This document shows, piece after piece, positions 1 through 64,000 of a stretch of DNA of 64,000 nucleotides. Made by a program: the position numbers and the translations under genes. Location: the NCBI RefSeq assembly GCF_015354245.1, contig NZ_JADKYZ010000006.1, forward strand, positions 62,001-126,000, read 5' to 3'. The notes under the pieces were generated by a model. It searched no databases, had not been told where the DNA came from, and was given only the letters and a program-made list of their open reading frames with translations. Origin of the DNA: Diaphorobacter caeni. GTDB lineage: Bacteria; Pseudomonadota; Gammaproteobacteria; Burkholderiales; Burkholderiaceae_C. The first letter of the stretch is position 1; every line of letters starts with the position of its first letter.

Positions 1-939
1 CTTGAGGTCGCAGAGCACCGGCACCTGCTTGCGGATGCGCTCGAAATCGTCGATGGACCACTCCACGTCCGCCGCGTGTGCAATCGCCAGAAAGTGCAGC
101 ACGGCGTTGGTGGAGCCGCCCGTGGCCATGATCACGGCGACGGCGTTTTCGATGGCCTTGCGCGTCACGATGTCGCGGGGCTTGAGGTCGTTCCTGATCG
201 CCTCGATCAGTACCTTGGCCGACTCTTTGGCCGAGTTGGCTTTCTCGTCATGCGGATTCGCCATGGTGGAAGAGTAGGGCAGGCTCATGCCCAGCGCCTC
301 GAACGCGCTCGACATGGTGTTGGCGGTGTACATGCCGCCGCACGAGCCGGTGCCGGGGATCGCGTGTTGCTCGATGTCCTTGAGCTCCTGATCGCTGATC
401 TTGCCCGCCGCGTTTTCGCCCACGGCCTCGAACACGCTCACGATGTTCAGATCGCGGCCCTTCCATTTGCCCGGCAGGATGGTGCCGCCGTAGACATAGA
501 TCGCGGGCACGTTGGCGCGCAGCATGCCCATCATGCCGCCGGGCATGTTCTTGTCGCAGCCGCCCACCACCAGCACGCCGTCCATCCACTGGCCGCCCAC
601 GCAGGTCTCAATGCAGTCCGAAATCACTTCGCGGCTGACCAGCGAATACTTCATGCCTTCGGTGCCCATCGACATGCCGTCCGAAATCGTCGGAGTGCCG
701 AAGACCTGCGCATTGCCGCCGGCCTCCTCGATGCCCGCAATCGCCGCATCGGCCAGCTTCTGCAGGCCGGAATTGCATGGCGTGATCGTGCTGTGGCCGT
801 TGGCCACGCCCACCATCGGTTTTCTGAAATCGTCTTCCTTGTAGCCCATGCCGTAGAACATGGAACGGTTGGCGGCGCGCGCCTTGCCTTCGGTGATGTT
901 GGCGCTGCGGCGGTTGATCGGTAGGGGTTTGCTTGCCAT
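1..939 (-). CDS. ilvD: Dihydroxy-acid dehydratase (N-terminal part, cut by window edge)
   Basis: IlvD dehydrates 2,3-dihydroxy-3-methylbutanoate and its isoleucine-pathway homologue to 2-oxoacids in valine, leucine and isoleucine synthesis. The minus strand reads open from an ATG at 939 to the window edge, giving 313 residues of an enzyme that usually has 560-620, so the C-terminus lies outside. The family's iron-sulphur cysteines are visible at C55 (TPCNSG), C128 (GGCDKN) and about C200 ([12 protein letters not shown]). The protein begins [20 protein letters not shown], as in other betaproteobacterial IlvD proteins. The 230 bases upstream separate it from a divergently read toxin-antitoxin pair. 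The identification is firm; only the missing end is unknown. Confidence 0.97.
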
Positions 940-1088
940 GGCTTGTCTCGCTCTTGATTCGTTGTGGGGATGGAAGCGCCAGTATCGGTGAACGACGCCT
1001 GCCTTTCAACGCGGTGGATGTAGGGGGACCCCTCCGCAGCCGGCGCGTCGTTGCGCGTGAGCCGCTTCCGCAAGGGTTGTTCTGGCCT

Positions 1089-1146
1089 GAATTTTGGAAA
1101 ATTCTGGTCAGAATGTTAGAATTCGATCTATACCTGATGTTCAGGT
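1089..1146. promoter_or_regulatory. Two palindromes upstream of the toxin-antitoxin genes (candidate operator)
   Basis: Two perfect dyads lie in the gap between ilvD and the antitoxin gene: GAATTTT-GG-AAAATTC at 1089-1104 and ACCTGA-TGT-TCAGGT at 1132-1146, the latter ending 25 bases before the antitoxin ATG. Type II antitoxins of the Phd/YefM class repress their own operon by binding such palindromes, so these are plausible operators. No convincing -35/-10 pair could be fixed by eye. Confidence 0.5.
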
Positions 1147-1171
1147 CCGCTTTTGACTTTCAGTCCAGCCC

Positions 1172-1432
1172 ATGCAATCCGTCGGAATCTACGAAGCCAA
1201 GACCCGCTTTTCTGCCCTGATCGAACTGGTCGAGCAGGGCGAGGAAGTGCGCATCACGCGCCATGGCAAGGAAGTGGTGCGCATGCTGCCGGTGCGTCGT
1301 CGCCCGGTCATCTCCGACGAGCAGATCGCCCGCGAGCTGGGCCAGATCGAAGCGCTGCAGGCCAGCATTCAACCTGCCGCCGATGCGGGCGTGGCCGCGC
1401 TGCGGAGCAAGGGCAGGAGCAAGGCCGCATGA
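1172..1432 (+). CDS. Phd/YefM-family antitoxin
   Basis: An 86-residue antitoxin that should bind and neutralise the PIN toxin encoded directly downstream and repress the shared promoter. The N-terminal half (MQSVGIYEAKTRFSALIELV, then a GEEVRITRHGKEVVRMLP stretch) is the Phd/YefM DNA-binding fold. The C-terminal half is rich in helix-forming residues and would wrap the toxin. The stop overlaps the toxin start in an ATGA arrangement (1429-1432), showing translational coupling. No strong ribosome-binding site precedes the ATG at 1172. Two palindromes upstream are candidate operators. Family assignment is good; naming it VapB rests on the toxin type. Confidence 0.88.
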   Translation: MQSVGIYEAKTRFSALIELVEQGEEVRITRHGKEVVRMLPVRRRPVISDEQIARELGQIEALQASIQPAADAGVAALRSKGRSKAA

Positions 1433-1875
1433 GCGCCCAGATTGCCACCTTCGTGCTCGACGCGTCCGTCACGGCCGCCTGGCTGCTGCCCGACAACGCG
1501 AGCGATGCCACGCGCCGCCTTTATGCGCGCATCCGCCGCGACGAGGTCGATCCGCACGCACCCAATCTGTGGCAATGGGAATGCGGCAACCTGATCGCCA
1601 GCGGCGTCAACGCGGGCCGCATTCCGCAGACCTCCGTGGAAGGGCTGTGGGGCGTGCTGGAGGCCATCCGCCATCGCGTGGAGCTGCATGACCTTGCGCC
1701 CGCGCAGCACAAGGCAGTGCTCGATGTCGCACTCGAAACCGGCCTGCCCACCTACGACGCGGCCTATCTGTGGCTTGCACGATCACTCAAGCTGCCGCTG
1801 CTCACCTTCGATGAAGCGCAGGCCCGGGCCGCCAAAAAAAGCGGCGTGGCGCTGCTCGATCTGAACGCACTCTGA
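1429..1875 (+). CDS. vapC: PIN-domain toxin, VapC type
   Basis: A 148-residue PIN-domain protein, expected to be a magnesium-dependent ribonuclease toxin held inactive by the upstream antitoxin. PIN acidic residues are visible at D11 (VLDAS), E51 (WECGN), D110 (TYDAAYL) and D128 (TFDEA), the spacing expected for a VapC active site, so the toxin looks intact. The start is the ATG at 1429 that overlaps the antitoxin stop; longer readings upstream run through the antitoxin gene in another frame and are rejected. It ends 40 bases before guaA. VapC enzymes typically cut tRNA or rRNA, but the target here cannot be read from sequence. Confidence 0.9.
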
Positions 1876-1915
1876 CAACCTCTTTTCAACCGATTTTTTC
1901 CCGCATCAAACCACC

Positions 1916-3532
1916 ATGCAACACGACAAGATCCTCATCCTCGATTTTGGCTCGCAGGTCACGCAGCTGATCGCCCGCCGCGTGCGCGAAGCACATGTCT
2001 ACTGCGAAGTCCATCCCTGCGACGTGACGAGCGACTGGGTGCGCGAGTTCGCCGCCGACGGCAAGCTCAAGGGCGTGATCCTTTCGGGCAGCCACGCCAG
2101 CGTCTACGAAGTGGACGACCGCGCACCCGACGCCGTGTTCGAGCTCGGCATCCCCGTGCTCGGCATCTGCTACGGCATGCAGACCATGGCCACGCAGCTC
2201 GGCGGCAAGGTCGAGGGCTCCAACTCCCGTGAATTCGGCTATGCCGAAGTGCGCGCGCACGGCCACACCAAGCTGCTTGAAGGCATCGAAGACTTCAGCA
2301 CGCCCGAAGGCCACGGCATGCTCAAGGTCTGGATGAGCCACGGCGACAAGGTCACCCAGCTGCCCGAAGGCTTCAAGGTCATGGCCTCCACGCCAAGCTG
2401 CCCCATCGCCGGCATGGCCGACGAGGCGCGCCGCTACTACGCCGTGCAGTTCCACCCCGAAGTCACCCACACCGTGCAGGGCGCGGCCATGCTCAACCGC
2501 TTCGTGCACGGCATCTGCGGCGCGGGCCAGGACTGGATCATGGGCGACTACATCGAAGAAGCCGTCGCCAAGATCCGCGAACAAGTCGGCGACGAAGAAG
2601 TCATCCTCGGCCTCTCCGGTGGCGTGGACTCGTCCGTGGCTGCAGCGCTGATTCACCGCGCCATCGGCGACCAGCTCACCTGCGTGTTTGTCGACCACGG
2701 CCTGCTGCGCCTGAACGAAGGCGACATGGTCATGGACATGTTCGAAGGCAAGCTGCACGCCAAGGTCGTGCGCGTCGACGCCTCCGACCTGTTCCTCGGC
2801 GAACTCGCGGGCGTCTCCGAGCCCGAACAAAAGCGCAAGATCATCGGCCGTCTGTTCGTCGATGTGTTCAAGGCAGAAGCGGGCAAGCTCAAGGCCGCCA
2901 ACGCAGGCAGCAAGGGTGCCACCTTCCTCGCCCAAGGCACGATCTACCCGGACGTCATCGAATCCGGCGGCGCCAAGAGCAAGAAGGCCGTCACCATCAA
3001 GAGCCACCACAACGTCGGTGGCCTGCCGGAACAGCTCGGCTTGAAGCTCCTCGAACCCCTGCGCGACCTCTTCAAGGACGAAGTCCGCGAACTCGGCGTG
3101 GCCCTCGGCCTGCCGCGCGAAATGGTCTACCGTCACCCCTTCCCAGGCCCGGGCCTCGGCGTGCGCATCCTCGGTGAAGTGAAAAAGGAATACGCTGACT
3201 TGCTGCGTCGTGCAGACGCCATCTTCATCGAAGAACTGCGCAACTGGATCGACGAAGCCACCGGCAAGAGCTGGTACGACCTCACCAGCCAGGCCTTCAC
3301 CGTCTTCCTGCCCGTCAAGAGCGTCGGCGTGATGGGCGACGGCCGCACATACGACTACGTGGTGGCACTGCGCGCAGTGCAGACCAGCGACTTCATGACC
3401 GCCGACTGGGCGGAGCTGCCTTATGGGTTGTTGAAGAAGACTTCAGGGCGCATCATCAACGAAGTGCGCGGCATCAACCGCGTGACCTATGACGTGAGCT
3501 CGAAGCCGCCGGCTACGATTGAGTGGGAGTGA
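1916..3532 (+). CDS. guaA: GMP synthase (glutamine-hydrolysing)
   Basis: GuaA aminates XMP to GMP using ATP and glutamine, the last step of guanine nucleotide synthesis. The 538-residue protein has the class I amidotransferase domain first, with the nucleophile C85 in LGICYGMQ and H180/E182 in QFHPEV. The ATP pyrophosphatase domain follows, with the PP-loop SGGVDSS at 234-240, then the C-terminal dimerisation domain ending in the usual IEWE. Length matches the family. A perfect intrinsic-terminator hairpin follows at 3566. The 3' end of guaA is a known integration site for genomic islands in several bacteria, and a defence island starts here about 160 bases after the stop. Confidence 0.98.
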
Positions 3533-3565
3533 TTCAGCGCTGAACCGTTGCTGATTTCGCGACAG

Positions 3566-3590
3566 AAATGCCCGCAATCTGCGGGCATTT
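3566..3590 (+). terminator. Intrinsic terminator hairpin after guaA
   Basis: AAATGCCCGCA, a 3-base ATC loop, and TGCGGGCATTT form a perfect 11-bp stem 34 bases after the guaA stop. The descending arm ends in a short T run. It should separate guaA transcription from the methyltransferase gene. Confidence 0.85.
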
Positions 3591-3694
3591 TCAGTGGTGA
3601 TGTCAGGTTGGCGAATGATGCGAAAAAACTGAAGCAGAATACTGGATCGCGCCATGATCCAATGGTCGAAAACAAGTGTCAGCAGGGTGGAAGT

Positions 3695-5221
3695 ATGTCG
3701 GTTCCGATCATTGATCTTTTCGCGGGTCCGGGAGGGCTGGGAGAAGGTTTTTCCTCAATTGAGGATCAAGAGAACAATCCCTTTTTCAATATTGCACTTT
3801 CCATTGAAAAAACTCCCGTTGCGCATCGGACGCTTGCCTTGCGTTCGGTCTTTCGACAGTTGCGCGGCACACCAGCAGTGGCGCACTACTACCGTTACAT
3901 GCGTGGCGAAATTGATGAGACAAAATTTCGCGCGGAACCCGAGGTCGCGCTCGCTTTCGAGCACGCCTCGCGAGAGGCTCGGTGTCTTGAACTGGGGAAG
4001 GCGGACAACGCCGGCATTGACAAGGAGATCGGTGACGCTCTGAATGGCCGTGAGGATTGGGTGCTCATAGGAGGGCCACCATGCCAAGCATATTCGCTTG
4101 CAGGACGGTCTCGTCGAGCCAATGACGAAAACTTCGAGGCGGACGAGAAGCACTTCCTTTATCGCGAGTATCTGCGGATCATCAGGAAGCACAAGCCTGC
4201 GATTTTCGTCATGGAAAACGTCAAGGGGATGCTTTCGTCAAAACACTCCGGTTCGAGCATGTTCGAGCGAATCATTGGCGATCTCTCAAGGCCTTCACGA
4301 GATCTGGAGTATGAGATTCGCTCGTTCGTGAAGCATGGCGATCAGAACTCGCTTGATCCACGGGACTACGTCATCGAGTCCGAGAGATTCGGGATTCCGC
4401 AAGCAAGGCATCGGGTCATCCTGTTGGGTGTCCGAAAGGGCTTGGGTACGCCGCAGCACGAACTGCTCGAGCAGTCGGCGAGATCCGCGACTGTGGCGGA
4501 CGCCATAGACTCGCTACCAAAAATCAGAAGCCGCCTGTCCAAGGGCGACACGTCCGAGGAGTGGAGGGCAGTGGTTCAAGGCGCGGCCACGCTGTTGTCA
4601 AACAGAAAGCATTCGGAGGACCTGCAGCAGGCCAAGACGGTCATGTCTTCGCGCGCAAGGGACGCGATTCACGGATCGGTGGGAGCCGCGTTCATGCCGT
4701 TCAAGTTTTCTGGAGCCTTTCAATCATCTGTGCTGGGGAAGTGGTTGTCCGATACGGAGTTGGGTGGCGTTTGTCAGCATGAGGCTCGCTCGCATATGGC
4801 ATCGGATCTTCAGCGCTACATGTTTGCCTCGTCATTCGCGGTCGCGCTCAGTCGGTCACCGCGATTGGAAGAGTATCCCAGCGGACTTTTGCCGAACCAT
4901 GGGAATGTGGCCGATATGGCAGAGCGGAAGTCGTTGCCTTTCAACGACCGGTTTCGCGTGCAATGCAGAAATTTCCCAGCCACCACGGTGGTGGCCCACA
5001 TTGCCAAGGATGGCCACTACTACATCCACTACGATCCCTCGCAATGCAGAAGTCTCACCGTCCGTGAAGCGGCAAGGTTGCAGACGTTTCCGGACAACTA
5101 TTTCTTCATGGGAAACCGCACTGAACAGTACACGCAGATAGGCAATGCAGTACCGCCGCTGTTGGCGAGGCAGTTGGGGCGTGTTGTCAAGAACCTGTTG
5201 ACAGGGCGGGTACACAAATGA
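3695..5221 (+). CDS. DNA (cytosine-5-)-methyltransferase, Dcm type
   Basis: A 508-residue 5-methylcytosine methyltransferase that transfers a methyl group from S-adenosylmethionine to a specific cytosine. Motifs appear in normal order: I (DLFAGPGGLGEGF, residues 7-19), IV with the catalytic C130 (GGPPCQAYS), VI (ENVKGM), VIII (QARHRVILLG), a target-recognition region of roughly 200 residues, IX (REAARLQTFP) and X (QIGNAVPP). The start at 3695 is chosen because GGGTGG lies just upstream; in-frame ATG 3662 is possible. It is convergent with the Vsr gene, 31 bases apart, the classic partner that repairs T:G mismatches from deaminated 5-methylcytosine. Here it probably marks self DNA for the neighbouring effector genes. 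The target site is not predictable by eye. Confidence 0.95.
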   Translation: MSVPIIDLFAGPGGLGEGFSSIEDQENNPFFNIALSIEKTPVAHRTLALRSVFRQLRGTPAVAHYYRYMRGEIDETKFRAEPEVALAFEHASREARCLELGKADNAGIDKEIGDALNGREDWVLIGGPPCQAYSLAGRSRRANDENFEADEKHFLYREYLRIIRKHKPAIFVMENVKGMLSSKHSGSSMFERIIGDLSRPSRDLEYEIRSFVKHGDQNSLDPRDYVIESERFGIPQARHRVILLGVRKGLGTPQHELLEQSARSATVADAIDSLPKIRSRLSKGDTSEEWRAVVQGAATLLSNRKHSEDLQQAKTVMSSRARDAIHGSVGAAFMPFKFSGAFQSSVLGKWLSDTELGGVCQHEARSHMASDLQRYMFASSFAVALSRSPRLEEYPSGLLPNHGNVADMAERKSLPFNDRFRVQCRNFPATTVVAHIAKDGHYYIHYDPSQCRSLTVREAARLQTFPDNYFFMGNRTEQYTQIGNAVPPLLARQLGRVVKNLLTGRVHK

Positions 5222-5252
5222 GTTTGATTCGATGATCGGGAACCATCCGAAG

Positions 5253-5714
5253 CTACTGGGTGGGGGCGCTCAAAACCAGTATTGACTCTTTTCCGGTCAG
5301 CCAATCGGAAACACGCTTCGCAGCCGCATCTGCGGAATGCTTTATCGAGCATTCCCAAACTGTTGCGACACGCCAACCGTCCTTGCAAAGATTGTCGACG
5401 TCGCGAATGTCCCGTTCGACATTCTTTTTGAACTTCTCTTGCCAGAACTCGGCATTTGTCTTGGGCACGGCAGCGAATTTGCAGTCTGCATGACGGTGCC
5501 AGAAACAGCCGTGAACGAATACGACGGCTCGATATTTGGACAATACGATGTCCGGGGAACCAGGCAGTCGTCGGACATTCAGTCGGTAGCGGAATCCCAA
5601 TGCGTGGAGGCGAAGACGTAGTGCCAGTTCAGGCACGGTGTTCTTGCCGCGGATCTGAGACATGTTTGCACTTCGTTGCGCAGTGGCGCTGAGGCGAATT
5701 TTTTCTGGTCTCAC
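5253..5714 (-). CDS. vsr: Very short patch repair endonuclease
   Basis: Vsr nicks DNA 5' of a T in T:G mismatches created when 5-methylcytosine deaminates. The 153-residue protein shows the N-terminal MSQIRGKNTVPE element, the catalytic aspartate D55 (GSPDIV) and the HGCFWHRHADC zinc-site segment (C70, H73, H75, C78), so it looks functional. The start is a GTG at 5714, supported by GGAGGTGA upstream; the internal ATG (M18) would cut off conserved sequence. It is the last gene of the minus-strand series, 75 bases after the AIPR gene, and faces the methyltransferase tail to tail. In such islands Vsr may also act as the strand-cutting partner of the system, but that is inference. Confidence 0.95.
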   Translation of the reverse strand: MRPEKIRLSATAQRSANMSQIRGKNTVPELALRLRLHALGFRYRLNVRRLPGSPDIVLSKYRAVVFVHGCFWHRHADCKFAAVPKTNAEFWQEKFKKNVERDIRDVDNLCKDGWRVATVWECSIKHSADAAAKRVSDWLTGKESILVLSAPTQ

Positions 5715-5789
5715 AAATAGTTCACCTCCATACTTCGCACTCCTATAAAAACTTTGCAGCGTAATCGCGCGACAAGAGTACCCTCACTT

Positions 5790-7568
5790 TTATGCCGAAA
5801 CCTCCGGTATATCCAATCTTGGAGATGATAAGGGCATCTCCATGACGGCATCGCGACACTCGGGGCGTTTCGCCCATTCAGAAATCATTCGGCCAGCAGA
5901 AGTTTTCTTCAGTTGCTCGTCGACTTCGCGAGACCAGCTTTCGATCTGTTGAAGCAATTCAGGTGAAATATTCTGCGATGTCCATACTCTGGAAAGATCA
6001 ATCCTATTGCCGAGTCTGGCAGCGAGTACTGAAATGGTATATGCGGTGATGTTGGCCTGAAAGGCTGGAAACATCGGGCGGATGAGCTTCTCTGATGCCT
6101 TGTAGATAATGGCCTTTGCGACCATTGACTTGAAATCATTGACTGTTGGAAGAGCTGGAGCCAATGAGGGATCCGCAGCCGCCATCGACTCCATGAATTT
6201 GGTGAAGTTCTTTTGAGCACCCAAACTCACAAAATTGGGCAGGCCGTTCCAAGCATTTACATATTTCCCCATGTCGGTCTTCGTGATTCGGCGAGATGCC
6301 GGGATGGCTTCCTTGAGCTGTTTGAGTCTCGTTGGTGTATGTCCCTCTCGAGTAAGCAGAGTCTTGTAACTGCCAGCGGATCGCTCGTAGAACCATTGAT
6401 TTGTCCCGTTCGGGCAATAGATTGTTCTGGACAGCTTTTCCATTTCGACGTGAAAGGGCTTGTTTGCTGACAGATCTGACTGCTTGACGGAGTTCTGGCT
6501 ATTGGCGAAACGAGAGACATCGGATATCAGAGCTTCTTCTGCAACGGGGTCGTTAGTTCGCATCACGATGATCTTTGCAGGAATTCTCACGCGGCTCAGA
6601 TCAGTCTGTGGGTACTTGCGCTTGGTGAAATAGAGTGACGCAGTTGTCTGACCGCCATTAACTATCTGCATGCCCTGTAACGTGGCGATGCCAATGGATC
6701 CATCTTCATTTTTTGCCAAGGCAAGTTTGTCGACGATGAGTACGAGTCCGTTGTTGTAGGCCATGAATCGTTCCGGTGCTGTTCGCAAAGTGGATTGAAT
6801 GCCTCCATTGACACTTTTGGAGCTGGCAACACTCAGGAACGAACGGACATTCGCCTCCAGCAATCGACTTCCGTACTTTTCATATAGGTGGCGAAGGGCG
6901 TCACCAGGTATCGCCGTCAGCGCATAGTCGTAATCACAGTCTTCCCCCGGAACATATACGCAGGGAAGGGAAGTTCCAGAAAGGTCTTGGAAGTTGACGA
7001 CCAACTCGTCCCGTGGTTTGCCTTCAGACATATGTCTGAACAGGCGCTCAATATCCATCACTTCAAGGCGAACAGCCTTGCCGGACACTTCCTGACTCTT
7101 GAATGACTTGCTTTTGGAAACGCGGTCAGTGATTACATAGATTCGGATGTCCTCCAGATTTACGTAGATTTTCTCTAATCGCGAGGCCAAAGCGTGAATG
7201 GGTGAACTTGGGTCGAGCTTTGATGCCACTTTGCGCTCTGCGCAAAGCGTAAGAAAACGCAATGCCTGCTTGGCTGCGGTGGTGGTTTCAGAGTCCGGAA
7301 TCTGTGTCGGGCTGTCGACGCCTGCATGGAGGCTCACGAAGAGATCGAGTTGATCGTCTTCGTCCGTGATTGCGTAGCCGCTCAGCCTGAGCGTGGCGGT
7401 GCCGACTCGACCTTCATAGCGACATGCAGTGGGCTCCTCGGTCATCCCGATCTCCGCCATATGTGACATGACGATATCCGTGAAGATCATCTCCTCGTAG
7501 AGTTGACCTGCCTGCATACGGGCTTGAACCTCGGCACGGGTCTCAAGCAGAAATTCTTCCAATGTCAT
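5790..7568 (-). CDS. AIPR-family protein (abortive phage infection type)
   Basis: A 592-residue protein of the AIPR family (PF10592), named for abortive phage resistance genes. The diagnostic core is visible as YNNGLVLIVDKLAL followed by LQGMQIVNGGQTTASLYF at about residues 270-315. The preceding N-terminal region has no motif I can assign. The start is ATG 7568, one base after the upstream nuclease stop, with AAGG 8 bases before; a TTG at 7577 is the alternative. It is the fifth gene of the island operon. AIPR proteins recur beside Z1, DUF4420 and MORC-like genes in predicted restriction systems. The biochemical activity is not established from sequence, and a nuclease or effector role is inference. 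Confidence 0.88.
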   Translation of the reverse strand: MTLEEFLLETRAEVQARMQAGQLYEEMIFTDIVMSHMAEIGMTEEPTACRYEGRVGTATLRLSGYAITDEDDQLDLFVSLHAGVDSPTQIPDSETTTAAKQALRFLTLCAERKVASKLDPSSPIHALASRLEKIYVNLEDIRIYVITDRVSKSKSFKSQEVSGKAVRLEVMDIERLFRHMSEGKPRDELVVNFQDLSGTSLPCVYVPGEDCDYDYALTAIPGDALRHLYEKYGSRLLEANVRSFLSVASSKSVNGGIQSTLRTAPERFMAYNNGLVLIVDKLALAKNEDGSIGIATLQGMQIVNGGQTTASLYFTKRKYPQTDLSRVRIPAKIIVMRTNDPVAEEALISDVSRFANSQNSVKQSDLSANKPFHVEMEKLSRTIYCPNGTNQWFYERSAGSYKTLLTREGHTPTRLKQLKEAIPASRRITKTDMGKYVNAWNGLPNFVSLGAQKNFTKFMESMAAADPSLAPALPTVNDFKSMVAKAIIYKASEKLIRPMFPAFQANITAYTISVLAARLGNRIDLSRVWTSQNISPELLQQIESWSREVDEQLKKTSAGRMISEWAKRPECRDAVMEMPLSSPRLDIPEVSA

Positions 7569-7569
7569 T

Positions 7570-8574
7570 TCAACCAACCTTCAATCTTTTCAGTACCTCT
7601 GCGAGGTCGCATGCTTCTCCGACTGCCTTGTCGAGGTCAATTTCGTATCTGGCATTCACTATGCCGACCTTTGATGCGCCGGATGTAAAGCGGGGGAAAT
7701 CCGCTCCCACCAGGATGAACCGGGTTTCGACGGCTTCGAAGAGGCGTGTGTAGCGCTCCGCATGCATATCCAGATACCCTACGGACACAAGTTTTTCCTC
7801 AAACAGCTGCGAGCCCGGAAGCTCTTTACGGAACCGGTTTCTCAGCGTCTCAATCAGTGTAGGCAGACTCATGCCCGATGTTGTATTGCGCAGGCGTACG
7901 CCACCCACGAACAACGGCTTGCGCACAGCGTCATCTAATTGCTCAAGTGAGCCGATCTTTGCCGGAAAGCCGTTGAGGGCGAGCGTGGACTTGACTTCAA
8001 TGGCACCCGTGCCCAGATGGAAATCCTGAATACCATCGCGCAGTGGTCCGATCCAGGATTCAAGTGTCAGCTCCGTGTCTTTGCCTTCATCAAGAATTCT
8101 TCTGAGGACAAGCAATTCCCCGAACAGTCCGATTTCAGCTTCAGCACTCAAAGCACTTTGGCCCTTGCGCATGAATTCCTGCCATGCCTTCACGCGGCGC
8201 AGAAAGATGGTCAGTGCCTGCGATTCCTCTGAGACCGTACAGGATGAAAGTGCCTGAACAATGTCTTCGACCATCGCAAGAAAGAACTCCGGCATGGCAT
8301 GTTCACGTCTGCTCAAGGCCAACCAGCAACAGTCGTTCTGCGACACGACTTCGATGGTGAAGCCTGCTCCGTCGGGCAACTGGCCGTTCGGTTTCAGAGG
8401 GTTCTGATTGAATCGGATGAGCATTGCCTCCGTTCTCTCCGGAAACTTGCGCCCTGCGTGTACCAATATCCCGTCAGACGGGGAAATCTGAATGCTGCGC
8501 CATCCCTTGCCATCTGCCGGGGGCTGGTCGAGGTAGGCCCATGCCCGCTCAATGTCTTCAATCGGTCGCGCCAT
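7570..8574 (-). CDS. PD-(D/E)XK motif protein (DUF4420-type nuclease)
   Basis: A 334-residue protein of the PD-(D/E)XK family found with Z1 and MORC-like genes. The nuclease signature is visible as D184 (GIQDFHLG) followed by E193-V-K195 (AIEVKST), with an acidic helix E153 (LFGELLVL) before it. That order suits a metal-dependent DNA-cleaving fold, so this is the best candidate for the DNA-cutting subunit. The start at 8574 (MARPIEDIERAW) has a strong GGAGGAG site 5 bases upstream and overlaps the Z1 gene by 17 bases, showing translational coupling. A longer reading from 8622 is less likely. DNA cleavage itself is inferred. Confidence 0.85.
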   Translation of the reverse strand: MARPIEDIERAWAYLDQPPADGKGWRSIQISPSDGILVHAGRKFPERTEAMLIRFNQNPLKPNGQLPDGAGFTIEVVSQNDCCWLALSRREHAMPEFFLAMVEDIVQALSSCTVSEESQALTIFLRRVKAWQEFMRKGQSALSAEAEIGLFGELLVLRRILDEGKDTELTLESWIGPLRDGIQDFHLGTGAIEVKSTLALNGFPAKIGSLEQLDDAVRKPLFVGGVRLRNTTSGMSLPTLIETLRNRFRKELPGSQLFEEKLVSVGYLDMHAERYTRLFEAVETRFILVGADFPRFTSGASKVGIVNARYEIDLDKAVGEACDLAEVLKRLKVG

Positions 8575-11422
8575 ACTGCTCCTCCCAAAGCAGGTGATCG
8601 ACCTTGTATTCGACGGAGACATCGTGTTCGCTGCTGGGGAAGCTCACTGCGAATCCGATGATCGGTTTGTTCCAGCCCTCGATATTCAATTCCGTTTGGG
8701 TGCCGTCATTCAATTTGAAAGGGGAAATCGGATAAATCAGCAGTATCCCTCTGTGAGTGGCTTCGCCCCGATCTCTGCGTCTGAGCGCACGAAGCGATTG
8801 GTTGCTGGGTCGGGTTGGCTTGGTTGAATTGCTATCGCCCTTTTTCTGCCAAGCGTCCACGCTTGCTTGAAGTGCATTCTGCCATTCGTCGAGTCCGGTA
8901 TCGATGCTCTCGTCTGCGGGGTCTGTCAATACACCGATTGCTGAAGTCTGAGAATCTAGGAACTTGCGATTTGTAAGACGGCTGATATCGTATTCCTTCG
9001 CAATTTGATAGCCGCGGAAATGCGCATTCTCCCGGCCCTCGGCAAGCAGCGCCACAGTCCATTTTTTTAGTTCGTCTTTTGAGTTCATTTTTTCTATGAA
9101 CTCAGCGATCACACTTCCATTTGCGCGGTCAATCTTCGGCACTCGGGAGTATGCCTTCAAGAACTCGATGACTTTGGATGCATCGATATCTTTCCAAAGC
9201 CATGAGTTTTTCCAGTTGTGCGGACCGTCGGGTCTTAGCTGAGATGGGGCGGCTTTCGCATGTGGCCCCATCGACTCGATCAGTGTTTTGGTAACGTCCA
9301 GATTGTTCTGAAGTGCGCCATGAGCGCGAGGGAAATTGATGGTCTGAGTGAGAGCACCGCTGTACGAGAGATTGATTGTCTGAGCTCTGCGCATCTTCAT
9401 TGGTGAAGTGACCAGCAGACTGGGATGTGAGGCGACCTTCAAGCCATACTTGTCCGGGGTTGAACCAATGGCCATCATTTCGTCGAACTCCTGGCGCAGT
9501 TCCTCTGCCGCGTCAGCGATCAGTCCGAAGCTCGTGATCAGGTCTGCGGTGGTGTATAGACGGCAGAGATCAAGGTATCCGGGGCGATATCCGAACCATC
9601 TGCCCATCTGCATGAGCGTGTCATACATCTTCGTCGTGCGCACGAAGTAGCTGACCACCAGACCCTCAAGCGTCAGCCCGCGGGCCAACTTGTCGCCTCC
9701 CACGGCAATCACCTTCAGGCCCGTCTGCTCTTTTTCAACATAGTCGAGTGCATCCTTGGCGGAACCATTGATGGTTTTGACGGCGATGTCCACGGCCGCA
9801 TCGGGCAGAACTTTCAGCACCTGCTCCCAAGTGGGCAACGCGGCTGTAATTTCTTCCTCTCCGAGGATGTTCTTCATTTCCGCATGAGTAGGCTCGAAAT
9901 CGGTCTCCCACATATCACGCAATTGAGTCAGCAGTTTCTCCGCGTCCACGCCTCGGGTCAGGCGCTGAGTCACCCGTTGCACGTATTGCTCCACTTGAGC
10001 ACGCACCTTGTTCTGCACGTCTGTCAGGCGGGTGACGTGAATGAGCATTGAACAATGCTTGTTTTTCTGCCCGCGGCAAATCCGTACTGCATAGGTCATC
10101 AGGAAGGACAGAATCGCATTTTCAAGAGATGGAGGCAGTGCATCTTCACCTTTGAAGAGAGGGACATGATTCTTCTTGTGGCCTGCTGGCATCCAGCCGG
10201 TACGATTTTCACCCTCCTGATCTGAGAACTTCCTAATCAAGGGCAGTGTGCCAATTCGTTCACCTGTAGGCCCTGTCAAACCGAACACTCGCGCAGGCCC
10301 GACATAGTTGGAGGGAGCGGCAAGATTGACAATGAAGGAGCGTGGGAAAAGGTCTTCCCCTTCATCTTTGGTTGCGCCTCTGCGGTGAATGAATACGTTG
10401 GCGAATGGTGTTGCCGTGTAGCCCACATAAGCGGACTTGGCGAATGTGGCAAGTATCTGGCGGATCAGACTGTTGATCGCTTTGGGCTCGTGTTCCGGGT
10501 CTGCTTTACCCTCCGCGTCAAAATCCTGCTCTCCTGTGTCAATCGACGCATTGTCGGCCTCGTCATCAATCACCAGAATTGGAAGATTCGTTGAAATTCT
10601 GCGTCCGGACTCAGCGTCAGTGGCATTCGCGACATGATTGCTGCGCATCCATTTGAGCAACTTCTCAAGCACAGATTTGTTCTTTTTGACGACGAACAGC
10701 CAAGGGCGTTGCTCCGGAGTTACGGAGAATTTTCTTGCGGCTGCGCCATTGAAGTCTCCCTTGTCGTCACGTGAGGTCGCGCAGTTGGGATGAATCAAAG
10801 GATCCTGGTCCTCAAAAAACACCCCGATGGGGTTGCCGGGATCTCGATGAGGTGACGTTTCATAACCGAGAAACGCTTCTTCTAGGCGCATCTGAGTCTG
10901 AGAGCGCAGATTATTGTGCAGGCCAGCGAGGACGATGATGATCTTGTATCCGGCGTCTGCAGCCTTGCAGATCAAAGCCGAGTAGCTGCTGGTCTTGCCA
11001 GACTGCACATGCCCGACGACAAGTCCTCGTCGATCCCACGGTCCGGCTCGTTCGGGATTCTCAAGTTTGGCGAGGATGTTGTCTGTTGATCTGTCCAGCG
11101 CACCGACCACGGTCGTGGACATGGATCGCTCCATGTAGCGCTGCAGCCGTTGCCAGTAGCGCCAGTCAGACTTCATGGATGGCTGGAACCAGTCTTCATG
11201 GCCTTTTGAATCTGAAAGAGAGGAGTCGCTGGCGATGCTGTCGCTGAACCGACGCATCAACTCTGCGATTATTGCTTCCCCATCGTAGGCTTCTGGCGTG
11301 AGCTGCATGGTGGCAGCAGCCAGTTTAACGTTGTCGGAAATTGCTGCTGCAGACGGTTTCGGCCCCTTGGCCCTGATAAGAATCTGCGCGATCGAGGTGA
11401 TTTGTGTTTCAAGTTCCGTCAT
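8558..11422 (-). CDS. Z1-domain SF2-type ATPase/helicase-like protein
   Basis: A 954-residue Z1-domain (PF10593) protein with the helicase-like motifs of an SF2 motor. Walker A is GHVQSGKT at 137-144 and the DEAD-like motif is VIDDEAD at 284-290. TAT lies at 336-338 (GYTATPF). Motif V/VI-like segments GGDKLARGLTLEG (about 575-587) and QMGRWFGYR (605-613) follow. All catalytic elements look intact. The C-terminal 300 residues have no recognised domain. It is the third gene of the operon, 31 bases after the GHKL ATPase and overlapping the nuclease by 17 bases. In this class of system it is thought to translocate or remodel DNA for the nuclease partner; that role is inferred. Confidence 0.9.
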   Translation of the reverse strand: MTELETQITSIAQILIRAKGPKPSAAAISDNVKLAAATMQLTPEAYDGEAIIAELMRRFSDSIASDSSLSDSKGHEDWFQPSMKSDWRYWQRLQRYMERSMSTTVVGALDRSTDNILAKLENPERAGPWDRRGLVVGHVQSGKTSSYSALICKAADAGYKIIIVLAGLHNNLRSQTQMRLEEAFLGYETSPHRDPGNPIGVFFEDQDPLIHPNCATSRDDKGDFNGAAARKFSVTPEQRPWLFVVKKNKSVLEKLLKWMRSNHVANATDAESGRRISTNLPILVIDDEADNASIDTGEQDFDAEGKADPEHEPKAINSLIRQILATFAKSAYVGYTATPFANVFIHRRGATKDEGEDLFPRSFIVNLAAPSNYVGPARVFGLTGPTGERIGTLPLIRKFSDQEGENRTGWMPAGHKKNHVPLFKGEDALPPSLENAILSFLMTYAVRICRGQKNKHCSMLIHVTRLTDVQNKVRAQVEQYVQRVTQRLTRGVDAEKLLTQLRDMWETDFEPTHAEMKNILGEEEITAALPTWEQVLKVLPDAAVDIAVKTINGSAKDALDYVEKEQTGLKVIAVGGDKLARGLTLEGLVVSYFVRTTKMYDTLMQMGRWFGYRPGYLDLCRLYTTADLITSFGLIADAAEELRQEFDEMMAIGSTPDKYGLKVASHPSLLVTSPMKMRRAQTINLSYSGALTQTINFPRAHGALQNNLDVTKTLIESMGPHAKAAPSQLRPDGPHNWKNSWLWKDIDASKVIEFLKAYSRVPKIDRANGSVIAEFIEKMNSKDELKKWTVALLAEGRENAHFRGYQIAKEYDISRLTNRKFLDSQTSAIGVLTDPADESIDTGLDEWQNALQASVDAWQKKGDSNSTKPTRPSNQSLRALRRRDRGEATHRGILLIYPISPFKLNDGTQTELNIEGWNKPIIGFAVSFPSSEHDVSVEYKVDHLLWEEQYGATD

Positions 11423-11453
11423 GATTTTCAGTTGTCTCCAATTCGGGTGCGGC

Positions 11454-12947
11454 TCACGCGATCTGCAGTGCCTTGATCGCGTCGGGATATTTCTGAAATG
11501 GTTCAGTACAGGCCAGTGCCTGCCTTGCCAATTCTTCGCTCATGCCACGTCGCTGAATCATGTCGTTGAACATCACCTGCAGCACATGCAGCAGTTCATC
11601 TGGAGGCGATTCAGCGAAATGATTGACCGGCGATTCCTTCTGTTCCATTGCGTCCAGCCATATGCGCTGAACCGGCACGGTTTCTTCGATGATCTTCAGC
11701 ATGGCATCCATGACGTCAGCATGATCGGAGCAGATGCTCAATGCCGCAGCTATGGCGGGATGTGATCTGTCGATGAGATGCTTGGTTCCCGCTTTGGTTG
11801 TCGATGACCGCCACGCGTGAACGATGGGTGTCGAGGAAGTGCGCGTGCTGGGACTGGCTCGGAACGCGAATGCATTGCGTGCTTTGGTACGCGTATCGGT
11901 GGCATGAGCAGTCAACCAGCCCCGAAGTGCGATGGGCGGGCGAGCCACGGATTTACGAACGTCGATCTTCCATTCCATATCGGCCGTATTTGGAATGTCG
12001 AGCTGAATGCGTGCCAGTCTGTGGGCTTCGTCGCGATTCCAACGGCGTGGTGTACCAAGGCCCAGCCAACCTCCGGCGAGCAGAAGTCGGCCGTTGCGGT
12101 AGATGTAGAAACCCTGTTGGGCTGGCCATCCGGATGGCCCGGCATTCTTCTCGAACTCATCGTTGTTCAATTGATCCCGATGAGGAAGCACGTGGCACTG
12201 CAGAGAGATCGTTCCATAGTCGGTGTGCCGGTGGGTAACAGGTGAAACCCATGGCTTGCCTGGGTGTCCGGACATGAATGGATCCCACGGAGCCACGGGG
12301 CGGTCGTTGATCAGCAGTTTGAGCCGCGCGGACGAGCCTTCCAGTAAACGGTGGAACACCATCGATAAGTGGGCTTCAACGTTGTCGATCACGTCGTTGA
12401 AATCATCGGCATCGAACCCTTTTGAGACGATTCGATCAAGCGTTTCCCAGAGAACGAGAGTTCCGTTTGATTTGTCAGTCAGTACATTCAAATGTGCTGC
12501 AGAGCCTTCTGCCGGACCTTCGAAGAGCAGCCAATCGTTGTTGTTGCTGGAGGCCAGAAGATCCAGATCCCAGCGCAGGCAACTGTGGATTCCGTCTTTC
12601 ATGCTAGAGACAGTGAGTCGCCTGCACTGTGAAAACGATGCTGTTTTCAATCCCATTCCAAAACGCCCCAGATCATCGGCCGAGCGTGCCGTATCCGGGT
12701 TTTTGTCTCCGAGACGCATGGCTCCCTCAAGCTCAGCGTCATTCATTCCTACGCCATTGTCCAGAATGAGTATGCGACTTCGCGCACCATTCCATTGAAA
12801 GCTCAAGCGAACTTCCGTCGCTTTCGCCGCGATGCTGTTATCGATGATGTCCGCCAACGCTGCTGCAGTTGAGTATCCGAGACCTCTCAGCGACTCAAGC
12901 ATCGCCGCAGCCCTCGGCGGTGCGCTTCTGGTTTTCTCAGTGGTCAT
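11454..12947 (-). CDS. MORC/MutL-like GHKL ATPase
   Basis: A 497-residue GHKL-fold ATPase. The Bergerat ATP site is complete: N-box LADIIDNSI (31-39), G1 motif DNGVGM (63-68) and G2 lid DDLGRFGMGLKTAS (91-104). A downstream WKIDVRKS segment carries the S5-domain lysine typical of MutL/MORC-type enzymes. No kinase domain, response receiver or membrane segment is present, so it is not a sensor histidine kinase. Prokaryotic MORC-like ATPases coupled to Z1 and nuclease genes were described computationally as parts of restriction-modification-like systems (Iyer, Abhiman and Aravind, 2008, from memory). It starts 16 bases after the sigma-factor gene, so the two are co-transcribed. It probably dimerises on ATP binding and clamps DNA. 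Confidence 0.9.
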   Translation of the reverse strand: MTTEKTRSAPPRAAAMLESLRGLGYSTAAALADIIDNSIAAKATEVRLSFQWNGARSRILILDNGVGMNDAELEGAMRLGDKNPDTARSADDLGRFGMGLKTASFSQCRRLTVSSMKDGIHSCLRWDLDLLASSNNNDWLLFEGPAEGSAAHLNVLTDKSNGTLVLWETLDRIVSKGFDADDFNDVIDNVEAHLSMVFHRLLEGSSARLKLLINDRPVAPWDPFMSGHPGKPWVSPVTHRHTDYGTISLQCHVLPHRDQLNNDEFEKNAGPSGWPAQQGFYIYRNGRLLLAGGWLGLGTPRRWNRDEAHRLARIQLDIPNTADMEWKIDVRKSVARPPIALRGWLTAHATDTRTKARNAFAFRASPSTRTSSTPIVHAWRSSTTKAGTKHLIDRSHPAIAAALSICSDHADVMDAMLKIIEETVPVQRIWLDAMEQKESPVNHFAESPPDELLHVLQVMFNDMIQRRGMSEELARQALACTEPFQKYPDAIKALQIA

Positions 12948-12963
12948 TAATGGCTTTCAAGAC

Positions 12964-15210
12964 TCAATTTGCCGGTTCAGTAAATTCTGGGTCAGAATGA
13001 GCGAGACCCCTGAGGGGGCGGCCGTACAGCTTCCTGCTCAGCGCTTGCAATGCCACCTTTCGGCGAAAAGTACTCATGACTTTCTGCTCGATTTGTCTGA
13101 TGCGCTCTCGCGTCACTTCATGGCGGCTTCCGATCTCCTCAAGCGTGAAATTGCTGGGCACTCCAATTCCGTAGCGCAGACGGACGACATTCGCGTGCAT
13201 TCGTTTGTGACTTGCGAGCATCTCGTCAACAATGCTTTTCAATTGATTTGCCGCGAGCCGCCCTTCGGGGTGTTCCAAGTCGGATTCTTCTAGGCGCAGG
13301 ACGTCGACGTTATCCAGTGGAACATCCTCAATGGAGTGCATCTCCCATGTGAGCGACTGCAGCAAATCGATCAATTTGGGTGTTGACTTGAGTCGCAGGG
13401 CCAATTCCGCGCGGGTAGGAGCGCGACCTGTCTGCAATTCGAACGATAGACGTTCGCGTGAATAGAGTCTGAGCTTTTCGTGTATGTGGACTGGGATTCG
13501 AATGGTACGGCCGCTGTCTGCAATGTGACGTGAAACACTCTGGCGAATCCACCAGCTTGCGTAAGTGGAGAATTTGAATCCTTTGCGCCAGTCGTACTTG
13601 TCTGCGGCCTTGAGGAGCCCCAAATTTCCAGCTTGCGTGAGGTCGTCGATGGGTTCGCCCGAATGAATGAATTTTCTCGACAGGTGTTGTGCCAGTCTGA
13701 GGTTGGCCGAAACGAGATGATCGCGTGCCTGCAGGTAGCTTCTGATTGCAGTGTCGAAAACTGCATACTCGTTGGAAGGATCGTTCTGATGCGCAGCGTG
13801 CAATTCAAGCAGAAATGTGCGGGTCAGCGACAATTGTTCGACGGCCGCTAGCCGCGCGCCGTCTCGACTCGAAATCTCGTCAGCAGTGGTGGCCAACCTC
13901 TCCAGCGCAGACTCGAATCGAGGATATCGTTGTTCGCAGGGGCCTAGTCCATCGAAATCCTCATTGTGGTCACGCATGTCGGAGCTGTCAGCATTGTCGT
14001 CAGTATTTTTTTCGTAGCTGTCGGGGGGATCGTTTTCAGAATCCTGAGAGACACTCGAAAGTGGACGCGCGCCGGAAAGGACCAGCCTGCCAAAATCAAT
14101 GGTCGTGGAAATTCCTCGATGCCATTCAGCCAGTGCTTCGAGGGAGGTCTGAATCGCGGCTTCCATGGATTGCCCTAGCTGGATTTCCTGTTCTGCGGTC
14201 AGCAGCCGAAAAGCTTGAGCCTCCTTGAGAAACATGAGAGAAGGTGTCCAGCGACCCGAAATTGTTGATTCGACCCAATAGCATGCTTCGTTGAGTTGCT
14301 CGGATTCGTCAACCGTTTCTCGGCAGAGTTCCGATGCTTCTGAATGCTCAATGGAATTTGTCAATGCATTTCCGATTGGATTCGAATCGAGTACTTCCAC
14401 CTGTAGCTCTGCCATGGCGGATTTCAAAACGGACAGCGCAAAGTCCGCATCAGAACACTTGATCCGACGGGATAGAGCTATCAGTTGTTCATTCTTGGCG
14501 AATCCAGATCGGATGGCCGTTTTGAGCAGATCACGAAGATCAACTTGGTCTGCCGTTGTCTTGGGGGCTGGGGAGTCGGGTAGTGACGTTGGCCCCTCAA
14601 GCCAATGCTCTCCTGTCTCTACTGGAGCATGTGTGGATATCGCGTGTTGTATTCTTCCCGCGACGATTGTGAGCGTTGGATCAGGTTGGACTTCACTTGG
14701 CGTGTCGTCGGGTTCCCATTTCATCTCGTCCAATTCCGTTCCCAGACCTGCATCTACGAATGATGCTTCTGAGCCGGATTTTGGGGGCGATCCAATCGCA
14801 CCTTCATGTTCCGGTGACAAGGGGTTTTCCACAGAGTCGTCGAAACACGATGAAGTTAGCAACTGCTGGATCGCCGAACTTTTCGTAGAGATATAGGAGC
14901 GTGCTGTTCTGCCTGAACGATCAACAAGAGTCGGATCGGCTCCGGCTGCCAAAAGAAGGGCACAGATTGAAGGCTTGTCGGCGCGAGCAGCCAACATGAG
15001 CGGAGTCAGTCCGAAATTGTCGCTTGCATTGACATTGTCACCGCGAGCGATATGCAACTTAACGGCATCGACCACGCCGGCTACTATGGCCATTCGAAAA
15101 AAAGGATTCAGACTGTGTGAAGCACTTTTGATTCGATCATCTAGGCGCTCGCCAAGAAGAGGGGGCAGACTTTTTTCGTCGAGGGCCCGATGACTGGTAC
15201 CGTCTCCCAT
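12964..15210 (-). CDS. Ankyrin-repeat/primary-type sigma-70 fusion protein
   Basis: A 748-residue protein. Ankyrin-like repeats at about 40-120 include the FGLTPLMLAARADK unit and the GADPTLVDRSGRTA unit. After an acidic linker come sigma-70 parts in order: a region 1.1-like helical domain at about 224-277 (LKTAIRSGFAKNEQLIALSR), region 1.2 (FLKEAQAFRLLTAEQEIQLG), a long acidic insertion, regions 2.1-2.4 (STYASWWIRQSVSR, then GRTIRIPVH), region 3, and region 4.2 (TLEEIGSRHEVTRERIRQIE). Promoter-reading residues resemble RpoD. The start is ATG 15210, though TTG 15243 is possible; neither has a clear ribosome-binding site. It heads the defence operon. It probably redirects RNA polymerase, perhaps to its own operon or during infection; that is inference. 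Confidence 0.88.
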   Translation of the reverse strand: MGDGTSHRALDEKSLPPLLGERLDDRIKSASHSLNPFFRMAIVAGVVDAVKLHIARGDNVNASDNFGLTPLMLAARADKPSICALLLAAGADPTLVDRSGRTARSYISTKSSAIQQLLTSSCFDDSVENPLSPEHEGAIGSPPKSGSEASFVDAGLGTELDEMKWEPDDTPSEVQPDPTLTIVAGRIQHAISTHAPVETGEHWLEGPTSLPDSPAPKTTADQVDLRDLLKTAIRSGFAKNEQLIALSRRIKCSDADFALSVLKSAMAELQVEVLDSNPIGNALTNSIEHSEASELCRETVDESEQLNEACYWVESTISGRWTPSLMFLKEAQAFRLLTAEQEIQLGQSMEAAIQTSLEALAEWHRGISTTIDFGRLVLSGARPLSSVSQDSENDPPDSYEKNTDDNADSSDMRDHNEDFDGLGPCEQRYPRFESALERLATTADEISSRDGARLAAVEQLSLTRTFLLELHAAHQNDPSNEYAVFDTAIRSYLQARDHLVSANLRLAQHLSRKFIHSGEPIDDLTQAGNLGLLKAADKYDWRKGFKFSTYASWWIRQSVSRHIADSGRTIRIPVHIHEKLRLYSRERLSFELQTGRAPTRAELALRLKSTPKLIDLLQSLTWEMHSIEDVPLDNVDVLRLEESDLEHPEGRLAANQLKSIVDEMLASHKRMHANVVRLRYGIGVPSNFTLEEIGSRHEVTRERIRQIEQKVMSTFRRKVALQALSRKLYGRPLRGLAHSDPEFTEPAN

Positions 15211-15309
15211 TTCTTTCTTCTGTTCTTGCTTCCGAATTTTCAACGATTGCTTAAATTACTGATTGCGAATAATTTTATAGGTAATTTTTTGAAATTTCCA
15301 TGAAGCATG

Positions 15310-15334
15310 GTGTCGCATCAGTTCGATGCGACAC
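15310..15334. promoter_or_regulatory. Perfect 10-bp dyad in the divergent region upstream of the defence operon
   Basis: GTGTCGCATC, a 5-base AGTTC spacer, and GATGCGACAC form a perfect inverted repeat about 100 bases upstream of the sigma/ankyrin gene start. It sits in the 257-base divergent region between that gene and the small secreted protein at 15468. No gene ends here, so a terminator role is unlikely. It looks like an operator for a dimeric regulator. The AT-rich stretch at 15245-15300 on the minus-strand side includes a TATAAAAT-like -10 candidate, but no matching -35 was evident. Confidence 0.5.
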
Positions 15335-15467
15335 GTTCTGCCGTATTCGCCTTCTGAGCTGGCTTTTCGGGGGCGTTTGAGGAGAGCAAGAGCGGTTTAC
15401 TATGGATGTCACCTGACCCGAACTGCAATTTGCTTTTTTCTGACCTTGATGATTGAGGAGACTACTC

Positions 15468-15866
15468 ATGATCTTGAAGTTCAAGATGCTTCACGCACTG
15501 TTCCTATCCACCCTCGCCACCACCAGTCTCGCCATGACCAAGGCCGAGCACAGCGCGGAGAAGCATCGCATCGCCAATGAGTACAAGTTCGCGATCCTGC
15601 ATTGCCGGACTTTGGTGGGGAATGAGCGGGATGTGTGCAAGCAGCGGGCGAAGGGGCGGGTGGCGGTGGCGAAGGCGCAGCTCAATGCGCGGGCCAACCC
15701 GAGTGCCAAGAGCGCCTACAAGGTGGACATCGCCAAGGCCAAGGCCGCCAATTCGGTGGCGCGGGAGAAATGTGATGATCTGGTGGGCGAGGCGCGCTCG
15801 GTGTGCAACCAGCGCGCCAAGGCCAACTATGCGAGCGCCAAGGATCGTGCGGCCGCCAGGCGTTAG
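15468..15866 (+). CDS. Small secreted protein with duplicated Cys-containing helical repeat
   Basis: A 132-residue protein with a short N-terminal hydrophobic signal (KMLHALFLSTLATTSLAM) and a body of alanine- and lysine-rich helices. Two internal repeats share the pattern Cys-x-x-Leu-Val-Gly-(N/E)-x-R-x-Val-Cys-x-Gln-Arg-Ala-Lys: CRTLVGNERDVCKQRAKG and CDDLVGEARSVCNQRAKA. The four cysteines could form periplasmic disulphides. The start at 15468 follows GAGGAG by 7 bases. Similar short proteins of unknown function occur widely in Comamonadaceae and their relatives. I cannot name a function. It is divergent from the defence operon and is probably ordinary chromosome. Confidence 0.75.
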   Translation: MILKFKMLHALFLSTLATTSLAMTKAEHSAEKHRIANEYKFAILHCRTLVGNERDVCKQRAKGRVAVAKAQLNARANPSAKSAYKVDIAKAKAANSVAREKCDDLVGEARSVCNQRAKANYASAKDRAAARR

Positions 15867-15894
15867 TTCGTTGGCTGGTTGGCTGGTCGGCTCG

Positions 15895-16659
15895 TCAGTT
15901 GAGCACCCAGTCGCAGGCTTCGGTGCGGCGGCGGGGCAGGGTGGTGATGGATGACGTGGTGCGGTCCAGTTGGCGTGTCCAGGCGCCGTAGACTCTGCGT
16001 GCCACGGCGTGCAAGGCGTTGATGCGCGCGGGCAGGTGCTCGAGGATCTGTTTTTCGCATTGGCAGGAGGGACCGCTGGCGCACAGCAGTTCGTGACGGC
16101 CTTCTTTGCACCAGGCTTCGAGGCTTTGGGCGGTCACTTCAAAGTGGCCTTGAAAGGCCCAGTTTCTTCCGTGGCGGAATCCCTTGTTGAGGCAGTAGGT
16201 GCCGTACATGGTGCGGGTGGCGCCGCGTGGGATTTCGAAGGTGTCGTAGTGCCAGTTGAACATCATCGTGTGGGCGGGGATCTGTAGGTCGTGCTGGGCG
16301 TCGGGGGTGACCCAGATCTGGCTCCAGCCGATGTTGGGGCAGGCGTTGCGCGAGACTTTGGCGCCCATGGCGTGGGCGAGCATCTGTGCGCCGAAGCAGT
16401 GGCCGAGCACGGGTATGTCGCTCGCGATGGCGGATTGCAGCAGGGCGCGTTCGCTTTGCATCCACGCCAGCTGCTCGTTCACCCCGTGATTGCTGCCGAG
16501 GATGATGATGCCGCGATAGGCGCGGGCGTCGTGCGGCGCGGTGCCGTCTGCGGGCGGGCAGATGATCTGGTAGGGGATGTCCTGGTGCTGCAGATGATCG
16601 AGCAGCACGCCGGGGCCCTGATTGGTTTCGTGCTGCAGGATGGCGACGGGTTTCGTCAT
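15895..16659 (-). CDS. Class I glutamine amidotransferase-like protein
   Basis: A 254-residue stand-alone class I glutamine amidotransferase domain, similar to the glutaminase half of GMP synthase. The nucleophile C88 lies in PVLGHCFGAQML, and a GHFEVT segment supplies the likely histidine and glutamate. The substrate accepting ammonia is unknown; homologues include enzymes that act on polyamine or gamma-glutamyl compounds. The ATG at 16659 (MTKPVAILQHETNQG) is preferred over an in-frame TTG at 16683. It ends 28 bases from the convergent small-protein gene. Confidence 0.82.
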   Translation of the reverse strand: MTKPVAILQHETNQGPGVLLDHLQHQDIPYQIICPPADGTAPHDARAYRGIIILGSNHGVNEQLAWMQSERALLQSAIASDIPVLGHCFGAQMLAHAMGAKVSRNACPNIGWSQIWVTPDAQHDLQIPAHTMMFNWHYDTFEIPRGATRTMYGTYCLNKGFRHGRNWAFQGHFEVTAQSLEAWCKEGRHELLCASGPSCQCEKQILEHLPARINALHAVARRVYGAWTRQLDRTTSSITTLPRRRTEACDWVLN

Positions 16660-16876
16660 GAGGTGCTGGCTTGGCCTTGGCAAGCTGCGTGTTGAGAAGG
16701 CCTCAATGTAGAAAGGCGTGCGTCAAGCGCGGCTTCGATCTGTGGGGGCTGGCGTCAAGACGACGTCAAGACCAATCAGCCCGATGCGAGTCGCTGGGCA
16801 AGCGCCTGCGTCAAATGGGCCGAATCGGCATGTTGAGATGCATCAGATGGATTGCATTGAATGCCATACTCACCCC

Positions 16877-17602
16877 ATGCGTTTTTCTGTTTTCGGAGCC
16901 GTGCCGCTCCTGCTTGCTTCGGCCTCTTTGCTGTCTTCTTTTTCGGCGTCGGCGGAATCGTTCCGTGATTGCCCGCAGTTCTTTCCCTCACGTCCTCCCG
17001 TCGTCAAAGATGCGCCGCGTCTGCGCGAGCTGTGCTTCAACGAGTTTGCGGTGCTGCATTCGGGCGAGACCAAAACCCCGCTCTATGTGGCGCAGCGCCT
17101 GAACGCGCGTGGGCTGGAGGCGGGGGCGCGCATCAAGCGCAAGGACAAGTTCTATCCCGAAGGTCGACTGCCGTCTGCGGACCGGGCGCAGCTCGATGAC
17201 TACAAGCGCTCGGGCTATTCACGCGGCCACATGGCGGCTGCGGGTGACATGGCGACGGAGCAGGGCAAGGCGCAGAGCTTTTCTCTGGCCAACATGGTGC
17301 CGCAGGATCCCAAGCACAACGGCGGGGCCTGGGGGCAGATCGAGCAGGACACGCGGCGCTACATTCACCGGGCCGATGGGGATGTGTTCGTGATCACCGG
17401 ACCGGTGTTCGGCGCGTCGACCAGAACCATCGGCGCGAACCATGTGCGCGTGCCCGAGGCCGTCTTCAAGCTGGTCTACGACCCGGGCACCGGCAAGAGC
17501 TGGGTGCACTGGCAGGAGAACGCCGCCAGAACGCGCGTGACGCCGCCGATTCCCTATGCGGAATTCGTGCGGCGCACGGGGCTGAACTTCCTCGGGGATT
17601 GA
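16877..17602 (+). CDS. Secreted DNA/RNA non-specific endonuclease (NUC1 family)
   Basis: A 241-residue endonuclease G/NucA-type enzyme with an N-terminal signal peptide (VFGAVPLLLASASLLSSF, cleaved near ASAES), so it acts outside the cytoplasm. The active-site segment reads YSRGHMAAAGD with the general base H118. The usual DRGH motif has Ser in place of Asp. The metal-binding asparagine follows in LANMVPQDPKHNGG. It could degrade extracellular or periplasmic nucleic acid for nutrition or defence. The ATG at 16877 begins the signal peptide; upstream in-frame codons look non-coding. The Ser substitution may lower or alter activity. Confidence 0.9.
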   Translation: MRFSVFGAVPLLLASASLLSSFSASAESFRDCPQFFPSRPPVVKDAPRLRELCFNEFAVLHSGETKTPLYVAQRLNARGLEAGARIKRKDKFYPEGRLPSADRAQLDDYKRSGYSRGHMAAAGDMATEQGKAQSFSLANMVPQDPKHNGGAWGQIEQDTRRYIHRADGDVFVITGPVFGASTRTIGANHVRVPEAVFKLVYDPGTGKSWVHWQENAARTRVTPPIPYAEFVRRTGLNFLGD

Positions 17603-17613
17603 AGCCAGCCGGT

Positions 17614-17889
17614 TCAGCGCTTCTTGCCTGTTTCTGGAATGGCGACCGGTGCAACCGTCTTGTCCACGATGGGGCAGTCGTCCGAGTTGGGGGTGAAGAC
17701 CATGCGGGAGTCGCTGGTGAAGCGCTTCTTGACGGCGTCGGCGAGCGGCTGGCGCAGGTCGATGGGGCTTTGCGTGCTCTGGAAGATCAGCTCGTCCTTG
17801 CCGTTGTAGATCGAATAGCAGTGCGCCTGCGCCACCGCCGGAATGCAGCTCATCGCCATCAGCGCGAGTGCGCTTGTCAACCTGACCAT
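17614..17889 (-). CDS. Small periplasmic protein, paralogue of the product at 26749
   Basis: A 91-residue protein with a signal peptide (LTSALALMAMSCIPAVAQA) and a mature part beginning HCYSIYNGKDELIFQS. It shares a layout with the protein at 26749-27084: Cys-Tyr-x-(I/L)-Tyr, a (K/N)ELxxxST(Q/R)SPxDLxxPL stretch, then a (M/L)VFTPxSxxC segment. Two cysteines probably form a disulphide. Function is unknown. The start at 17889 has GGGAG upstream. It converges on the nuclease gene, 11 bases away. The 270 bases beyond its start (17890-18159) contain no gene that I can support. Confidence 0.75.
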   Translation of the reverse strand: MVRLTSALALMAMSCIPAVAQAHCYSIYNGKDELIFQSTQSPIDLRQPLADAVKKRFTSDSRMVFTPNSDDCPIVDKTVAPVAIPETGKKR

Positions 17890-18159
17890 GTGGGGTTCAC
17901 TCCCTCGTGTGAAATTGTTGGATGGCCCCGATTCTAAAAGCCGAAACACAAAATGTTGCATTCTCGACGGCGACGCTGGCAAATAGGCAAGGTGGCGAGC
18001 AGTCTGTAAGGGTGGCTGCATGGTGCACCGATTCAGCCCAACTGGCGGATTGGGCTTGTCGAGTCTTCTATCATTCGTCATTCAAGTTGTGGAGCGCGTT
18101 GTGTTGGCGGCTCCCGTTTCGGCTGGTGGCAGCACCGGCGAAGGAAAGAGGAATCAGAT

Positions 18160-18855
18160 ATGAAGCCAAGGCTGGCAGTTGCGCTCGGCGCGTTGGGCAT
18201 GGCGGGCGTGTTGGCGCTCACGGGTTGTGCGAGCAGCGGCAAGAGCGAGAAGAAGCCGAGCGCCAATGACATCGCCGCGCAGGTGAAGGAGGGCGTGTCG
18301 GAGTCCGGCGCCAAGCTGGTGAGCATCCGCCCGCATCGCACGATCTGCAGTCAGGGGCAGCACAATCTGCAGAGCAGCTATCAGTGCCCCGTGATCGGTG
18401 CTGACTGGACCAGCGCGCGCTCGGGCATCGCGCGCCTGACGATCGGCGTTCCCGACCTGACCGGCACCGGCGTGACCGGCGCGGATTTCCATCTGGGCTC
18501 AAGCGAGGTGGTGCGCGTGCGCAACAAATCCTCGGTGCAGCCGACGGAGACGGCCTATCCGACCACGTCGTTCGACGTGCCGCTCACCTTCGTGGAAAAG
18601 CTCGCCTACGGCCCGCGCAGCTGGGTGCGGGTGTACACCGGCGCGGAGCGCCACATCGATGCGACCGTGAACAGCGGCGAAGACACGGCAGCGGCGGTCG
18701 AGGGCCTCGCGTACTTCATGAAGTCGGTCGACCAGACCAGCGGCCGTACACCGAGCGATGCGGCCATGGGCGGTGGGCTGTTTGATCGTCTGGGCCTCGG
18801 TGACGAGCGCGGCTCGCGCGACGGCAAGGGCGTGGAAGGCATGCACCCACGGTGA
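18160..18855 (+). CDS. Putative lipoprotein of unknown function
   Basis: A 231-residue predicted lipoprotein. The signal sequence ends in a lipobox LALTGC with the lipidated cysteine at about C23, followed by a Ser/Lys-rich linker. The mature region (CSQGQHNLQSSYQCPVIGAD onward) has two cysteines and looks like a small beta-rich domain. I recognise no enzyme motif. It lies 23 bases upstream of chrA and could be co-transcribed, but nothing in it suggests chromate. Probable periplasmic or outer-membrane location. Confidence 0.7.
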   Translation: MKPRLAVALGALGMAGVLALTGCASSGKSEKKPSANDIAAQVKEGVSESGAKLVSIRPHRTICSQGQHNLQSSYQCPVIGADWTSARSGIARLTIGVPDLTGTGVTGADFHLGSSEVVRVRNKSSVQPTETAYPTTSFDVPLTFVEKLAYGPRSWVRVYTGAERHIDATVNSGEDTAAAVEGLAYFMKSVDQTSGRTPSDAAMGGGLFDRLGLGDERGSRDGKGVEGMHPR

Positions 18856-18878
18856 TTCTTCGCTAGTCCCCACGGCCC

Positions 18879-20066
18879 ATGCTCGAAGTCTTCATCGCAT
18901 TTCTCAAGCTGGGGCTGACCTCGTTTGGCGGGCCGGTGGCGCATCTGGGCTATTTCCGCACCGAGTTCGTGGAGCGTCGCCGTTGGCTGGATGACCGCAG
19001 TTATACCGATCTGGTGGCGCTGTGCCAGTTCCTGCCGGGGCCGGCAAGCAGTCAGGTGGGCATGGCGCTGGGCATGCGGCGTGCGGGTTGGCCAGGGGCG
19101 CTGGCCGCATGGCTCGGTTTCACGCTGCCGTCGGCCATCGCGCTGACGCTGTTTGCATTCGGCGTGACGCACTGGCTCGCGCTCGCGCAGTCGGGTGTCG
19201 TCCATGGCCTCAAGGTGATGGCTGTCGCGGTGGTGGCGCAGGCGGTCATGGGCATGGCCCGGTCGCTGTGCCCGGATCGGCTGCGTGCCGCAGTGGCGAT
19301 GGCCGCCGCCATGCTGGTGCTGCTGGTGCCGGGTGTGTGGGCGCAGGTCGCGGCGATGGGGCTGGGTGCGTTGATCGGTCGAGCCGCGCTGCCGTTGCCG
19401 CAGGGCGCGGCGCTTGCGCAGGAGGACGGATATGGCATCGGCAAGCGCGCGGGAGGCGTGCTGCTGGTGCTGTTCGTCGTGCTGCTGCTGGCGTCGTTCG
19501 CTGTGGCCGGGTCGGGACAACCATCGCTGCTGGCGTTGGCGGCGAAGTTCTATCAGGCGGGCTCGCTGGTGTTTGGTGGCGGACATGTGGTTCTGCCGCT
19601 GCTGCAGTCGGCGGTCGTGCCAGCCTATCTTTCCAACGACGTGTTCCTCGCGGGCTACGGTGCCGCGCAGGCCGTGCCGGGGCCGCTGTTCACGTTCGCG
19701 GCCTATCTGGGCGCGGCCATGCCGGCGTCGGCGCAGTGGTGGTCAGGCTGGGGAGGCGCACTCGTCATGCTGGTCGCGATCTTTCTGCCTGCGTTTTTGC
19801 TGGTGATCGGGGCACTGCCGTTCTGGCAAAGCCTGCGCATGCGTCCCGGCGTGCAACGCGCAATGGCCGGGGTGAATGCGGCCGTGGTGGGCGTGCTGCT
19901 GGCGGCGCTGTACGACCCGGTATGGACCAGCGCCATTCATTCACCGGCCGACTTCGCGCTTGCCCTGCTCGCGTTCGGGCTTCTGGTGCTTGCGCGCTGG
20001 TCGCCGGTGTGGGTGGTGCTGGTCGCCGCAGCGGCGGGCTGTGTCGGTTGGGGCGGTTGGGTCTGA
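18879..20066 (+). CDS. chrA: Chromate transporter
   Basis: A 395-residue CHR-family transporter of the two-domain type, expected to export chromate across the inner membrane and thereby give resistance. The two halves carry the family repeats: FGGPVAHLGYF with QFLPGP in the N-half, and FGGGHVVLPLLQ with AVPGPLFTFAAYLG in the C-half. About ten hydrophobic segments are visible. Length is normal and no frame damage is seen. No chrB regulator is adjacent, so induction by chromate is not shown. Some ChrA homologues transport sulphate-like anions, and the redox-sulphur module just downstream makes a sulphur link possible but unproven. Confidence 0.92.
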   Translation: MLEVFIAFLKLGLTSFGGPVAHLGYFRTEFVERRRWLDDRSYTDLVALCQFLPGPASSQVGMALGMRRAGWPGALAAWLGFTLPSAIALTLFAFGVTHWLALAQSGVVHGLKVMAVAVVAQAVMGMARSLCPDRLRAAVAMAAAMLVLLVPGVWAQVAAMGLGALIGRAALPLPQGAALAQEDGYGIGKRAGGVLLVLFVVLLLASFAVAGSGQPSLLALAAKFYQAGSLVFGGGHVVLPLLQSAVVPAYLSNDVFLAGYGAAQAVPGPLFTFAAYLGAAMPASAQWWSGWGGALVMLVAIFLPAFLLVIGALPFWQSLRMRPGVQRAMAGVNAAVVGVLLAALYDPVWTSAIHSPADFALALLAFGLLVLARWSPVWVVLVAAAAGCVGWGGWV

Positions 20067-20089
20067 TTCGGGCGCTTGTGTTCAGGCGC

Positions 20090-20503
20090 TTACTTGCGGG
20101 CCCATGTCTGCTGCAGCAGCATGCCGACGACCATCGAGACCACGAAGATCACCACTTCCTTGTGCATCGTGAAGAGGTTCATCAGCGCCGGTCCGGGGCA
20201 GAAGCCCGCGAGGCCCCAGCCGATGCCGAACATCGCGGAGCCGAGCAGCAGCCGCGTGTCGATCGTGCGGGCCGTGGGCAGTTGCATGGGCTCGCCGAAC
20301 AGGGCCGTTTTGCGGCGCTTGGCCCAGGTGAAGGCGATCAGGCCAACGGCGATGGCTCCCACCATCACGAGGGCGAGCGAGGGGTCCCAGGTGCCGAAGA
20401 AATCCAGAAAATTCTGGACCTTGGCGGGGTTGCCCATGCCGGAGAGGATGAGGCCGAGGCCGAAGATCAGGCCGGCGATGAGTGCGGAGAGTATCGAGAG
20501 CAT
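20090..20503 (-). CDS. YeeE/YedE-family half-transporter (second subunit)
   Basis: A 137-residue membrane protein of the YeeE/YedE (DUF6691) type, thought to carry thiosulphate or other reduced sulphur species. It shows four hydrophobic segments and the family motif [13 protein letters not shown] at the N-terminus and [13 protein letters not shown] later, with the conserved cysteine. It lies 31 bases after the other half (20535-20981). The two halves correspond to the front and back of a full-length YeeE. Together with the BigR-like regulator upstream they form an operon. This half corresponds to PmpB-type proteins. Confidence 0.88.
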
Positions 20504-20534
20504 GGTGCGTGTCCTGTGTTGGCGGGGGCGCGGT

Positions 20535-20981
20535 TCAGTTCAACACATGGCGCATCACGAACACGGTGAGCGCCCCGAACACCATGAAGGTGGCGGTGGC
20601 CGCGAGCGAGCGTTTCGACAGGCGCGAAATCCCGCAGACGCCATGCCCGCTGGTGCAGCCAGAGCCCAGTCGCGTGCCAAAGCCCACGAGCAGTCCGGCG
20701 AGCACGATGATGCGCGGGTTGCTCGGCATCTCCACGGCGGGCAGCGGTGCGAACAGCTGCCACGCGAAGGGCGAGGCCACCAGTCCGGCGATGAACGCCA
20801 GCCGCCAGCCCCAGCCGAAGTAATGCGCCCAGGCGTCGCGCTGCATCAGCGTGCCGAGGATGCCGCTGACGCCCGCGATGCGGCCGATCAGCACGATGAG
20901 CATGGCGCTGGCCACGCCGATCAGCACACCGCCGGCGAGGGCGGGGCCGGGCTGGAACGAGTCCCAGAGAATGGAGGTCAT
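20535..20981 (-). CDS. YeeE/YedE-family half-transporter (first subunit)
   Basis: A 148-residue membrane protein forming the partner half of the sulphur-compound transporter. It contains [12 protein letters not shown], the paired-cysteine signature through which YeeE-type proteins pass thiosulphate or persulphide. Several hydrophobic helices flank it. The start overlaps the ArsR-family regulator stop in an ATGA arrangement (20978-20981), so translation is coupled. It corresponds to PmpA-type proteins. The expected role is movement of reduced sulphur across the inner membrane under control of the regulator. Confidence 0.9.
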
Positions 20982-21349
20982 GCTTGCGCTCCTTCTGCGC
21001 AGAAAAGCCGGTGAATGTGCTGCATCAGATCGAGTGCGCGCCCATCGGCAAGGCGGTACCAGATGAACTTGCCTTCACGGCGCGTGTCCACCACGCCTTC
21101 GCGGCGCAGCACGCCAAGCTGCTGCGAGAGCGTGGGCTGGCCGATGCCGGTGAGCTCCTGCAGCTCACCCACGGTACGCTCGCGCTCGGCCATCTGGCAC
21201 AGCAGCAGCAGGCGGTCTTCATTGCCCAGCAGCTTGAGCATGGCAACGGCGTCACCGGCGTGTCTGCGCATCGACTGCAGGTCGAGCGCAGGAGCCTCCG
21301 GGGCGGCCGCGGTGGGGAGTTCTGTCTGAGGTTTCACGATGCGTGACAT
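20978..21349 (-). CDS. ArsR-family redox/sulphide-responsive regulator, BigR/SqrR type
   Basis: A 123-residue winged-helix repressor. The HTH is visible in LQELTGIGQPTLSQQLGVLR. Two cysteines, C51 (LLLLCQMAE) and C117 (HRLFCAEG), are 66 residues apart, the same separation as the sulphur-sensing pair of BigR (C42/C108, from memory). The regulator probably forms a disulphide or polysulphide link when sulphide is present and releases the operon. It starts at 21349, 41 bases after the thioredoxin-like gene. No clear ribosome-binding site precedes this ATG. A start at 21271 (MRRHAGD) would still keep both cysteines, so start confidence is moderate. Confidence 0.88.
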   Translation of the reverse strand: MSRIVKPQTELPTAAAPEAPALDLQSMRRHAGDAVAMLKLLGNEDRLLLLCQMAERERTVGELQELTGIGQPTLSQQLGVLRREGVVDTRREGKFIWYRLADGRALDLMQHIHRLFCAEGAQA

Positions 21350-21367
21350 TATATTAAAAAGTATATT
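21350..21367. promoter_or_regulatory. AT-rich repeat before the BigR-like gene (candidate operator)
   Basis: In this G+C-rich stretch, the 40 bases between the thioredoxin-like gene and the regulator include an AT-rich core with TATATT at 21350-21355 and again at 21362-21367, a 12-base spacing. BigR-type repressors bind AT-rich sites overlapping their promoters. A TATAAT-like hexamer on the minus strand overlaps the start codon, but no -35 match was seen. The site is only a candidate. Confidence 0.35.
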
Positions 21368-21389
21368 GTCTGTGCGGCCGCGCCGTTTT

Positions 21390-22205
21390 CTATCGCCCGC
21401 CGGTGATCTGCTCGAGATGCTGGGCCAGCGTCGCGGCCGACAGCTCGCCCGTGCGCGCCGCCACCTGCTTGCCCGCAGCGTCAAAGAAGAGGGTGGTGGG
21501 CAGCGCGCGCTGCTGCACCATGCGGCTCAGGCTTTCCTCGCCATCGAGCACCACGCTCGCCGGGCCCATGCCGATCTGCTGCACGTAGCGCAGCACGGCC
21601 TCGGGCTTTTCGCCCTGGTTGACGAAGACGAACTGCACGTCGGGATGGGCCTTCTGTGCGGCCATCAGCACCGGCATTTCGCGGCGGCAGGGCGGGCACC
21701 AGGTGGCCCAGAGGTTGATGACCACGGGCTTGCCCTTGAGCGCGGGCAGCGAGACGGGTTGCGCATCGAGCGCCACGCCCGTGAATTGGGGCAGTGTGGC
21801 GTTGCTCGGCGCGAGCAGCGACAGGCCGAGCGTGCCACCCAGCCAGATCGCGCAGAACAGCGCGACCCCTGACGTCACGGCCTTGGCCGCCTTGCTCTGC
21901 CACACCCAGAGCGCGAGCGTGTAGACGCCGATGGCGATCAGACCGGCCACCGGCTCCCAGCCGCCGTCGCGGATGTCGATGATGCTCCATGGGCTTGCCG
22001 AGTAGGCCGATGCGTACTGCACCACGAAAGCCAGACGCGCGGCGACGAAGCCCAGCAGCGCGATCAGCCAGACGTGGCGTTCAATCTTCAAGCCCTGTCC
22101 GCGCGCGAGCCGCTCGGCCAGATGCGTGCTCGCAAACCAGGCAATGAAAAGAACGATGAAAGCCCACGCGAGCGTGAGAGGTCCGATTTGCAGTGTTTGC
22201 CCCAT
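21390..22205 (-). CDS. Membrane-anchored TlpA-like thioredoxin
   Basis: A 271-residue protein with four to five N-terminal membrane segments (residues 1-130) and a C-terminal periplasmic thioredoxin fold carrying WCPPC at 169-173. The membrane part loosely resembles prolipoprotein diacylglyceryl transferase, a known arrangement in TlpA-family proteins. It should reduce or shuffle disulphides in the periplasm, perhaps supplying electrons for sulphur-compound handling. It is the first gene of the likely tlpA-arsR-yeeE-yeeE unit; the gap to the regulator is 40 bases. Motif and membrane layout are clear; the substrate is not. Confidence 0.88.
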   Translation of the reverse strand: MGQTLQIGPLTLAWAFIVLFIAWFASTHLAERLARGQGLKIERHVWLIALLGFVAARLAFVVQYASAYSASPWSIIDIRDGGWEPVAGLIAIGVYTLALWVWQSKAAKAVTSGVALFCAIWLGGTLGLSLLAPSNATLPQFTGVALDAQPVSLPALKGKPVVINLWATWCPPCRREMPVLMAAQKAHPDVQFVFVNQGEKPEAVLRYVQQIGMGPASVVLDGEESLSRMVQQRALPTTLFFDAAGKQVAARTGELSAATLAQHLEQITGGR

Positions 22206-22319
22206 GGAAAGTCGCTTTGTCGTTATGGCGGGTCAGGAAGGAACCGCCGAGCATATCGACTATGGGGTCTGCAAATGGTTCCTTGGGCGTTCTTCCTCGT
22301 TCTTTCGCTTCTTCCGCGT

Positions 22320-25300
22320 TCAGGCCAGCGTCATCAGGCTGGCGTTGCCGCCCGCTGCCGCCGTGTTGACGCTGAGCGCGCGCTCGAGCACGAGACGTTC
22401 AAGCGCCACGCGATCGTCGCCACTGACGTGGGTGACGCTGATGATCGCACCGGGTCGCTGCGCGATCTGCTCGCAGAGCTGCTGAAGCGAGGCTTCGTCG
22501 CCCGCGTGCAGCACCGCGTCGAAATGCACGCTGTCGCGGCTCCAGTCATTGGCGAGCACGACGCGCTGCTGCACGGCGGCGGGCAACTGCGCATGCAGGG
22601 CCTGTGCGCTGCTGGGCCAGAGCGCGCGCGATCCGACGGCGAGCACGGCGCTCAACTGCACGAGCAGAGCATCGTCGTCGCCCGCGATGCAGAGCACCTG
22701 CTCGCGCGGCAGCACGCGGTATTCGTTGCGCTCGCCGGTAGGGCTTGGCAGCGTACAGAGCATGCCCGCGCAGGCCGATTCGGCATGGGCTGCGCAGGCG
22801 GTGCGCACGCGCTCGCGTTGGTTCTGCGCGGCCCAGTCGCTCAGCGCCTGCAACGGCGCCTGGAGGGCGCGTTGCGCGCTGAGGTCCGGCACCTTGGCGG
22901 CCGTGCGGGCGAGGGCGGTGCGTGCGGCGCTCGCGGGGTGGCGCGTCATCAATCGCAGCATGTAGAGCGGTCCGCCCGCCTTGGGGCCCGTGCCAGAGAG
23001 GCCTTCACCGCCGAACGGCTGCACTCCCACGACCGCGCCGACGATGTTGCGGTTCACATAGAGATTGCCGGCTTGGGCGCGCTCGATGACCTTGTTCACC
23101 GTCTCGTCGATGCGCGTGTGCAGGCCCTGCGTGAGGCCGTAGCCGGTGCCGTTGATCTGGTCGAGCAGCTGGTCGAGGTTCTCGCGCTCGTAGCGCACGA
23201 GATGCAGCACCGGACCGAACACTTCGCGGCCCAGATCGGCGATGCTGTTCAGGGTGATGAGCGTCGGCTTCACGAAGCTGCCGTTCGCGATCTCGTCCAT
23301 TGGCACCGGAGGCTGGAAGATCGCATGGCCCTTGGCGCGCATGGCGTCGATGTGCGCCTCGATGGTGGCGCGCGCCTCTTCGTCGATCACCGGACCCATG
23401 TCCACCGCGAGGCGCGTGGTGTCCCCCACATGCAGCTCCTGCATCGCGCCGCGCAGCATGGTGCTCACGCGCTCGGCCACGTCGGACTGCACGCAGAGCA
23501 CGCGCAGCGCGGAGCAGCGCTGGCCCGCGCTGTCGAACGCGGACGACACGACATCGACGACCACCTGCTCTACGAGCGCGGACGAGTCGACGATCAGCGC
23601 GTTCTGCCCGCCGGTCTCGGCGATCAGCGGGATTGGTTGGCCGTGGGCGTCGAAGCGCCTCGCGAGATTGCGCTGCAGAATGCGCGCGACCTCGGTGGAG
23701 CCGGTGAACATCACACCCATCACGCGGGCATCTCCGACCAGCGCGGCGCCCACGGTCTCGCCGCGACCCGGCAGCAGCTGCATCACGGCCTCGGGCACGC
23801 CGGCGCGGTGCAGCAGGCGCACGGCCTGCGCGGCGATCAGCGGGGTCTGTTCCGCAGGCTTGGCGAGCACGGTGTTGCCCGCGGCCAGCGCGGCGGACAC
23901 CTGGCCCATGAAGATGGCAAGCGGAAAATTCCAGGGGCTGATGCAGGTGACCGGGCCGAGCGGCGCGTAGCTTGCGGCGTCGCTTTGCAGCAGCTCGGCC
24001 TGTGCGGCGTAGTAGCGCAGAAAGTCCACGGCCTCGCGCACTTCGGCGACGGCGTTGGCGGCGGTCTTGCCAGCTTCGCGCATCGTCAGGGCAACGAGCG
24101 GAAGCAGTTCTGCCTCGAGCAGATCGGCCGTCGTGCACAGCAGTGCGGCGCGCTCGGCGGGTGCTGTTGCCGCCCACGTGCTCTGGGCGGCCTGCGCGGC
24201 GGTGAGCGCGGCGTCCACATCGGCTTCTGTCGCTTCCTGCACCTGACCGACGAGCTCGCGGCGATCGGCGGGATTGGTGACGTCGGCGACCGTTCCCTGA
24301 CTGCGATGGCCTGCGATCAGCGGCTCGGCACGCTGAGGCTGGGCGGCGCTGGCGCGCAGCGCGGCGTCGATGTCCGAGAGCGTGGATTCGCTGGCCAGAT
24401 CGAGACCGGCGGAGTTGACGCGTTCACCGCCGTAGAGCGCGGGCGGCAGCGGAATGCGCGGATGGGGCAGGGCGACACGGCCTTCCTTCTTCGTGTCGGC
24501 ATCGACCGTGTCCACGGGGTTCTCGATCAGCGATTCGAGCGGCAGGTTGTTGTCGGCCACGCGGTTCACGAACGAGGTGTTGGCGCCGTTCTCGAGCAGA
24601 CGGCGCACGAGGTAGGCGAGCAGCGTCTCATGCGTGCCGACGGGCGCGTAGACCCGGCAGGGGCGGCCGAGCTTGCCTTTCTGGCTGCCGACGACCTGCT
24701 CGTAGAGCGGCTCGCCCATGCCGTGCAGACACTGGAATTCGTATTGGCCCGGTGCATAGGTCGCGGGATCGGCCAGCGTGTAGAGAGTGGCCAGGGTCTG
24801 CGCGTTGTGCGTGGCGAACTGCGGATAGATCGCGTCGGGCGCGGCGAGCAGCTTGCGCGCGCAGGCGATGTAGGACACGTCGGTGTGCGACTTGCGCGTG
24901 TAGACCGGATAGTCGGCGAGGCCGTCGACCTGCGCGCGCTTGATCTCGCTGTCCCAGTAGGCGCCCTTGACCAGCCGCACCATCAGGCGGTGATGGGTGC
25001 GGCGCGCGAGATCGATCACGAAGTCGATGACGAAGGGGCAGCGCTTCTGGTACGCCTGGATCACGAAGCCTATGCCCTTGAAGCCTTTCAGCGATGGCTC
25101 GTGGCACAGGCGCTCGAGCAGGTCGAGCGAGATTTCGAGGCGGTCGGCCTCCTCGGCGTCGATGTTCAGGCCGATGTCGTGCTGGCGAGCGAGGTTGGCG
25201 AGCTTGAGCACGCGCGGGTACAGCTCGTCCATCACGCGCTGGTGCTGGGCGCGGCTGTAGCGCGGGTGCAGCGCGCTGAGCTTGATCGAGATGCCCGGGC

Positions 25301-26060
25301 CTTCATACACGCCGCGACCGTTGGACGCCTTGCCGATGGCGTTGATCGCGTCCACATAGGACTGCATGTAGCGCTCGGCATCGTCGGCGGTGAGCGCGGC
25401 CTCGCCGAGCATGTCGTAGGAGTAGCGAAAGCCCTCGGCCTCGAGCGGCGCGGCGTGCTTGAGTGCCTCGGCGATGGTCTCGCCGGTCACGAACTGCTCG
25501 CCCATCATGCGCATCGCCATGTCCACACCCTTGCGGATCAGCGGCTCGCCGCCGCGCGCGGTGATGCGGCGCAGGGCGTCCTTGAGTCCGCCTTCGCTGT
25601 GGGTCGCCACCAGCTTGCCGGTGATGAGCAGGCCCCAGGTCGCTGCGTTCACGAACAGCGAGGGGCTCTTGCCCAGATGGCGGTCCCAGTCGCCGTTGCT
25701 GATCTTGTCGCGGATCAGCGCGTCGCGCGTGGCCGCGTCGGGAATGCGCAGCAGCGCCTCGGCCAGACACATCAGCGCCACGCCTTCCTGTGACGACAGC
25801 GCGAATTCCTGCAGCAGCCCCTGCACGATGCCCGCGCGTCCCTGGTCGGACTTGCGCTCGCGCAGATTGCGCGCCAACTGCAGCGCGAGGTCGTGCACCG
25901 CGCCCTGCCGGTCGGCAGGCACGCGCGCCATGGCGAGCAGCGGAGCGATGGCTTCGGGCTCGGCGATGCGGCAGGCGGCGGTGATGGCCTGACGCAGGGC
26001 GTTGTCTTGCTGGGCGCGGGGAGCGAAGGCCGGGTGTGCGGCAGCGGAGGCAGTGTTCAT
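22320..26060 (-). CDS. putA: Bifunctional proline dehydrogenase / L-glutamate-5-semialdehyde dehydrogenase
   Basis: PutA oxidises proline to glutamate in two steps, using FAD then NAD. The 1246-residue protein has the PutA alpha domain, the proline dehydrogenase barrel (with RLVKGAYWDSEIKRAQ) and the aldehyde dehydrogenase domain (ETGGQNAL, then the catalytic cysteine in GQRCSALRV). A C-terminal domain of about 200 residues follows. It starts at 26060 (MNTASAAAHPAFAP) with no ribbon-helix-helix domain, so unlike E. coli PutA it should not repress its own gene. Length and layout fit the type B PutA class. A divergent Lrp-family gene begins 120 bases away and is the likely regulator. The enzyme associates with the inner membrane in the family. 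Confidence 0.97.
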   Translation of the reverse strand: MNTASAAAHPAFAPRAQQDNALRQAITAACRIAEPEAIAPLLAMARVPADRQGAVHDLALQLARNLRERKSDQGRAGIVQGLLQEFALSSQEGVALMCLAEALLRIPDAATRDALIRDKISNGDWDRHLGKSPSLFVNAATWGLLITGKLVATHSEGGLKDALRRITARGGEPLIRKGVDMAMRMMGEQFVTGETIAEALKHAAPLEAEGFRYSYDMLGEAALTADDAERYMQSYVDAINAIGKASNGRGVYEGPGISIKLSALHPRYSRAQHQRVMDELYPRVLKLANLARQHDIGLNIDAEEADRLEISLDLLERLCHEPSLKGFKGIGFVIQAYQKRCPFVIDFVIDLARRTHHRLMVRLVKGAYWDSEIKRAQVDGLADYPVYTRKSHTDVSYIACARKLLAAPDAIYPQFATHNAQTLATLYTLADPATYAPGQYEFQCLHGMGEPLYEQVVGSQKGKLGRPCRVYAPVGTHETLLAYLVRRLLENGANTSFVNRVADNNLPLESLIENPVDTVDADTKKEGRVALPHPRIPLPPALYGGERVNSAGLDLASESTLSDIDAALRASAAQPQRAEPLIAGHRSQGTVADVTNPADRRELVGQVQEATEADVDAALTAAQAAQSTWAATAPAERAALLCTTADLLEAELLPLVALTMREAGKTAANAVAEVREAVDFLRYYAAQAELLQSDAASYAPLGPVTCISPWNFPLAIFMGQVSAALAAGNTVLAKPAEQTPLIAAQAVRLLHRAGVPEAVMQLLPGRGETVGAALVGDARVMGVMFTGSTEVARILQRNLARRFDAHGQPIPLIAETGGQNALIVDSSALVEQVVVDVVSSAFDSAGQRCSALRVLCVQSDVAERVSTMLRGAMQELHVGDTTRLAVDMGPVIDEEARATIEAHIDAMRAKGHAIFQPPVPMDEIANGSFVKPTLITLNSIADLGREVFGPVLHLVRYERENLDQLLDQINGTGYGLTQGLHTRIDETVNKVIERAQAGNLYVNRNIVGAVVGVQPFGGEGLSGTGPKAGGPLYMLRLMTRHPASAARTALARTAAKVPDLSAQRALQAPLQALSDWAAQNQRERVRTACAAHAESACAGMLCTLPSPTGERNEYRVLPREQVLCIAGDDDALLVQLSAVLAVGSRALWPSSAQALHAQLPAAVQQRVVLANDWSRDSVHFDAVLHAGDEASLQQLCEQIAQRPGAIISVTHVSGDDRVALERLVLERALSVNTAAAGGNASLMTLA

Positions 26061-26179
26061 GGTGTGCGATGAGTGGCTGAATTTCAGTATGTGGCGATCA
26101 TCTCGGTTTTGCGACAGAATTAATGTTCGAAATAGGCCTGTGATTGGCGAATCATTCAATTCAAAATAGGTGTTTTGTA
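26061..26179. promoter_or_regulatory. Divergent putA / Lrp-regulator promoter region
   Basis: This 119-base, AT-richer stretch separates two divergent genes and must hold both promoters. It includes GTTTTGCGACAGAATTAATGTTCGA on the plus strand and AATTCAAAATAGGTG before the regulator GTG. AGGTG at 26168 is the likely ribosome-binding site for the regulator. By analogy with other Lrp-controlled put systems, the regulator should bind here and respond to proline. Confidence 0.55.
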
Positions 26180-26644
26180 GTGGAAATAGACAGGATTGAC
26201 AGAAAGATATTGAATATCCTCCAGCGAGATGGCCGCATCGCCAACCTGAAGCTCGCCGAAGAGGTGACGCTGTCGCCCACGGCGGTGCTGGCGCGGGTGC
26301 AGCGGCTCACGCGGGACGGCTACATCCTTGGCTACGAGGCGCGGCTCAATCCGCTGCTGCTGGGCGCGGGCATGCTGGTGTTCGTCGAGGTGCTGCTCGA
26401 CCGGACGACGCCCCATGTGTTCGAGCAGTTCAACGCGGCGGTGCAGACACGTTCGGAAATCATGGAGTGCCACATGGTCGCTGGCGGTTTTGATTACCTG
26501 CTCAAGACCCGGCAGGCCGACATGGAGGCCTATCGCCGCTTTGCGGGCGAGGTGCTCTGGCAACTCCCCGGCGTGCGCGAGACGCGGACCTATGCGGTCA
26601 TGGAGGAGGTGAAGAACTCGACCCATTTGCATGTGGGCATATGA
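26180..26644 (+). CDS. Lrp/AsnC-family regulator, probable putA activator
   Basis: A 154-residue Lrp/AsnC protein: N-terminal HTH (EIDRIDRKILNILQRDGRIA, then LAEEVTLSPTAVLARVQRL) and C-terminal ligand-binding RAM domain (VFVEVLLDRTT; ECHMVAGGFDYLLKTR). It starts at the GTG 26180, preceded by AGGTG 8 bases away; an upstream TTG at 26144 would add twelve unconserved residues. It is transcribed divergently from putA, which lacks its own repressor domain, so control of proline catabolism is the likely role. In other proteobacteria (PutR, BkdR) such neighbours activate catabolic genes in response to the amino acid. Confidence 0.88.
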   Translation: MEIDRIDRKILNILQRDGRIANLKLAEEVTLSPTAVLARVQRLTRDGYILGYEARLNPLLLGAGMLVFVEVLLDRTTPHVFEQFNAAVQTRSEIMECHMVAGGFDYLLKTRQADMEAYRRFAGEVLWQLPGVRETRTYAVMEEVKNSTHLHVGI

Positions 26645-26748
26645 GCGGGTCGATTTAGTTGAAATCCGCTATGGCTTTTGCGGCCCAAGTAGCAATAATG
26701 GAGCGCATGACGGCACACCGATGCCGCTTTGTTGGAAGGGAGAGCGAT

Positions 26749-27084
26749 ATGACGACGTCTTCGATTTCACGTGCTGGCGGCCTGTTCGCAGCGGCCATGC
26801 TCTGCGCCTTGTCCGTGTCTCAGGCACAGGCGGCGTGCTATGAACTTTATAGTTCGAAGAATGAGCTGCTCTATCGCTCCACGCGTTCTCCTGTGGATCT
26901 GTCGCGGCCGCTGCACCAGACCGTGCCTGCCGTCGCGCCCGGCGCCAAGCTGGTCTTCACGCCCAGCAGTCAAGGCTGCGAGATCGACTTCAACAAGCTG
27001 CAACCGCAGGCCATCGTCGAGATCGAGGGCGATGGCTTTCGCACCATGAGCCCGCGCACCCCGCGTGGTGGCGGTCGTGGCTGA
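26749..27084 (+). CDS. Small periplasmic protein, paralogue of the product at 17614
   Basis: A 111-residue secreted protein with signal sequence LFAAAMLCALSVSQAQA and a mature start of ACYELYSSKNELLYRS. It shares the Cys-Tyr-x-x-Tyr, ELxYRSTRSPVDLSRPL and LVFTPSSQGC blocks with the 91-residue protein at 17614-17889, 9 kb away. A short basic tail (TPRGGGRG) is unique to this copy. GGAAGGGAGAG precedes the ATG at 26749. Function unknown. The 238 bases after it (27085-27322) hold no gene that I can support. Confidence 0.72.
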   Translation: MTTSSISRAGGLFAAAMLCALSVSQAQAACYELYSSKNELLYRSTRSPVDLSRPLHQTVPAVAPGAKLVFTPSSQGCEIDFNKLQPQAIVEIEGDGFRTMSPRTPRGGGRG

Positions 27085-27322
27085 ACGACATAGTCGTCGG
27101 GTTTTGTAACTTCTGAACGACACGGCGGGCGGGTTTTCAGGGCTATTGCAAACGGATACATCCTGACCGCTGCGGTTCCTGCAACTTTCAGACACAACAA
27201 ATGTCAAAGATCATGACATCCTGAATGGCATGTCGCGCGTTAAGGAGTCAGTACCCCAACGCCGAAGTCGGTGAGCGCCAGTGAAATCCTTCCGCTCTCA
27301 CCCTTGTTCCAAGGAGAATCTC

Positions 27323-27685
27323 ATGATCCAACGTCGCTCTCTTTATGCTCTGGTTGCCAGCGCAGGCGTCGCTCTGGCAATGTTGACGGCCGCCGGCACC
27401 GCTCAGGCGCACGGTGGCGTGTCGTGGTCGGTAGGTGTCGGGTTGCCCGGCGTCGCGGTGGGCGTGGCCTCGCCTCAGCCCTATTACTATGGCCCGCCTC
27501 CGGCCTACTATGCGCCCCAGCCCGTCTATGTTCCGCCGCCACCTCCGGTGTATTACCGTCCTGCGCGACCGGTTTATTACGCCCCGCCGGTCGTGGTGGC
27601 ACCTCCTGCCGTTTATTACGGCGGCGGGTATCGGGGTGGTCACCGCGACCGCCACCACCATCATCGTGATCGCAACTGGCGCTGA
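27323..27685 (+). CDS. Secreted Pro/Tyr-rich protein with His-rich tail
   Basis: A 120-residue protein with a signal peptide (LVASAGVALAMLTAAGTAQA) and a low-complexity mature part of repeated Tyr-Tyr and Pro-rich units (PYYYGPPPAYYAP, VYVPPPPPVYYRP). It ends in GGHRDRHHHHRDRNWR. The composition is like many small envelope proteins of betaproteobacteria; the histidine cluster could bind metal. It starts at 27323 after AAGGAG. A terminator hairpin follows at 27731. I cannot assign a function. Confidence 0.72.
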   Translation: MIQRRSLYALVASAGVALAMLTAAGTAQAHGGVSWSVGVGLPGVAVGVASPQPYYYGPPPAYYAPQPVYVPPPPPVYYRPARPVYYAPPVVVAPPAVYYGGGYRGGHRDRHHHHRDRNWR

Positions 27686-27730
27686 TGTTCGGCGCTGACA
27701 TGCGAAGCTGAAATCGGCGCTTTGCGTCCC

Positions 27731-27754
27731 AACGGCCCCTCGGGGCCGTTTTGC
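27731..27754 (+). terminator. Intrinsic terminator hairpin
   Basis: AACGGCCCC-TC-GGGGCCGTT followed by TTGCG forms a strong G+C-rich stem 45 bases after the Pro/Tyr-rich gene. The T run is short. It likely ends that transcript before aroQ. Confidence 0.7.
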
Positions 27755-27860
27755 GTTGTGGGAGAACGATAATCTCAGCTGACAGGCCGCGCTCGGTGAA
27801 AGAGTGAATGCACTCGAACGTGCAGGCGCGGCGAACCCATTCCGGAAACAGAAGAACACC

Positions 27861-28313
27861 ATGACCCAAAGCGTCTTTGTCCTCAACGGCCCCAACCTCA
27901 ACCTGCTCGGCACGCGCGAACCGGCGGTCTACGGATCGCAGACGCTGGCCGATGTCGAGCAGATCTGCGCGGCAGCCTGCCAGCGCCACGGTCTTGAACT
28001 GGTGTTTCGCCAGAGCAATCACGAGGGCGAGCTGGTCGACTGGATCCACGAGGCGGGCCGCCTGCATGCCGAGGGCAAGCTGCGTGGCCTGGTGCTCAAC
28101 GCCGCGGCCTACACCCACACCAGCGTGGCGCTGCTCGATGCGGTGAAGGGCACGGGCGTGCCGATGATCGAACTGCACATCAGCAACGTGCATGCGCGCG
28201 AGGCCTTCCGTCACCATTCCTATCTCTCCGCCGCCGCCAAGGCGGTGATGTGCGGCTTCGGCGTGGCGGGCTATGGCCTTGCGATCGACGCGATGGCCGG
28301 ATGGAAGGCGTGA
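27861..28313 (+). CDS. aroQ: 3-Dehydroquinate dehydratase, type II
   Basis: A 150-residue type II dehydroquinase that converts 3-dehydroquinate to 3-dehydroshikimate in aromatic amino acid synthesis. The family start [20 protein letters not shown] is intact, including the catalytic tyrosine. The substrate-binding [15 protein letters not shown] and [17 protein letters not shown] blocks follow. The ATG at 27861 gives the usual length. The stop lies 5 bases before the next gene, so the two are probably co-transcribed. Type II enzymes form dodecamers in the cytoplasm. Confidence 0.97.
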
Positions 28314-28318
28314 GCGCG

Positions 28319-29200
28319 ATGAAGGAGGAAGTGCTCGCGCAATTGCCTCTGCCCGCAACGGCAGGTCCGCTTGAGGCGTCGGCCACGGTGCACCGCACCG
28401 CCAGCGCCAATGGCGACATCGTCTGGCATGTCTGGGGCGAGCTCGCTGCGGGCGACCTGCCGCTGGTGCTGTTCCATGGCGGCAGCGGCAGCTGGATGCA
28501 CTGGATCCGCAACATCGCCGATCTGGTTGCCGCGGGCCGTCAGGTCTGGGCGGTCGATCTGCCGGGCTTTGGCGACTCCGCAGCGCCCGAAGTGGGCAGC
28601 GACGCCGACGCCATCATCGAGCCGCTGTGCGAGAGCATGCGCGAGCTGTTCGGACTTCAGCAGTGCGATCTGGTCGGTTTCTCGTTCGGCGGGATGACGG
28701 CGGGCATGCTGCTCGCCGCGCATCCCGAGCTTGCGCGCCAGCTGGTGCTGGTGGGTGCGCCCGCGATGGGCGTGGTGCCCAAGCGGCAGTTTGAGCTCAA
28801 GGCCTGGCGCCACCTGCCGCCCGAAAAGCAGCTCGACGTGCACCGTTTCAATCTGGGCGCGCTGATGCTGTCGGACCATTCGCTGATCGAGGGCGAGGCC
28901 CTTCAGGTGCATGTGGCGAACGTGGTGCGCGACCGCATGCAGCGTCGCCGCCTCGCGCACACCGACATCCTTGCGCGTTCGCTGCCGCAAGTGATGTGCC
29001 CGGTGCACGCCATCTACGGCGCGCAGGATGCGCTCTACAAGGAGTGGATCACGGCGCTGGAGCAGGCCTACGCCGCGACGGCCCCAGACTTTCGCGGCTT
29101 TGCCCTGGTGCCCGATTGCGGACACTGGGTGCAGTTCGAGCGCCCGAAGGCCTTTCTTGACGCCTTGCTCGCGGCCTTGAAGGACGGCGAGAGGGCGTGA
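28319..29200 (+). CDS. Alpha/beta hydrolase
   Basis: A 293-residue alpha/beta-hydrolase fold protein. Residue S122 lies in the nucleophile elbow GFSFGGM, the oxyanion loop is FHGGSGSWMHW, the aspartate is in YGAQDALY and the histidine in DCGHWVQFE. The triad is complete. The substrate cannot be told; homologues include ester and carbon-carbon bond hydrolases. The start is taken at 28319, 10 bases after GGAAGG; 28301 is an alternative overlapping aroQ. The stop overlaps the ArfB start (TGATG), so aroQ, this gene and arfB look like one transcription unit. Confidence 0.85.
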   Translation: MKEEVLAQLPLPATAGPLEASATVHRTASANGDIVWHVWGELAAGDLPLVLFHGGSGSWMHWIRNIADLVAAGRQVWAVDLPGFGDSAAPEVGSDADAIIEPLCESMRELFGLQQCDLVGFSFGGMTAGMLLAAHPELARQLVLVGAPAMGVVPKRQFELKAWRHLPPEKQLDVHRFNLGALMLSDHSLIEGEALQVHVANVVRDRMQRRRLAHTDILARSLPQVMCPVHAIYGAQDALYKEWITALEQAYAATAPDFRGFALVPDCGHWVQFERPKAFLDALLAALKDGERA

Positions 29201-29628
29201 TGAACGGGATGGGCACGATGGGCATGACGCCGCAGGTCGACGAACGCGAAGTGGAGTTCCGCTTCATCCGTGCGCAGGGCGCGGGCGGGCAGAACGTCAA
29301 CAAGGTATCGAGCGCGGTGCACCTGCGCTTTGACGTGTCCGCATCGTCGCTGCCCGACGAGATCAAGCAGCGCCTGCTCGCGCTCAGCGACCAGCGCCTC
29401 ACGCAGGATGGCGTCATCGTCATCAAGGCCCAGCAGCACCGCACGCAGGAAGCCAACCGCCTCGACGGCCTGCAGCGTCTGCAGGAAATCATCGACGGCG
29501 TGGCCGTCGTGCGCCGCGCCCGCCGCGCGACCAAGCCGACCTGGGGCTCGCAGCAGCGCAGGCTGCAGAGCAAGACGCAGCGCTCGGGCGTGAAGGCGCA
29601 GCGCGGGCGGGTGCGTGACGGGTTCTGA
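29200..29628 (+). CDS. arfB: Alternative ribosome-rescue factor B (peptidyl-tRNA hydrolase)
   Basis: ArfB (YaeJ) rescues stalled ribosomes by entering the empty mRNA channel and hydrolysing peptidyl-tRNA. The 142-residue protein carries the catalytic GGQ at 29-31 in QGAGGQNVNKVSSAV. A basic tail (RRARRATKPTWGSQQRRLQ onward) threads into the channel in the family. The start ATG at 29200 overlaps the hydrolase stop; a GTG three bases earlier is possible. Length is that of ArfB, not a full release factor. A repeat element begins one base after its stop. Confidence 0.95.
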   Translation: MNGMGTMGMTPQVDEREVEFRFIRAQGAGGQNVNKVSSAVHLRFDVSASSLPDEIKQRLLALSDQRLTQDGVIVIKAQQHRTQEANRLDGLQRLQEIIDGVAVVRRARRATKPTWGSQQRRLQSKTQRSGVKAQRGRVRDGF

Positions 29629-29722
29629 GAGCGTGTGGACGATCTCCACACGGCCTTGCAGGCGCGGCAGCCCATCCCGATCCGCATCCTGCAAGCCTCG
29701 CGCTGAGATCGTCAACACGCTC
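29629..29722. repeat. Inverted-repeat element, copy 1 (94 bp)
   Basis: Arms GAGCGTGTGGACGATCTC (29629-29646) and GAGATCGTCAACACGCTC (29705-29722) pair with one mismatch. Inside are CACACGGCCTTGCAGGCGCGG and a partly complementary TGCAAGCCTCGCGC. The same sequence recurs at 61297-61389 and, truncated and inverted, at 53685-53746. It begins immediately after the arfB stop. It may serve as a terminator or RNA-stabilising hairpin, and is a REP- or MITE-like family. Confidence 0.8.
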
Positions 29723-29860
29723 TGAGTGGCTCGCTTTTCCATGATCACGCCACAGGAATCCACTGAGGGAACTCTGGCCCGTTGTTCACAATCCATGGAC
29801 AGAAGCGCTTTTTCATCGTTTTTTCACGTTCAACGGCAGGCCTTGACGGCCGCGAAATTC

Positions 29861-30526
29861 ATGCTTGATATTCCCTTGAGTTTTCTTCACCGGCCCGCGT
29901 CCGGTTCCGTGGCCGAGCCTTGGCTGCTGGTGCTGATGCACGGCGTCGGCAGCAACGAGCAGGATCTGTTCGGGCTCGCGCCGTACGTGCCCGAGACCTT
30001 CCATGTGCTGAGTCTGCGTGCTCCCTACCGCATGGGGCCGAATGCCAATGCGTGGTTTGATTTCTCGGTGAACCCCGATGGGTCGCGCACCATCAACCAT
30101 CCGCAGGAGGCCGCCAGCCGCAGCCTGCTGATCCAGACGCTGGAGCCCAGCGCGAGGCAGTTGGGCGTGCCAGCGTCGCGCGTGATCGTCGGCGGGTTCA
30201 GCCAAGGCGGCATCATGGCGCTGTCGGTGCTGCTCACACGCCCTGAGCTGGTGGCGGGCGCGATGGCGCTGCACAGCCGCATGCTGCCCGAGATCGCCAC
30301 GCAGATGGCGCCCGCTGCGGCGTTCGAGGGCAAGCATCTCTGGGTGAGCCAGGGGCTGCAGGACACCGTGATTCCCATCGCGCATGGCGAGTTCATCCGT
30401 CAGCAGGTCAGCGCGCTGCCGTTGTCGCTCACCTACCGCGAGTTCGAAGGCGCGCACGAGTTGCGCATGGCCGAGCTGTCGGCGTTTTCCGGGTGGCTGG
30501 AGCAGCGCGCCGCGGTGGCCGCCTGA
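29861..30526 (+). CDS. Carboxylesterase/phospholipase-like alpha/beta hydrolase
   Basis: A 221-residue serine hydrolase of the Abhydrolase_2 (carboxylesterase/phospholipase) type. The nucleophile is S114 in VGGFSQGGIMAL. The aspartate is in GLQDTVIP and the histidine in EGAHEL. The short chain and LMHGVGSNEQDL oxyanion segment fit this family. No signal peptide is visible, so it is probably cytoplasmic. Start 29861 (MLDIPLSFLHRP) was chosen since upstream in-frame sequence is not conserved-looking. It converges on the Lrp-family gene 21 bases away. Confidence 0.88.
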   Translation: MLDIPLSFLHRPASGSVAEPWLLVLMHGVGSNEQDLFGLAPYVPETFHVLSLRAPYRMGPNANAWFDFSVNPDGSRTINHPQEAASRSLLIQTLEPSARQLGVPASRVIVGGFSQGGIMALSVLLTRPELVAGAMALHSRMLPEIATQMAPAAAFEGKHLWVSQGLQDTVIPIAHGEFIRQQVSALPLSLTYREFEGAHELRMAELSAFSGWLEQRAAVAA

Positions 30527-30547
30527 ACTCAGCGGCGTGCGCTGATT

Positions 30548-31015
30548 TCAGCGTGTCGGCAGCGGCAGCGCCGTCTTGTAGCGCACTTGCTTGAGCGCGA
30601 AGCTCGAGCGGATCTTCTCGATTCCGGCAATCGGCGTGAGCTGCTCGACGATGAAGCGTTCCAGCGCGGCGATGTCGGGCAGGGCCACGCGGATGAGGTA
30701 GTCGGAGTCGCCGCTCATCAGGTAGCACTCCATCACCTCGTCGTGTTCGGCGATGCGCCGCTCGAAGTCGGCGAGCGCCTCCTTGTTCTGGGACTTGAGG
30801 CTGATGCTGATGAACACGTTCAGGCCCAGACCGAGCGTGGCCGCGCTCACCAGCGCCACATAGCGCTCGATCACGCCCTCGGCTTCGAGCGTCTTCACGC
30901 GCGCAAGACAGGGCGAGGGGGAGAGGTGCACGCGGCGCGCCAGCTCCACGTTGGAGAGCGAGCCATCGGCCTGCAGCTCGGCGAGAATCCGTAAATCGGT
31001 GGTGTCCAGCTTCAT
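30548..31015 (-). CDS. Lrp/AsnC-family regulator divergent from the E1 gene
   Basis: A 155-residue Lrp/AsnC regulator with HTH (DLRILAELQADGSLSNVELA, then RVHLSPSPCLARVKTLE) and RAM domain (ISLKSQNKEALADF; ECYLMSGDSDYLIRV). The ATG at 31015 gives the standard length. It is transcribed divergently from the 2-oxoacid dehydrogenase E1 gene with 102 bases between. This matches the mdeR-mdeB arrangement of Pseudomonas putida, where an Lrp-like protein controls methionine-derived 2-oxobutyrate oxidation. Direct control of the E1 gene is therefore likely. The effector amino acid is unknown. Confidence 0.88.
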   Translation of the reverse strand: MKLDTTDLRILAELQADGSLSNVELARRVHLSPSPCLARVKTLEAEGVIERYVALVSAATLGLGLNVFISISLKSQNKEALADFERRIAEHDEVMECYLMSGDSDYLIRVALPDIAALERFIVEQLTPIAGIEKIRSSFALKQVRYKTALPLPTR

Positions 31016-31117
31016 GTGCTTCACAAATTGCCAATCTCGGCATATTGTGCTGAAAAATAGGCTGGCTGCGACGCAAACGGCATCACATTCTTCGCGACTT
31101 TTCATAGAGTCTCGGAG

Positions 31118-33772
31118 ATGAATGCTGCGTTGCCCCTCTCATCCCTGACACTTGGCTCCTCCACCATGGACGCGAATCCCGACGAAACCACCGAATGGCG
31201 CGAAGCCTTTCTGGCGCTGGTCGCCACCGAAGGTCCGGAGCGTGCGCGCTTTGTGCTCGACGAACTCGCGCGCATGGCGCGTGCGCAGCGCATCGGCTGG
31301 CAGCCGGATCTGAACACGCCCTATGTGAACACCGTGAGCGTCGAGTCGCAGCCGGTGTTCCCTGGCGATCTGGCGGTCGAGGAAAAGCTCGCCTCCATCA
31401 TGCGCTGGAACGCGCTGGCGATGGTGGTGCGCGCCAACAAGGCCTATGGCGAACTGGGTGGGCACATTGCAAGCTACGCGAGCGCGGCCGATCTGTTCGA
31501 GATCGGCTTCAACCATTTTTTCCACGCGCGCGACGATGCGCGGAACCATCGCGGGGATCTGGTGTTCTTCCAGCCGCACAGCGCGCCCGGCGTCTATGCG
31601 CGGGCGTTTCTGGAAGGTCATCTCAGCGAGGCCGATCTCGCGCACTACCGTCAGGAAATCGTCGCGCCCGGGGAGCGCGCGCAGGGGCTGTCGAGCTATC
31701 CGCATCCGTGGCTGATGCCGGACTTCTGGCAGTTCCCCACGGGTTCGATGGGCATCGGTCCGATCAGCAGCATCTACCACGCGCGCTTCATGCGTTATCT
31801 CACCCACCGCAATCTGCTGGATTGCGCGGGGCGCAAGGTCTGGGGCGTGTTCGGCGATGGCGAGATGGACGAGCCGGAAAGCATGAGCGCGCTGACGCTG
31901 GCCGCGCGCGAAGGGCTCGACAATCTGGTGTGGGTGGTCAACTGCAATCTGCAGCGCCTTGACGGACCGGTGCGCGGCAATGGCCGCGTGATCGACGAGC
32001 TCGAGCGGCTGTTCGCAGGAGCGGGCTGGAACGTGGTCAAGCTGCTGTGGGGCAGCGACTGGGATGGGCTGTTCGCGCGTGATGTGACAGGAACGCTGGC
32101 GCGCACGCTCGGCAACACCGTCGATGGACAGATGCAGACCTTCGCCGCCAAGGATGGGCGCTACAACCGCGACCATTTTTTCGGCCAGAGCCCGGAGCTC
32201 ATCGCGCTCGCGCAGGGCATGACGGACGAGCAGATCGATCGCTTGAAGCGCGGCGGGCACGACCTCGTGAAGATCCATGCCGCCTATGCCGCAGCGGCAA
32301 AGGCCACGGGCAAGCCCACCGTGATTCTGGCGCACACCAAAAAGGGCTACGGCATGGGGACGGCGGGGCAGGGCAAGATGACCACGCACAGCCAGAAGAA
32401 GCTCGAGGAGACCGATCTGATCGAGTTCCGCAACCGCTTCAATCTGCCGCTTACCGACGAGCAGGCGACCAGTCTCGAATTCTTCAAACCGGCCGAAGAC
32501 AGTGCGGAAATGCGCTATCTGCGCGACAAGCGCACCCGCCTCGGTGGCTATCTGCCGCGCCGCCAGACCGCCTGCGAAACGGTTGCCGTGCCGCCGATGG
32601 CGCAATATGCGCAGTTCGCACTCGAGGCGCAAGGCAAGGAAATGAGCACCACCATGGCCTTTGTGCGCATGCTGGGCACGCTGCTCAAGGACGGCCAGCT
32701 CGGCAAGCGCATCGTGCCCATCGTGGCGGACGAGGCGCGCACTTTCGGCATGGCCAATCTGTTCAAGCAGGTTGGAATCTATTCGAGCGTAGGCCAGCAA
32801 TATGCGCCCGAAGACATCGGCTCGGTGCTGAGTTATCGCGAAGCGCTCGACGGCCAGATTCTCGAGGAAGGCATCAGCGAGGCAGGTGCCATCGCGAGCT
32901 GGACGGCCGCGGCTACCAGCTACAGCGTGCACGGCATGGCGATGCTGCCGTTCTACATCTATTACTCGATGTTCGGCTTTCAGCGCGTGGGTGACGCGAT
33001 CTGGGCGGCTGCGGACCAGCGTGCACGCGGCTTTCTGCTGGGCGCGACGTCGGGGCGCACCACGCTGGGCGGCGAAGGCCTGCAGCATCAGGACGGCAGC
33101 AGCCACCTTGTCGCCGCGACGATTCCCAACTGCAAGGCCTACGATCCGGCCTATGCGGGTGAGCTCGCGGTGATTCTGGACGCCGGCATGCGCGAGATGA
33201 TGGTCGAGCAGAAGGATGTTTTCTACTACGTCACCCTGATGAACGAGAACTACGCGCAGCCTGATCTGCCGCAGGGCGTGGAGCAGGGCGTGCTGCGCGG
33301 GGGCTATGTGCTCGAGCGCATTGGCAACTCGTCGGCGCCGCAGAACCGACGCGCGACGCTGCTTGGCTCGGGCGCAATCTTCACCGAGGTGCGCAAGGCC
33401 GCCGCTGCGCTGGCCGCGCGTGGCTGGCAGGTGGATGTGGTGAGCGTCACCAGCTGGAGCGAGCTGGCGCGCGATGGTCAGGCCTGTGAGCAGCGGATGC
33501 TGCGCGGCGAGGCGGGTGGTGAATCGGGCCGTGAGCAGCCATGGATCGCGCAACTGCTCGCCCGCACCGACGGGCCGGTGATCGCGGCGACCGACTATGT
33601 GCGCGCCGTCCCCGAATCCGTGCGCGCCTACGCGCCCAGCGGTCGTGTCTACCTCACGCTTGGCACCGACGGCTTTGGCCGCAGCGACACGCGTGCGGCG
33701 CTGCGTTCGTTCTTCGGCGTGGACGCCGAGAGCATCGTGCGCGCGGCGGAGGCCACGTCGCAGCGCGGCTGA
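31118..33772 (+). CDS. Homodimeric AceE-type 2-oxoacid dehydrogenase E1 (MdeB-like)
   Basis: An 884-residue thiamine-diphosphate E1 of the homodimeric AceE family, which decarboxylates pyruvate or a related 2-oxoacid. Visible landmarks are FQPHSAPGVYARAFLEG, the ThDP motif GDGEMDEPES with downstream VNCNLQRLDG, the inner-loop region TKKGYGMG, and GATSGRTTLGGEGLQHQDG. It is complete, but no E2 (aceF) or E3 (lpd) gene is adjacent, unlike the usual pyruvate dehydrogenase operon. The divergent Lrp gene suggests a second, amino-acid-linked paralogue such as MdeB (2-oxobutyrate). The start at 31118 is uncertain: GGAG abuts the ATG, and M17 at 31166 is an alternative. Confidence 0.88.
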   Translation: MNAALPLSSLTLGSSTMDANPDETTEWREAFLALVATEGPERARFVLDELARMARAQRIGWQPDLNTPYVNTVSVESQPVFPGDLAVEEKLASIMRWNALAMVVRANKAYGELGGHIASYASAADLFEIGFNHFFHARDDARNHRGDLVFFQPHSAPGVYARAFLEGHLSEADLAHYRQEIVAPGERAQGLSSYPHPWLMPDFWQFPTGSMGIGPISSIYHARFMRYLTHRNLLDCAGRKVWGVFGDGEMDEPESMSALTLAAREGLDNLVWVVNCNLQRLDGPVRGNGRVIDELERLFAGAGWNVVKLLWGSDWDGLFARDVTGTLARTLGNTVDGQMQTFAAKDGRYNRDHFFGQSPELIALAQGMTDEQIDRLKRGGHDLVKIHAAYAAAAKATGKPTVILAHTKKGYGMGTAGQGKMTTHSQKKLEETDLIEFRNRFNLPLTDEQATSLEFFKPAEDSAEMRYLRDKRTRLGGYLPRRQTACETVAVPPMAQYAQFALEAQGKEMSTTMAFVRMLGTLLKDGQLGKRIVPIVADEARTFGMANLFKQVGIYSSVGQQYAPEDIGSVLSYREALDGQILEEGISEAGAIASWTAAATSYSVHGMAMLPFYIYYSMFGFQRVGDAIWAAADQRARGFLLGATSGRTTLGGEGLQHQDGSSHLVAATIPNCKAYDPAYAGELAVILDAGMREMMVEQKDVFYYVTLMNENYAQPDLPQGVEQGVLRGGYVLERIGNSSAPQNRRATLLGSGAIFTEVRKAAAALAARGWQVDVVSVTSWSELARDGQACEQRMLRGEAGGESGREQPWIAQLLARTDGPVIAATDYVRAVPESVRAYAPSGRVYLTLGTDGFGRSDTRAALRSFFGVDAESIVRAAEATSQRG

Positions 33773-33776
33773 CGAT

Positions 33777-34709
33777 TCAGCGGGGAATCGATGCCGTGAG
33801 GTGTTCGACGAACAGGCGCACGGCCTCGGAGTTGTTGTCGCGGTTCCAGACGACGCCCACGGGGCCGAAGCGGATCGTCATGTCGAGCGGCAGGATCTTC
33901 ATGTTGCCAAGCGCAGCCTGGTATTGCGCCATGGCCTCGGAGCACACGCCGATGTAGTCGCCCGTGTGCACCAGCGCCTGCAGTGTGGTGATGGCGGCGG
34001 TTTCCACCTTGGGCAGTAGCCATGAGAAGCCGTTGTCGAGCAGCGCGGTGTCGAGCTGCGTGCGCATCAGCGTGCCCTTGGGCGGCATGATCCAGTTGTC
34101 ATGCTGCAGTTCGGCAAGGTGCACGGGTTTCTCGTCGCTGTTCCAGAAACGGCTGGCTTTTCCAACGACCAGACAGACGTTGTCTTCAAACAGCTCACGG
34201 TGCTCCAACTGGTCCCGATAGGCCCGTGAATCCAGCGATCCGACGACCACGTCGAGCTCCTTGTTGGCCAGTCCCTCGAGCAGATTGGTGAATGGGCTTT
34301 CCGTCACGTAGACGGAAATGTGCGGATAACGCGCCTGAAATTGCGCGAGCGCCTGCGGCACGACGCGTGCCACGCCTGCCCAGACGCTGCCGATCTGCAG
34401 CCGTGCAGTGAGGCCCTGGGCCACCGCGCCCAGCTCCTTGTGGGTGCGGGAGATGTCTCCCAGCACGCTGATCGCAAGGCGCTTGACCAGCACGCCGGCG
34501 GGCGTGAGCTGCACGCGTCGTCCCCGCGTGACCAGTTGCATGCCGACCAGTTCCTCCAGATCGGCCAGCCAGTGCGACATGGCTGACTGGGTCATGTGCA
34601 TGCGGGAGGCCGCCTCGGTGAGTGTTCCGGCCTCGTCGAGGACCAGAAAGGATTCGAGGTGCTTGACCTTGAGGCGGCGGGCCCAGGCCATCTGGTCTTT
34701 TTCAATCAT
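33777..34709 (-). CDS. LysR-family regulator
   Basis: A 310-residue LysR protein with the N-terminal winged HTH (LESFLVLDEAGTLTEAASRM, then HMTQSAMSHWLADLEELVG) and a periplasmic-binding-protein-like effector domain. It is divergent from the Bug solute-binding protein gene at 34823, separated by 113 bases, and probably regulates it. The stop lies 4 bases from the convergent E1 gene. The ligand is unknown. Confidence 0.9.
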   Translation of the reverse strand: MIEKDQMAWARRLKVKHLESFLVLDEAGTLTEAASRMHMTQSAMSHWLADLEELVGMQLVTRGRRVQLTPAGVLVKRLAISVLGDISRTHKELGAVAQGLTARLQIGSVWAGVARVVPQALAQFQARYPHISVYVTESPFTNLLEGLANKELDVVVGSLDSRAYRDQLEHRELFEDNVCLVVGKASRFWNSDEKPVHLAELQHDNWIMPPKGTLMRTQLDTALLDNGFSWLLPKVETAAITTLQALVHTGDYIGVCSEAMAQYQAALGNMKILPLDMTIRFGPVGVVWNRDNNSEAVRLFVEHLTASIPR

Positions 34710-34822
34710 GAGTAAATACTAATACATGTATCTTGTGAATTCACTGGTGTAACGGCGATGTCACGCAAATAATGCGGTTTTCCAGCACGACGCTGCTGAT
34801 TGACCTAACAGGATTCGTGAGT

Positions 34823-35818
34823 ATGAAGAAACATTTCTGCATCGCCAAAATCGTGGCGTCGGTATGGACCGTGGGGCTGCTTGCGCAGACCCCCGTGATG
34901 GCGCAGGACGCAGCGTCCGGTTACCCGAACCGTCCCGTTCGCCTGATCGTCTCGCAGCAGGCGGGCGGCAGCTCCGACACCGTGGCTCGCCTGTGGGCCG
35001 AGCACGCGGGCAAGGCGATCGGCGGCAGCATCGTCGTGGAGAACAAGCCCGGCGCGGGCGGCATCATCGCGGCGCAGCAGGCGCTCAGCCAGCCAGCGGA
35101 CGGCTACACGCTGATGTTCGGCGGCGTCTCGCAGATGGTGCTCAACAAGTTCACCTACAAGCCGCTGCCCTACGATCCCGAAAAGGACTTCACCGGCGTG
35201 GGTATGCTGACCACCGTGCCGTTTGTGCTCGTGGTCAATCCGGAGACGGGTTTCAAGTCGCTCGATGATCTGGTGAAGTACGCCAAGGCCCATCCGGACA
35301 AGCTGAACTTTGCTTCTGCAGGTCTGGGCAACTCGACCCAGCTCGCGGTCGAACTGCTGCAGAAGAAGCTCGGCGTATCGATGGTGCACGTTCCCTTCAA
35401 GGGCGAGCCTGACGGCGTGATGGCCACCATCGGCGGCCAGACCCAGGTGATGGCGCCCGTCGTGGGCACGGCGCTCCCGCACATCAAGGCCAAGAAGGTG
35501 GTGCCGCTTGTCGTGCTCGCTCCCAAGCGTCTGGCCGAGTTGCCGGACGTGCCGGCGGCCAATGAGCTGGGGGTGAAGGATTTTGATTACATGGGATGGA
35601 GCGGCATCGTCACCAAGGCGGGTACGCCGGCTGCCATCGTCAACAAGCTGAACGAGGCCACCAAGGCGTTCCATAACAGTCCTGAGGTGCAGGAGAAGCT
35701 TCGCGCCATGATGGTGATCCCCATGGCGGGGGCGGCTTCGCAGGTGATGGAAGTGACCAAGCGGGATACGGCAGCTTGGGGGCCTACTTTGAATTCTTTG
35801 AATTTGAGTAGCAAGTGA
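34823..35818 (+). CDS. Bug-family (TctC-like) periplasmic solute-binding protein
   Basis: A 331-residue tripartite-tricarboxylate-transporter-type binding protein. A signal peptide (IAKIVASVWTVGLLAQTPVMA) precedes the family start YPNRPVRLIVSQQAGGSSDT. Later blocks VENKPGAGGIIAAQQALSQP and DGYTLMFGG are typical. Bug proteins bind carboxylates, amides or amino acids; many are orphan, as here, with no tctA/tctB next to it. Upstream is a divergent LysR gene and downstream a gamma-glutamyltransferase, so the ligand may be an amino-acid derivative, but this is inference. ATG 34823 begins the signal sequence. Confidence 0.92.
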   Translation: MKKHFCIAKIVASVWTVGLLAQTPVMAQDAASGYPNRPVRLIVSQQAGGSSDTVARLWAEHAGKAIGGSIVVENKPGAGGIIAAQQALSQPADGYTLMFGGVSQMVLNKFTYKPLPYDPEKDFTGVGMLTTVPFVLVVNPETGFKSLDDLVKYAKAHPDKLNFASAGLGNSTQLAVELLQKKLGVSMVHVPFKGEPDGVMATIGGQTQVMAPVVGTALPHIKAKKVVPLVVLAPKRLAELPDVPAANELGVKDFDYMGWSGIVTKAGTPAAIVNKLNEATKAFHNSPEVQEKLRAMMVIPMAGAASQVMEVTKRDTAAWGPTLNSLNLSSK

Positions 35819-36142
35819 GTTTTTTGTTGGTTGGCTTTTGATGTTGTGGTTGGTTGAGGGCGGGGGCCGGGAGTTCCGCCCGGCGGCGGAGTCACTTTTT
35901 GCTCGGCGCGCAAAAAGTAACCAAAAACGCGCTTTCAATACCTCCGGCGGAACTCGCGGCGTTCCTTCGTCACTCTGCTCGGACAACCGCCGGAAATCAG
36001 ACCTGAAGAGGTGTGTTCGGCACTTTGCTTCGCTCGTGCTGCATCTCGCGACTCGCGAGATGCTGAACACGCAAGAGTGAGTCGGTATTGGATTCAAACC
36101 ACTGGCTATGCAGAGCAGGGGCGTTTGAATCATTGACCACAA
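35819..36142. other. Non-coding stretch with hairpins after the Bug gene
   Basis: No gene is supported here. ACTTTTTGC (35894-35902) pairs with GCAAAAAGT (35910-35918) around a 7-base loop, a possible bidirectional terminator. It is embedded in a larger inverted repeat with GAGTTCCGCC near 35868 and GGCGGAACTCG near 35952. GATTCAAAC (36091-36099) pairs with GTTTGAATC (36123-36131). The AGTCACTTTTTGC...GCAAAAAGTAACC wording resembles a sequence I have seen repeated between genes in Comamonadaceae genomes. Confidence 0.5.
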
Positions 36143-36235
36143 TGACGAGATAGGCCCTCAGGCGCGACGCCAAGCCGCAGACAGTACTCTCGTACGGCAA
36201 GGCTTGGCAACAAAGCATGAGGGCCTATATCGTCA
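36143..36235. repeat. Structured element with GTAC-TCTC-GTAC hairpin, copy 1 (93 bp)
   Basis: Three nested stems are visible. Outer: TGACGAGATAGGCCCTCA (36143-36160) with TGAGGGCCTATATCGTCA (36218-36235), 17 of 18 pairs. Middle: GCCAAGCC (36169-36176) with GGCTTGGC (36201-36208). Apical: GTAC-TCTC-GTAC (36184-36195). The loop block ACAGTACTCTCGTACGGCAA is identical in copy 2 at 39858, while both lower stems differ but still pair. It may be a structured RNA or a palindromic mobile repeat. Strand of transcription, if any, is unknown. It lies between the Bug and ggt genes. Confidence 0.75.
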
Positions 36236-36318
36236 CCCCAATACGAAGACTCTCAAATCAACCAAAAAACAAAATCCGTCACGAAAGCAAATTCACCAAA
36301 GAAGCAAGAGAGAACGAA

Positions 36319-37956
36319 ATGAGCCCGATAACGAAAAAGCAGGCTATGGTTTCTTGTGCTCAGCCGGAGGCGGCGGAGTCGGGGATCGAGATTTTGAACG
36401 CAGGGGGCAACGCCGTGGACGCGGCGGTGGCTTGCGCGCTGGCGCAGACCGTGGTCGATCCGCTGATGTGCGGCATCGCTGGCTTCGGTACGGCGGCGGT
36501 CTACATGCCGGGCAAGTCGGTCCATGAATACTTCGACTTCCACTCGCCCGCGCCGCTGGCTGCGCGCGAGGACATGTGGGAGGCATTGCTGGAAGGTGAA
36601 ACCAAAGACGGGTTTGGTTTCATTCTGAAGGGTGCAGTGAACGACATCGGACCGCAGTCGATCGGCGTGCCGGCCACGCTCAAGGGGCTGTTCGAGATGC
36701 ATGCGGCGCATGGCCGTTTGCCTTGGAGCGCCGTCGTCGAGCCCGCCATCCGCTGGGCACGCGAAGGGTGCATCGTGCGACCTGGGATGTATTCGTTCTG
36801 GATCGACAAGCCGCTCGCGGGGCGGGTGAGCAATCTGGCGCGGCTGCAGTATTGCGAAGAGGCGCGCCGGCTGTATTGCAGCGAGGACGGGTCGCCCAAG
36901 CTGATAGGCACGAAGCTGGTCAACGAAGACATGGCGAATGTGCTCTCGCAGATCGCTGCGGAAGGTATCGCGCCGTTTTATGAAGGCGATCTGGCGCGCT
37001 CGATGATTGAGCATCTGCAGTCGCTTGGCGGGCTGCTGTCGATGGACGATCTGAGGCAGTGCGCGGTCAAGCGGGTGAAGCCGCTGGTGGGCAAGTACCG
37101 CGATCGCACGATCACGACGAACCAGCCACCGGGCGGTGGCGCGATGCTGCTGGAGATGCTGAACATTCTCGAGCAGTTCGACCTGGGCGCGATGGAGCAT
37201 GGCAGCGTCGACTATCTCAAGCTCGTGAGCGAGGCGATGAAAAAGGCCACGTCCGACAAGGACCGCTACATCGGTGATCCTGCGTTCGTCGATGTGCCGC
37301 TGGACGTGCTGCTGTCCAAGGAGCGCGCGGCGGAGATCGCGGCGGAGATTCGCTCAGGCAAGCGGTTTGAGGTGACTCGGGTGAATCCGGGCGCGCCGGT
37401 GCCCAAGGACACGACGCATCTGAGTGTGGTCGATGGCGATGGCAACTGCGTGTCGCTCACCCATTCGCTGGCGATGCCCTCGGGCATCATCACGCCGGGC
37501 ATGGGCTTTTACTACAACGGCTGCATGGGGGTGTTCGATCCGCGTCCGGGACGTGCGGGCAGCATTCAGCCGGGCAAGAGCCGGTTTTCGTCGGCTTGCC
37601 CGACCATCGTTTTCGACAAGGACAGCAAGCCCGAGATCGTGCTCGGCGCACCGGGGGGCACGCAGATCGCGATGGGGGTGCTGCATGTGCTGCTCAACAT
37701 GATCGACCACGGCATGGGCATGCAGGAGGCGATTTCCGCACCGCGTTTCTCGTCGACCAGCAATTCCATCGACGTGTGCAACCGCATTCCGCATTTCATT
37801 ACGCGCGAGTTGCAGGCGCAAGGTTACGAGGTGGGTCGCAACCCGTACAACTACACCATCGGCTGGGTGCACGGCGTGCAGATCACCGCTGGCGGGCTGC
37901 GCGGCGGTGCCGATCCGGGGCGCGATGGCGTGGCGCTCGGCACGTGGGTGGGGTAA
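36319..37956 (+). CDS. ggt: Gamma-glutamyltransferase-family protein
   Basis: A 545-residue Ntn-hydrolase of the gamma-glutamyltransferase family, which splits gamma-glutamyl amides such as glutathione. The N-terminal block ESGIEILNAGGNAVDAAVAC is intact. The self-cleavage threonine lies in KDTTHLSVVDGDGNCVSLTH, followed by the small-subunit motif. No signal peptide is seen, so it may be cytoplasmic, unlike E. coli Ggt. Related enzymes include cephalosporin acylase-like hydrolases, so the exact substrate is open. ATG 36319 is preceded by AAGAGAGAA; a reading from 36217 would run into the structured repeat and is rejected. Its neighbours are the Bug protein and LysR genes. Confidence 0.9.
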   Translation: MSPITKKQAMVSCAQPEAAESGIEILNAGGNAVDAAVACALAQTVVDPLMCGIAGFGTAAVYMPGKSVHEYFDFHSPAPLAAREDMWEALLEGETKDGFGFILKGAVNDIGPQSIGVPATLKGLFEMHAAHGRLPWSAVVEPAIRWAREGCIVRPGMYSFWIDKPLAGRVSNLARLQYCEEARRLYCSEDGSPKLIGTKLVNEDMANVLSQIAAEGIAPFYEGDLARSMIEHLQSLGGLLSMDDLRQCAVKRVKPLVGKYRDRTITTNQPPGGGAMLLEMLNILEQFDLGAMEHGSVDYLKLVSEAMKKATSDKDRYIGDPAFVDVPLDVLLSKERAAEIAAEIRSGKRFEVTRVNPGAPVPKDTTHLSVVDGDGNCVSLTHSLAMPSGIITPGMGFYYNGCMGVFDPRPGRAGSIQPGKSRFSSACPTIVFDKDSKPEIVLGAPGGTQIAMGVLHVLLNMIDHGMGMQEAISAPRFSSTSNSIDVCNRIPHFITRELQAQGYEVGRNPYNYTIGWVHGVQITAGGLRGGADPGRDGVALGTWVG

Positions 37957-38132
37957 GTAGACCCCCTGTGGCGCTTCGCGCTTTCCTCCGCTTTCGAGGC
38001 GCGTTGCGTTTCGGGCGGGGGCGCAGCCAGCGCGGCGGGGCGGCCCTTGCGCGGCTGCTCTTGCTTGGGCCGCGTCAGTTGGATGCGCTTCGGGAAGTGT
38101 TTGGCGTCATCGCATGACGGACCTCGTGTCCG

Positions 38133-38978
38133 TCACGCTGCTGCGTTCGGGCGTTTGAAGAATGCGTCGAGCAGCGGTGTGAGCGTTGGAAACTCCTGCG
38201 CGAATCGGCTGCGGTGCACGAAATAGGCCTCGCAGGCCACGGCGAAGAACTCCTCGGGCGCGGTGGCTCCGTAGCTGTTGAGCCAGGGGCGCTCGCCGCC
38301 GAATCGCTGGGCGATGATGACCTTTTCGCGGAAGCCCTCGTAGGCGCTGTTCCATGAATCGGCCCAGAGCCTGCGTGCTTCGGCGGCGGTGCTGGTTCCC
38401 GCGAAGCCGAGCTGCAATGGCGGGCGGCCGTTGACCGCGCCGTCCTTCATGTCGATCTTGTGGATGAACTCATGGATCACCACGCTGCTCGCATCCTCGG
38501 GGTCGTGCCCGGCGCTCTCGACGGCGGGCCAGGCCAGCATGACGGGGCCGCGCTCCATGGCCTCGCCCAGCAGCACCTGTTTGTAGTGGTGGGTGACGCC
38601 CGCCGCGTCGGTGCTCTGCCGCGGCGCAACGGCTTCCGCGGGATGCACGACGATGCCGATGAAATCGTCATACCAATCCAGCGCCTTGGCCGCATCGCCC
38701 CAGTGCAGCAGCGGCAGGCAGGCCTGCGCGGCGATGGCGAGCGCCATGGCGTCGGTCACCTCCATGCCGTGCGCGCCGGTGAATTCCTTTTGCTGCAGGA
38801 AGAGGGCGCTCAGGGCGCGCAGCTTGGATTGGTCCTCGATGGGCAGCGCCGCGAGAAACGGATATTGCCGCACGGTCTGCAGCCACAGCTCGGCCGGGAT
38901 CTCCGGAACGGGCGCAATCTTGGAGAGCAGGCCGTTGGTGGCGCGGCGCAGGAATCGGGTGATGGCGGTGGGCGGCAT
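38133..38978 (-). CDS. M90-family zinc peptidase, MtfA-like
   Basis: A 281-residue zinc-dependent peptidase of the MtfA (DUF980) family. The zinc site HEFIHKID is at 169-176 and the family glutamate block APEEFFAVACEAYFVH lies near 240. In E. coli, MtfA binds the repressor Mlc and affects glucose PTS control, but most homologues are uncharacterised. Start 38978 follows AGGG and lies 5 bases after the lpxH stop, so the pair is an operon. A longer frame upstream covers lpxH and is rejected. The 176 bases between ggt and its stop hold no gene; CCCCTGTGGCGCTTCGCGCTTTC there looks like a dispersed repeat. Confidence 0.88.
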   Translation of the reverse strand: MPPTAITRFLRRATNGLLSKIAPVPEIPAELWLQTVRQYPFLAALPIEDQSKLRALSALFLQQKEFTGAHGMEVTDAMALAIAAQACLPLLHWGDAAKALDWYDDFIGIVVHPAEAVAPRQSTDAAGVTHHYKQVLLGEAMERGPVMLAWPAVESAGHDPEDASSVVIHEFIHKIDMKDGAVNGRPPLQLGFAGTSTAAEARRLWADSWNSAYEGFREKVIIAQRFGGERPWLNSYGATAPEEFFAVACEAYFVHRSRFAQEFPTLTPLLDAFFKRPNAAA

Positions 38979-38983
38979 TCGCC

Positions 38984-39778
38984 CTACATGGGGGCGAGGG
39001 GCACGCGTTCCAAGCCCTCGCTCGAAAGTCGCATGACTTCGGCGCGAGGCGGCGAGGCGGCGAGATCCCAATCGGAGAGAACGACGCGTCTGGCCTGCGT
39101 GCCGTCTTCGCCGCGCAGCACATGCTCCGCAGGCCGGTGCGTGTGGCCGTGGATCAACGTGCGGCTGCCGGCTGCGGCCAGCCATTGCAAGGCCATGGCG
39201 GTGTCCACATCACCGTAGAAGGCCTCGGGCGAGTGCTTGCGCGCCTCGCTCTGCGCGCGTGCGCTCTTGCCTTGGGCGCGGCGCGCGGCCAGCGGCAGGG
39301 ACAGCAGCTGCGCTTGCCACTGAGGATTGCGGGCCACGGCCCGAAACTTCTGGTACTCGACGTCATCAAGACACAGCGCGTCGCCATGGCTCAACAGCCA
39401 GCGATCGCCTGCGAAGTCCAGCACGGTGGGATCCTGAAGCAGCCGCACGCCGGTGCTCCCCGCAAAATGTGGCCCGACCAGAAAGTCGCGATTGCCATGC
39501 ATGAAGAACAGCGGCCGTTCCTTGGCTGCCTGCGCGATCGCCGCACAGCACTCGGCCTCGAAGCTGCCCGCTTCGTCGAGGCTGTCGTCGCCCACCCAGA
39601 CCTCGAACAGATCGCCCAGCATGAAGACCGCATCTGCCGTGGAGTCCCGCAGATAGCGCCCGAACGCCGCCACCGTGGCGGGCTCCTCGCGCTGCAGATG
39701 CAGATCGGAAATGAATTCCACGACGCGCCAGTCCGCAGGAGCGACAAGTTCCGAAATGGCGGGCGGCTGCAAGGTCAT
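38984..39778 (-). CDS. lpxH: UDP-2,3-diacylglucosamine diphosphatase
   Basis: LpxH cuts UDP-2,3-diacylglucosamine to lipid X and UMP in lipid A synthesis, at the inner membrane face. The 264-residue protein shows all metallophosphoesterase motifs: FISDLHL (D25, H27), GDLFEVWVGDD, HGNRDFLVG, LLSHGDALC and HGHTHRP. The start is uncertain: 39778 (MTLQPPAISEL) has no clear ribosome-binding site, and ATG 39835 is an alternative. The structured repeat copy 2 lies 80 bases upstream. The MtfA-like peptidase follows 5 bases after its stop. Confidence 0.95.
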   Translation of the reverse strand: MTLQPPAISELVAPADWRVVEFISDLHLQREEPATVAAFGRYLRDSTADAVFMLGDLFEVWVGDDSLDEAGSFEAECCAAIAQAAKERPLFFMHGNRDFLVGPHFAGSTGVRLLQDPTVLDFAGDRWLLSHGDALCLDDVEYQKFRAVARNPQWQAQLLSLPLAARRAQGKSARAQSEARKHSPEAFYGDVDTAMALQWLAAAGSRTLIHGHTHRPAEHVLRGEDGTQARRVVLSDWDLAASPPRAEVMRLSSEGLERVPLAPM

Positions 39779-39857
39779 GTAGGAAAAATGAAAAGCGAGT
39801 GCGGTATTGAAACAGCGGGCCACCGCAAAGCCCATGGTGCTTGAATCAGCACCCCAA

Positions 39858-39951
39858 TGACAAAATGGCCCTTCAGGCTAGGCGTCGCTTTCGCTGACAG
39901 TACTCTCGTACGGCAAGAAAGCGCAACAACGCATGAAGGGCCATTTTGGCA
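39858..39951. repeat. Structured element with GTAC-TCTC-GTAC hairpin, copy 2 (94 bp)
   Basis: Same three-stem layout as at 36143. Outer: TGACAAAATGGCCCTTCA (39858-39875) with TGAAGGGCCATTTTGGCA (39934-39951), 17 of 18 pairs. Middle: GCTTTC (39887-39892) with GAAAGC (39917-39922). Apical: GTAC-TCTC-GTAC (39900-39911). Both stems differ in sequence from copy 1 but keep pairing. It sits between ppiB (whose stop is at 40002) and lpxH, both on the minus strand, so it may fold in that transcript. Confidence 0.75.
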
Positions 39952-40001
39952 CCTCCAAAGGAGGCACCATCGAAGCCGAAAGGCTTCGTAAAACCAAAAA
40001 A

Positions 40002-40508
40002 TTACAGAACGACAGCCTTCTCGATGACCACGTCATCCTTTGGCACGTCGTCGTGGAAGCCCTTGCGGCCGGTCTTCACACCCTTGATCGCGTCAACGAT
40101 CTCGGTCCCCTTGATCACCTTGCCGAACACGGCATAACCCCAGCCCTGTGCGGTGGGAGCGGTGTGGTTCAGGAAGCCGTTGTCGGCGACGTTGATGAAG
40201 AACTGGGCGGTGGCGGAGTGCGGATCGCTCGTGCGGGCCATGGCCAGCGTGTACTTGTCGTTCTTGAGGCCGTTGTTGGCTTCGTTCTCGATCGGCTTGT
40301 CGGTCGACTTCTGCTGCATGCCGGGCTCGAAGCCGCCGCCCTGCACCATGAAGCCGTTGATCACGCGGTGGAACACGGTGCCGTCGTAGAAGCCCTTCTT
40401 CACGTAGTTCACGAAGTTCTCAGCCGACTTGGGCGCCTTTTCAGCGTCCAGTTCGATGGTGATGGTGCCGTGACCGGCGATGGTCATTTCAACTTGTGGG
40501 TTGCTCAT
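40002..40508 (-). CDS. ppiB: Cytoplasmic peptidyl-prolyl cis-trans isomerase (cyclophilin B type)
   Basis: A 168-residue cyclophilin that speeds proline isomerisation during folding. The active-site block [15 protein letters not shown] is complete, followed by [18 protein letters not shown]. No signal peptide is present, so it acts in the cytoplasm. It lies 57 bases downstream of the periplasmic paralogue at 40566 and is probably co-transcribed. Start ATG 40508 is clear. Confidence 0.95.
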
Positions 40509-40565
40509 GATGTGAAATTCTTTCGAAGAGGGTTGCAGGGATGCTCTGGAGCAAAGAACGCGAGC

Positions 40566-41150
40566 TTACTTCACCAGAGTGGCGGATTCGATCACCACGG
40601 GTGTTGTGGGCACATTCTGGTGTCCGCCCTTGTTGCCGGTGGCCACGGCCTTGATCTTGTCGACCACTTCGGTGCCGCTCACGACCTTGCCGAACACCGT
40701 GTAGCCGTAGCCGTCGGGGTTGGGGGCGTTGAGGCTGTCGTTGTTCTTCACGTTGATGAAGAACTGCGAGGTGGCCGAGTTCGGGTTGCCGGTGCGCGCC
40801 ATGGCGATGGTGTATTTGTCGTTCTTGAGGCCGTTGCTGGCTTCCAGCGGAACGGGGGGCTTGGTGGCCTTCTGCTGCATGTCTGCGGTGAAGCCGCCGC
40901 CCTGGATCATGAAGCCGTCCATCACGCGGTGAAAGATCGTGCCGTCGTAGTGCTTGTCCTTCACGTACATGAGGAAGTTGTCCACGGTCTTGGGGGCCTT
41001 GGCGGGCTCGAGCTGCACGACGATCTCGCCCATCGAGGTGGTGAGCTTGACCTTGGGCGCTGCGTCTTGAGCGAGGGCGGGAGCGGAGCCGATCAGTGCG
41101 GCAGCGGCAAGGCCTGCAATGCTCAGCAGGGAGTTGCGACGGGAGAACAT
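40566..41150 (-). CDS. ppiA: Periplasmic peptidyl-prolyl cis-trans isomerase (cyclophilin A type)
   Basis: A 194-residue cyclophilin with a signal peptide (LLSIAGLAAAALIGSAPALA), so it acts in the periplasm. The catalytic block FHRVMDGFMIQGGGF and the ATSQFFINV block are intact. It is the upstream paralogue of ppiB, and the two probably arose by duplication followed by relocation. A TPR protein gene begins 113 bases further upstream on the same strand. Confidence 0.94.
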   Translation of the reverse strand: MFSRRNSLLSIAGLAAAALIGSAPALAQDAAPKVKLTTSMGEIVVQLEPAKAPKTVDNFLMYVKDKHYDGTIFHRVMDGFMIQGGGFTADMQQKATKPPVPLEASNGLKNDKYTIAMARTGNPNSATSQFFINVKNNDSLNAPNPDGYGYTVFGKVVSGTEVVDKIKAVATGNKGGHQNVPTTPVVIESATLVK

Positions 41151-41263
41151 GGATTCACTCCTTGAGATGGAAAGGGAAGGTGGTGATCGGTGCCGGAGAT
41201 CGCGGCCTGGACGACGTGGGCCGGTCCCACATGCCGCGAGCAGCTTGAATGAAGAAGGAAGGC

Positions 41264-41818
41264 CTACTTTTTGCCGGTGTTTGCACGGCCATCGAACAAC
41301 TGGCGCAGCAGCGTGAGCTTGGGGGCCACGGAGGGCGTCATGCGGCCATCGAGGCGCTGGGCCTTGTCGTACGACTCGGCGGCCAGACGGGCGTAGATGT
41401 CGCCCAGATTCTCGTAGGCGACGGCGTAGTTGGGGTTGCCGCGCACGGCCATTTCAAGCGCGCGGCGGGCTTTCTCAAGCTCGTTCTGCTTGGCGTGCAG
41501 CACGGCGAGGTTGTTGTAGGGCTCGGGCAGCTCGGGATAGAGCTGGGTGAGGTTGGTGAAGGTCTCGATGGCTTCGCTGGTCTTGCCAAGATCGGTCTGC
41601 GCGACGCCGCGCAGGAACAGCAGTTGCGGATCGCGTGGCGTGGTTTCGATGCGCTTGTCCACGGCCGTGAGTGCCTGTTCGGGCTTCTTTTGCTTGAGCA
41701 GCGTGGTGATGGCCGAGTAGTCTTCCGCGTGCGCCCACGACGCACCGACGACGCCAATGGCGCAGGCCACGATGGCCGCGCGCAGAAGGGAAAAGGCAGT
41801 GGAGCGTGCTGAGTTCAT
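41264..41818 (-). CDS. Secreted tetratricopeptide-repeat protein
   Basis: A 184-residue protein with a signal peptide (LLRAAIVACAIGVVGASWAHA) and about three TPR units (PQLLFLRGVAQTDLGKTSEA; PEPYNNLAVLHAKQNELEKA; YAVAYENLGDIYARLA). It is likely a periplasmic scaffold for protein contacts. The partner is unknown. It is commonly found upstream of the cyclophilin pair and near cysS in Comamonadaceae, as far as I recall. The start ATG 41818 lies 194 bases from the divergent cysS gene. Confidence 0.85.
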   Translation of the reverse strand: MNSARSTAFSLLRAAIVACAIGVVGASWAHAEDYSAITTLLKQKKPEQALTAVDKRIETTPRDPQLLFLRGVAQTDLGKTSEAIETFTNLTQLYPELPEPYNNLAVLHAKQNELEKARRALEMAVRGNPNYAVAYENLGDIYARLAAESYDKAQRLDGRMTPSVAPKLTLLRQLFDGRANTGKK

Positions 41819-42012
41819 GGGTTCGGGAAAGACTGAGGAGACCCGCGAGAATACGGCGCGGGCTTATACTGCGACGAATTGTAGCTGAGGGGTGTGCCAT
41901 GCCTGTGTGCTGTTGTCACTGCTTATATCGCGGGCGTTTCCAGAGCGCCGTACCCTGCTGAAGCCTGCCGCCGGTGCAGGTGAAGCTGCATCCAGACTTA
42001 CTTTTTGATCCC

Positions 42013-43398
42013 ATGAGCTTGCGAATCTACAACACGCTGTCGCGTGCGCTGGAGGAGTTTTCCCCGTTGGAACCCGGTCATGTGCGCATGTATGTGTGCG
42101 GCATGACGGTGTACGACCTCTGCCACCTGGGCCACGCCCGCTCGATGGTGGCGTTCGACATCGTGCAGCGCTGGCTGCGCGCGAGCGGCCTCGGCGTGAC
42201 CTATGTGCGCAACATCACCGACATCGATGACAAGATCATCCGGCGCGCGCTGGAGAATGGCGAGGCGATCCGCAGCCTGACCGATCGCATGATTGATGCG
42301 CTGCATCAGGACGCCGACGCGCTCGGCATCGAACGCCCGACGCACGAGCCGCGCGCGACCGACTATGTTCCGCAGATGCTGGACATCATTGGCAAGCTCG
42401 AGGGCAAGGGGCTTGCCTATCGCACCGAGAGCGGTGACGTGAACTACGCCGTGCGCAAGTTCCCCGGCTACGGCAAGCTCTCGGGCAAATCGCTGGACGA
42501 GCTGCATGCGGGCGAGCGCGTGGCCGTGCTCGACGGCAAGGAAGATCCGCTGGACTTCGTGCTCTGGAAGAGCGCCAAGCCGACCGAGCCTGACGACGCC
42601 AAGTGGAACGGCACCTACGGCCTAGGCCGCCCCGGCTGGCACATCGAGTGCTCGGCCATGGGTTGCGCGCTGCTGGGCGAGACCTTCGACATCCATGCCG
42701 GCGGTGCCGACCTGCAGTTCCCGCACCACGAAAACGAGATCGCGCAGAGCGAGGGTGCCCACGGCAAGCCGCTTGCGAAGGTGTGGATGCACAACGGCTT
42801 CATCAACGTGGACAACGAGAAGATGTCCAAGTCGCTGGGCAACTTCTTCACGATCCGCGATGTGCTCAAGGAATACGACGCGGAGACCGTGCGTTTCTTC
42901 GTCGTGCGCGCCCATTACCGCAGCCCGCTGAATTACAGCGACGTGCATCTGGATGATGCACGCAACGCGCTCAAGCGCCTCTACACCGCGCTGAGCCTGG
43001 TGCCAGCCGCCGATGTTGAGGTGGACTGGAACGATGCCTACGCTGCGCGATTCCGTGCGGCGATGGACGAGGACTTCGGCACGCCCGAAGCCATCGCCGT
43101 GCTGTTCGATCTGGCGGGTGAGGTCAATCGAGGCAAGTCGCCCGAGGCGGCCGGCCTGCTGCGGGCGCTGGGTGGTTTTCTCGGCCTGCTGCAGGACGAT
43201 CCACAGCGTTTTCTGCAGGCGGGTGCGGGTGCATCGGGTCTGGATGCCGCGGCCATCGCGGTGCAGATCGAGGCGCGCGCCGCTGCCAAGGCCGCCAAGA
43301 ACTGGGGCGAGGCCGATCGGATCCGCAAGGAACTGCTGGAGCAGGGCGTCGTCCTCAAGGACTCGGCGACCGGCACGACCTGGGAGGCCGCTCAGTGA
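42013..43398 (+). CDS. cysS: Cysteinyl-tRNA synthetase
   Basis: CysS charges tRNA-Cys with cysteine. The 461-residue protein has the HIGH-type motif CHLGHARSM after the zinc cysteine in VCGMTVYDL, the [13 protein letters not shown] and [13 protein letters not shown] blocks, and KMSKSLGN. Length matches the family. The ATG at 42013 ([16 protein letters not shown]) is preferred over an upstream reading from 41974. The next gene starts 107 bases later. Confidence 0.97.
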
Positions 43399-43505
43399 TC
43401 GATCTGTCCGGCAAATGGAAGTTGAACCGGGGCGGGTGCGCGATGCCCGCCCGTGAGTGTCCGGTCTTGCTTCCGCAACCGAACCTGGTGCGGGAGTATT
43501 GAGTC

Positions 43506-44168
43506 ATGGCGACGATCAAGAAAACGGGCGACGACAGTGCGCCGAATCTGCAGCCGCCCAGTTACTGGCAGGAGGCCTGCAAGCATCTGATGAAGAAGGA
43601 TCGCGTGATGCGCCGCCTGATTCCGGAGCTCGGCAATGTCTCGCTGACGCTGCGCGGTGACGCGTTCACGACGCTTGCGCGCAGCATCGTCGGCCAGCAG
43701 GTGGCGGTGGCGTCGGCGCAGCGGGTCTGGGAGAAATTCGCGTTGCTGCCCACCGAGATGACGCCCGGCAACGTGCTGCGTCTCAAGGTGGACGACATGC
43801 GCGCTGCAGGTCTTTCCGCGCGCAAGGTGGAATACCTTGTCGACCTCGCGCTGCATTTCGACAGCGGCCGCCTGCATGTGGGCGAGTGGGACGGCATGAC
43901 CGATGAAGCCATCGTCGATGAGCTGGTCGCCATCCGAGGCATCAGCCGCTGGACTGCGGACATGTTTCTTTTGTTTCATCTGGGCCGTCCGAACGTGATG
44001 CCGCTCGATGACCCTACACTTCTGCAAGGTATCAGCAACCAGTATTTCTCGGGGGAGCCGGTCAGCCGCAGCGATGCCCGCGAGGTCGCCGAGGCGTGGA
44101 AGCCGTGGTGCAGTGTTGCAAGTTGGTATATTTGGAGATCGCTTGCTCCGATGCCTGTGCAGTGCTGA
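43506..44168 (+). CDS. DNA-3-methyladenine glycosylase, AlkA/HhH-GPD type
   Basis: A 220-residue helix-hairpin-helix glycosylase that removes alkylated bases. The HhH-GPD core is visible: ARSIVGQQVAVASAQRVWEK, the hairpin VAIRGISRWTADMFLLF, and the catalytic aspartate in MPLDDPTL. It lacks the N-terminal domain of E. coli AlkA, resembling shorter AlkA-like enzymes. Start 43506. It sits between cysS and accA, 125 bases before the latter. Confidence 0.92.
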   Translation: MATIKKTGDDSAPNLQPPSYWQEACKHLMKKDRVMRRLIPELGNVSLTLRGDAFTTLARSIVGQQVAVASAQRVWEKFALLPTEMTPGNVLRLKVDDMRAAGLSARKVEYLVDLALHFDSGRLHVGEWDGMTDEAIVDELVAIRGISRWTADMFLLFHLGRPNVMPLDDPTLLQGISNQYFSGEPVSRSDAREVAEAWKPWCSVASWYIWRSLAPMPVQC

Positions 44169-44293
44169 TCGTCCAAAAACCGAACATCGATCATTGATGC
44201 AAACAGTTGCAAATTTCGCGCAGACGCGCCTTAATCGCGTGCGCGCCGAGAAATCGGGCAATTGGGGCAGACAAGCGCCCAAGGAGAATTACG

Positions 44294-45271
44294 TTGGCTA
44301 AAAAAACATTTCTGGACTTCGAGCAACCCATCGCGGAGCTGGAGTCCAAGATCGACGAGTTGCGCTATGTTCAGAACGAAAGCGCAGTGGACATCTCCGA
44401 AGAGATCGACCAGCTCAGCAAGAAGAGCCATCAGCTCACCAAGGATATCTACAGTGACCTGACCCCGTGGCAGATCACCAAGATCGCGCGCCATCCCGAG
44501 CGCCCCTACACCATGGACTACGTGCGCGAGATCTTCACCGATTTCGTCGAGCTGCACGGTGACCGCCACTTCGCGGACGACCTGTCCATCGTCGGCGGTC
44601 TGGCCCGCTTCAACGGACATCCCTGCATGGTGCTGGGCCAGCAAAAGGGCCGCGACACCAAGGAGCGCGCTGCGCGCAACTTCGGCATGAGCCGTCCCGA
44701 GGGTTATCGCAAGGCGCTGCGCCTGATGAAGACCGCCGAGAAGTTCAAGCTGCCGGTGTTCACCTTCGTGGACACGCCCGGTGCGTATCCCGGCATCGAC
44801 GCGGAAGAGCGCGGCCAGTCCGAAGCCATCGGCCGCAACATCTTCGAGATGGCGCAACTGGAAGTGCCCATCATCACCACCGTGATCGGTGAGGGCGGCT
44901 CCGGTGGCGCGCTGGCCATTGCCGTGGCCGACCAGGTCATCATGCTGCAGTACTCGGTCTATTCGGTGATCAGCCCGGAAGGCTGCGCGTCGATTCTCTG
45001 GAAGACCAGCGACAAGGCGCAGGACGCGGCCGATGCCATGGGCATCACCGCCCACCGCCTGAAGGCGCTGGGTCTGGTCGACAAGATCGTCAACGAGCCC
45101 GTGGGTGGTGCGCACCGCGACCACAAGCAGATGGCCTCGTTCCTCAAGCGCGCGCTCGGCGACGCCTACCGCCAGCTCTCCGACCTCAAGACCAAGGAAC
45201 TGCTCGATCGTCGCTACGAACGTGTGCAGAGCTATGGCCGTTTCAACGACACCAAGGCGGAAAACGCCTGA
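44294..45271 (+). CDS. accA: Acetyl-CoA carboxylase carboxyltransferase subunit alpha
   Basis: AccA, with AccD, transfers the carboxyl group from biotin to acetyl-CoA to make malonyl-CoA for fatty acid synthesis. The 325-residue protein starts at a TTG (44294) chosen for AAGGAG 9 bases upstream and for the conserved beginning [20 protein letters not shown]. Family blocks [31 protein letters not shown] and [19 protein letters not shown] are intact. A longer frame starting at 44207 lacks support. A UUCG-loop terminator hairpin follows at 45313. Confidence 0.97.
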
Positions 45272-45312
45272 TCGTTCACCGGTTCGGGCCACCAAGCGCC
45301 CGACACCATGCA

Positions 45313-45341
45313 CGGCGGCCCTTCGGGGCCGTTGGCGTTTT
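45313..45341 (+). terminator. Terminator hairpin after accA
   Basis: CGGCGGCCC-TTCG-GGGCCGTTG (45313-45334), a 9-bp stem with two G-U pairs and a UUCG tetraloop, is followed by GCGTTTT. It lies 42 bases after the accA stop. Confidence 0.75.
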
Positions 45342-45388
45342 CGGGAGAGGGTTGGTGCTAACCTTGTCCTCGCACTGCCAAGCAAACC

Positions 45389-46327
45389 ATGAGCCTCACT
45401 TTCGAAACCGCCCTCCAGTCGTTCCGGCCGCAATTGCCCTTGGCTGTGGCGCTGAGCGGTGGTGCGGATTCGACCGCCTTGCTGATCGCCTGCGCGGCGC
45501 ACTGGCCGGGGCAGGTGTGGGCGTTTCATGTCCATCATGGTCTGCAGACGGCGGCCGACGGCTTCGAGGCGCATTGCAGGGCGTTGTGCGAACGGCTTGC
45601 CGTGCCCATCCAGGTGCGGCATGTCGATGCCAGGCACGCGAGCGGGCAGAGCCCCGAGGATGCAGCGCGTCAGGCGCGATACGCTGCGCTGGAGGACATG
45701 CTCGGCGAGGCGCGTGATGTCCGCGCCATCGCGCTTGCTCAGCATGCGGACGATCAGATCGAAACCATCATGCTTGCGCTGTCGCGCGGCGCGGGGGTCG
45801 CGGGCATCGCCGCCATGCCGATGCAATGGGCGCGGGCGGGGGTGGACTGGCATCGACCGCTCCTGCGAACCGGGGGCGAGGACATCCGCCGCTGGCTGAA
45901 AGAGCGGGACGCCGAATGGGTGGAAGACCCTACAAACGCGGATGAACGCTACACCCGCAACCGCATCAGAAGGCATGTGTTGCCCACGCTCGAGAGCGTG
46001 TTTCCGCAGTTTCGCGACACCTTCGCGCGCAGCGCCGAGCATGCCGCGCAGGCGGCAGAACTGCTGCAGGAATTGGCCGATCAGGATCTGCTGAATGTCG
46101 GCAATCCCCCGTCCATCAAGGCTTTGCGGGCCTTGAGCCGCGCGCGGCAGGCGAACGTTCTGCGCCATTGGCTGCGTGTTGCACACGCCACCACGCCGAG
46201 CGCGGCGCAGCTTGGCGCGCTGCTCGATCAGGTCGCCGCATGCACCACGCGCGGGCATCGGATTCACCTCAAAGTCGGGCGCGGATTCATCGAACGAAAC
46301 GACGGCCTGCTCGATTGGTACAATTGA
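45389..46327 (+). CDS. tilS: tRNA(Ile)-lysidine synthetase
   Basis: TilS converts the wobble cytidine of a minor tRNA-Ile to lysidine, changing AUG to AUA reading. The 312-residue protein has the PP-loop SGGADSTALL near residue 23, the FHVHHGLQ block and the QHADDQIETIML block. It is shorter than E. coli TilS because the last domain is reduced, as in many betaproteobacteria. The ATG at 45389 is clear. lysC starts 104 bases downstream. Confidence 0.95.
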   Translation: MSLTFETALQSFRPQLPLAVALSGGADSTALLIACAAHWPGQVWAFHVHHGLQTAADGFEAHCRALCERLAVPIQVRHVDARHASGQSPEDAARQARYAALEDMLGEARDVRAIALAQHADDQIETIMLALSRGAGVAGIAAMPMQWARAGVDWHRPLLRTGGEDIRRWLKERDAEWVEDPTNADERYTRNRIRRHVLPTLESVFPQFRDTFARSAEHAAQAAELLQELADQDLLNVGNPPSIKALRALSRARQANVLRHWLRVAHATTPSAAQLGALLDQVAACTTRGHRIHLKVGRGFIERNDGLLDWYN

Positions 46328-46431
46328 CAGGTTTTGGATTCAACTTTTTTGTACGAAACGTCGGCGCGCCAAAACAGCCTTCAGTCCATTTGCGCCGTGA
46401 TTGAAAAAAGTTTCGTCACCCCGAAAATTCC

Positions 46432-47694
46432 ATGGCACTGATCGTTCATAAATACGGCGGCACATCGATGGGCTCTCCCGAGCGCATCAAGAACGTCGCC
46501 AAGCGCGTGGCCAAATGGGCGCGGGCAGGCCACCAGATGGTGGTGGTGCCCAGCGCCATGAGTGGTGAAACCAACCGCCTGCTGGGCCTGGCCAAAGAGC
46601 TGGCTCCCTCGCGCGTTTCCACGGCCTATCACCGAGAACTCGACATGCTGGCCGCCACTGGCGAACAGGCTTCGTCCGCGCTGGTGGCCATCGCCATGCA
46701 GGCCGAAGGTCTGGAGTCGGTGAGCTACGCCGGCTGGCAGGTGCCGGTGCGCACCGACAGCTCCTTCACCAAGGCCCGCATCGAGTCCATCGACGACAAG
46801 CGCGTGCGCGCCGACCTGGACGCCGGCAAGGTCGTGATCGTCACCGGATTCCAGGGCATCGACCCGGACGGCAACATCACCACTCTCGGCCGTGGCGGCT
46901 CGGACACCTCCGCAGTGGCGATCGCCGCAGCGATGAAGGCGGCCGAATGCCTGATCTACACCGACGTGGACGGCGTGTACACGACCGACCCGCGCGTGGT
47001 CCCCGAAGCCAAGCGCCTCACGACGCTGAGCTTCGAAGAAATGCTGGAAATGGCGAGCCTCGGCAGCAAGGTGCTGCAGATCCGCTCGGTCGAATTCGCA
47101 GGCAAGTACAAGGTGCCGCTGCGCGTGCTCTCCAGCTTCACGCCCGTGGACATCGACGTCAACGAAGAGGCCGTATCCGGCACGCTGATCACTTTTGAGG
47201 AAGACGAAAAAATGGAAAAAGCTGTCGTTTCCGGCATCGCTTTCACCCGCGACGAAGCCAAGATTTCCGTGCTCGGCGTGCCCGACACCCCCGGCATCGC
47301 CTACCAGATTCTGGGCGAAGTGGCAGAAGCCAACATCGACGTGGACGTGATCATCCAGAACCTGAGCAAGGACGGCAAGACCGACTTCAGCTTCACGGTG
47401 AACCGCAACGACTACCAGCGCACCATCGACCTGCTCAAGGACAAAGTGCTGCCCAAGCTCGGCGCCCAGGAAGTCGTCGGCGACACCAAGATCGCCAAGG
47501 TCTCCATCGTCGGCATCGGCATGCGCAGCCACGTTGGCGTCGCCAGCAAGATGTTCCGCGCGCTGAGCGAAGAGGGCATCAACATCAAGATGATCTCCAC
47601 CTCGGAAATCAAGACCTCGGTCGTGATCGACGAAAAATACGTCGAACTCGCCGTGCGTGCCCTACACAAGGCATTCGAGCTGGATCAAGCGTAA
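46432..47694 (+). CDS. lysC: Aspartate kinase
   Basis: LysC phosphorylates aspartate, the entry step to lysine, methionine and threonine. The 420-residue protein begins with the kinase motif VHKYGGTSMGSPERIKNVAK, and contains FTKARIESIDDK and GRGGSDTSAVAIAA. The C-terminal third holds two ACT domains (EKAVVSGIAFTRDEAKISV; KVSIVGIGMRSHVGVASKM), so feedback control by lysine and/or threonine is expected. It is of the Corynebacterium/Pseudomonas type, monofunctional; an internal start producing a separate beta subunit is possible but not shown. The tRNA-Ser gene begins 64 bases downstream. Confidence 0.97.
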   Translation: MALIVHKYGGTSMGSPERIKNVAKRVAKWARAGHQMVVVPSAMSGETNRLLGLAKELAPSRVSTAYHRELDMLAATGEQASSALVAIAMQAEGLESVSYAGWQVPVRTDSSFTKARIESIDDKRVRADLDAGKVVIVTGFQGIDPDGNITTLGRGGSDTSAVAIAAAMKAAECLIYTDVDGVYTTDPRVVPEAKRLTTLSFEEMLEMASLGSKVLQIRSVEFAGKYKVPLRVLSSFTPVDIDVNEEAVSGTLITFEEDEKMEKAVVSGIAFTRDEAKISVLGVPDTPGIAYQILGEVAEANIDVDVIIQNLSKDGKTDFSFTVNRNDYQRTIDLLKDKVLPKLGAQEVVGDTKIAKVSIVGIGMRSHVGVASKMFRALSEEGINIKMISTSEIKTSVVIDEKYVELAVRALHKAFELDQA

Positions 47695-47758
47695 GCAGGT
47701 TCAAAAAAACGGCTGAGTTCCCAAAACTCCGTTTGGAGTGGGTTACAATAGCTGCATT

Positions 47759-47851
47759 GGAAACGTGACCGAGTGGCCGAAGGTGCTCCCCTGCTAAGGG
47801 AGTATGGGGTGTAGAGCCTCATCGAGGGTTCGAATCCCTCCGTTTCCGCCA
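47759..47851 (+). tRNA. tRNA-Ser (anticodon GCT)
   Basis: A 93-base tRNA. The acceptor stem is GGAAACG/CGTTTCC. The anticodon stem CTCCC/GGGAG has loop CTGCTAA with anticodon GCT, reading AGC and AGT. A long variable arm follows (TATGGGGTGTAGAGCCTCAT), then the T-arm GAGGGTTCGAATCCCTC, and an encoded CCA end. These are serine tRNA features. Its 3' side is followed by integrase debris, so it has probably been an integration target. Confidence 0.97.
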
Positions 47852-47860
47852 AGAAATAAA

Positions 47861-47892
47861 GCCTAAGTGATCGATTCACTTAGGCTTTTTCT
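47861..47892 (+). terminator. Intrinsic terminator after tRNA-Ser
   Basis: GCCTAAGTGA (47861-47870), loop TCGAT, TCACTTAGGC (47876-47885), then TTTTTCTTTT. A perfect 10-bp stem with T run, 9 bases after the tRNA. Confidence 0.9.
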
Positions 47893-47926
47893 TTTGGAGT
47901 CTCTGCAAGTGACACCCCAACTGACA

Positions 47927-48130
47927 CTATTTCCCTCTCGTTCCTGTGCCGCCCTCTGGCAGGCTGATGGCGGCGTTGATCGCATTCCGGTTTCGACCTT
48001 GGTCCACGTTGGGGATCCACTTCGCGTAGTCCTTCATCATGACCTGCAGGCTTTGGCCGTGCTGGCGCGCCACGTACCAAGGGGTAGCACCCGCCATCAG
48101 AACGTGACTGACGAATTTCGCAGATCGTTC
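47927..48130 (-). pseudogene. Tyrosine-recombinase integrase, C-terminal remnant
   Basis: The minus strand encodes a 67-residue fragment that reads like the end of a phage-type integrase: FVSHVLMAGATPWYVARQHG followed by MMKDYAKWIPNVDQGR. The tyrosine in DYAKWIP matches the position of the catalytic tyrosine. The upstream part of the frame is not integrase-like and the RHTFAS-type block is damaged, so the gene is broken. It lies 75 bases from the tRNA-Ser 3' end, a normal place for an integrase. This suggests a decayed genomic island or prophage. Confidence 0.7.
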
Positions 48131-48231
48131 GGAAGGGAGTGTCGGATCTTGCCGTGTTTGAGCGCGGCGCTGTTGCGCCACTCCGGTTCTGCAGCGCGGT
48201 AGGCTCGCCAGATGAGTGAATCGAGCTGGGG

Positions 48232-48432
48232 CGCAAGCGTTACCGCACCACAAACTGGAAGGTGTACAACGCAGCATTGAAGGCAAGGGGCGGCTTGACG
48301 ATCTGGCTGAATTCTGGGCTGCAGTGGTTCGCGCCTCCAAGCGGCACGCGTGGCCGCAATCGCACCTTCTCAGATGCTGCCCTCGAGTTTTGCCTGACCA
48401 TCAAATGGCTGTTCGGCTTACCCTCAGGCTGA
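48232..48432 (+). pseudogene. IS5-family transposase, N-terminal remnant
   Basis: The plus strand reads RKRYRTTNWKVYNAALKARG, then LTIWLNSGLQWFAPPSGTRG and RNRTFSDAALEFCLTIKWLF, ending in GLPSG and a stop. This closely follows the first 70 residues of IS5-group transposases. No start codon is in frame upstream and the protein stops before the catalytic DDE region, so it is a dead fragment. Confidence 0.75.
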
Positions 48433-48454
48433 TTTATGCGCCAAAGCCGTTCAG

Positions 48455-48476
48455 ACCACCTTTGGGTGGTTTTTTT
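48455..48476 (+). terminator. Intrinsic terminator hairpin
   Basis: ACCACC-TTTG-GGTGGT followed by seven T residues. It lies 22 bases after the transposase remnant and may be a leftover of an inserted element. Confidence 0.75.
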
Positions 48477-48557
48477 GGCGAGCGACCTGCCCAGGGTTGT
48501 GAGTTTTGAGCTGTATCAAACGAATCTGACAGTTGTTGACCGTCATCCTGTGAGCCC

Positions 48558-48845
48558 ATGCTCGACACTGAGGTGATGGCAGAGAACCTCGATATCACAC
48601 CCATAATCGACGCGTTTCATGCGCGCGCAGAGTATCTTGACAGCGTCGAAGATCCGTTCGACCTAGATCCCGCCATTGTGAAATTGGCGCAATGGATCAC
48701 CAAAGAAAAGCGCTGGCTGACAAAGGATGATCTGGAAGCTCTATGCGATGTTGGCGGGATGCTGTTCCGCAAGCAGTTGCTCCGACATGCCCAGGCAAGC
48801 GCGACTACCAATGAGCGGGTTGATCGGGTGGCCATTGATCCGTGA
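48558..48845 (+). CDS. Hypothetical protein, 95 residues
   Basis: A 95-residue acidic, mostly helical reading frame (DPAIVKLAQWITKEKRWLTK is its most structured part) with no signal peptide or membrane segment. I recognise no family. A start at 48576 is as likely as 48558 and no good ribosome-binding site is visible for either. It lies in the region of insertion debris next to tRNA-Ser, so it may be a small cargo gene or a remnant. Its codon use looks protein-like, but confidence is modest. Confidence 0.45.
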   Translation: MLDTEVMAENLDITPIIDAFHARAEYLDSVEDPFDLDPAIVKLAQWITKEKRWLTKDDLEALCDVGGMLFRKQLLRHAQASATTNERVDRVAIDP

Positions 48846-48958
48846 GATCTGATTCATGGAACTTGCCGAGGGGAGGGCTGATCCATGGTTCAGGCCCGCC
48901 GCCACCGGAGCATCCACTCAACGTCCATCCTCTCTTGGCGGTGACGCTGCGCGGATCA

Positions 48959-49300
48959 TCAATCTTCAGTGAGGGGGCCGGGTCGAGCGGGGTCATTCCG
49001 CCGACGCCTCAGAATCTTGGTCTGCCAGCGGCGTCCCGTCTCTTTCTTTAAACCAGCGCTTGTTGTGATGGCGAGATAGTTGTGGTCAGGTGTGTTGCTC
49101 GCATCCTCTGAGATTTCTGCGCGAATCACGGATGGAAATTCATCCTTGTCCAAGCCGAGCACGGCGCTCAGCAGTTGGACCTGAATGCGAATTTCAATGC
49201 AACTGCATCCTTGATGGTGGTGCCACCTCCCTTGACCCATGATGAACAATCGCGAAGGTTGACTGCACACAGGACATGATGATTTCTTATATTCATTCAT
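48959..49300 (-). CDS. Hypothetical Cys-rich protein, 113 residues
   Basis: A possible 113-residue protein starting MNEYKKSSCPVCSQPSRLF. Its N-terminus has CPVC and a later HHHQGCSCIEI, which could form a zinc ribbon. The C-terminus (RRWQTKILRRRRNDPARPGP) is very basic and could be non-native sequence. No family recognised. It lies in a region of debris and may be decayed. The bases from 49301 to 49542 contain no supported gene. Confidence 0.35.
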   Translation of the reverse strand: MNEYKKSSCPVCSQPSRLFIMGQGRWHHHQGCSCIEIRIQVQLLSAVLGLDKDEFPSVIRAEISEDASNTPDHNYLAITTSAGLKKETGRRWQTKILRRRRNDPARPGPLTED

Positions 49301-49542
49301 GGGCCCCATCATGGCACTTGATATGAGTCAATTGACAATATCTGTGTATTTATTGACATTTCGCGGGCTTGTTCCATTGTTCGGAATCGCTTCACGACAG
49401 TCTGTCTGAGTCGTTGCACTCCACCAGCGTTCGCCCCAAACCTGCCAAGCTCGCCCTGTATCAGTGAAGCAGCGGAAGCCCGGTGGGGAGACCCGCCACT
49501 GAAGAGTGGCGAAGGCGGCGTCCTTTGATGACTGCCATTTCC

Positions 49543-50334
49543 TCAGACTTTTTTTCTTAGGCGGAGTGCTCCAGCGCAGGCCAGCAGCAAGCCCATGATT
49601 GAGAGCGTCAGTGTCCCAGCAGTTGGAACGGGTTTGGCGGAGAGGGATGGGTCCGTGCACATCCCGGGCGTTGCATCCTTGCCCGCTGCGCCTGGTGCGC
49701 CCGGAGGTCCGGCAACGCCCGCCAAGCCAACGGCACCGTCAGGCCCCGCCGGGCCTTGCGGACCCGGAAGACCGGGACGCCCAATATAGGGTGTGGTGCA
49801 CGACAAGCTCACCAGAGTTGGCGCAGTCCGATCATTCGGATCATTGCTTTCCAGATGCTGACTACGGGTGATTGGAAACGTCAGTGTGGAATCCTGGCCG
49901 CACATCTTGGCGGCATAGGTGGGCCAGACGATCGGAATCGTGATCATGCAATCAGTCGTCGGCACTCCAATATTGTTGCCGTCAGTCGTTGCCATGTCAT
50001 GACCTGGCACCGCAGCTACCGTAGATCCGCAGCCATTGGAAGCCGGGCCTGCCGAACTGATCTGCAGGGGGAAGGGCAATTCGATACTTGCGCCGAATTC
50101 GCCAGTCGACCAGGTCCCCTGACCGAATCTTGAAACCTTCAACGTCAAAGTCGAAGTGCCACCGGGCGCCACATCAGTGACGGACATGGTGGCTTCCAGT
50201 TCTGCGCGATAGTTCACTTGTGCGAACGCGCTGGCACTGCCAAGTACCATGCCCAGCGTCACGGCCATTTGCAGCGCCCTCAGGGGGGCGTGCACCTCAT
50301 GGGTGCCGCTTTGTATATTGGCTGATTTGCCCAT
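49543..50334 (-). CDS. Secreted protein with collagen-like tail and C-terminal sorting-type anchor
   Basis: A 263-residue protein. A signal peptide (MAVTLGMVLGSASAFA) is followed by a beta-rich domain (CMITIPIVWPTYAAKMCGQD is its best-conserved part), then a Gly-X-Y run of about 13 triplets (GRPGLPGPQGPAGPDG onward). The end is VPTAGTLTLSIMGLLLACAG with a basic RLRKKV tail, which resembles the IPTL-CTERM sorting signal. It should be exported and held at the cell surface, where the collagen-like part could trimerise. It starts 8 bases after the stop of its paralogue upstream. Function unknown; adhesion is a guess. Confidence 0.78.
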   Translation of the reverse strand: MGKSANIQSGTHEVHAPLRALQMAVTLGMVLGSASAFAQVNYRAELEATMSVTDVAPGGTSTLTLKVSRFGQGTWSTGEFGASIELPFPLQISSAGPASNGCGSTVAAVPGHDMATTDGNNIGVPTTDCMITIPIVWPTYAAKMCGQDSTLTFPITRSQHLESNDPNDRTAPTLVSLSCTTPYIGRPGLPGPQGPAGPDGAVGLAGVAGPPGAPGAAGKDATPGMCTDPSLSAKPVPTAGTLTLSIMGLLLACAGALRLRKKV

Positions 50335-50342
50335 GGTGCGGC

Positions 50343-50993
50343 TCACTTGGTGCAACAGGCGCCTGCGGGACCAGTCGCTCCAGTCGCTCCGGCTGGGCCA
50401 GCAGGGCCCTGTGGTCCATCTGCGCCGGGGGGGCCCGGTGGGCCGGGAGGGCCTGGTGGGCCAGCCGGTGGAGGTGGGGCGGGACAGCTGACGGGTGTCG
50501 GAGCCGGTGCGCCAGCGTTATCCGTGGTACCGACGATGGTGACGGTCGCATCCGGTCCGCAAAGTCCCTGCGCGTACTTGGGCCATACGAAGGACAGCGT
50601 GGTGGTGCAAGTTGCGTTCGCACCCAGCGCGTCAGCGGAAAACCCGAGGATATTGAAATTGGCGTTCGAGCCGTCGACAGCGTTCGGGCAGTCGGAGCTG
50701 ATCATCGGGTTTGGCGCGGCGAGCAGGGGCGCCGGGAGTCTCAAAGTGGTGCCGAAGCCCGTACTTCCCGCAGGATTGCCAGAGGTTTCTTTTGAGACGA
50801 AAGTCAGAGTGGCTGGCGCGCCGGCTGTGAGTGTCGTAGACGTTACGCTGGCGGAGAGCTCATACGTCTGAACGGTCGGTGGAGGCCCGACTTGCGCAGC
50901 GGCAGTCTGTACCAATGCCAACGATGTGCCCCCAACTGTCGCAACTTGGGTCAGAAGCACTCCAACCTTCCTTAGCTTTGAACTCTGAATCAT
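50343..50993 (-). CDS. Secreted protein with collagen-like C-terminus
   Basis: A 216-residue paralogue of the product at 49543. It has a signal peptide (LTQVATVGGTSLALVQTAAA), a beta-rich domain sharing FVWPKYAQGLCGPDATVTI with its partner, and about 12 Gly-X-Y triplets (GPPGPPGPPGPPGADG onward). It ends in ACCTK with no anchor. The paired cysteines at the tip could link collagen-like chains. It is the first gene of the pair. About 190 bases upstream are empty before the pseudogene at 51179. Confidence 0.75.
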   Translation of the reverse strand: MIQSSKLRKVGVLLTQVATVGGTSLALVQTAAAQVGPPPTVQTYELSASVTSTTLTAGAPATLTFVSKETSGNPAGSTGFGTTLRLPAPLLAAPNPMISSDCPNAVDGSNANFNILGFSADALGANATCTTTLSFVWPKYAQGLCGPDATVTIVGTTDNAGAPAPTPVSCPAPPPPAGPPGPPGPPGPPGADGPQGPAGPAGATGATGPAGACCTK

Positions 50994-51178
50994 GAATTTT
51001 GCAGATTGTGGAGCGCCTCAAGATGCACTTGCAGAAGCACCGGGATGACTATGAATTGATATGTATCAATGTAATCCAAAAGATACCAAAAATACAGAGG
51101 TGTTATTTTCCGAAAGCAAGCAAGACGCCTAACCAGCCTGGACTGACGACTGTCTTGTGGTGGTTGCGTTGAGTGCGA

Positions 51179-51394
51179 TCACCGAAGGACTGTTGCTTGC
51201 GTCAGTGCAATCTGTAGATCGCCGACCAGTGCCGCTTCGGCAGTCGGCGTCATTGGTACATCAACGGCACAGCTTGCTCCGACTGCAAGTGTGGCTCCCG
51301 CTGTGCAACTGTTGGTCGCCATTGAGAACGCTCCGGTGATCACCGGAGTGGCTGTCGGGCTCAAAGTTCTCCTCGCGCTGCAGCTTTGCCTCAC
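51179..51394 (-). pseudogene. Fragment of a surface protein with repeated Ig-like (choice-of-anchor D-type) domain
   Basis: The minus strand reads GAFSMATNSCTAGATLAVGA, then SCAVDVPMTPTAEAALVGDL. This is the pattern of choice-of-anchor D-type repeats (a cysteine, a GASCxVxVxFTPT stretch and a G-x-L). No complete gene surrounds it. It is probably the leftover of a larger surface protein, adjoining the collagen-like gene pair. Confidence 0.55.
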
Positions 51395-51582
51395 ACATTG
51401 GCGTGGGTTATCTGTTTGGGGGCGATTTGAAAATCGAAGTCAGCTTACGCTCGAAGCATCACCCGAACACAGCCATCAAAGAACCCGATCCGGGTGAAAA
51501 TTGTGTGCGGTTGCGCCATGCCCGTCGCTGTTGATGCGGGGCAGGATGGGTGTACTGCAGTCCCATTGAAGCCTGATCTACC

Positions 51583-53544
51583 ATGTCTCTCACATCTGTT
51601 CGCCGTATCTACGCTCTCGCCTTGACCTTCAGCATCTTGGCACTGCTGCAGGGCTGCGCCGGAGTCACAGTCAGCAACCAGGAACCACGCGAATATCTGG
51701 CCCAGCGCAGAGCCGATGTACTGACCCATGGCCAACTGAGTGCCGCCACACGCGAGTCGCTGCGCATTATCGGCAGCGATGCCAAGCCGTGTCTGGTCGA
51801 CGCGCCTGCTTGCCGCGCGCAGTTGGCGTCCGGCAGTGGCCTGGGGGATGAGCGGCGTCTGTCGGCGCTGGCAGAGCTTTGGACGTTTGAGGCTTTGCAG
51901 CAAGACAAGCTGCGCCGCTCGGGCTCCGACAAAGCCTATGCGGCCAATGCCGCATGGATGGAGGCTGCGCGCTACGCTTGGGCTTATTTGTTCCTTACTG
52001 GCAAAGAGCCCGGCAAGCGAGCTTTTGAGGACCGGCAGACGCAGGTGCGCGACTACTACAACTTCGCCGTGCAACAGGCGATCACGGGCCTCTTCGAGGC
52101 ACAAAGCCAGTTCAGTGATGGCCTGCCCGGGAGTCTGGCGCACGTCAATGGTGACCAATTGCGATGGCGCGACTGGACTTTCGCGGTCGATGCAAGCGAC
52201 ATTCATCAGCCCACGCAACGCCAACTGCCAAGAGAGCTGATCGCCGCCAGCAGCCTGTCTTTCTCAGGGCTACGCAATACCTACCGGCGCGATGGTTTTG
52301 GCGCCGAGCTGGTGGCTGTGTTTGCGCAGCCTGATCCATCCAGCGAAGCGGTGTATGAGGAAGCACGCTTTCCAGCCATCACCACCGTTTTGGCTTTTGA
52401 GGGCGACACTTTGGATGCGGTACTGCGCAGCCAACATGCCACGGTGCGCCTGTACGACCCCTATCGTCGCAGCGAAATTTCTCTGGCTCGCAACACCGTG
52501 CCGCTGGCGGGCAACTTCACATCGGGCTACGGACTTTGGCTGGCACGCTCAGAGTTCTCCACGCAGGCACTGCGCACCTTGTTGGGACGTGAGCGCGGCA
52601 TCACCAGACCGCGCATCCACCTGATGCAGCCCTATGACCCCAACCGCCGTGTGATTGTCATGCTGCACGGCCTTGCCAGCAGCCCCGAAGCGTGGATCAA
52701 CGTGGCCAACGAAGTTCTGGGTGAAGAAGCGCTGCGCCGCAACTACCAGATCTGGCAGGTCTACTACCCCACCAATGCGCCGATTCCACTGAATAACCGC
52801 AACATACGCAAAGCGTTGGAAGAGACCCTGCAGCACTTCGATCCGGCAGGCACGGCAACCGCATCAAAGCGCATCACCTTGGTCGGCCACAGCATGGGAG
52901 GTGTTCTGGCACGGTTGATGGTGACGGACACGAAGGGGCACTTGGTGGACAGCATGGCGGCGCAACTGAAGCTGTCAGCATCGACCAGGGAGCAAGTGCA
53001 GGGTGAACTGAATGAGCTGCTGGAGTTTTCTGCGGTGCCACAGGTGAGCAACGCGGTGTTCATTGCCGCACCGCACCGTGGCACCGACTTTGCCAACCAC
53101 CGCATTGCACGCTGGGCATCCAACCTGATCACGTTGCCGTTTTCGATGGTGGAAAGCTTCGCCAAAGCGGCGACCCATATCGAGCGTACCCAGCCGCAGG
53201 AAGGTCGCGCATCGCTGCACATACCCAACAGCATCGACAACCTCAGCGACCGCGACCCGTTTGTACGCGCCACTGCGCAGCTGTCCATTGCACCGGGCGT
53301 GCGCTTTCACACCATCATCGGCAACAACACACCTGACAAACCCTTGCTGCTCAGCAGTGATGGCATCGTGCCCTACAGCAGTGCGCACTGGGATGGCGCG
53401 GAGTCGGAACTGGTGATCGCCTCGGGCCACAGCGTGCAAGAAACACCACCGGCCATCATCGAGCTGCGACGTATTCTGCGTGGGCAATTGGCGAAGGATT
53501 CAACCTTCCGGCGCGCTGACGGTGGCAGTGGCATCGAAGAATAA
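51583..53544 (+). CDS. Lipase-like alpha/beta-hydrolase lipoprotein
   Basis: A 653-residue predicted lipoprotein with lipobox ILALLQGCAG near residue 26. The first 330 residues have no recognised motif. The C-terminal half is an alpha/beta hydrolase: oxyanion segment VIVMLHGLASSPEAW and nucleophile S437 in LVGHSMGGVLARL. Later blocks are IAAPHRGTDFA, SSDGIVPYSSAH (aspartate) and ASGHSVQ (histidine). The triad looks complete, so it is probably an esterase or lipase anchored in the outer membrane or periplasm. The start 51583 begins the signal sequence. It stands alone between debris and repeats. Confidence 0.85.
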   Translation: MSLTSVRRIYALALTFSILALLQGCAGVTVSNQEPREYLAQRRADVLTHGQLSAATRESLRIIGSDAKPCLVDAPACRAQLASGSGLGDERRLSALAELWTFEALQQDKLRRSGSDKAYAANAAWMEAARYAWAYLFLTGKEPGKRAFEDRQTQVRDYYNFAVQQAITGLFEAQSQFSDGLPGSLAHVNGDQLRWRDWTFAVDASDIHQPTQRQLPRELIAASSLSFSGLRNTYRRDGFGAELVAVFAQPDPSSEAVYEEARFPAITTVLAFEGDTLDAVLRSQHATVRLYDPYRRSEISLARNTVPLAGNFTSGYGLWLARSEFSTQALRTLLGRERGITRPRIHLMQPYDPNRRVIVMLHGLASSPEAWINVANEVLGEEALRRNYQIWQVYYPTNAPIPLNNRNIRKALEETLQHFDPAGTATASKRITLVGHSMGGVLARLMVTDTKGHLVDSMAAQLKLSASTREQVQGELNELLEFSAVPQVSNAVFIAAPHRGTDFANHRIARWASNLITLPFSMVESFAKAATHIERTQPQEGRASLHIPNSIDNLSDRDPFVRATAQLSIAPGVRFHTIIGNNTPDKPLLLSSDGIVPYSSAHWDGAESELVIASGHSVQETPPAIIELRRILRGQLAKDSTFRRADGGSGIEE

Positions 53545-53640
53545 GCAACGATGTGGTTTCGATCCGTTCATCACTTTTCGGGTTGAAGAAAGTAGATTTC
53601 CGATGAAGTTGGATCCGGGTCATTTGGGACCTGCGGCGAT

Positions 53641-53686
53641 GGCTGGCAATGGCTGGTAGTGGCTGGTACCGGCAGGTACTGGCTGC
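53641..53686. repeat. 10-bp tandem repeat, about 4.5 units
   Basis: GGCTGGCAAT, GGCTGGTAGT, GGCTGGTACC, GGCAGGTACT, GGCTGC: degenerate 10-base units in direct tandem. It runs directly into the truncated inverted-repeat element at 53685. Confidence 0.7.
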
Positions 53687-53746
53687 ATCGCAGCAGACGG
53701 CCCGAGGCCGCGCCTGCAGGACCGTGTGGAGATCGTAAGCACGCTC
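53685..53746. repeat. Inverted-repeat element, copy 3 (truncated, inverted)
   Basis: CCGCGCCTGCAGGACCGTGT followed by GGAGATCGTAAGCACGCTC (53708-53746) is the reverse complement of the left half of the elements at 29629 and 61297. The adjoining GCATCGCAGCAGACGGCCC matches the core of copy 2. The far arm is missing. It ends at the LysR gene stop (53747). Confidence 0.7.
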
Positions 53747-54643
53747 TTAACCGTCTTCCTGAATCCGAAGTGACAAGAGCCAACTCTTCAGCTTGGCCGT
53801 CGCAGGGCGCAAGTCTGCTCCTTTGGCGTGAACCACGTAGTAGCCTTTGCCGACGCTCAATGGCAGCTTGAACGGCTCAAAAAGCGTTCCGTCGCGTATC
53901 TCGGTTTCAGTCAATATGGCACTGCTCAACACGACCCCTTGTCCATGCCGCGCAGTCTCGATCGCCAACAGGGACTGATCGAAGTGCTGCTGACCCGGTA
54001 TGGCGGCGATCTGTTTATCGGTGAGCTGACTGAACCGGTGAAACCAGGACTGCCAGTGCGGCTGCAACGTGGTGTGCAGCAGGGTTGCGCGAACCAGGTC
54101 CTCTGGTTTTTTGAGGCGCAGTTTGCGGGCATATTCGGGAGAACAGTACAAGCGAGCCTCGTCGCTGTACAGCAGCGTCACGTCCAGAGTGGGGTCGTGT
54201 CCATCGAAGTAGCGAATGGCGAGATCAACCCGGTCACGCTCAAAGTCAATCAAGGCGGTGTCGGCGCTCAGGTGCAGTGATGCTCCAGGATATTGGCTCA
54301 GAAACCCCTCCATGCGAGGCGCGAACCACTTGGCGGCCAATGTTGGCGGCATGGACAACCAGACTTCATTGACGTGGCTTAGCCGAAGCTGATCGCTCGC
54401 CTGCTGGATACGGGCCAGAGCGGGTTTGATGCTGGCCCAGTATTTCAGAGCCTCGGCAGTCGGGTGCAGCTGCCGAACCGTTCTGATGAAAAGGGGGACT
54501 CCAACCCAATCCTCGAGCTTCTGTATCTGCTGCCCGACAGCGCCGGGAGTCACGTGCAGATCACTCGCGGCGAGGGTAAGGCTCTGATGCTTCATGACGG
54601 CATCAAAAACCAGCAGTGCTTTGATCGGTAAAGCGGACTTCAT
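53747..54643 (-). CDS. LysR-family regulator (GcvA-like)
   Basis: A 298-residue LysR regulator of the GcvA-like group: HTH in LLVFDAVMKHQSLTLAASDL with HVTPGAVGQQIQKLEDWVG, then the effector domain (RYFDGHDPTLDVTLLYSDEA). It is divergent from the MFS transporter gene at 54773 with 129 bases between and probably regulates it. The inducer is unknown. Confidence 0.9.
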   Translation of the reverse strand: MKSALPIKALLVFDAVMKHQSLTLAASDLHVTPGAVGQQIQKLEDWVGVPLFIRTVRQLHPTAEALKYWASIKPALARIQQASDQLRLSHVNEVWLSMPPTLAAKWFAPRMEGFLSQYPGASLHLSADTALIDFERDRVDLAIRYFDGHDPTLDVTLLYSDEARLYCSPEYARKLRLKKPEDLVRATLLHTTLQPHWQSWFHRFSQLTDKQIAAIPGQQHFDQSLLAIETARHGQGVVLSSAILTETEIRDGTLFEPFKLPLSVGKGYYVVHAKGADLRPATAKLKSWLLSLRIQEDG

Positions 54644-54772
54644 GGAATAGATTTTCTACTTTATGCCTAAGATTAAATCGGTTGTGCGCAGGTCGGTCGC
54701 TCAGGAGAATCGAGCATTGAACATAGTGGCGCTTCATTCGAAACGCGCCTCTCCTTCTTTGCGAATTCACAC

Positions 54773-55981
54773 ATGACAAATCGGAAATTCTGGACTCTTG
54801 TATTGGTGGCCTCGGCCATCATGATGGTCACCATGGGGGCAAGACAATCCATGGGACTTTTCCTCTCTCCCTTGAATACACACACAGGCCTCGGGATCGC
54901 CAACATCAGTTTTGTCATGGCAGTCGCCCAGTTGGTGTGGGGGGCCGTGCAGCCCATTTTCGGCGCGGTTGCGGATCGCTGGGGCCCTGGCCGCGTGATC
55001 GTCCTCGGCGCGTTGATGTTGGCGGCAGGCTCCGCACTGACGACGCAAGTCACCAGCCAGTGGGGTCTGATTTTCGCAGTGGGGCTGCTGAGTGCCGCAG
55101 GTGCTGGAGCGGGAAGTTTTTCTATTCTAATCGGCGCCACGGCCCAGCGCATTCCGGCGGAGCGACGCTCGTTTGCAGGAGGCGTCATCAATGCGGGAGG
55201 GAGCATGGGACAGTTCATCTTCGCGCCCTTGTATCAGGCAGTGATGTCGGCCTATGGATGGATGAGTGCCCTGTGGACGATGGCAGCCATGGCGCTCACC
55301 ACGGCGCCGATGGCTTGGTGGTTGCGCAAGACACCGGCTCAGGCCGCAGCAGTCTCTGCAGCCCCGGACACGATGACTCTTCGCCAACAACTCGCCATCG
55401 CATTTCGCGACAAAAGCTACTGGTGTCTGCATGCCGGGTTCTTCACTTGCGGTTTTCATATCGCATTCCTGGTGACTCATATGCCCGGAGTGGTCGATCT
55501 GTGTGGTTTGAGCCCGAGCGTGGCATCCACATCGCTGGCCATCATCGGTCTCTCGAACGTCTTTGGCAGCCTCATGGCAGGAGCGTTGGGCTCCCGCGTG
55601 CGCATGAAGATGATCCTGTTCTGGATGTACGCGTCGCGTGCCGTGGCAGTGCTTTTGTACATGGCGGCGCCGAAAGAACCCTGGACGTTCTACATCTTCG
55701 CGGCTGTACTGGGTGTCACTTGGCTCGCCACCGTGCCGCCGACCGCGGGGCTGACCGGGAAGCTGTTTGGCGCCAGGTATCTCGGCACCCTGTTTGGACT
55801 GACGCTGTTGACTCATCAGATCGGAGGTTTCCTCGGTGCCTGGTTGGGGGGCGTGGCAGTTGTACAGACTGGCAACTACGAATGGATGTGGTGGGCCGAC
55901 GCCGCCTTGGCTCTGCTGGCTGCTTTCGTCAACTTGCCCATCAAGGAAGCCAAGCCCACCGTGAGAGCGGTACTGGCCTAG
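54773..55981 (+). CDS. MFS transporter
   Basis: A 402-residue major facilitator superfamily carrier with about 12 membrane segments. The loop 2-3 signature appears as GAVADRWGPGRVIVLGALML. It resembles the oxalate/formate-antiporter-type and monocarboxylate-like carriers (TMGARQSMGLFLSPLN start), so an organic acid or amino-acid-derived substrate is plausible. The LysR gene is divergent. Start 54773. Whether it serves the amino-acid catabolic cluster starting at 56432 is open; an IS remnant lies between. Confidence 0.88.
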   Translation: MTNRKFWTLVLVASAIMMVTMGARQSMGLFLSPLNTHTGLGIANISFVMAVAQLVWGAVQPIFGAVADRWGPGRVIVLGALMLAAGSALTTQVTSQWGLIFAVGLLSAAGAGAGSFSILIGATAQRIPAERRSFAGGVINAGGSMGQFIFAPLYQAVMSAYGWMSALWTMAAMALTTAPMAWWLRKTPAQAAAVSAAPDTMTLRQQLAIAFRDKSYWCLHAGFFTCGFHIAFLVTHMPGVVDLCGLSPSVASTSLAIIGLSNVFGSLMAGALGSRVRMKMILFWMYASRAVAVLLYMAAPKEPWTFYIFAAVLGVTWLATVPPTAGLTGKLFGARYLGTLFGLTLLTHQIGGFLGAWLGGVAVVQTGNYEWMWWADAALALLAAFVNLPIKEAKPTVRAVLA

Positions 55982-56059
55982 CGGTCGTGCTCAGACAAGG
56001 CGCTTCTCCCTGAAGTGGTTCACATCGAGTTTGGTGGAGGGCAAGCGGTTGAAGTGCGG

Positions 56060-56256
56060 ATATGTCTGCCTGCGCAAGGTGGGCAACGTGCCGCCAGCAG
56101 TTTGCCTCAGCTTCTGCTTGCGGTACATGCCCCACGGACTCCTGCAGTCTGTCGTGGTTGAACCCATGTCGCTACTGCAGCGTTGCCAACTTCGGTGATT
56201 CACGCGTATTCCACGGACTGCGTTGGTGGATGAGCGTGTCCGCAAAAACTGGAGAT
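56060..56256 (-). pseudogene. IS3-family transposase (OrfB) C-terminal remnant
   Basis: In one minus-strand frame the sequence reads LIHQRSPWNTRESPKLATLQ, a stop, then RHGFNHDRLQESVGHVPQAE and AEANCWR. This is the end of IS3-group OrfB (usual wording: LIHRRGPWRSFEAVEFATLE, then W-x-x-WFNxRRLLEPIGNIPPAEAE). An in-frame TAG replaces the tryptophan codon and the upstream DDE part is absent, so it is dead. The rest of the 450-base gap (55982-56431) holds nothing else I can support. Confidence 0.7.
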
Positions 56257-56431
56257 GGCCGCCCCCAATCTGCGCTGTTTTCTGGTGCCTGCTCGAGTGA
56301 CTGTCTGGATGCTTATGCCCTGAATCCCCATCGGATCAGTTGATTCAGAAAACTCACAAGGTGATTCGAACTAGTCACTTTACTGCTGTCGAATCGATGG
56401 AAAGAATGGTTGTTTTCACAAGGAGCTGTGC

Positions 56432-57313
56432 ATGAGCGATGGCGGTGTGCAATGCAGAACGGTGTATCTGGATGGCGAGTGGTTGCCGGAGGATCAGGCC
56501 AAGGTGTCCGTTTTTGATCGGGGCTTTGTGTTTGCCGATGCGATCTATGAAGTGACGGCCGTGGCCGAAGGCAAGCTGATCGATTTTGATTTTCATGTGG
56601 CGCGATTGGAGCGCTCCCTTTCCGCTCTGGGCATTCCCATGCCGTTGACGGCGGGGGAGTGGCTGGAGCTGCACAGGCAGATCTGTGTGCGCAATGGAAT
56701 TGTCGACGGGCTGGTCTACATGCAGATCACGCGGGGCGTGCAGGATCGGAATTTTGTGATCGCCGATGGCTTGCGGCCCACGGTGGTGCTGTTCACGCAG
56801 GTCAGAAACGTGCTGGCGAATCCGAAATGGAAGACCGGCATTGCCGTGCGCACGGTTCCCGATGGACGCTGGGCCAATCGCCACGTCAAGACGGTGCAGC
56901 TGCTGTATTCGTCCATGGCCAAGACGCAGGCGGTGCGTGATGGCTTCGACGATGCCCTGTTCGTCGAAGACGGGGAGATCACGGAGACGTGCTCGGCCAA
57001 CTTTCACATGGTGCAAAGCGACGGAACCCTGGTCACGCGCGGCCTGTCCGACGCGCTGCCGCATGGGGTGACGCGTGCCAGCATTCTGGATATCGCAGCA
57101 GCAGCGGGCATCCGGACGGTGCAGCGAACGTTTTCGGTGGCCGAGGCGCAAAGCGCCTCCGAGGCCTTCATCACGGATTCCGTGGGCATGGTGACTCCCG
57201 TGGTGTCCATCGACAGAGTCCCCATCGGCGAAGGCGTGCCGGGGCCCGTGGCGCAGCGCCTCCTGCAGCTCTATATCGATCAGAAGCTGCAGAGCGGCGT
57301 GCGCGTGCACTGA
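56432..57313 (+). CDS. D-amino acid aminotransferase-type enzyme (class IV)
   Basis: A 293-residue fold-type IV PLP aminotransferase. The PLP lysine is K153 in ANRHVKTVQLL. Other blocks are FDRGFVFADAIYEV at the start and EDGEITETCSANFHMV downstream, as in D-alanine/D-amino acid transaminases. Branched-chain aminotransferases and aminodeoxychorismate lyase share the fold, but YxDGxW and the short length favour the D-amino acid type. It converges on the LysR gene with 21 bases between. It may deaminate a D-amino acid to a 2-oxoacid for the downstream cluster. Confidence 0.88.
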   Translation: MSDGGVQCRTVYLDGEWLPEDQAKVSVFDRGFVFADAIYEVTAVAEGKLIDFDFHVARLERSLSALGIPMPLTAGEWLELHRQICVRNGIVDGLVYMQITRGVQDRNFVIADGLRPTVVLFTQVRNVLANPKWKTGIAVRTVPDGRWANRHVKTVQLLYSSMAKTQAVRDGFDDALFVEDGEITETCSANFHMVQSDGTLVTRGLSDALPHGVTRASILDIAAAAGIRTVQRTFSVAEAQSASEAFITDSVGMVTPVVSIDRVPIGEGVPGPVAQRLLQLYIDQKLQSGVRVH

Positions 57314-57334
57314 GGACCCGCTGTCGCTCGCGCT

Positions 57335-58264
57335 TCAGGCGTGGGCTTGCGGGTGCTGTGGCAGGGTCTGCGCAAAGCGCTGGGCCTCTTCGAGAATCCA
57401 TGTGCGGAAAGCCTCCAGCGGCACGCTGTGGCGCATGTTGTTGGGGTAGACGAGGTAGTACGAATCTTCTGCGGGAATCGACAACGGATGTGCGCGCACC
57501 ACGCCGTTGTCCCACGCGGTCTTGGGCACGAAGAACTCCGGCACCAGCGCGATGCCGAGCCCGGATTCGGCCGCGCGGATCATCATGGAATGCTGCTCGA
57601 AGCCGACGCTGCGCTCGGGCATCGTCTCCTGCGGCAGCTGGGCGGCATCGAACCATTGCCGCCACGACTCCTGACGTGTGGTCGAGAACAGCAGCGGAAA
57701 CTTGAGCAGGTCAGCGGCCTTGCCGATGCTGTCGCCGATCAGGTCCTTGCGTGCAATCACGACCATCTCTTCACCGAAAAGCAGCTCCGAGGTTGCCCAG
57801 GGCCAGACCGGCTTGCCGTGGTGAATGGCGGCTTCGAAATGCTCCTCGTTGAACGAGAACGGATTGGAGCGCACGCCCATGTTCACGCGGATCTGGGGAT
57901 GCTTTTCATAGAAGCCCGGCAGCCGGGGAATCAACCATTCCAGCGCAAACGTGGGCAGCACGGCCAGCTCCAGACTGCCGTCGCCGCTGCCGTGCGCCGA
58001 GATGGACAGGGTATCGCGTTCGATGGCGCGCAGCGATGCCCTGATCTGTTCGCTGTACAGGCGTCCGGCTCTGGTCAGCACGACGCGCTGTTTCACGCGT
58101 GCGAACAGGCGGATGTTGAGGTTGGACTCCAGGGCATTGATCTGCCGCGAGATCGCGCTTTCCGTCAGAAAGAGTTCCCGCGCGGCGAGCGTGAAGCTTT
58201 CATGGCGGGCAGCAGCCTCGAATGCGATCAATGCGGCCATGGGCGGGATTCGATTGCGAAGCAT
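57335..58264 (-). CDS. LysR-family regulator of the catabolic cluster
   Basis: A 309-residue LysR protein, GcvA-like: HTH LIAFEAAARHESFTLAAREL with FLTESAISRQINALESNLN, then an effector domain. It lies between the two aminotransferase genes and is divergent from the second, so it probably controls the cluster at 58443-64000. The inducer is likely a pathway substrate. It begins 178 bases before the aminotransferase start used here. Confidence 0.9.
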   Translation of the reverse strand: MLRNRIPPMAALIAFEAAARHESFTLAARELFLTESAISRQINALESNLNIRLFARVKQRVVLTRAGRLYSEQIRASLRAIERDTLSISAHGSGDGSLELAVLPTFALEWLIPRLPGFYEKHPQIRVNMGVRSNPFSFNEEHFEAAIHHGKPVWPWATSELLFGEEMVVIARKDLIGDSIGKAADLLKFPLLFSTTRQESWRQWFDAAQLPQETMPERSVGFEQHSMMIRAAESGLGIALVPEFFVPKTAWDNGVVRAHPLSIPAEDSYYLVYPNNMRHSVPLEAFRTWILEEAQRFAQTLPQHPQAHA

Positions 58265-58442
58265 GTTGATTCATAAAAGTCATCATGTGGCAATTTTATA
58301 TCGCTTTACGGGTTGGGTCGTCGGTAGAAAAATCACTTCAAAACAGCATCGAACTCGAAATCAATGCCATTCGAGCCCGCGCTCAAAAATGACTTTTAAG
58401 AAAGACTGCCTTGTTTCGACCCAAGGGATTTCCCTTGAAGAA

Positions 58443-59705
58443 ATGGCGCAACCCACCGGACACCACATGGCCTCCTACCGCTTCGCCTCTGTCTACGTCG
58501 ATCCCAAGGGTTCGCCGATCCGCGCGCTCTACAAGCATCTCGGCGAGCCCGGCATGATCTCGTTCGCAGGCGGCTACCCCGACCCGCAACTGTTCGATGA
58601 GGAGGGCCTGCGCCAGGCTTCCGAGCGAGCCTTCGCCAACAGCAAGGGCTGCCTCGAATACGGCGCGACGGAAGGAACGCCCGGACTGAAGAACGAGATC
58701 GTGCGGCTGATGCACACCAGAGGGGTGAGCACCCGGCCCGAGAACATCATCGTGACGACGGGCTCGCAGCAGGCCTTCGATCTGGTTCTGCGGGTGATGG
58801 TGGAAAAGGGCGACAGGGTGCTGGTCGAGCAGCCGACCTATTCGACCAACATCCAGGCCGTCCATGCGTATCAGGCCAACGTCCAGTCGGTCCCCGTGAC
58901 TGCCGATGGTCTGGATGTCGAGGCCCTGGAGCGCATGCTGGCGAGCGCCCGTGTCTCGGGGCAGTTGCCCAAGCTCCTCTACACGATTCCCAATTTCAGC
59001 AACCCGTCGGGAGCGACCATGCCGCGCGAACGACGAATCCGCTTGCTGCAGCTGGCCGCTCAGTACCAGCTCCTGCTGGTGGAGGACGATCCCTACGGCG
59101 GGCTGCGCTTCAAGGGCGAGGCGGTGCCTTCATTGATGGCGCTGGCCGGCGAAGTGCCCGGTGCGCAGGACTGGGTCGTGCACCTGTCCAGTCTCTCGAA
59201 GATCGTCGCCCCGGGCCTGAGAGTGGGGTGGGCCGTCGCTCCCGTCGAGATCCTCAGGCGCTGTTCGGTGGCCAAGCAAAGCGCGGATGTGGGCAGTTCC
59301 CCATGGACGCAAAGCATCGCCGCGGAGTATCTGTCCGGCGGACGAATGACCACACATCTGGAGCACATCTGCGCGGCCTACGGAGCCAAGTGCAGAGCGC
59401 TGGCCGATGGCTTGCGGCGAGAGCTGGGTGAGGCGTTGGCGTTTCACGAGCCTTCGGGCGGCATGTTCATCTGGGCCCGTCTCACGGGGACGGTCACCGC
59501 ATCCGAACTGCTGGAGCGGGCCATTGCACGCGGCGTGATGTTCGTCCCCGGTGAAGGCTTTCAGGTGGACTCTAGCGATCCTTTCACACTGCGCCTGTCG
59601 TTCGCCACGCCGACGCTCGACGAGGTCGCATTGGGAACCCGCCGATTGGGCGAAGCGCTGGCGGATGCGCTAGCCCGCAAAAGTCCGCAGGCGCTGCCCG
59701 CCTGA
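58443..59705 (+). CDS. PLP-dependent aminotransferase, fold type I (2-aminoadipate/aromatic type)
   Basis: A 420-residue class I/II aminotransferase. The PLP lysine is in HLSSLSKIVAPGLRVGW. Other landmarks are ISFAGGYPDPQLFD, CLEYGATEGTPGLKNEI, and TIPNFSNPSGATM with EDDPYGGLRF. This matches LysN/MdpA-type 2-aminoadipate or broad aromatic aminotransferases. It should convert an amino acid to a 2-oxoacid. The start is uncertain: 58389, 58443 and 58467 are all possible; 58443 has GAAGAA nearby. The ThDP enzyme follows after 49 bases. The in-frame sequence upstream overlaps the LysR gene and is not coding here. Confidence 0.9.
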   Translation: MAQPTGHHMASYRFASVYVDPKGSPIRALYKHLGEPGMISFAGGYPDPQLFDEEGLRQASERAFANSKGCLEYGATEGTPGLKNEIVRLMHTRGVSTRPENIIVTTGSQQAFDLVLRVMVEKGDRVLVEQPTYSTNIQAVHAYQANVQSVPVTADGLDVEALERMLASARVSGQLPKLLYTIPNFSNPSGATMPRERRIRLLQLAAQYQLLLVEDDPYGGLRFKGEAVPSLMALAGEVPGAQDWVVHLSSLSKIVAPGLRVGWAVAPVEILRRCSVAKQSADVGSSPWTQSIAAEYLSGGRMTTHLEHICAAYGAKCRALADGLRRELGEALAFHEPSGGMFIWARLTGTVTASELLERAIARGVMFVPGEGFQVDSSDPFTLRLSFATPTLDEVALGTRRLGEALADALARKSPQALPA

Positions 59706-59754
59706 CGGCGGAAATCTTCCCCGAACCACTCCACACCAACAAGGAAACTGACAC

Positions 59755-61296
59755 ATGAACGGAGCCAAGAGTCTGGTTCAGACATTGCTCGCCGCAGGCA
59801 TCGATACCTGCTTCGCCAATCCCGGAACCAGCGAGATGCACTTCGTCGCGGCGCTGGACCAAGTGCCCGGCATGAAGTGCGTGCTGGGCCTGCAGGAGAA
59901 CGTGGTCACGGGCATGGCCGATGGCTACTATCGGATGGCGCGCAAGCCCGCATGCACGCTCCTGCACTGTGCACCGGGTCTGGCAAATGGCATGGGCAAC
60001 CTGCACAACGCACGCCGCGCGCGCAGCGGCATCGTCAACATCGTGGGAGATCAGGCGATCTATCACCGCCCGTTTGACGCACCGCTGACCGGAGACACGG
60101 TGGGCATGGCACAGACGGTGTCGGCCTGGGTGCGCACCAGCACCAGCACGCAGGAGCTCGGCCGCGATGCGGTCGAGGCGGTGCGTGCGGCATCGACCTA
60201 TCCGGGCCAGATCGCCACCCTGATTCTGCCGGCCGATGTGTCCTGGCAGGACGGCGGCGCGGTCGGCGTGCCGATGGCGGCGGCACGGCCGCCATCGATC
60301 GATCTGGGCGCGGTGGACCGCGCGGCCAAGATCCTCCGCGACCAGGACGACGTTCTGCTGCTGATGGCCGGCCCGGCCGTGCTGGCCGAGGGCCAGAAGC
60401 TCGCCTGGCGCATCGCTCAGGCCACGGGCGCCAAGGTGATGGCGAGCTATGTGACATCGCATCTGGCGCGCGGGCAGGGCCACCTGCAACTGGAGCGGGT
60501 GCCCTACAACATGGAGGCCGCCATTCAGGCGCTCAAGCCATTTGGGCACATCATTCTGGTGAACGCCGCTCCGCCCGTCGGCTTCTTTGGTTATCCGGGC
60601 ATGCCTTCGGTGCAGCATCGCAGCGACGCGGTGTTCCACACGCTCTCGCGCCCCGATCAGGATCCCGTTGAGGCACTGGCGGCGCTGGCACTGGCGCTGG
60701 GGGCTCCGCAGGTGGGTATGCCGGATCCCGGACCGCGCCCCGAGGCCGTGCGTGGTGCGCCCACTCCGGAAGGTCTGGCGCAGACGCTGGCGGCGCTGAT
60801 GCCCGAGAACGCCATCGTCTCGGACGAAAGCATCTCGTACGGGCGAGGCTTCTACAAGTTCACGCATGCCGCTCCCGCTCACGAATGGCTGCATCTTGCC
60901 GGTGGCGCCATCGGCGACGGCATGCCCGTCGCGACGGGCGCGGCGCTGGGTGCGGGCAAGCAGCGCCGCGTGATCAACCTGCAGGCGGACGGCTCGGCCA
61001 TGTACTCGCTGCAGTCATTGTGGACACAGGCGCGCGAGCAATTGCCGGTGACGACCATCATCCTCAACAACAGCAAGTACAACATCCTCATCGGCGAGTA
61101 CGCCAACGTCGGCGCCACTCCCGGCGAGACGGCGATGAGCATGCTGGATCTGGGCAACCCGTCGCTCGACTGGGTCCGCATGGCAAACGGCATGGGGGTC
61201 GAAGCCGCACGCGCCACCACGCTGGAGGCCTGTGCCGATCTCATGGCGAGCAGCTTCGGTAGACAAACGCCATTCCTCATCGAACTGATGATCTGA
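59755..61296 (+). CDS. ThDP-dependent 2-oxoacid decarboxylase / acetolactate-synthase-like enzyme
   Basis: A 513-residue thiamine-diphosphate enzyme of the acetolactate synthase/benzoylformate decarboxylase group. The ThDP-activating glutamate is E48 in GLQENVVTGMADGYYRM. The cofactor-binding motif is NLQADGSAMYSLQSLWTQAR with IILNNSKYNIL. Between two aminotransferases and an aldehyde dehydrogenase, decarboxylation of a 2-oxoacid to an aldehyde is the best fit, as for MdlC. Ligation like AHAS is less likely because no small subunit is present. A repeat element begins one base after its stop and separates it from the dehydrogenase gene by 201 bases. Confidence 0.88.
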   Translation: MNGAKSLVQTLLAAGIDTCFANPGTSEMHFVAALDQVPGMKCVLGLQENVVTGMADGYYRMARKPACTLLHCAPGLANGMGNLHNARRARSGIVNIVGDQAIYHRPFDAPLTGDTVGMAQTVSAWVRTSTSTQELGRDAVEAVRAASTYPGQIATLILPADVSWQDGGAVGVPMAAARPPSIDLGAVDRAAKILRDQDDVLLLMAGPAVLAEGQKLAWRIAQATGAKVMASYVTSHLARGQGHLQLERVPYNMEAAIQALKPFGHIILVNAAPPVGFFGYPGMPSVQHRSDAVFHTLSRPDQDPVEALAALALALGAPQVGMPDPGPRPEAVRGAPTPEGLAQTLAALMPENAIVSDESISYGRGFYKFTHAAPAHEWLHLAGGAIGDGMPVATGAALGAGKQRRVINLQADGSAMYSLQSLWTQAREQLPVTTIILNNSKYNILIGEYANVGATPGETAMSMLDLGNPSLDWVRMANGMGVEAARATTLEACADLMASSFGRQTPFLIELMI

Positions 61297-61389
61297 GAGC
61301 GTGCTGACGATCTCCACACGGCCTTGCAGGCGCGGCTTTGGGCGCTCTGCTGCGTTGCAAATCCTCGCGCCGAGATCGTCAACACGCTC
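61297..61389. repeat. Inverted-repeat element, copy 2 (93 bp), inside the catabolic cluster
   Basis: Arms GAGCGTGCTGACGATCTC (61297-61314) and GAGATCGTCAACACGCTC (61372-61389) pair with one mismatch. The inner CACACGGCCTTGCAGGCGCGG is identical to copy 1. It sits one base after the ThDP gene stop. It may end or stabilise the upstream transcript and so set the ratio between the ThDP enzyme and the dehydrogenase. Confidence 0.8.
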
Positions 61390-61497
61390 TGAGCGGCGCG
61401 GTGGCAGGCCTCTGCCATCGCTCTTCACGACGCTTCGCAACTCTCTTTTGTGACCCCGTTTCCCGACACGCCCGCGCGTCGGGGGCGTGGTGAACCC

Positions 61498-62937
61498 ATG
61501 ACCTATCCAGATACACAACTCTTCATCGACGGCATGTGGCGAGCGGCGTCCAACGGCGCGACGCTGCCCGTCGTCAACCCCGCCACTGGCTCCGAGATCG
61601 GTCGCGTGGCGCGGGCCAGCCTGGCCGATCTCGACAGTGCGTTGGCGGCGGCCCAGCGCGGCTTCGAGACATGGCGTGACATGACCTCCCTGACACGCGG
61701 GCAGATCCTGCGTCAGGCCGCGACTCTGGTGCGTGAACGTGCGGAGCACATCGCACAGGTGCTGACGCAGGAACAGGGCAAGCCTGTATCCGAGGCCACG
61801 GGCGAAACACTGGCCGCTGCAGACATCCTCGACTGGTTTGCAGACGAAGGCATGCGCGTCTATGGACGAGTCGTGCCGTCGCGGCGCAATCCGGCGATCC
61901 GGCAGACAGTGGTGCGCGATCCGCTGGGCCCGGTGGCCGCATTCACGCCGTGGAATTTTCCGATCAACCAGCTGGTTCTCAAGCTGGCTCCCGCACTGGC
62001 CGCAGGATGCTCCGTGATTGCGAAGGCGGCGGAGGAGACACCCGCAGCGCCGGCGGCACTGGTGGCAGCGCTGGCCGATGCGGGTTTGCCCAAAGGCGTG
62101 CTGGGGCTGGTCTATGGTGATCCCGCCGAGATTTCCAGCCATCTCATCGCGCATCCCGTGATCCGCAAGGTCACGTTCACCGGGTCGACGGCCGTCGGCA
62201 AGCAACTGGCGGCCCTGGCCGGTGCGCACATGAAGCGCGTGACCATGGAGCTGGGCGGGCATGCGCCGGTGATCGTGTGCGAGGACGCGAACCTTGAGCT
62301 GGCCGTGAAGTCGTGCGGATCGGCCAAGTTCCGCAACGCGGGACAGGTCTGCATTTCGCCGACGCGATTCCTCGTCCACGAGAGCCTTGTGCGACCCTTC
62401 TCGGAAGCCCTTGCGCGCCAAGCGCAGGCGGTGCAAGTCGGCAACGGGCTCGATCCAGGCACGGAAATGGGGCCTCTCGCCAACCCGCGTCGCGTCAGCG
62501 CGATGGAAGACCTCGTGGAGGACGCCCAGCGGGCGGGCGCCCAGCTGCTCGCGGGCGGAAAGCGCATCGGCGACGCAGGCAATTTCTGGTCACCCACCGT
62601 GCTGGCGGACGTACCTCTTCATGCGAGGGTCTTCAATGAAGAGCCCTTCGGACCGATCGCCGCCATCCGCAGCTTCAACCATCTGGATGACGCCATCGCG
62701 GAAGCCAACCGCCTGCCTTACGGGCTTGCGGGATACGGCTTCACCGAATCGCTGAAGAATGCCGATCTGTTGGGGCGCAAGGTCGAGGTGGGAATGCTGT
62801 GGCTGAACATGCCCGCCTCCACCAGCCCGGAGCTGCCCTTCGGCGGCATGAAGGATTCGGGATACGGCTCCGAAGGTGGGCCCGAAGCGCTCGAGGCCTA
62901 TCTGAGCGTCCGCTCCGTGGTGGTGCGCAATGCCTGA
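61498..62937 (+). CDS. NAD(P)-dependent aldehyde dehydrogenase (succinate-semialdehyde type)
   Basis: A 479-residue aldehyde dehydrogenase. The general-base glutamate is E251 (TMELGGHAP) and the nucleophile C285 ([13 protein letters not shown]). [12 protein letters not shown] and [14 protein letters not shown] mark the cofactor site. It is nearest to GabD-type enzymes but could oxidise other aldehydes. In this cluster it should oxidise the aldehyde released by the ThDP enzyme to a carboxylate. Start 61498 ([12 protein letters not shown]) matches the family; a reading from 61450 is an extension. Its stop lies 10 bases before, or overlaps, the amidohydrolase start. Confidence 0.93.
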
Positions 62938-62947
62938 GGACGCTGTC

Positions 62948-64000
62948 ATGACCCAGACTCCCGCTCTTGTGCCCGAGTCCGAAGCGGGCCCGCTTTCCGC
63001 CTACCTTGGAGCGTTGGTGGCGTTGCGGCGCGACCTGCATGCGCATCCCGAACTGAAGTTCGAGGAGCATCGCACGGCGGACAGGATCGCGGCCTACCTG
63101 TCGGCGCTCGGTGTGCCGATGCACAGGGGGCTTGGCCGCACGGGCATCGTCGCCACCATCGTCGGAAAAGGTGGGGCGCAGGGCGCCAGCGCGCGGGCGA
63201 TCGGGATTCGCGCCGACATGGATGCGTTGCCGATCCAGGAGCTCAACGCTTTCGATCATCGCAGCCAAAGCGACGGCCGGATGCATGCCTGTGGCCACGA
63301 CGGCCACACGGCCATGCTGCTCGGTGCCGCCACGTTGCTAGCCGAGCGGCCGGATTTCGATGGCACGGTGCACCTGATCTTCCAGCCTGGCGAGGAGGGC
63401 GGTGCAGGCGCACGGCTGATGATGGAGGAGGGGCTGTTCACCATGTTCCCCTGCGATGCGGTGTTCGCCCTGCACAACTGGCCTTCCTTGCCAGCAGGAG
63501 AAATGGGAGTCCGCGTCGGGCCGATCATGGCCTCCGCCAACCGCTTCGAAATCCGTGTGCAGGGACGTGGAGGCCACGCGGCGTTGCCCCATACCACGGT
63601 CGATCCCATCCCCGTGGCCTGTGCCATCGTGGGTCAGCTGCAGACCTTGGTCTCGCGGGCCATCGACCCGCTGGACAGCGCGGTGCTCACGGTCGGAAAG
63701 ATCGAGGCCGGAACGATCGAGAACATCATTCCCGACGAGGCGGCCATCTATGGCACCTGCCGCACGCTCTCGCCGCTGACCCTCAAGCGCATGCTCGAGG
63801 GGATCGAGCGGATCGCAAGCCATGTGGCAGCCGCACATGACGCCAAGGCCACCGTGGTCTGGAAGCCCGGCTATCCAAGCACCTGCAATACACGCGACGA
63901 AGCCCTCTTCATGGGCGATGTCATGCGGGAGATGGTGGGCGAGCAGCGTGCCCATCCGGATGTGATGCCCGCCATGACGGCCGAGGATTTCGGCTTCATG
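62948..64000 (+). CDS. M20-family amidohydrolase (hippurate hydrolase-like), 3' end outside window
   Basis: The first 351 residues of an M20D-type metallohydrolase that cleaves N-acyl amino acids or amino-acid conjugates. Zinc ligands appear in MHACGHDGHTAML (H113, C115, H117 region), and the glutamate pair E149/E150 in FQPGEEGGAG. The dimerisation-domain block RVQGRGGHAALPHTTVDP and PAMTAEDFGFM at the end are typical, so only about 40-50 residues should be missing. An alternative start at 62930 overlaps the dehydrogenase stop. It is the last visible gene of the cluster and would supply free amino acid to the aminotransferases. Confidence 0.93.
   Translation, partial: MTQTPALVPESEAGPLSAYLGALVALRRDLHAHPELKFEEHRTADRIAAYLSALGVPMHRGLGRTGIVATIVGKGGAQGASARAIGIRADMDALPIQELNAFDHRSQSDGRMHACGHDGHTAMLLGAATLLAERPDFDGTVHLIFQPGEEGGAGARLMMEEGLFTMFPCDAVFALHNWPSLPAGEMGVRVGPIMASANRFEIRVQGRGGHAALPHTTVDPIPVACAIVGQLQTLVSRAIDPLDSAVLTVGKIEAGTIENIIPDEAAIYGTCRTLSPLTLKRMLEGIERIASHVAAAHDAKATVVWKPGYPSTCNTRDEALFMGDVMREMVGEQRAHPDVMPAMTAEDFGFM

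What the first reader, a model, noticed from the sequence alone, without database searches (positions are those of the whole stretch)
12964..15210. Ankyrin-repeat protein fused to a complete primary-type sigma-70 factor at the head of a defence operon
The sequence shows ankyrin-like repeats (about residues 40-120) followed by a region 1.1-like domain, region 1.2, an acidic non-conserved insertion, regions 2.1-2.4, 3 and 4.2. Region 1.1 marks primary sigma factors; alternative sigma factors generally lack it. Residues that read -10 and -35 elements resemble RpoD (RQSVSR in 2.4, TRERIRQIE in 4.2). A defence cluster with its own RpoD-like factor could keep host or operon promoters active when a phage seizes the host sigma factor. 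Alternatively, the ankyrin part may bind a phage protein and switch transcription on. Both ideas are inference; I know of no characterised example.
Basis: partly seen in the sequence, partly recalled or inferred. Interest (0 to 1): 0.9.

Follow-up and report, generated by a model that had tools for sequence, protein, structure and literature searches.

The report
Sigma factor of Mza defence operon
The gene encodes an extra transcription-start (sigma) factor with a protein-docking (ankyrin) front end and is the first gene of a known kind of bacterial anti-virus operon called Mza; the gene family is already catalogued, but how this factor helps the defence is not known to us.

Summary
Window 12964-15243 (-) encodes ankyrin repeats, a conserved W-E...H.P...W stretch, a sigma region 1.1 (recognisable from the family profile, not from this sequence alone), then regions 1.2, 2 and 4. 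It heads an operon whose five proteins match MzaA-MzaE in order, beside Vsr and C5-methyltransferase genes. All five proteins score below NCBIfam's strict cut-offs, so this is a divergent member. Added here: ankyrin repeats occur in 13 of 13 MzaA examined; the N-terminal half was found only beside mzaB; most core, -10 and -35 residues are kept, while the acidic sigma-finger tip is lost in 10 of 11; 27 of 27 fetched loci with more distant mzaB lack a sigma gene, so MzaA is an accessory. Most likely mechanism (inferred): a working sigma subunit whose front end is held by an Mza partner, so that RNA polymerase and the Mza machine control or recruit each other. The sigma-takeover idea was not testable. 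Known kind, open mechanism.

The parts
12964..15243 (-). mzaA: ankyrin + region 1.1 + sigma-70 protein (ATG alternative start at 15210)
14842..15117 (-). three ankyrin repeats (about residues 43-134 of the 759 aa form)
14578..14748 (-). MzaA-specific conserved stretch with W-E ... H.P ... W ... LP (residues 166-222)
14371..14559 (-). region 1.1-like domain (about residues 229-291), seen at family level
14158..14235 (-). sigma region 1.2 (residues 337-362), just under the Pfam cut-off
13507..13716 (-). sigma region 2 (residues 510-579)
13072..13194 (-). sigma region 4 (residues 684-724)
11454..12947 (-). mzaB: MORC-type GHKL ATPase
8558..11422 (-). mzaC: helicase-like protein with Z1 domain
7570..8622 (-). 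mzaD: DUF4420, putative PD-(D/E)XK family
5790..7577 (-). mzaE: AIPR protein
5253..5714 (-). Vsr-type mismatch endonuclease
3548..5221 (+). C5-cytosine DNA methyltransferase, on the other strand
15272..15300 (-). weak sigma-70-like promoter match TGGAAA-17-TAAAAT; not above chance

Best explanation
The protein is MzaA, the accessory sigma subunit of a divergent Mza-type defence operon (MORC ATPase, Z1 helicase-like protein, PD-(D/E)XK nuclease family protein, AIPR). Shown: it is related to RpoD, keeps most core-binding and promoter-reading residues, carries a conserved ankyrin plus W-E/H.P/W front end, and that front half was found only directly before mzaB. Inferred: it binds RNA polymerase and RpoD-like promoters, and its front end is held by another Mza protein, so that the holoenzyme and the Mza machine gate or recruit each other. 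In the simplest version the bound front end keeps the sigma silent until the Mza complex engages foreign DNA, and the freed sigma then raises transcription of the operon or of host genes.
For: Five PADLOC Mza matches in order on one strand, mzaA ending 16 bases before mzaB. Of 38 fetched loci with an MzaB relative 10 have MzaA directly upstream; all 10 are among the 11 with MzaB identity of 52% or more (L107 and L109 of the ten were fetched because of a MzaA-model hit, which inflates the ten). Without ankyrin: 2 strong in 340 genomes of the class, both at mzaB, and 7 weak ones confined to the region 1.1 part, 6 of them verified as RpoD. Plasmids: 3 of 72,556 records, all mza loci. Residues equivalent to D403, Q406, N409, F427, W433, W434, Q437, R441, R451, R584, E585, R588, Q589 kept in 11 of 11 (E. 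coli numbers and roles recalled). Mean pairwise identity: ankyrin 0.45, region 4 0.42, region 2 0.52, linker 0.07 (10 of the 11 rows). None of the 27 loci with MzaB at 46% identity or less has a sigma motif, so MzaA is not needed for the core machine.
Against: No binding, transcription or phage data. Of 14 loci with MzaB at about 52% or more (11, 3 of the viral contigs) 12 have MzaA; L088 and L157 do not, both near a contig end, L157 with a transposase-like frame there. No promoter signal above chance upstream of mzaA in 10 loci (combined p 0.73), so self-activation has no support. Some promoter residues vary: T440 kept in 4 of 11, Y425 in 1, R423 in 5, M413 in 4, E407 in 8; the finger tip is lost in 10 of 11, which may mean poor initiation. 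L159 even lacks the W-E stretch and the first of the two region 2 tryptophans. All five proteins fall under the NCBIfam cut-offs. AlphaFold2 full-length confidence is low (mean pLDDT 61.6, pTM 0.31); no partner contact is modelled. PMC10924106 reports high variant density in mzaA (passages seen).
Confidence: 0.5

Rival explanations
1. Promoter docking: MzaA puts RNA polymerase at promoters of incoming DNA and its front end brings the MORC-helicase-nuclease complex there. Transcription itself is not the point.
For: DNA-reading and melting residues mostly kept, finger tip lost in 10 of 11; front end conserved like a fixed docking surface; in L088 a gene before mzaB carries the W-E/H.P/W stretch (E 9.7e-7 among 9835 frames) with no sigma domain, so the two halves can part.
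Against: L088's gene runs off its contig and may be a deletion remnant; no second copy was found. L080 and L158 have a more RpoD-like sigma. No complex modelled.
Confidence: 0.25
2. Timing control as by C proteins of restriction systems: the sigma delays or boosts mzaBCDE relative to the methyltransferase after transfer to a new host.
For: In the MzaA-bearing loci where a methyltransferase was found it lies on the other strand or behind an opposite-strand vsr gene in 9 of 9 (own plus 8); in the MzaA-lacking loci it is codirectional just upstream in 11 of 23 (table, my reading; L101 with a 1.45 kb gap not counted; viral loci not included). The block looks acquired: GC 50-58% against 62-69% around it; homology to four same-genus genomes stops at the guaA end.
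Against: Follows the MzaB groups, so perhaps one event; L074 has an annotated methyltransferase downstream on the same strand that my profile missed; no promoter signal upstream of mzaA; that the methyltransferase protects the same sites is assumed.
Confidence: 0.12
3. One reading: a backup RpoD-like factor that keeps promoters active when a phage protein captures the host sigma.
For: RpoD-like -35 and most -10 residues; region 1.1 and the last helix, recalled as targets of T7 Gp2 and T4 AsiA, are diverged in this protein.
Against: Does not explain the front end or the coupling to mzaBCDE; by my reading, 5 of 11 MzaA keep the RpoD-like last helix.
Confidence: 0.1

Closest known systems
Mza (MzaABCDE) anti-phage system, PADLOC PDLC02203-02207, NCBIfam NF041931-041935
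   Same: Five genes, same order, MzaA a sigma-70 protein; the NCBIfam MzaA profile spans the ankyrin part in relatives (L087 and L109 align from profile position 2 to 708 of 726)
   Different: All five proteins below the NCBIfam cut-offs (MzaA 426.8 of 800 bits); beside Vsr and C5-methyltransferase genes
RpoD (primary sigma-70)
   Same: Regions 1.1 (family level), 1.2, 2, 4; most core, -10 and -35 residues
   Different: Extra ankyrin and W-E/H.P/W front end; acidic finger tip lost; not the housekeeping copy; 234.9 bits against the RpoD cut-off of 555
MORC-Z1-DUF4420-AIPR restriction-like operons (Iyer 2008, PMC2292703, passages seen; type II system of PMC9523054, passages seen)
   Same: Genes B to E, often with methyltransferase and Vsr
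   Different: No sigma motif in the 27 fetched loci with MzaB at 46% identity or less; PMC9523054 says mzaA is present in only a few of its systems
Controller (C) proteins of restriction systems (recalled; search listing only)
   Same: Regulator gene in a restriction operon, as an analogy
   Different: C proteins are small helix-turn-helix proteins (recalled), not sigma factors

Membership tests
Mza system | genes A-B-C-D-E adjacent, in order, each matching its PADLOC model | tested here: met
   E 2.9e-55, 1.7e-186, 2.5e-290, 2.6e-57, 3.4e-204. The MzaA model alone does not discriminate: it scores ordinary RpoD higher
Mza system | first gene closer to the MzaA profile than to RpoD | tested here: met
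   NCBIfam MzaA 426.8 bits, RpoD 234.9 bits
Mza system | NCBIfam equivalog score cut-offs (a naming threshold for close orthologues, not a structural feature) | tested here: not met
   426.8/800, 710.3/850, 1103.4/1500, 351.5/420, 889/1050; the 9 other MzaA scored also fall below 800 (403-586 bits). Hence called a divergent Mza-type system
Mza system | protection against phage | not testable with these tools
   no experiment possible
primary sigma factor (RpoD) | regions 2 and 4 with core- and promoter-binding residues | tested here: met
   regions 2 and 4 in 11 of 11; 13 named residues in 11 of 11, others vary
primary sigma factor (RpoD) | regions 1.2 and 3 and the acidic 3.2 finger tip | tested here: inconclusive
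   Pfam 1.2 and 3 in 9 of 11 each at E 0.1; here 1.2 just under the cut-off and no region 3 hit; finger tip absent in 10 of 11
primary sigma factor (RpoD) | region 1.1 | tested here: met
   at family level only; structural match tied with L11; Pfam model 0 of 11
primary sigma factor (RpoD) | is the housekeeping sigma of the genome | tested here: not met
   a separate RpoD on contig C32 (88.1 bits for region 2; sequence); RpoD equivalog 234.9 of 555
ankyrin-repeat protein | consecutive ankyrin repeats and fold | tested here: met
   (11 of 11); also L158, L159
C-protein type restriction regulator | binds its own operon promoter and delays restriction | not testable with these tools
   no promoter signal found upstream of mzaA

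The most novel reading that the evidence does not exclude
MzaA makes RNA polymerase holoenzyme a part of a restriction-like immune machine: the sigma half selects promoters on incoming DNA and stalls there for lack of a normal finger, and the ankyrin/W-E front end hands the site to the MORC clamp, helicase and nuclease, so that transcription start sites of the invader are the recognised feature.
Probability: 0.2. Interest if true: 0.85.

Novelty: new member of a known kind. Interest (0 to 1): 0.42.

Why it matters
A sigma factor as a component of an anti-phage system would link defence to the transcription machinery that phages must seize. MzaA is catalogued, but in the paper listings and passages I saw nothing states what its sigma or its ankyrin part does (Gao 2020, the original report, was not held). 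The family anatomy given here (ankyrin in 13 of 13, a private W-E/H.P/W stretch in 12 of 13, mostly kept promoter residues, lost finger tip, accessory presence) makes separate domain deletions and a holoenzyme assay direct tests.

Tried and rejected
Housekeeping sigma: rejected, the genome has its own RpoD and the N-terminal half was found only at mzaB. Phage sigma: tblastn in phages gave 232 records, none covering 80% of the query; the 20 rows listed all lie in the sigma part. MzaA family profile as a search key: swamped by RpoD, matches in 100 of 100 genomes; replaced by MzaB and N-terminal profiles. Of three non-RpoD-like hits followed, two were mza loci (L107, L109) and one (L108, 663 aa) had no mza gene beside it. 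Promoter motif upstream of mzaA: no signal. Structure match of the 1.1 segment: Foldseek gave no match at E 0.001 or better, best rows ribosomal L11; VIA-align put two sigmaA region 1.1 chains first, tied with L11. Tree: 11 RpoD sequences form one group (support 89); with an own sigma that I read as sigma-32-like (L002) as outgroup, MzaA is not a clade. The first tree had an empty outgroup row and its root is void; searches failed. MzaE has a C-terminal tail of 94 residues or more in 17 of 22 MzaA-lacking loci and at most 19 in 9 of 9 MzaA-bearing ones; it follows the MzaB groups, so I gave it no weight. Sigma-less gene of L088: the family of its genome gave only itself (1 of 6 genomes), plasmids no match. 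Literature: listings; passages of PMC9523054, PMC10924106, PMC2292703, PMC12839542, PMC8195603, PMC12629846, PMC10855318, PMC11291487, PMC11811056; term look-ups without hits in PMC8565338 and PMC8011034. Other listed papers were not opened.

Full report
What is there. The minus-strand frame 12964-15243 encodes 759 aa (748 aa from the ATG at 15210). Pfam finds ankyrin repeats and sigma-70 regions 2 and 4 over their cut-offs and region 1.2 just under its cut-off. PADLOC assigns this gene and the four that follow to MzaA, MzaB, MzaC, MzaD and MzaE, in order. A Vsr gene follows mzaE; a C5-cytosine methyltransferase gene lies beyond it on the other strand. The block has GC 50-58% per kilobase between 3 and 16 kb, against 62-69% on either side within the first 22 kb. 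DNA homology with four of four same-genus genomes stops at the 3' end of the flanking guaA gene, so the block looks acquired.

Already catalogued. NCBIfam has the model 'MZA anti-phage system associated sigma-70 family RNA polymerase sigma factor MzaA'; this protein matches it with 426.8 bits (RpoD model 234.9) against a cut-off of 800, and the other four also fall short of their cut-offs. The PADLOC MzaA model does not discriminate by itself, since it scores ordinary RpoD higher than this protein. [quoted passage not shown] PMC10924106 (passages seen) lists mzaA among genes with high variant density, with variants in a sigma-70 non-essential domain. PMC2292703 (passages seen) describes MORC operons, some with this helicase type and nuclease, as restriction-like; a look-up of 'sigma' in its main text gave no hit. 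Four further papers only count Mza systems in the passages seen. In the listings and the passages opened I found no statement of MzaA's ankyrin part or of its mechanism.

Is it a family trait? Ten relatives of MzaA were read from loci with close MzaB. All 11 proteins hit ankyrin and sigma regions 2 and 4; regions 1.2 and 3 are hit in 9 each, the Pfam region 1.1 in none. Two more from viral contigs also have ankyrin and sigma parts, so 13 of 13; L159 lacks a hit to the W-E stretch and to the 1.1-like part. Mean pairwise identity over 10 of the 11 rows (L076, near-identical to L075, left out) is 0.45 in the ankyrin part, 0.36 in the following stretch with invariant W-E, H and W, 0.26 in the region 1.1-like part, 0.52 in region 2 and 0.42 in region 4, against 0.07 in the linker.

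Region 1.1. The family profile of this segment matches the RpoD region 1.1 profile (probability 92.5, E 4.8e-7), and 20 shuffled profiles give at most 0.4. Leaving out this protein gives 91.5; this protein alone gives 0.3; six other MzaA segments give at most 0.6. In 340 genomes the profile of the stretch without ankyrin finds, apart from two mza loci, seven weak matches confined to this part, of which six were verified as RpoD. The modelled segment has pLDDT 85-91 in its core. Its two best VIA-align matches, among the 124 chains compared, are sigmaA region 1.1, tied with L11.

Restriction to mza operons. In one search, 38 fetched loci had an MzaB relative; 10 had MzaA directly before mzaB. 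All 10 are among the 11 with MzaB identity of 52% or more. The eleventh (L088) starts 634 bases before mzaB and there encodes a fragment with the W-E/H.P/W stretch (E 9.7e-7) but no sigma part. None of the 27 loci at 46% or less had a sigma motif. Two of the ten (L107, L109) were fetched because of a MzaA-model hit, which inflates the ten. Among 12 viral-contig loci, three have MzaB at about 52% or more; two of these have MzaA and L157 has a transposase-like frame in its place.

What the sigma half can still do. In 11 of 11 the residues equivalent to D403, Q406, N409, F427, W433, W434, Q437, R441, R451, R584, E585, R588 and Q589 are kept. Others vary: T440 kept in 4 (serine here), Y425 in 1 (mostly phenylalanine), R423 in 5, M413 in 4, E407 in 8 (alanine here), S428 in 8, T429 in 9, Y430 in 10. 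The acidic tip of the region 3.2 finger is lost in 10 of 11 (E. coli numbers and roles recalled). So promoter reading and melting look largely intact, perhaps with a changed -12 preference, while initiation may be unusual. L158 keeps a nearly whole RpoD-like non-conserved region (my reading) and L080 scores over the RpoD cut-off (586.8 of 555), which fits descent from RpoD; the tree does not settle whether it happened once.

Mechanism. Shown: architecture, conservation, operon restriction, residue pattern. Inferred: core binding, promoter binding, a partner for the ankyrin part. For timing control: the methyltransferase is on the other strand or behind an opposite-strand vsr gene in 9 of 9 MzaA-bearing loci where my profile found one (own and eight; L074 has one annotated downstream on the same strand, which the profile missed; none in the stretch of L086), and codirectional just upstream in 11 of 23 MzaA-lacking loci (my reading). 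Against it: no promoter signal, and the pattern follows the MzaB groups.

Verdict. Observation confirmed; interpretation partly supported; a divergent member of a known kind, with an open and testable mechanism.

Noticed in passing
L088:3-635 (+): Gene before mzaB with the MzaA W-E/H.P/W stretch and no sigma domain; it runs off the contig start and has a repeated stretch. Sigma-less variant or deletion remnant.
   Followed up: partly
C-termini of MzaA in L086, L087, L089, L090, L107: Conserved C-terminal domain of about 60 residues ending in a G-[FY]...G..Y pattern, absent from the window's MzaA; no extra Pfam family was listed for these proteins.
   Followed up: no
L077:17421-19520 and other MzaA-lacking loci: MzaE carries a C-terminal tail of 94 residues or more in 17 of 22 loci without MzaA and at most 19 in 9 of 9 with MzaA.
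   Followed up: partly
window 3530-3548: Homology with four same-genus genomes ends at the guaA stop: an island border behind guaA.
   Followed up: partly
L109:9157-14544: mzaC split into two parts about 2.5 kb apart, as if interrupted by an insertion.
   Followed up: no
L157:1-548: Transposase-like frame directly before mzaB where mzaA is expected.
   Followed up: partly
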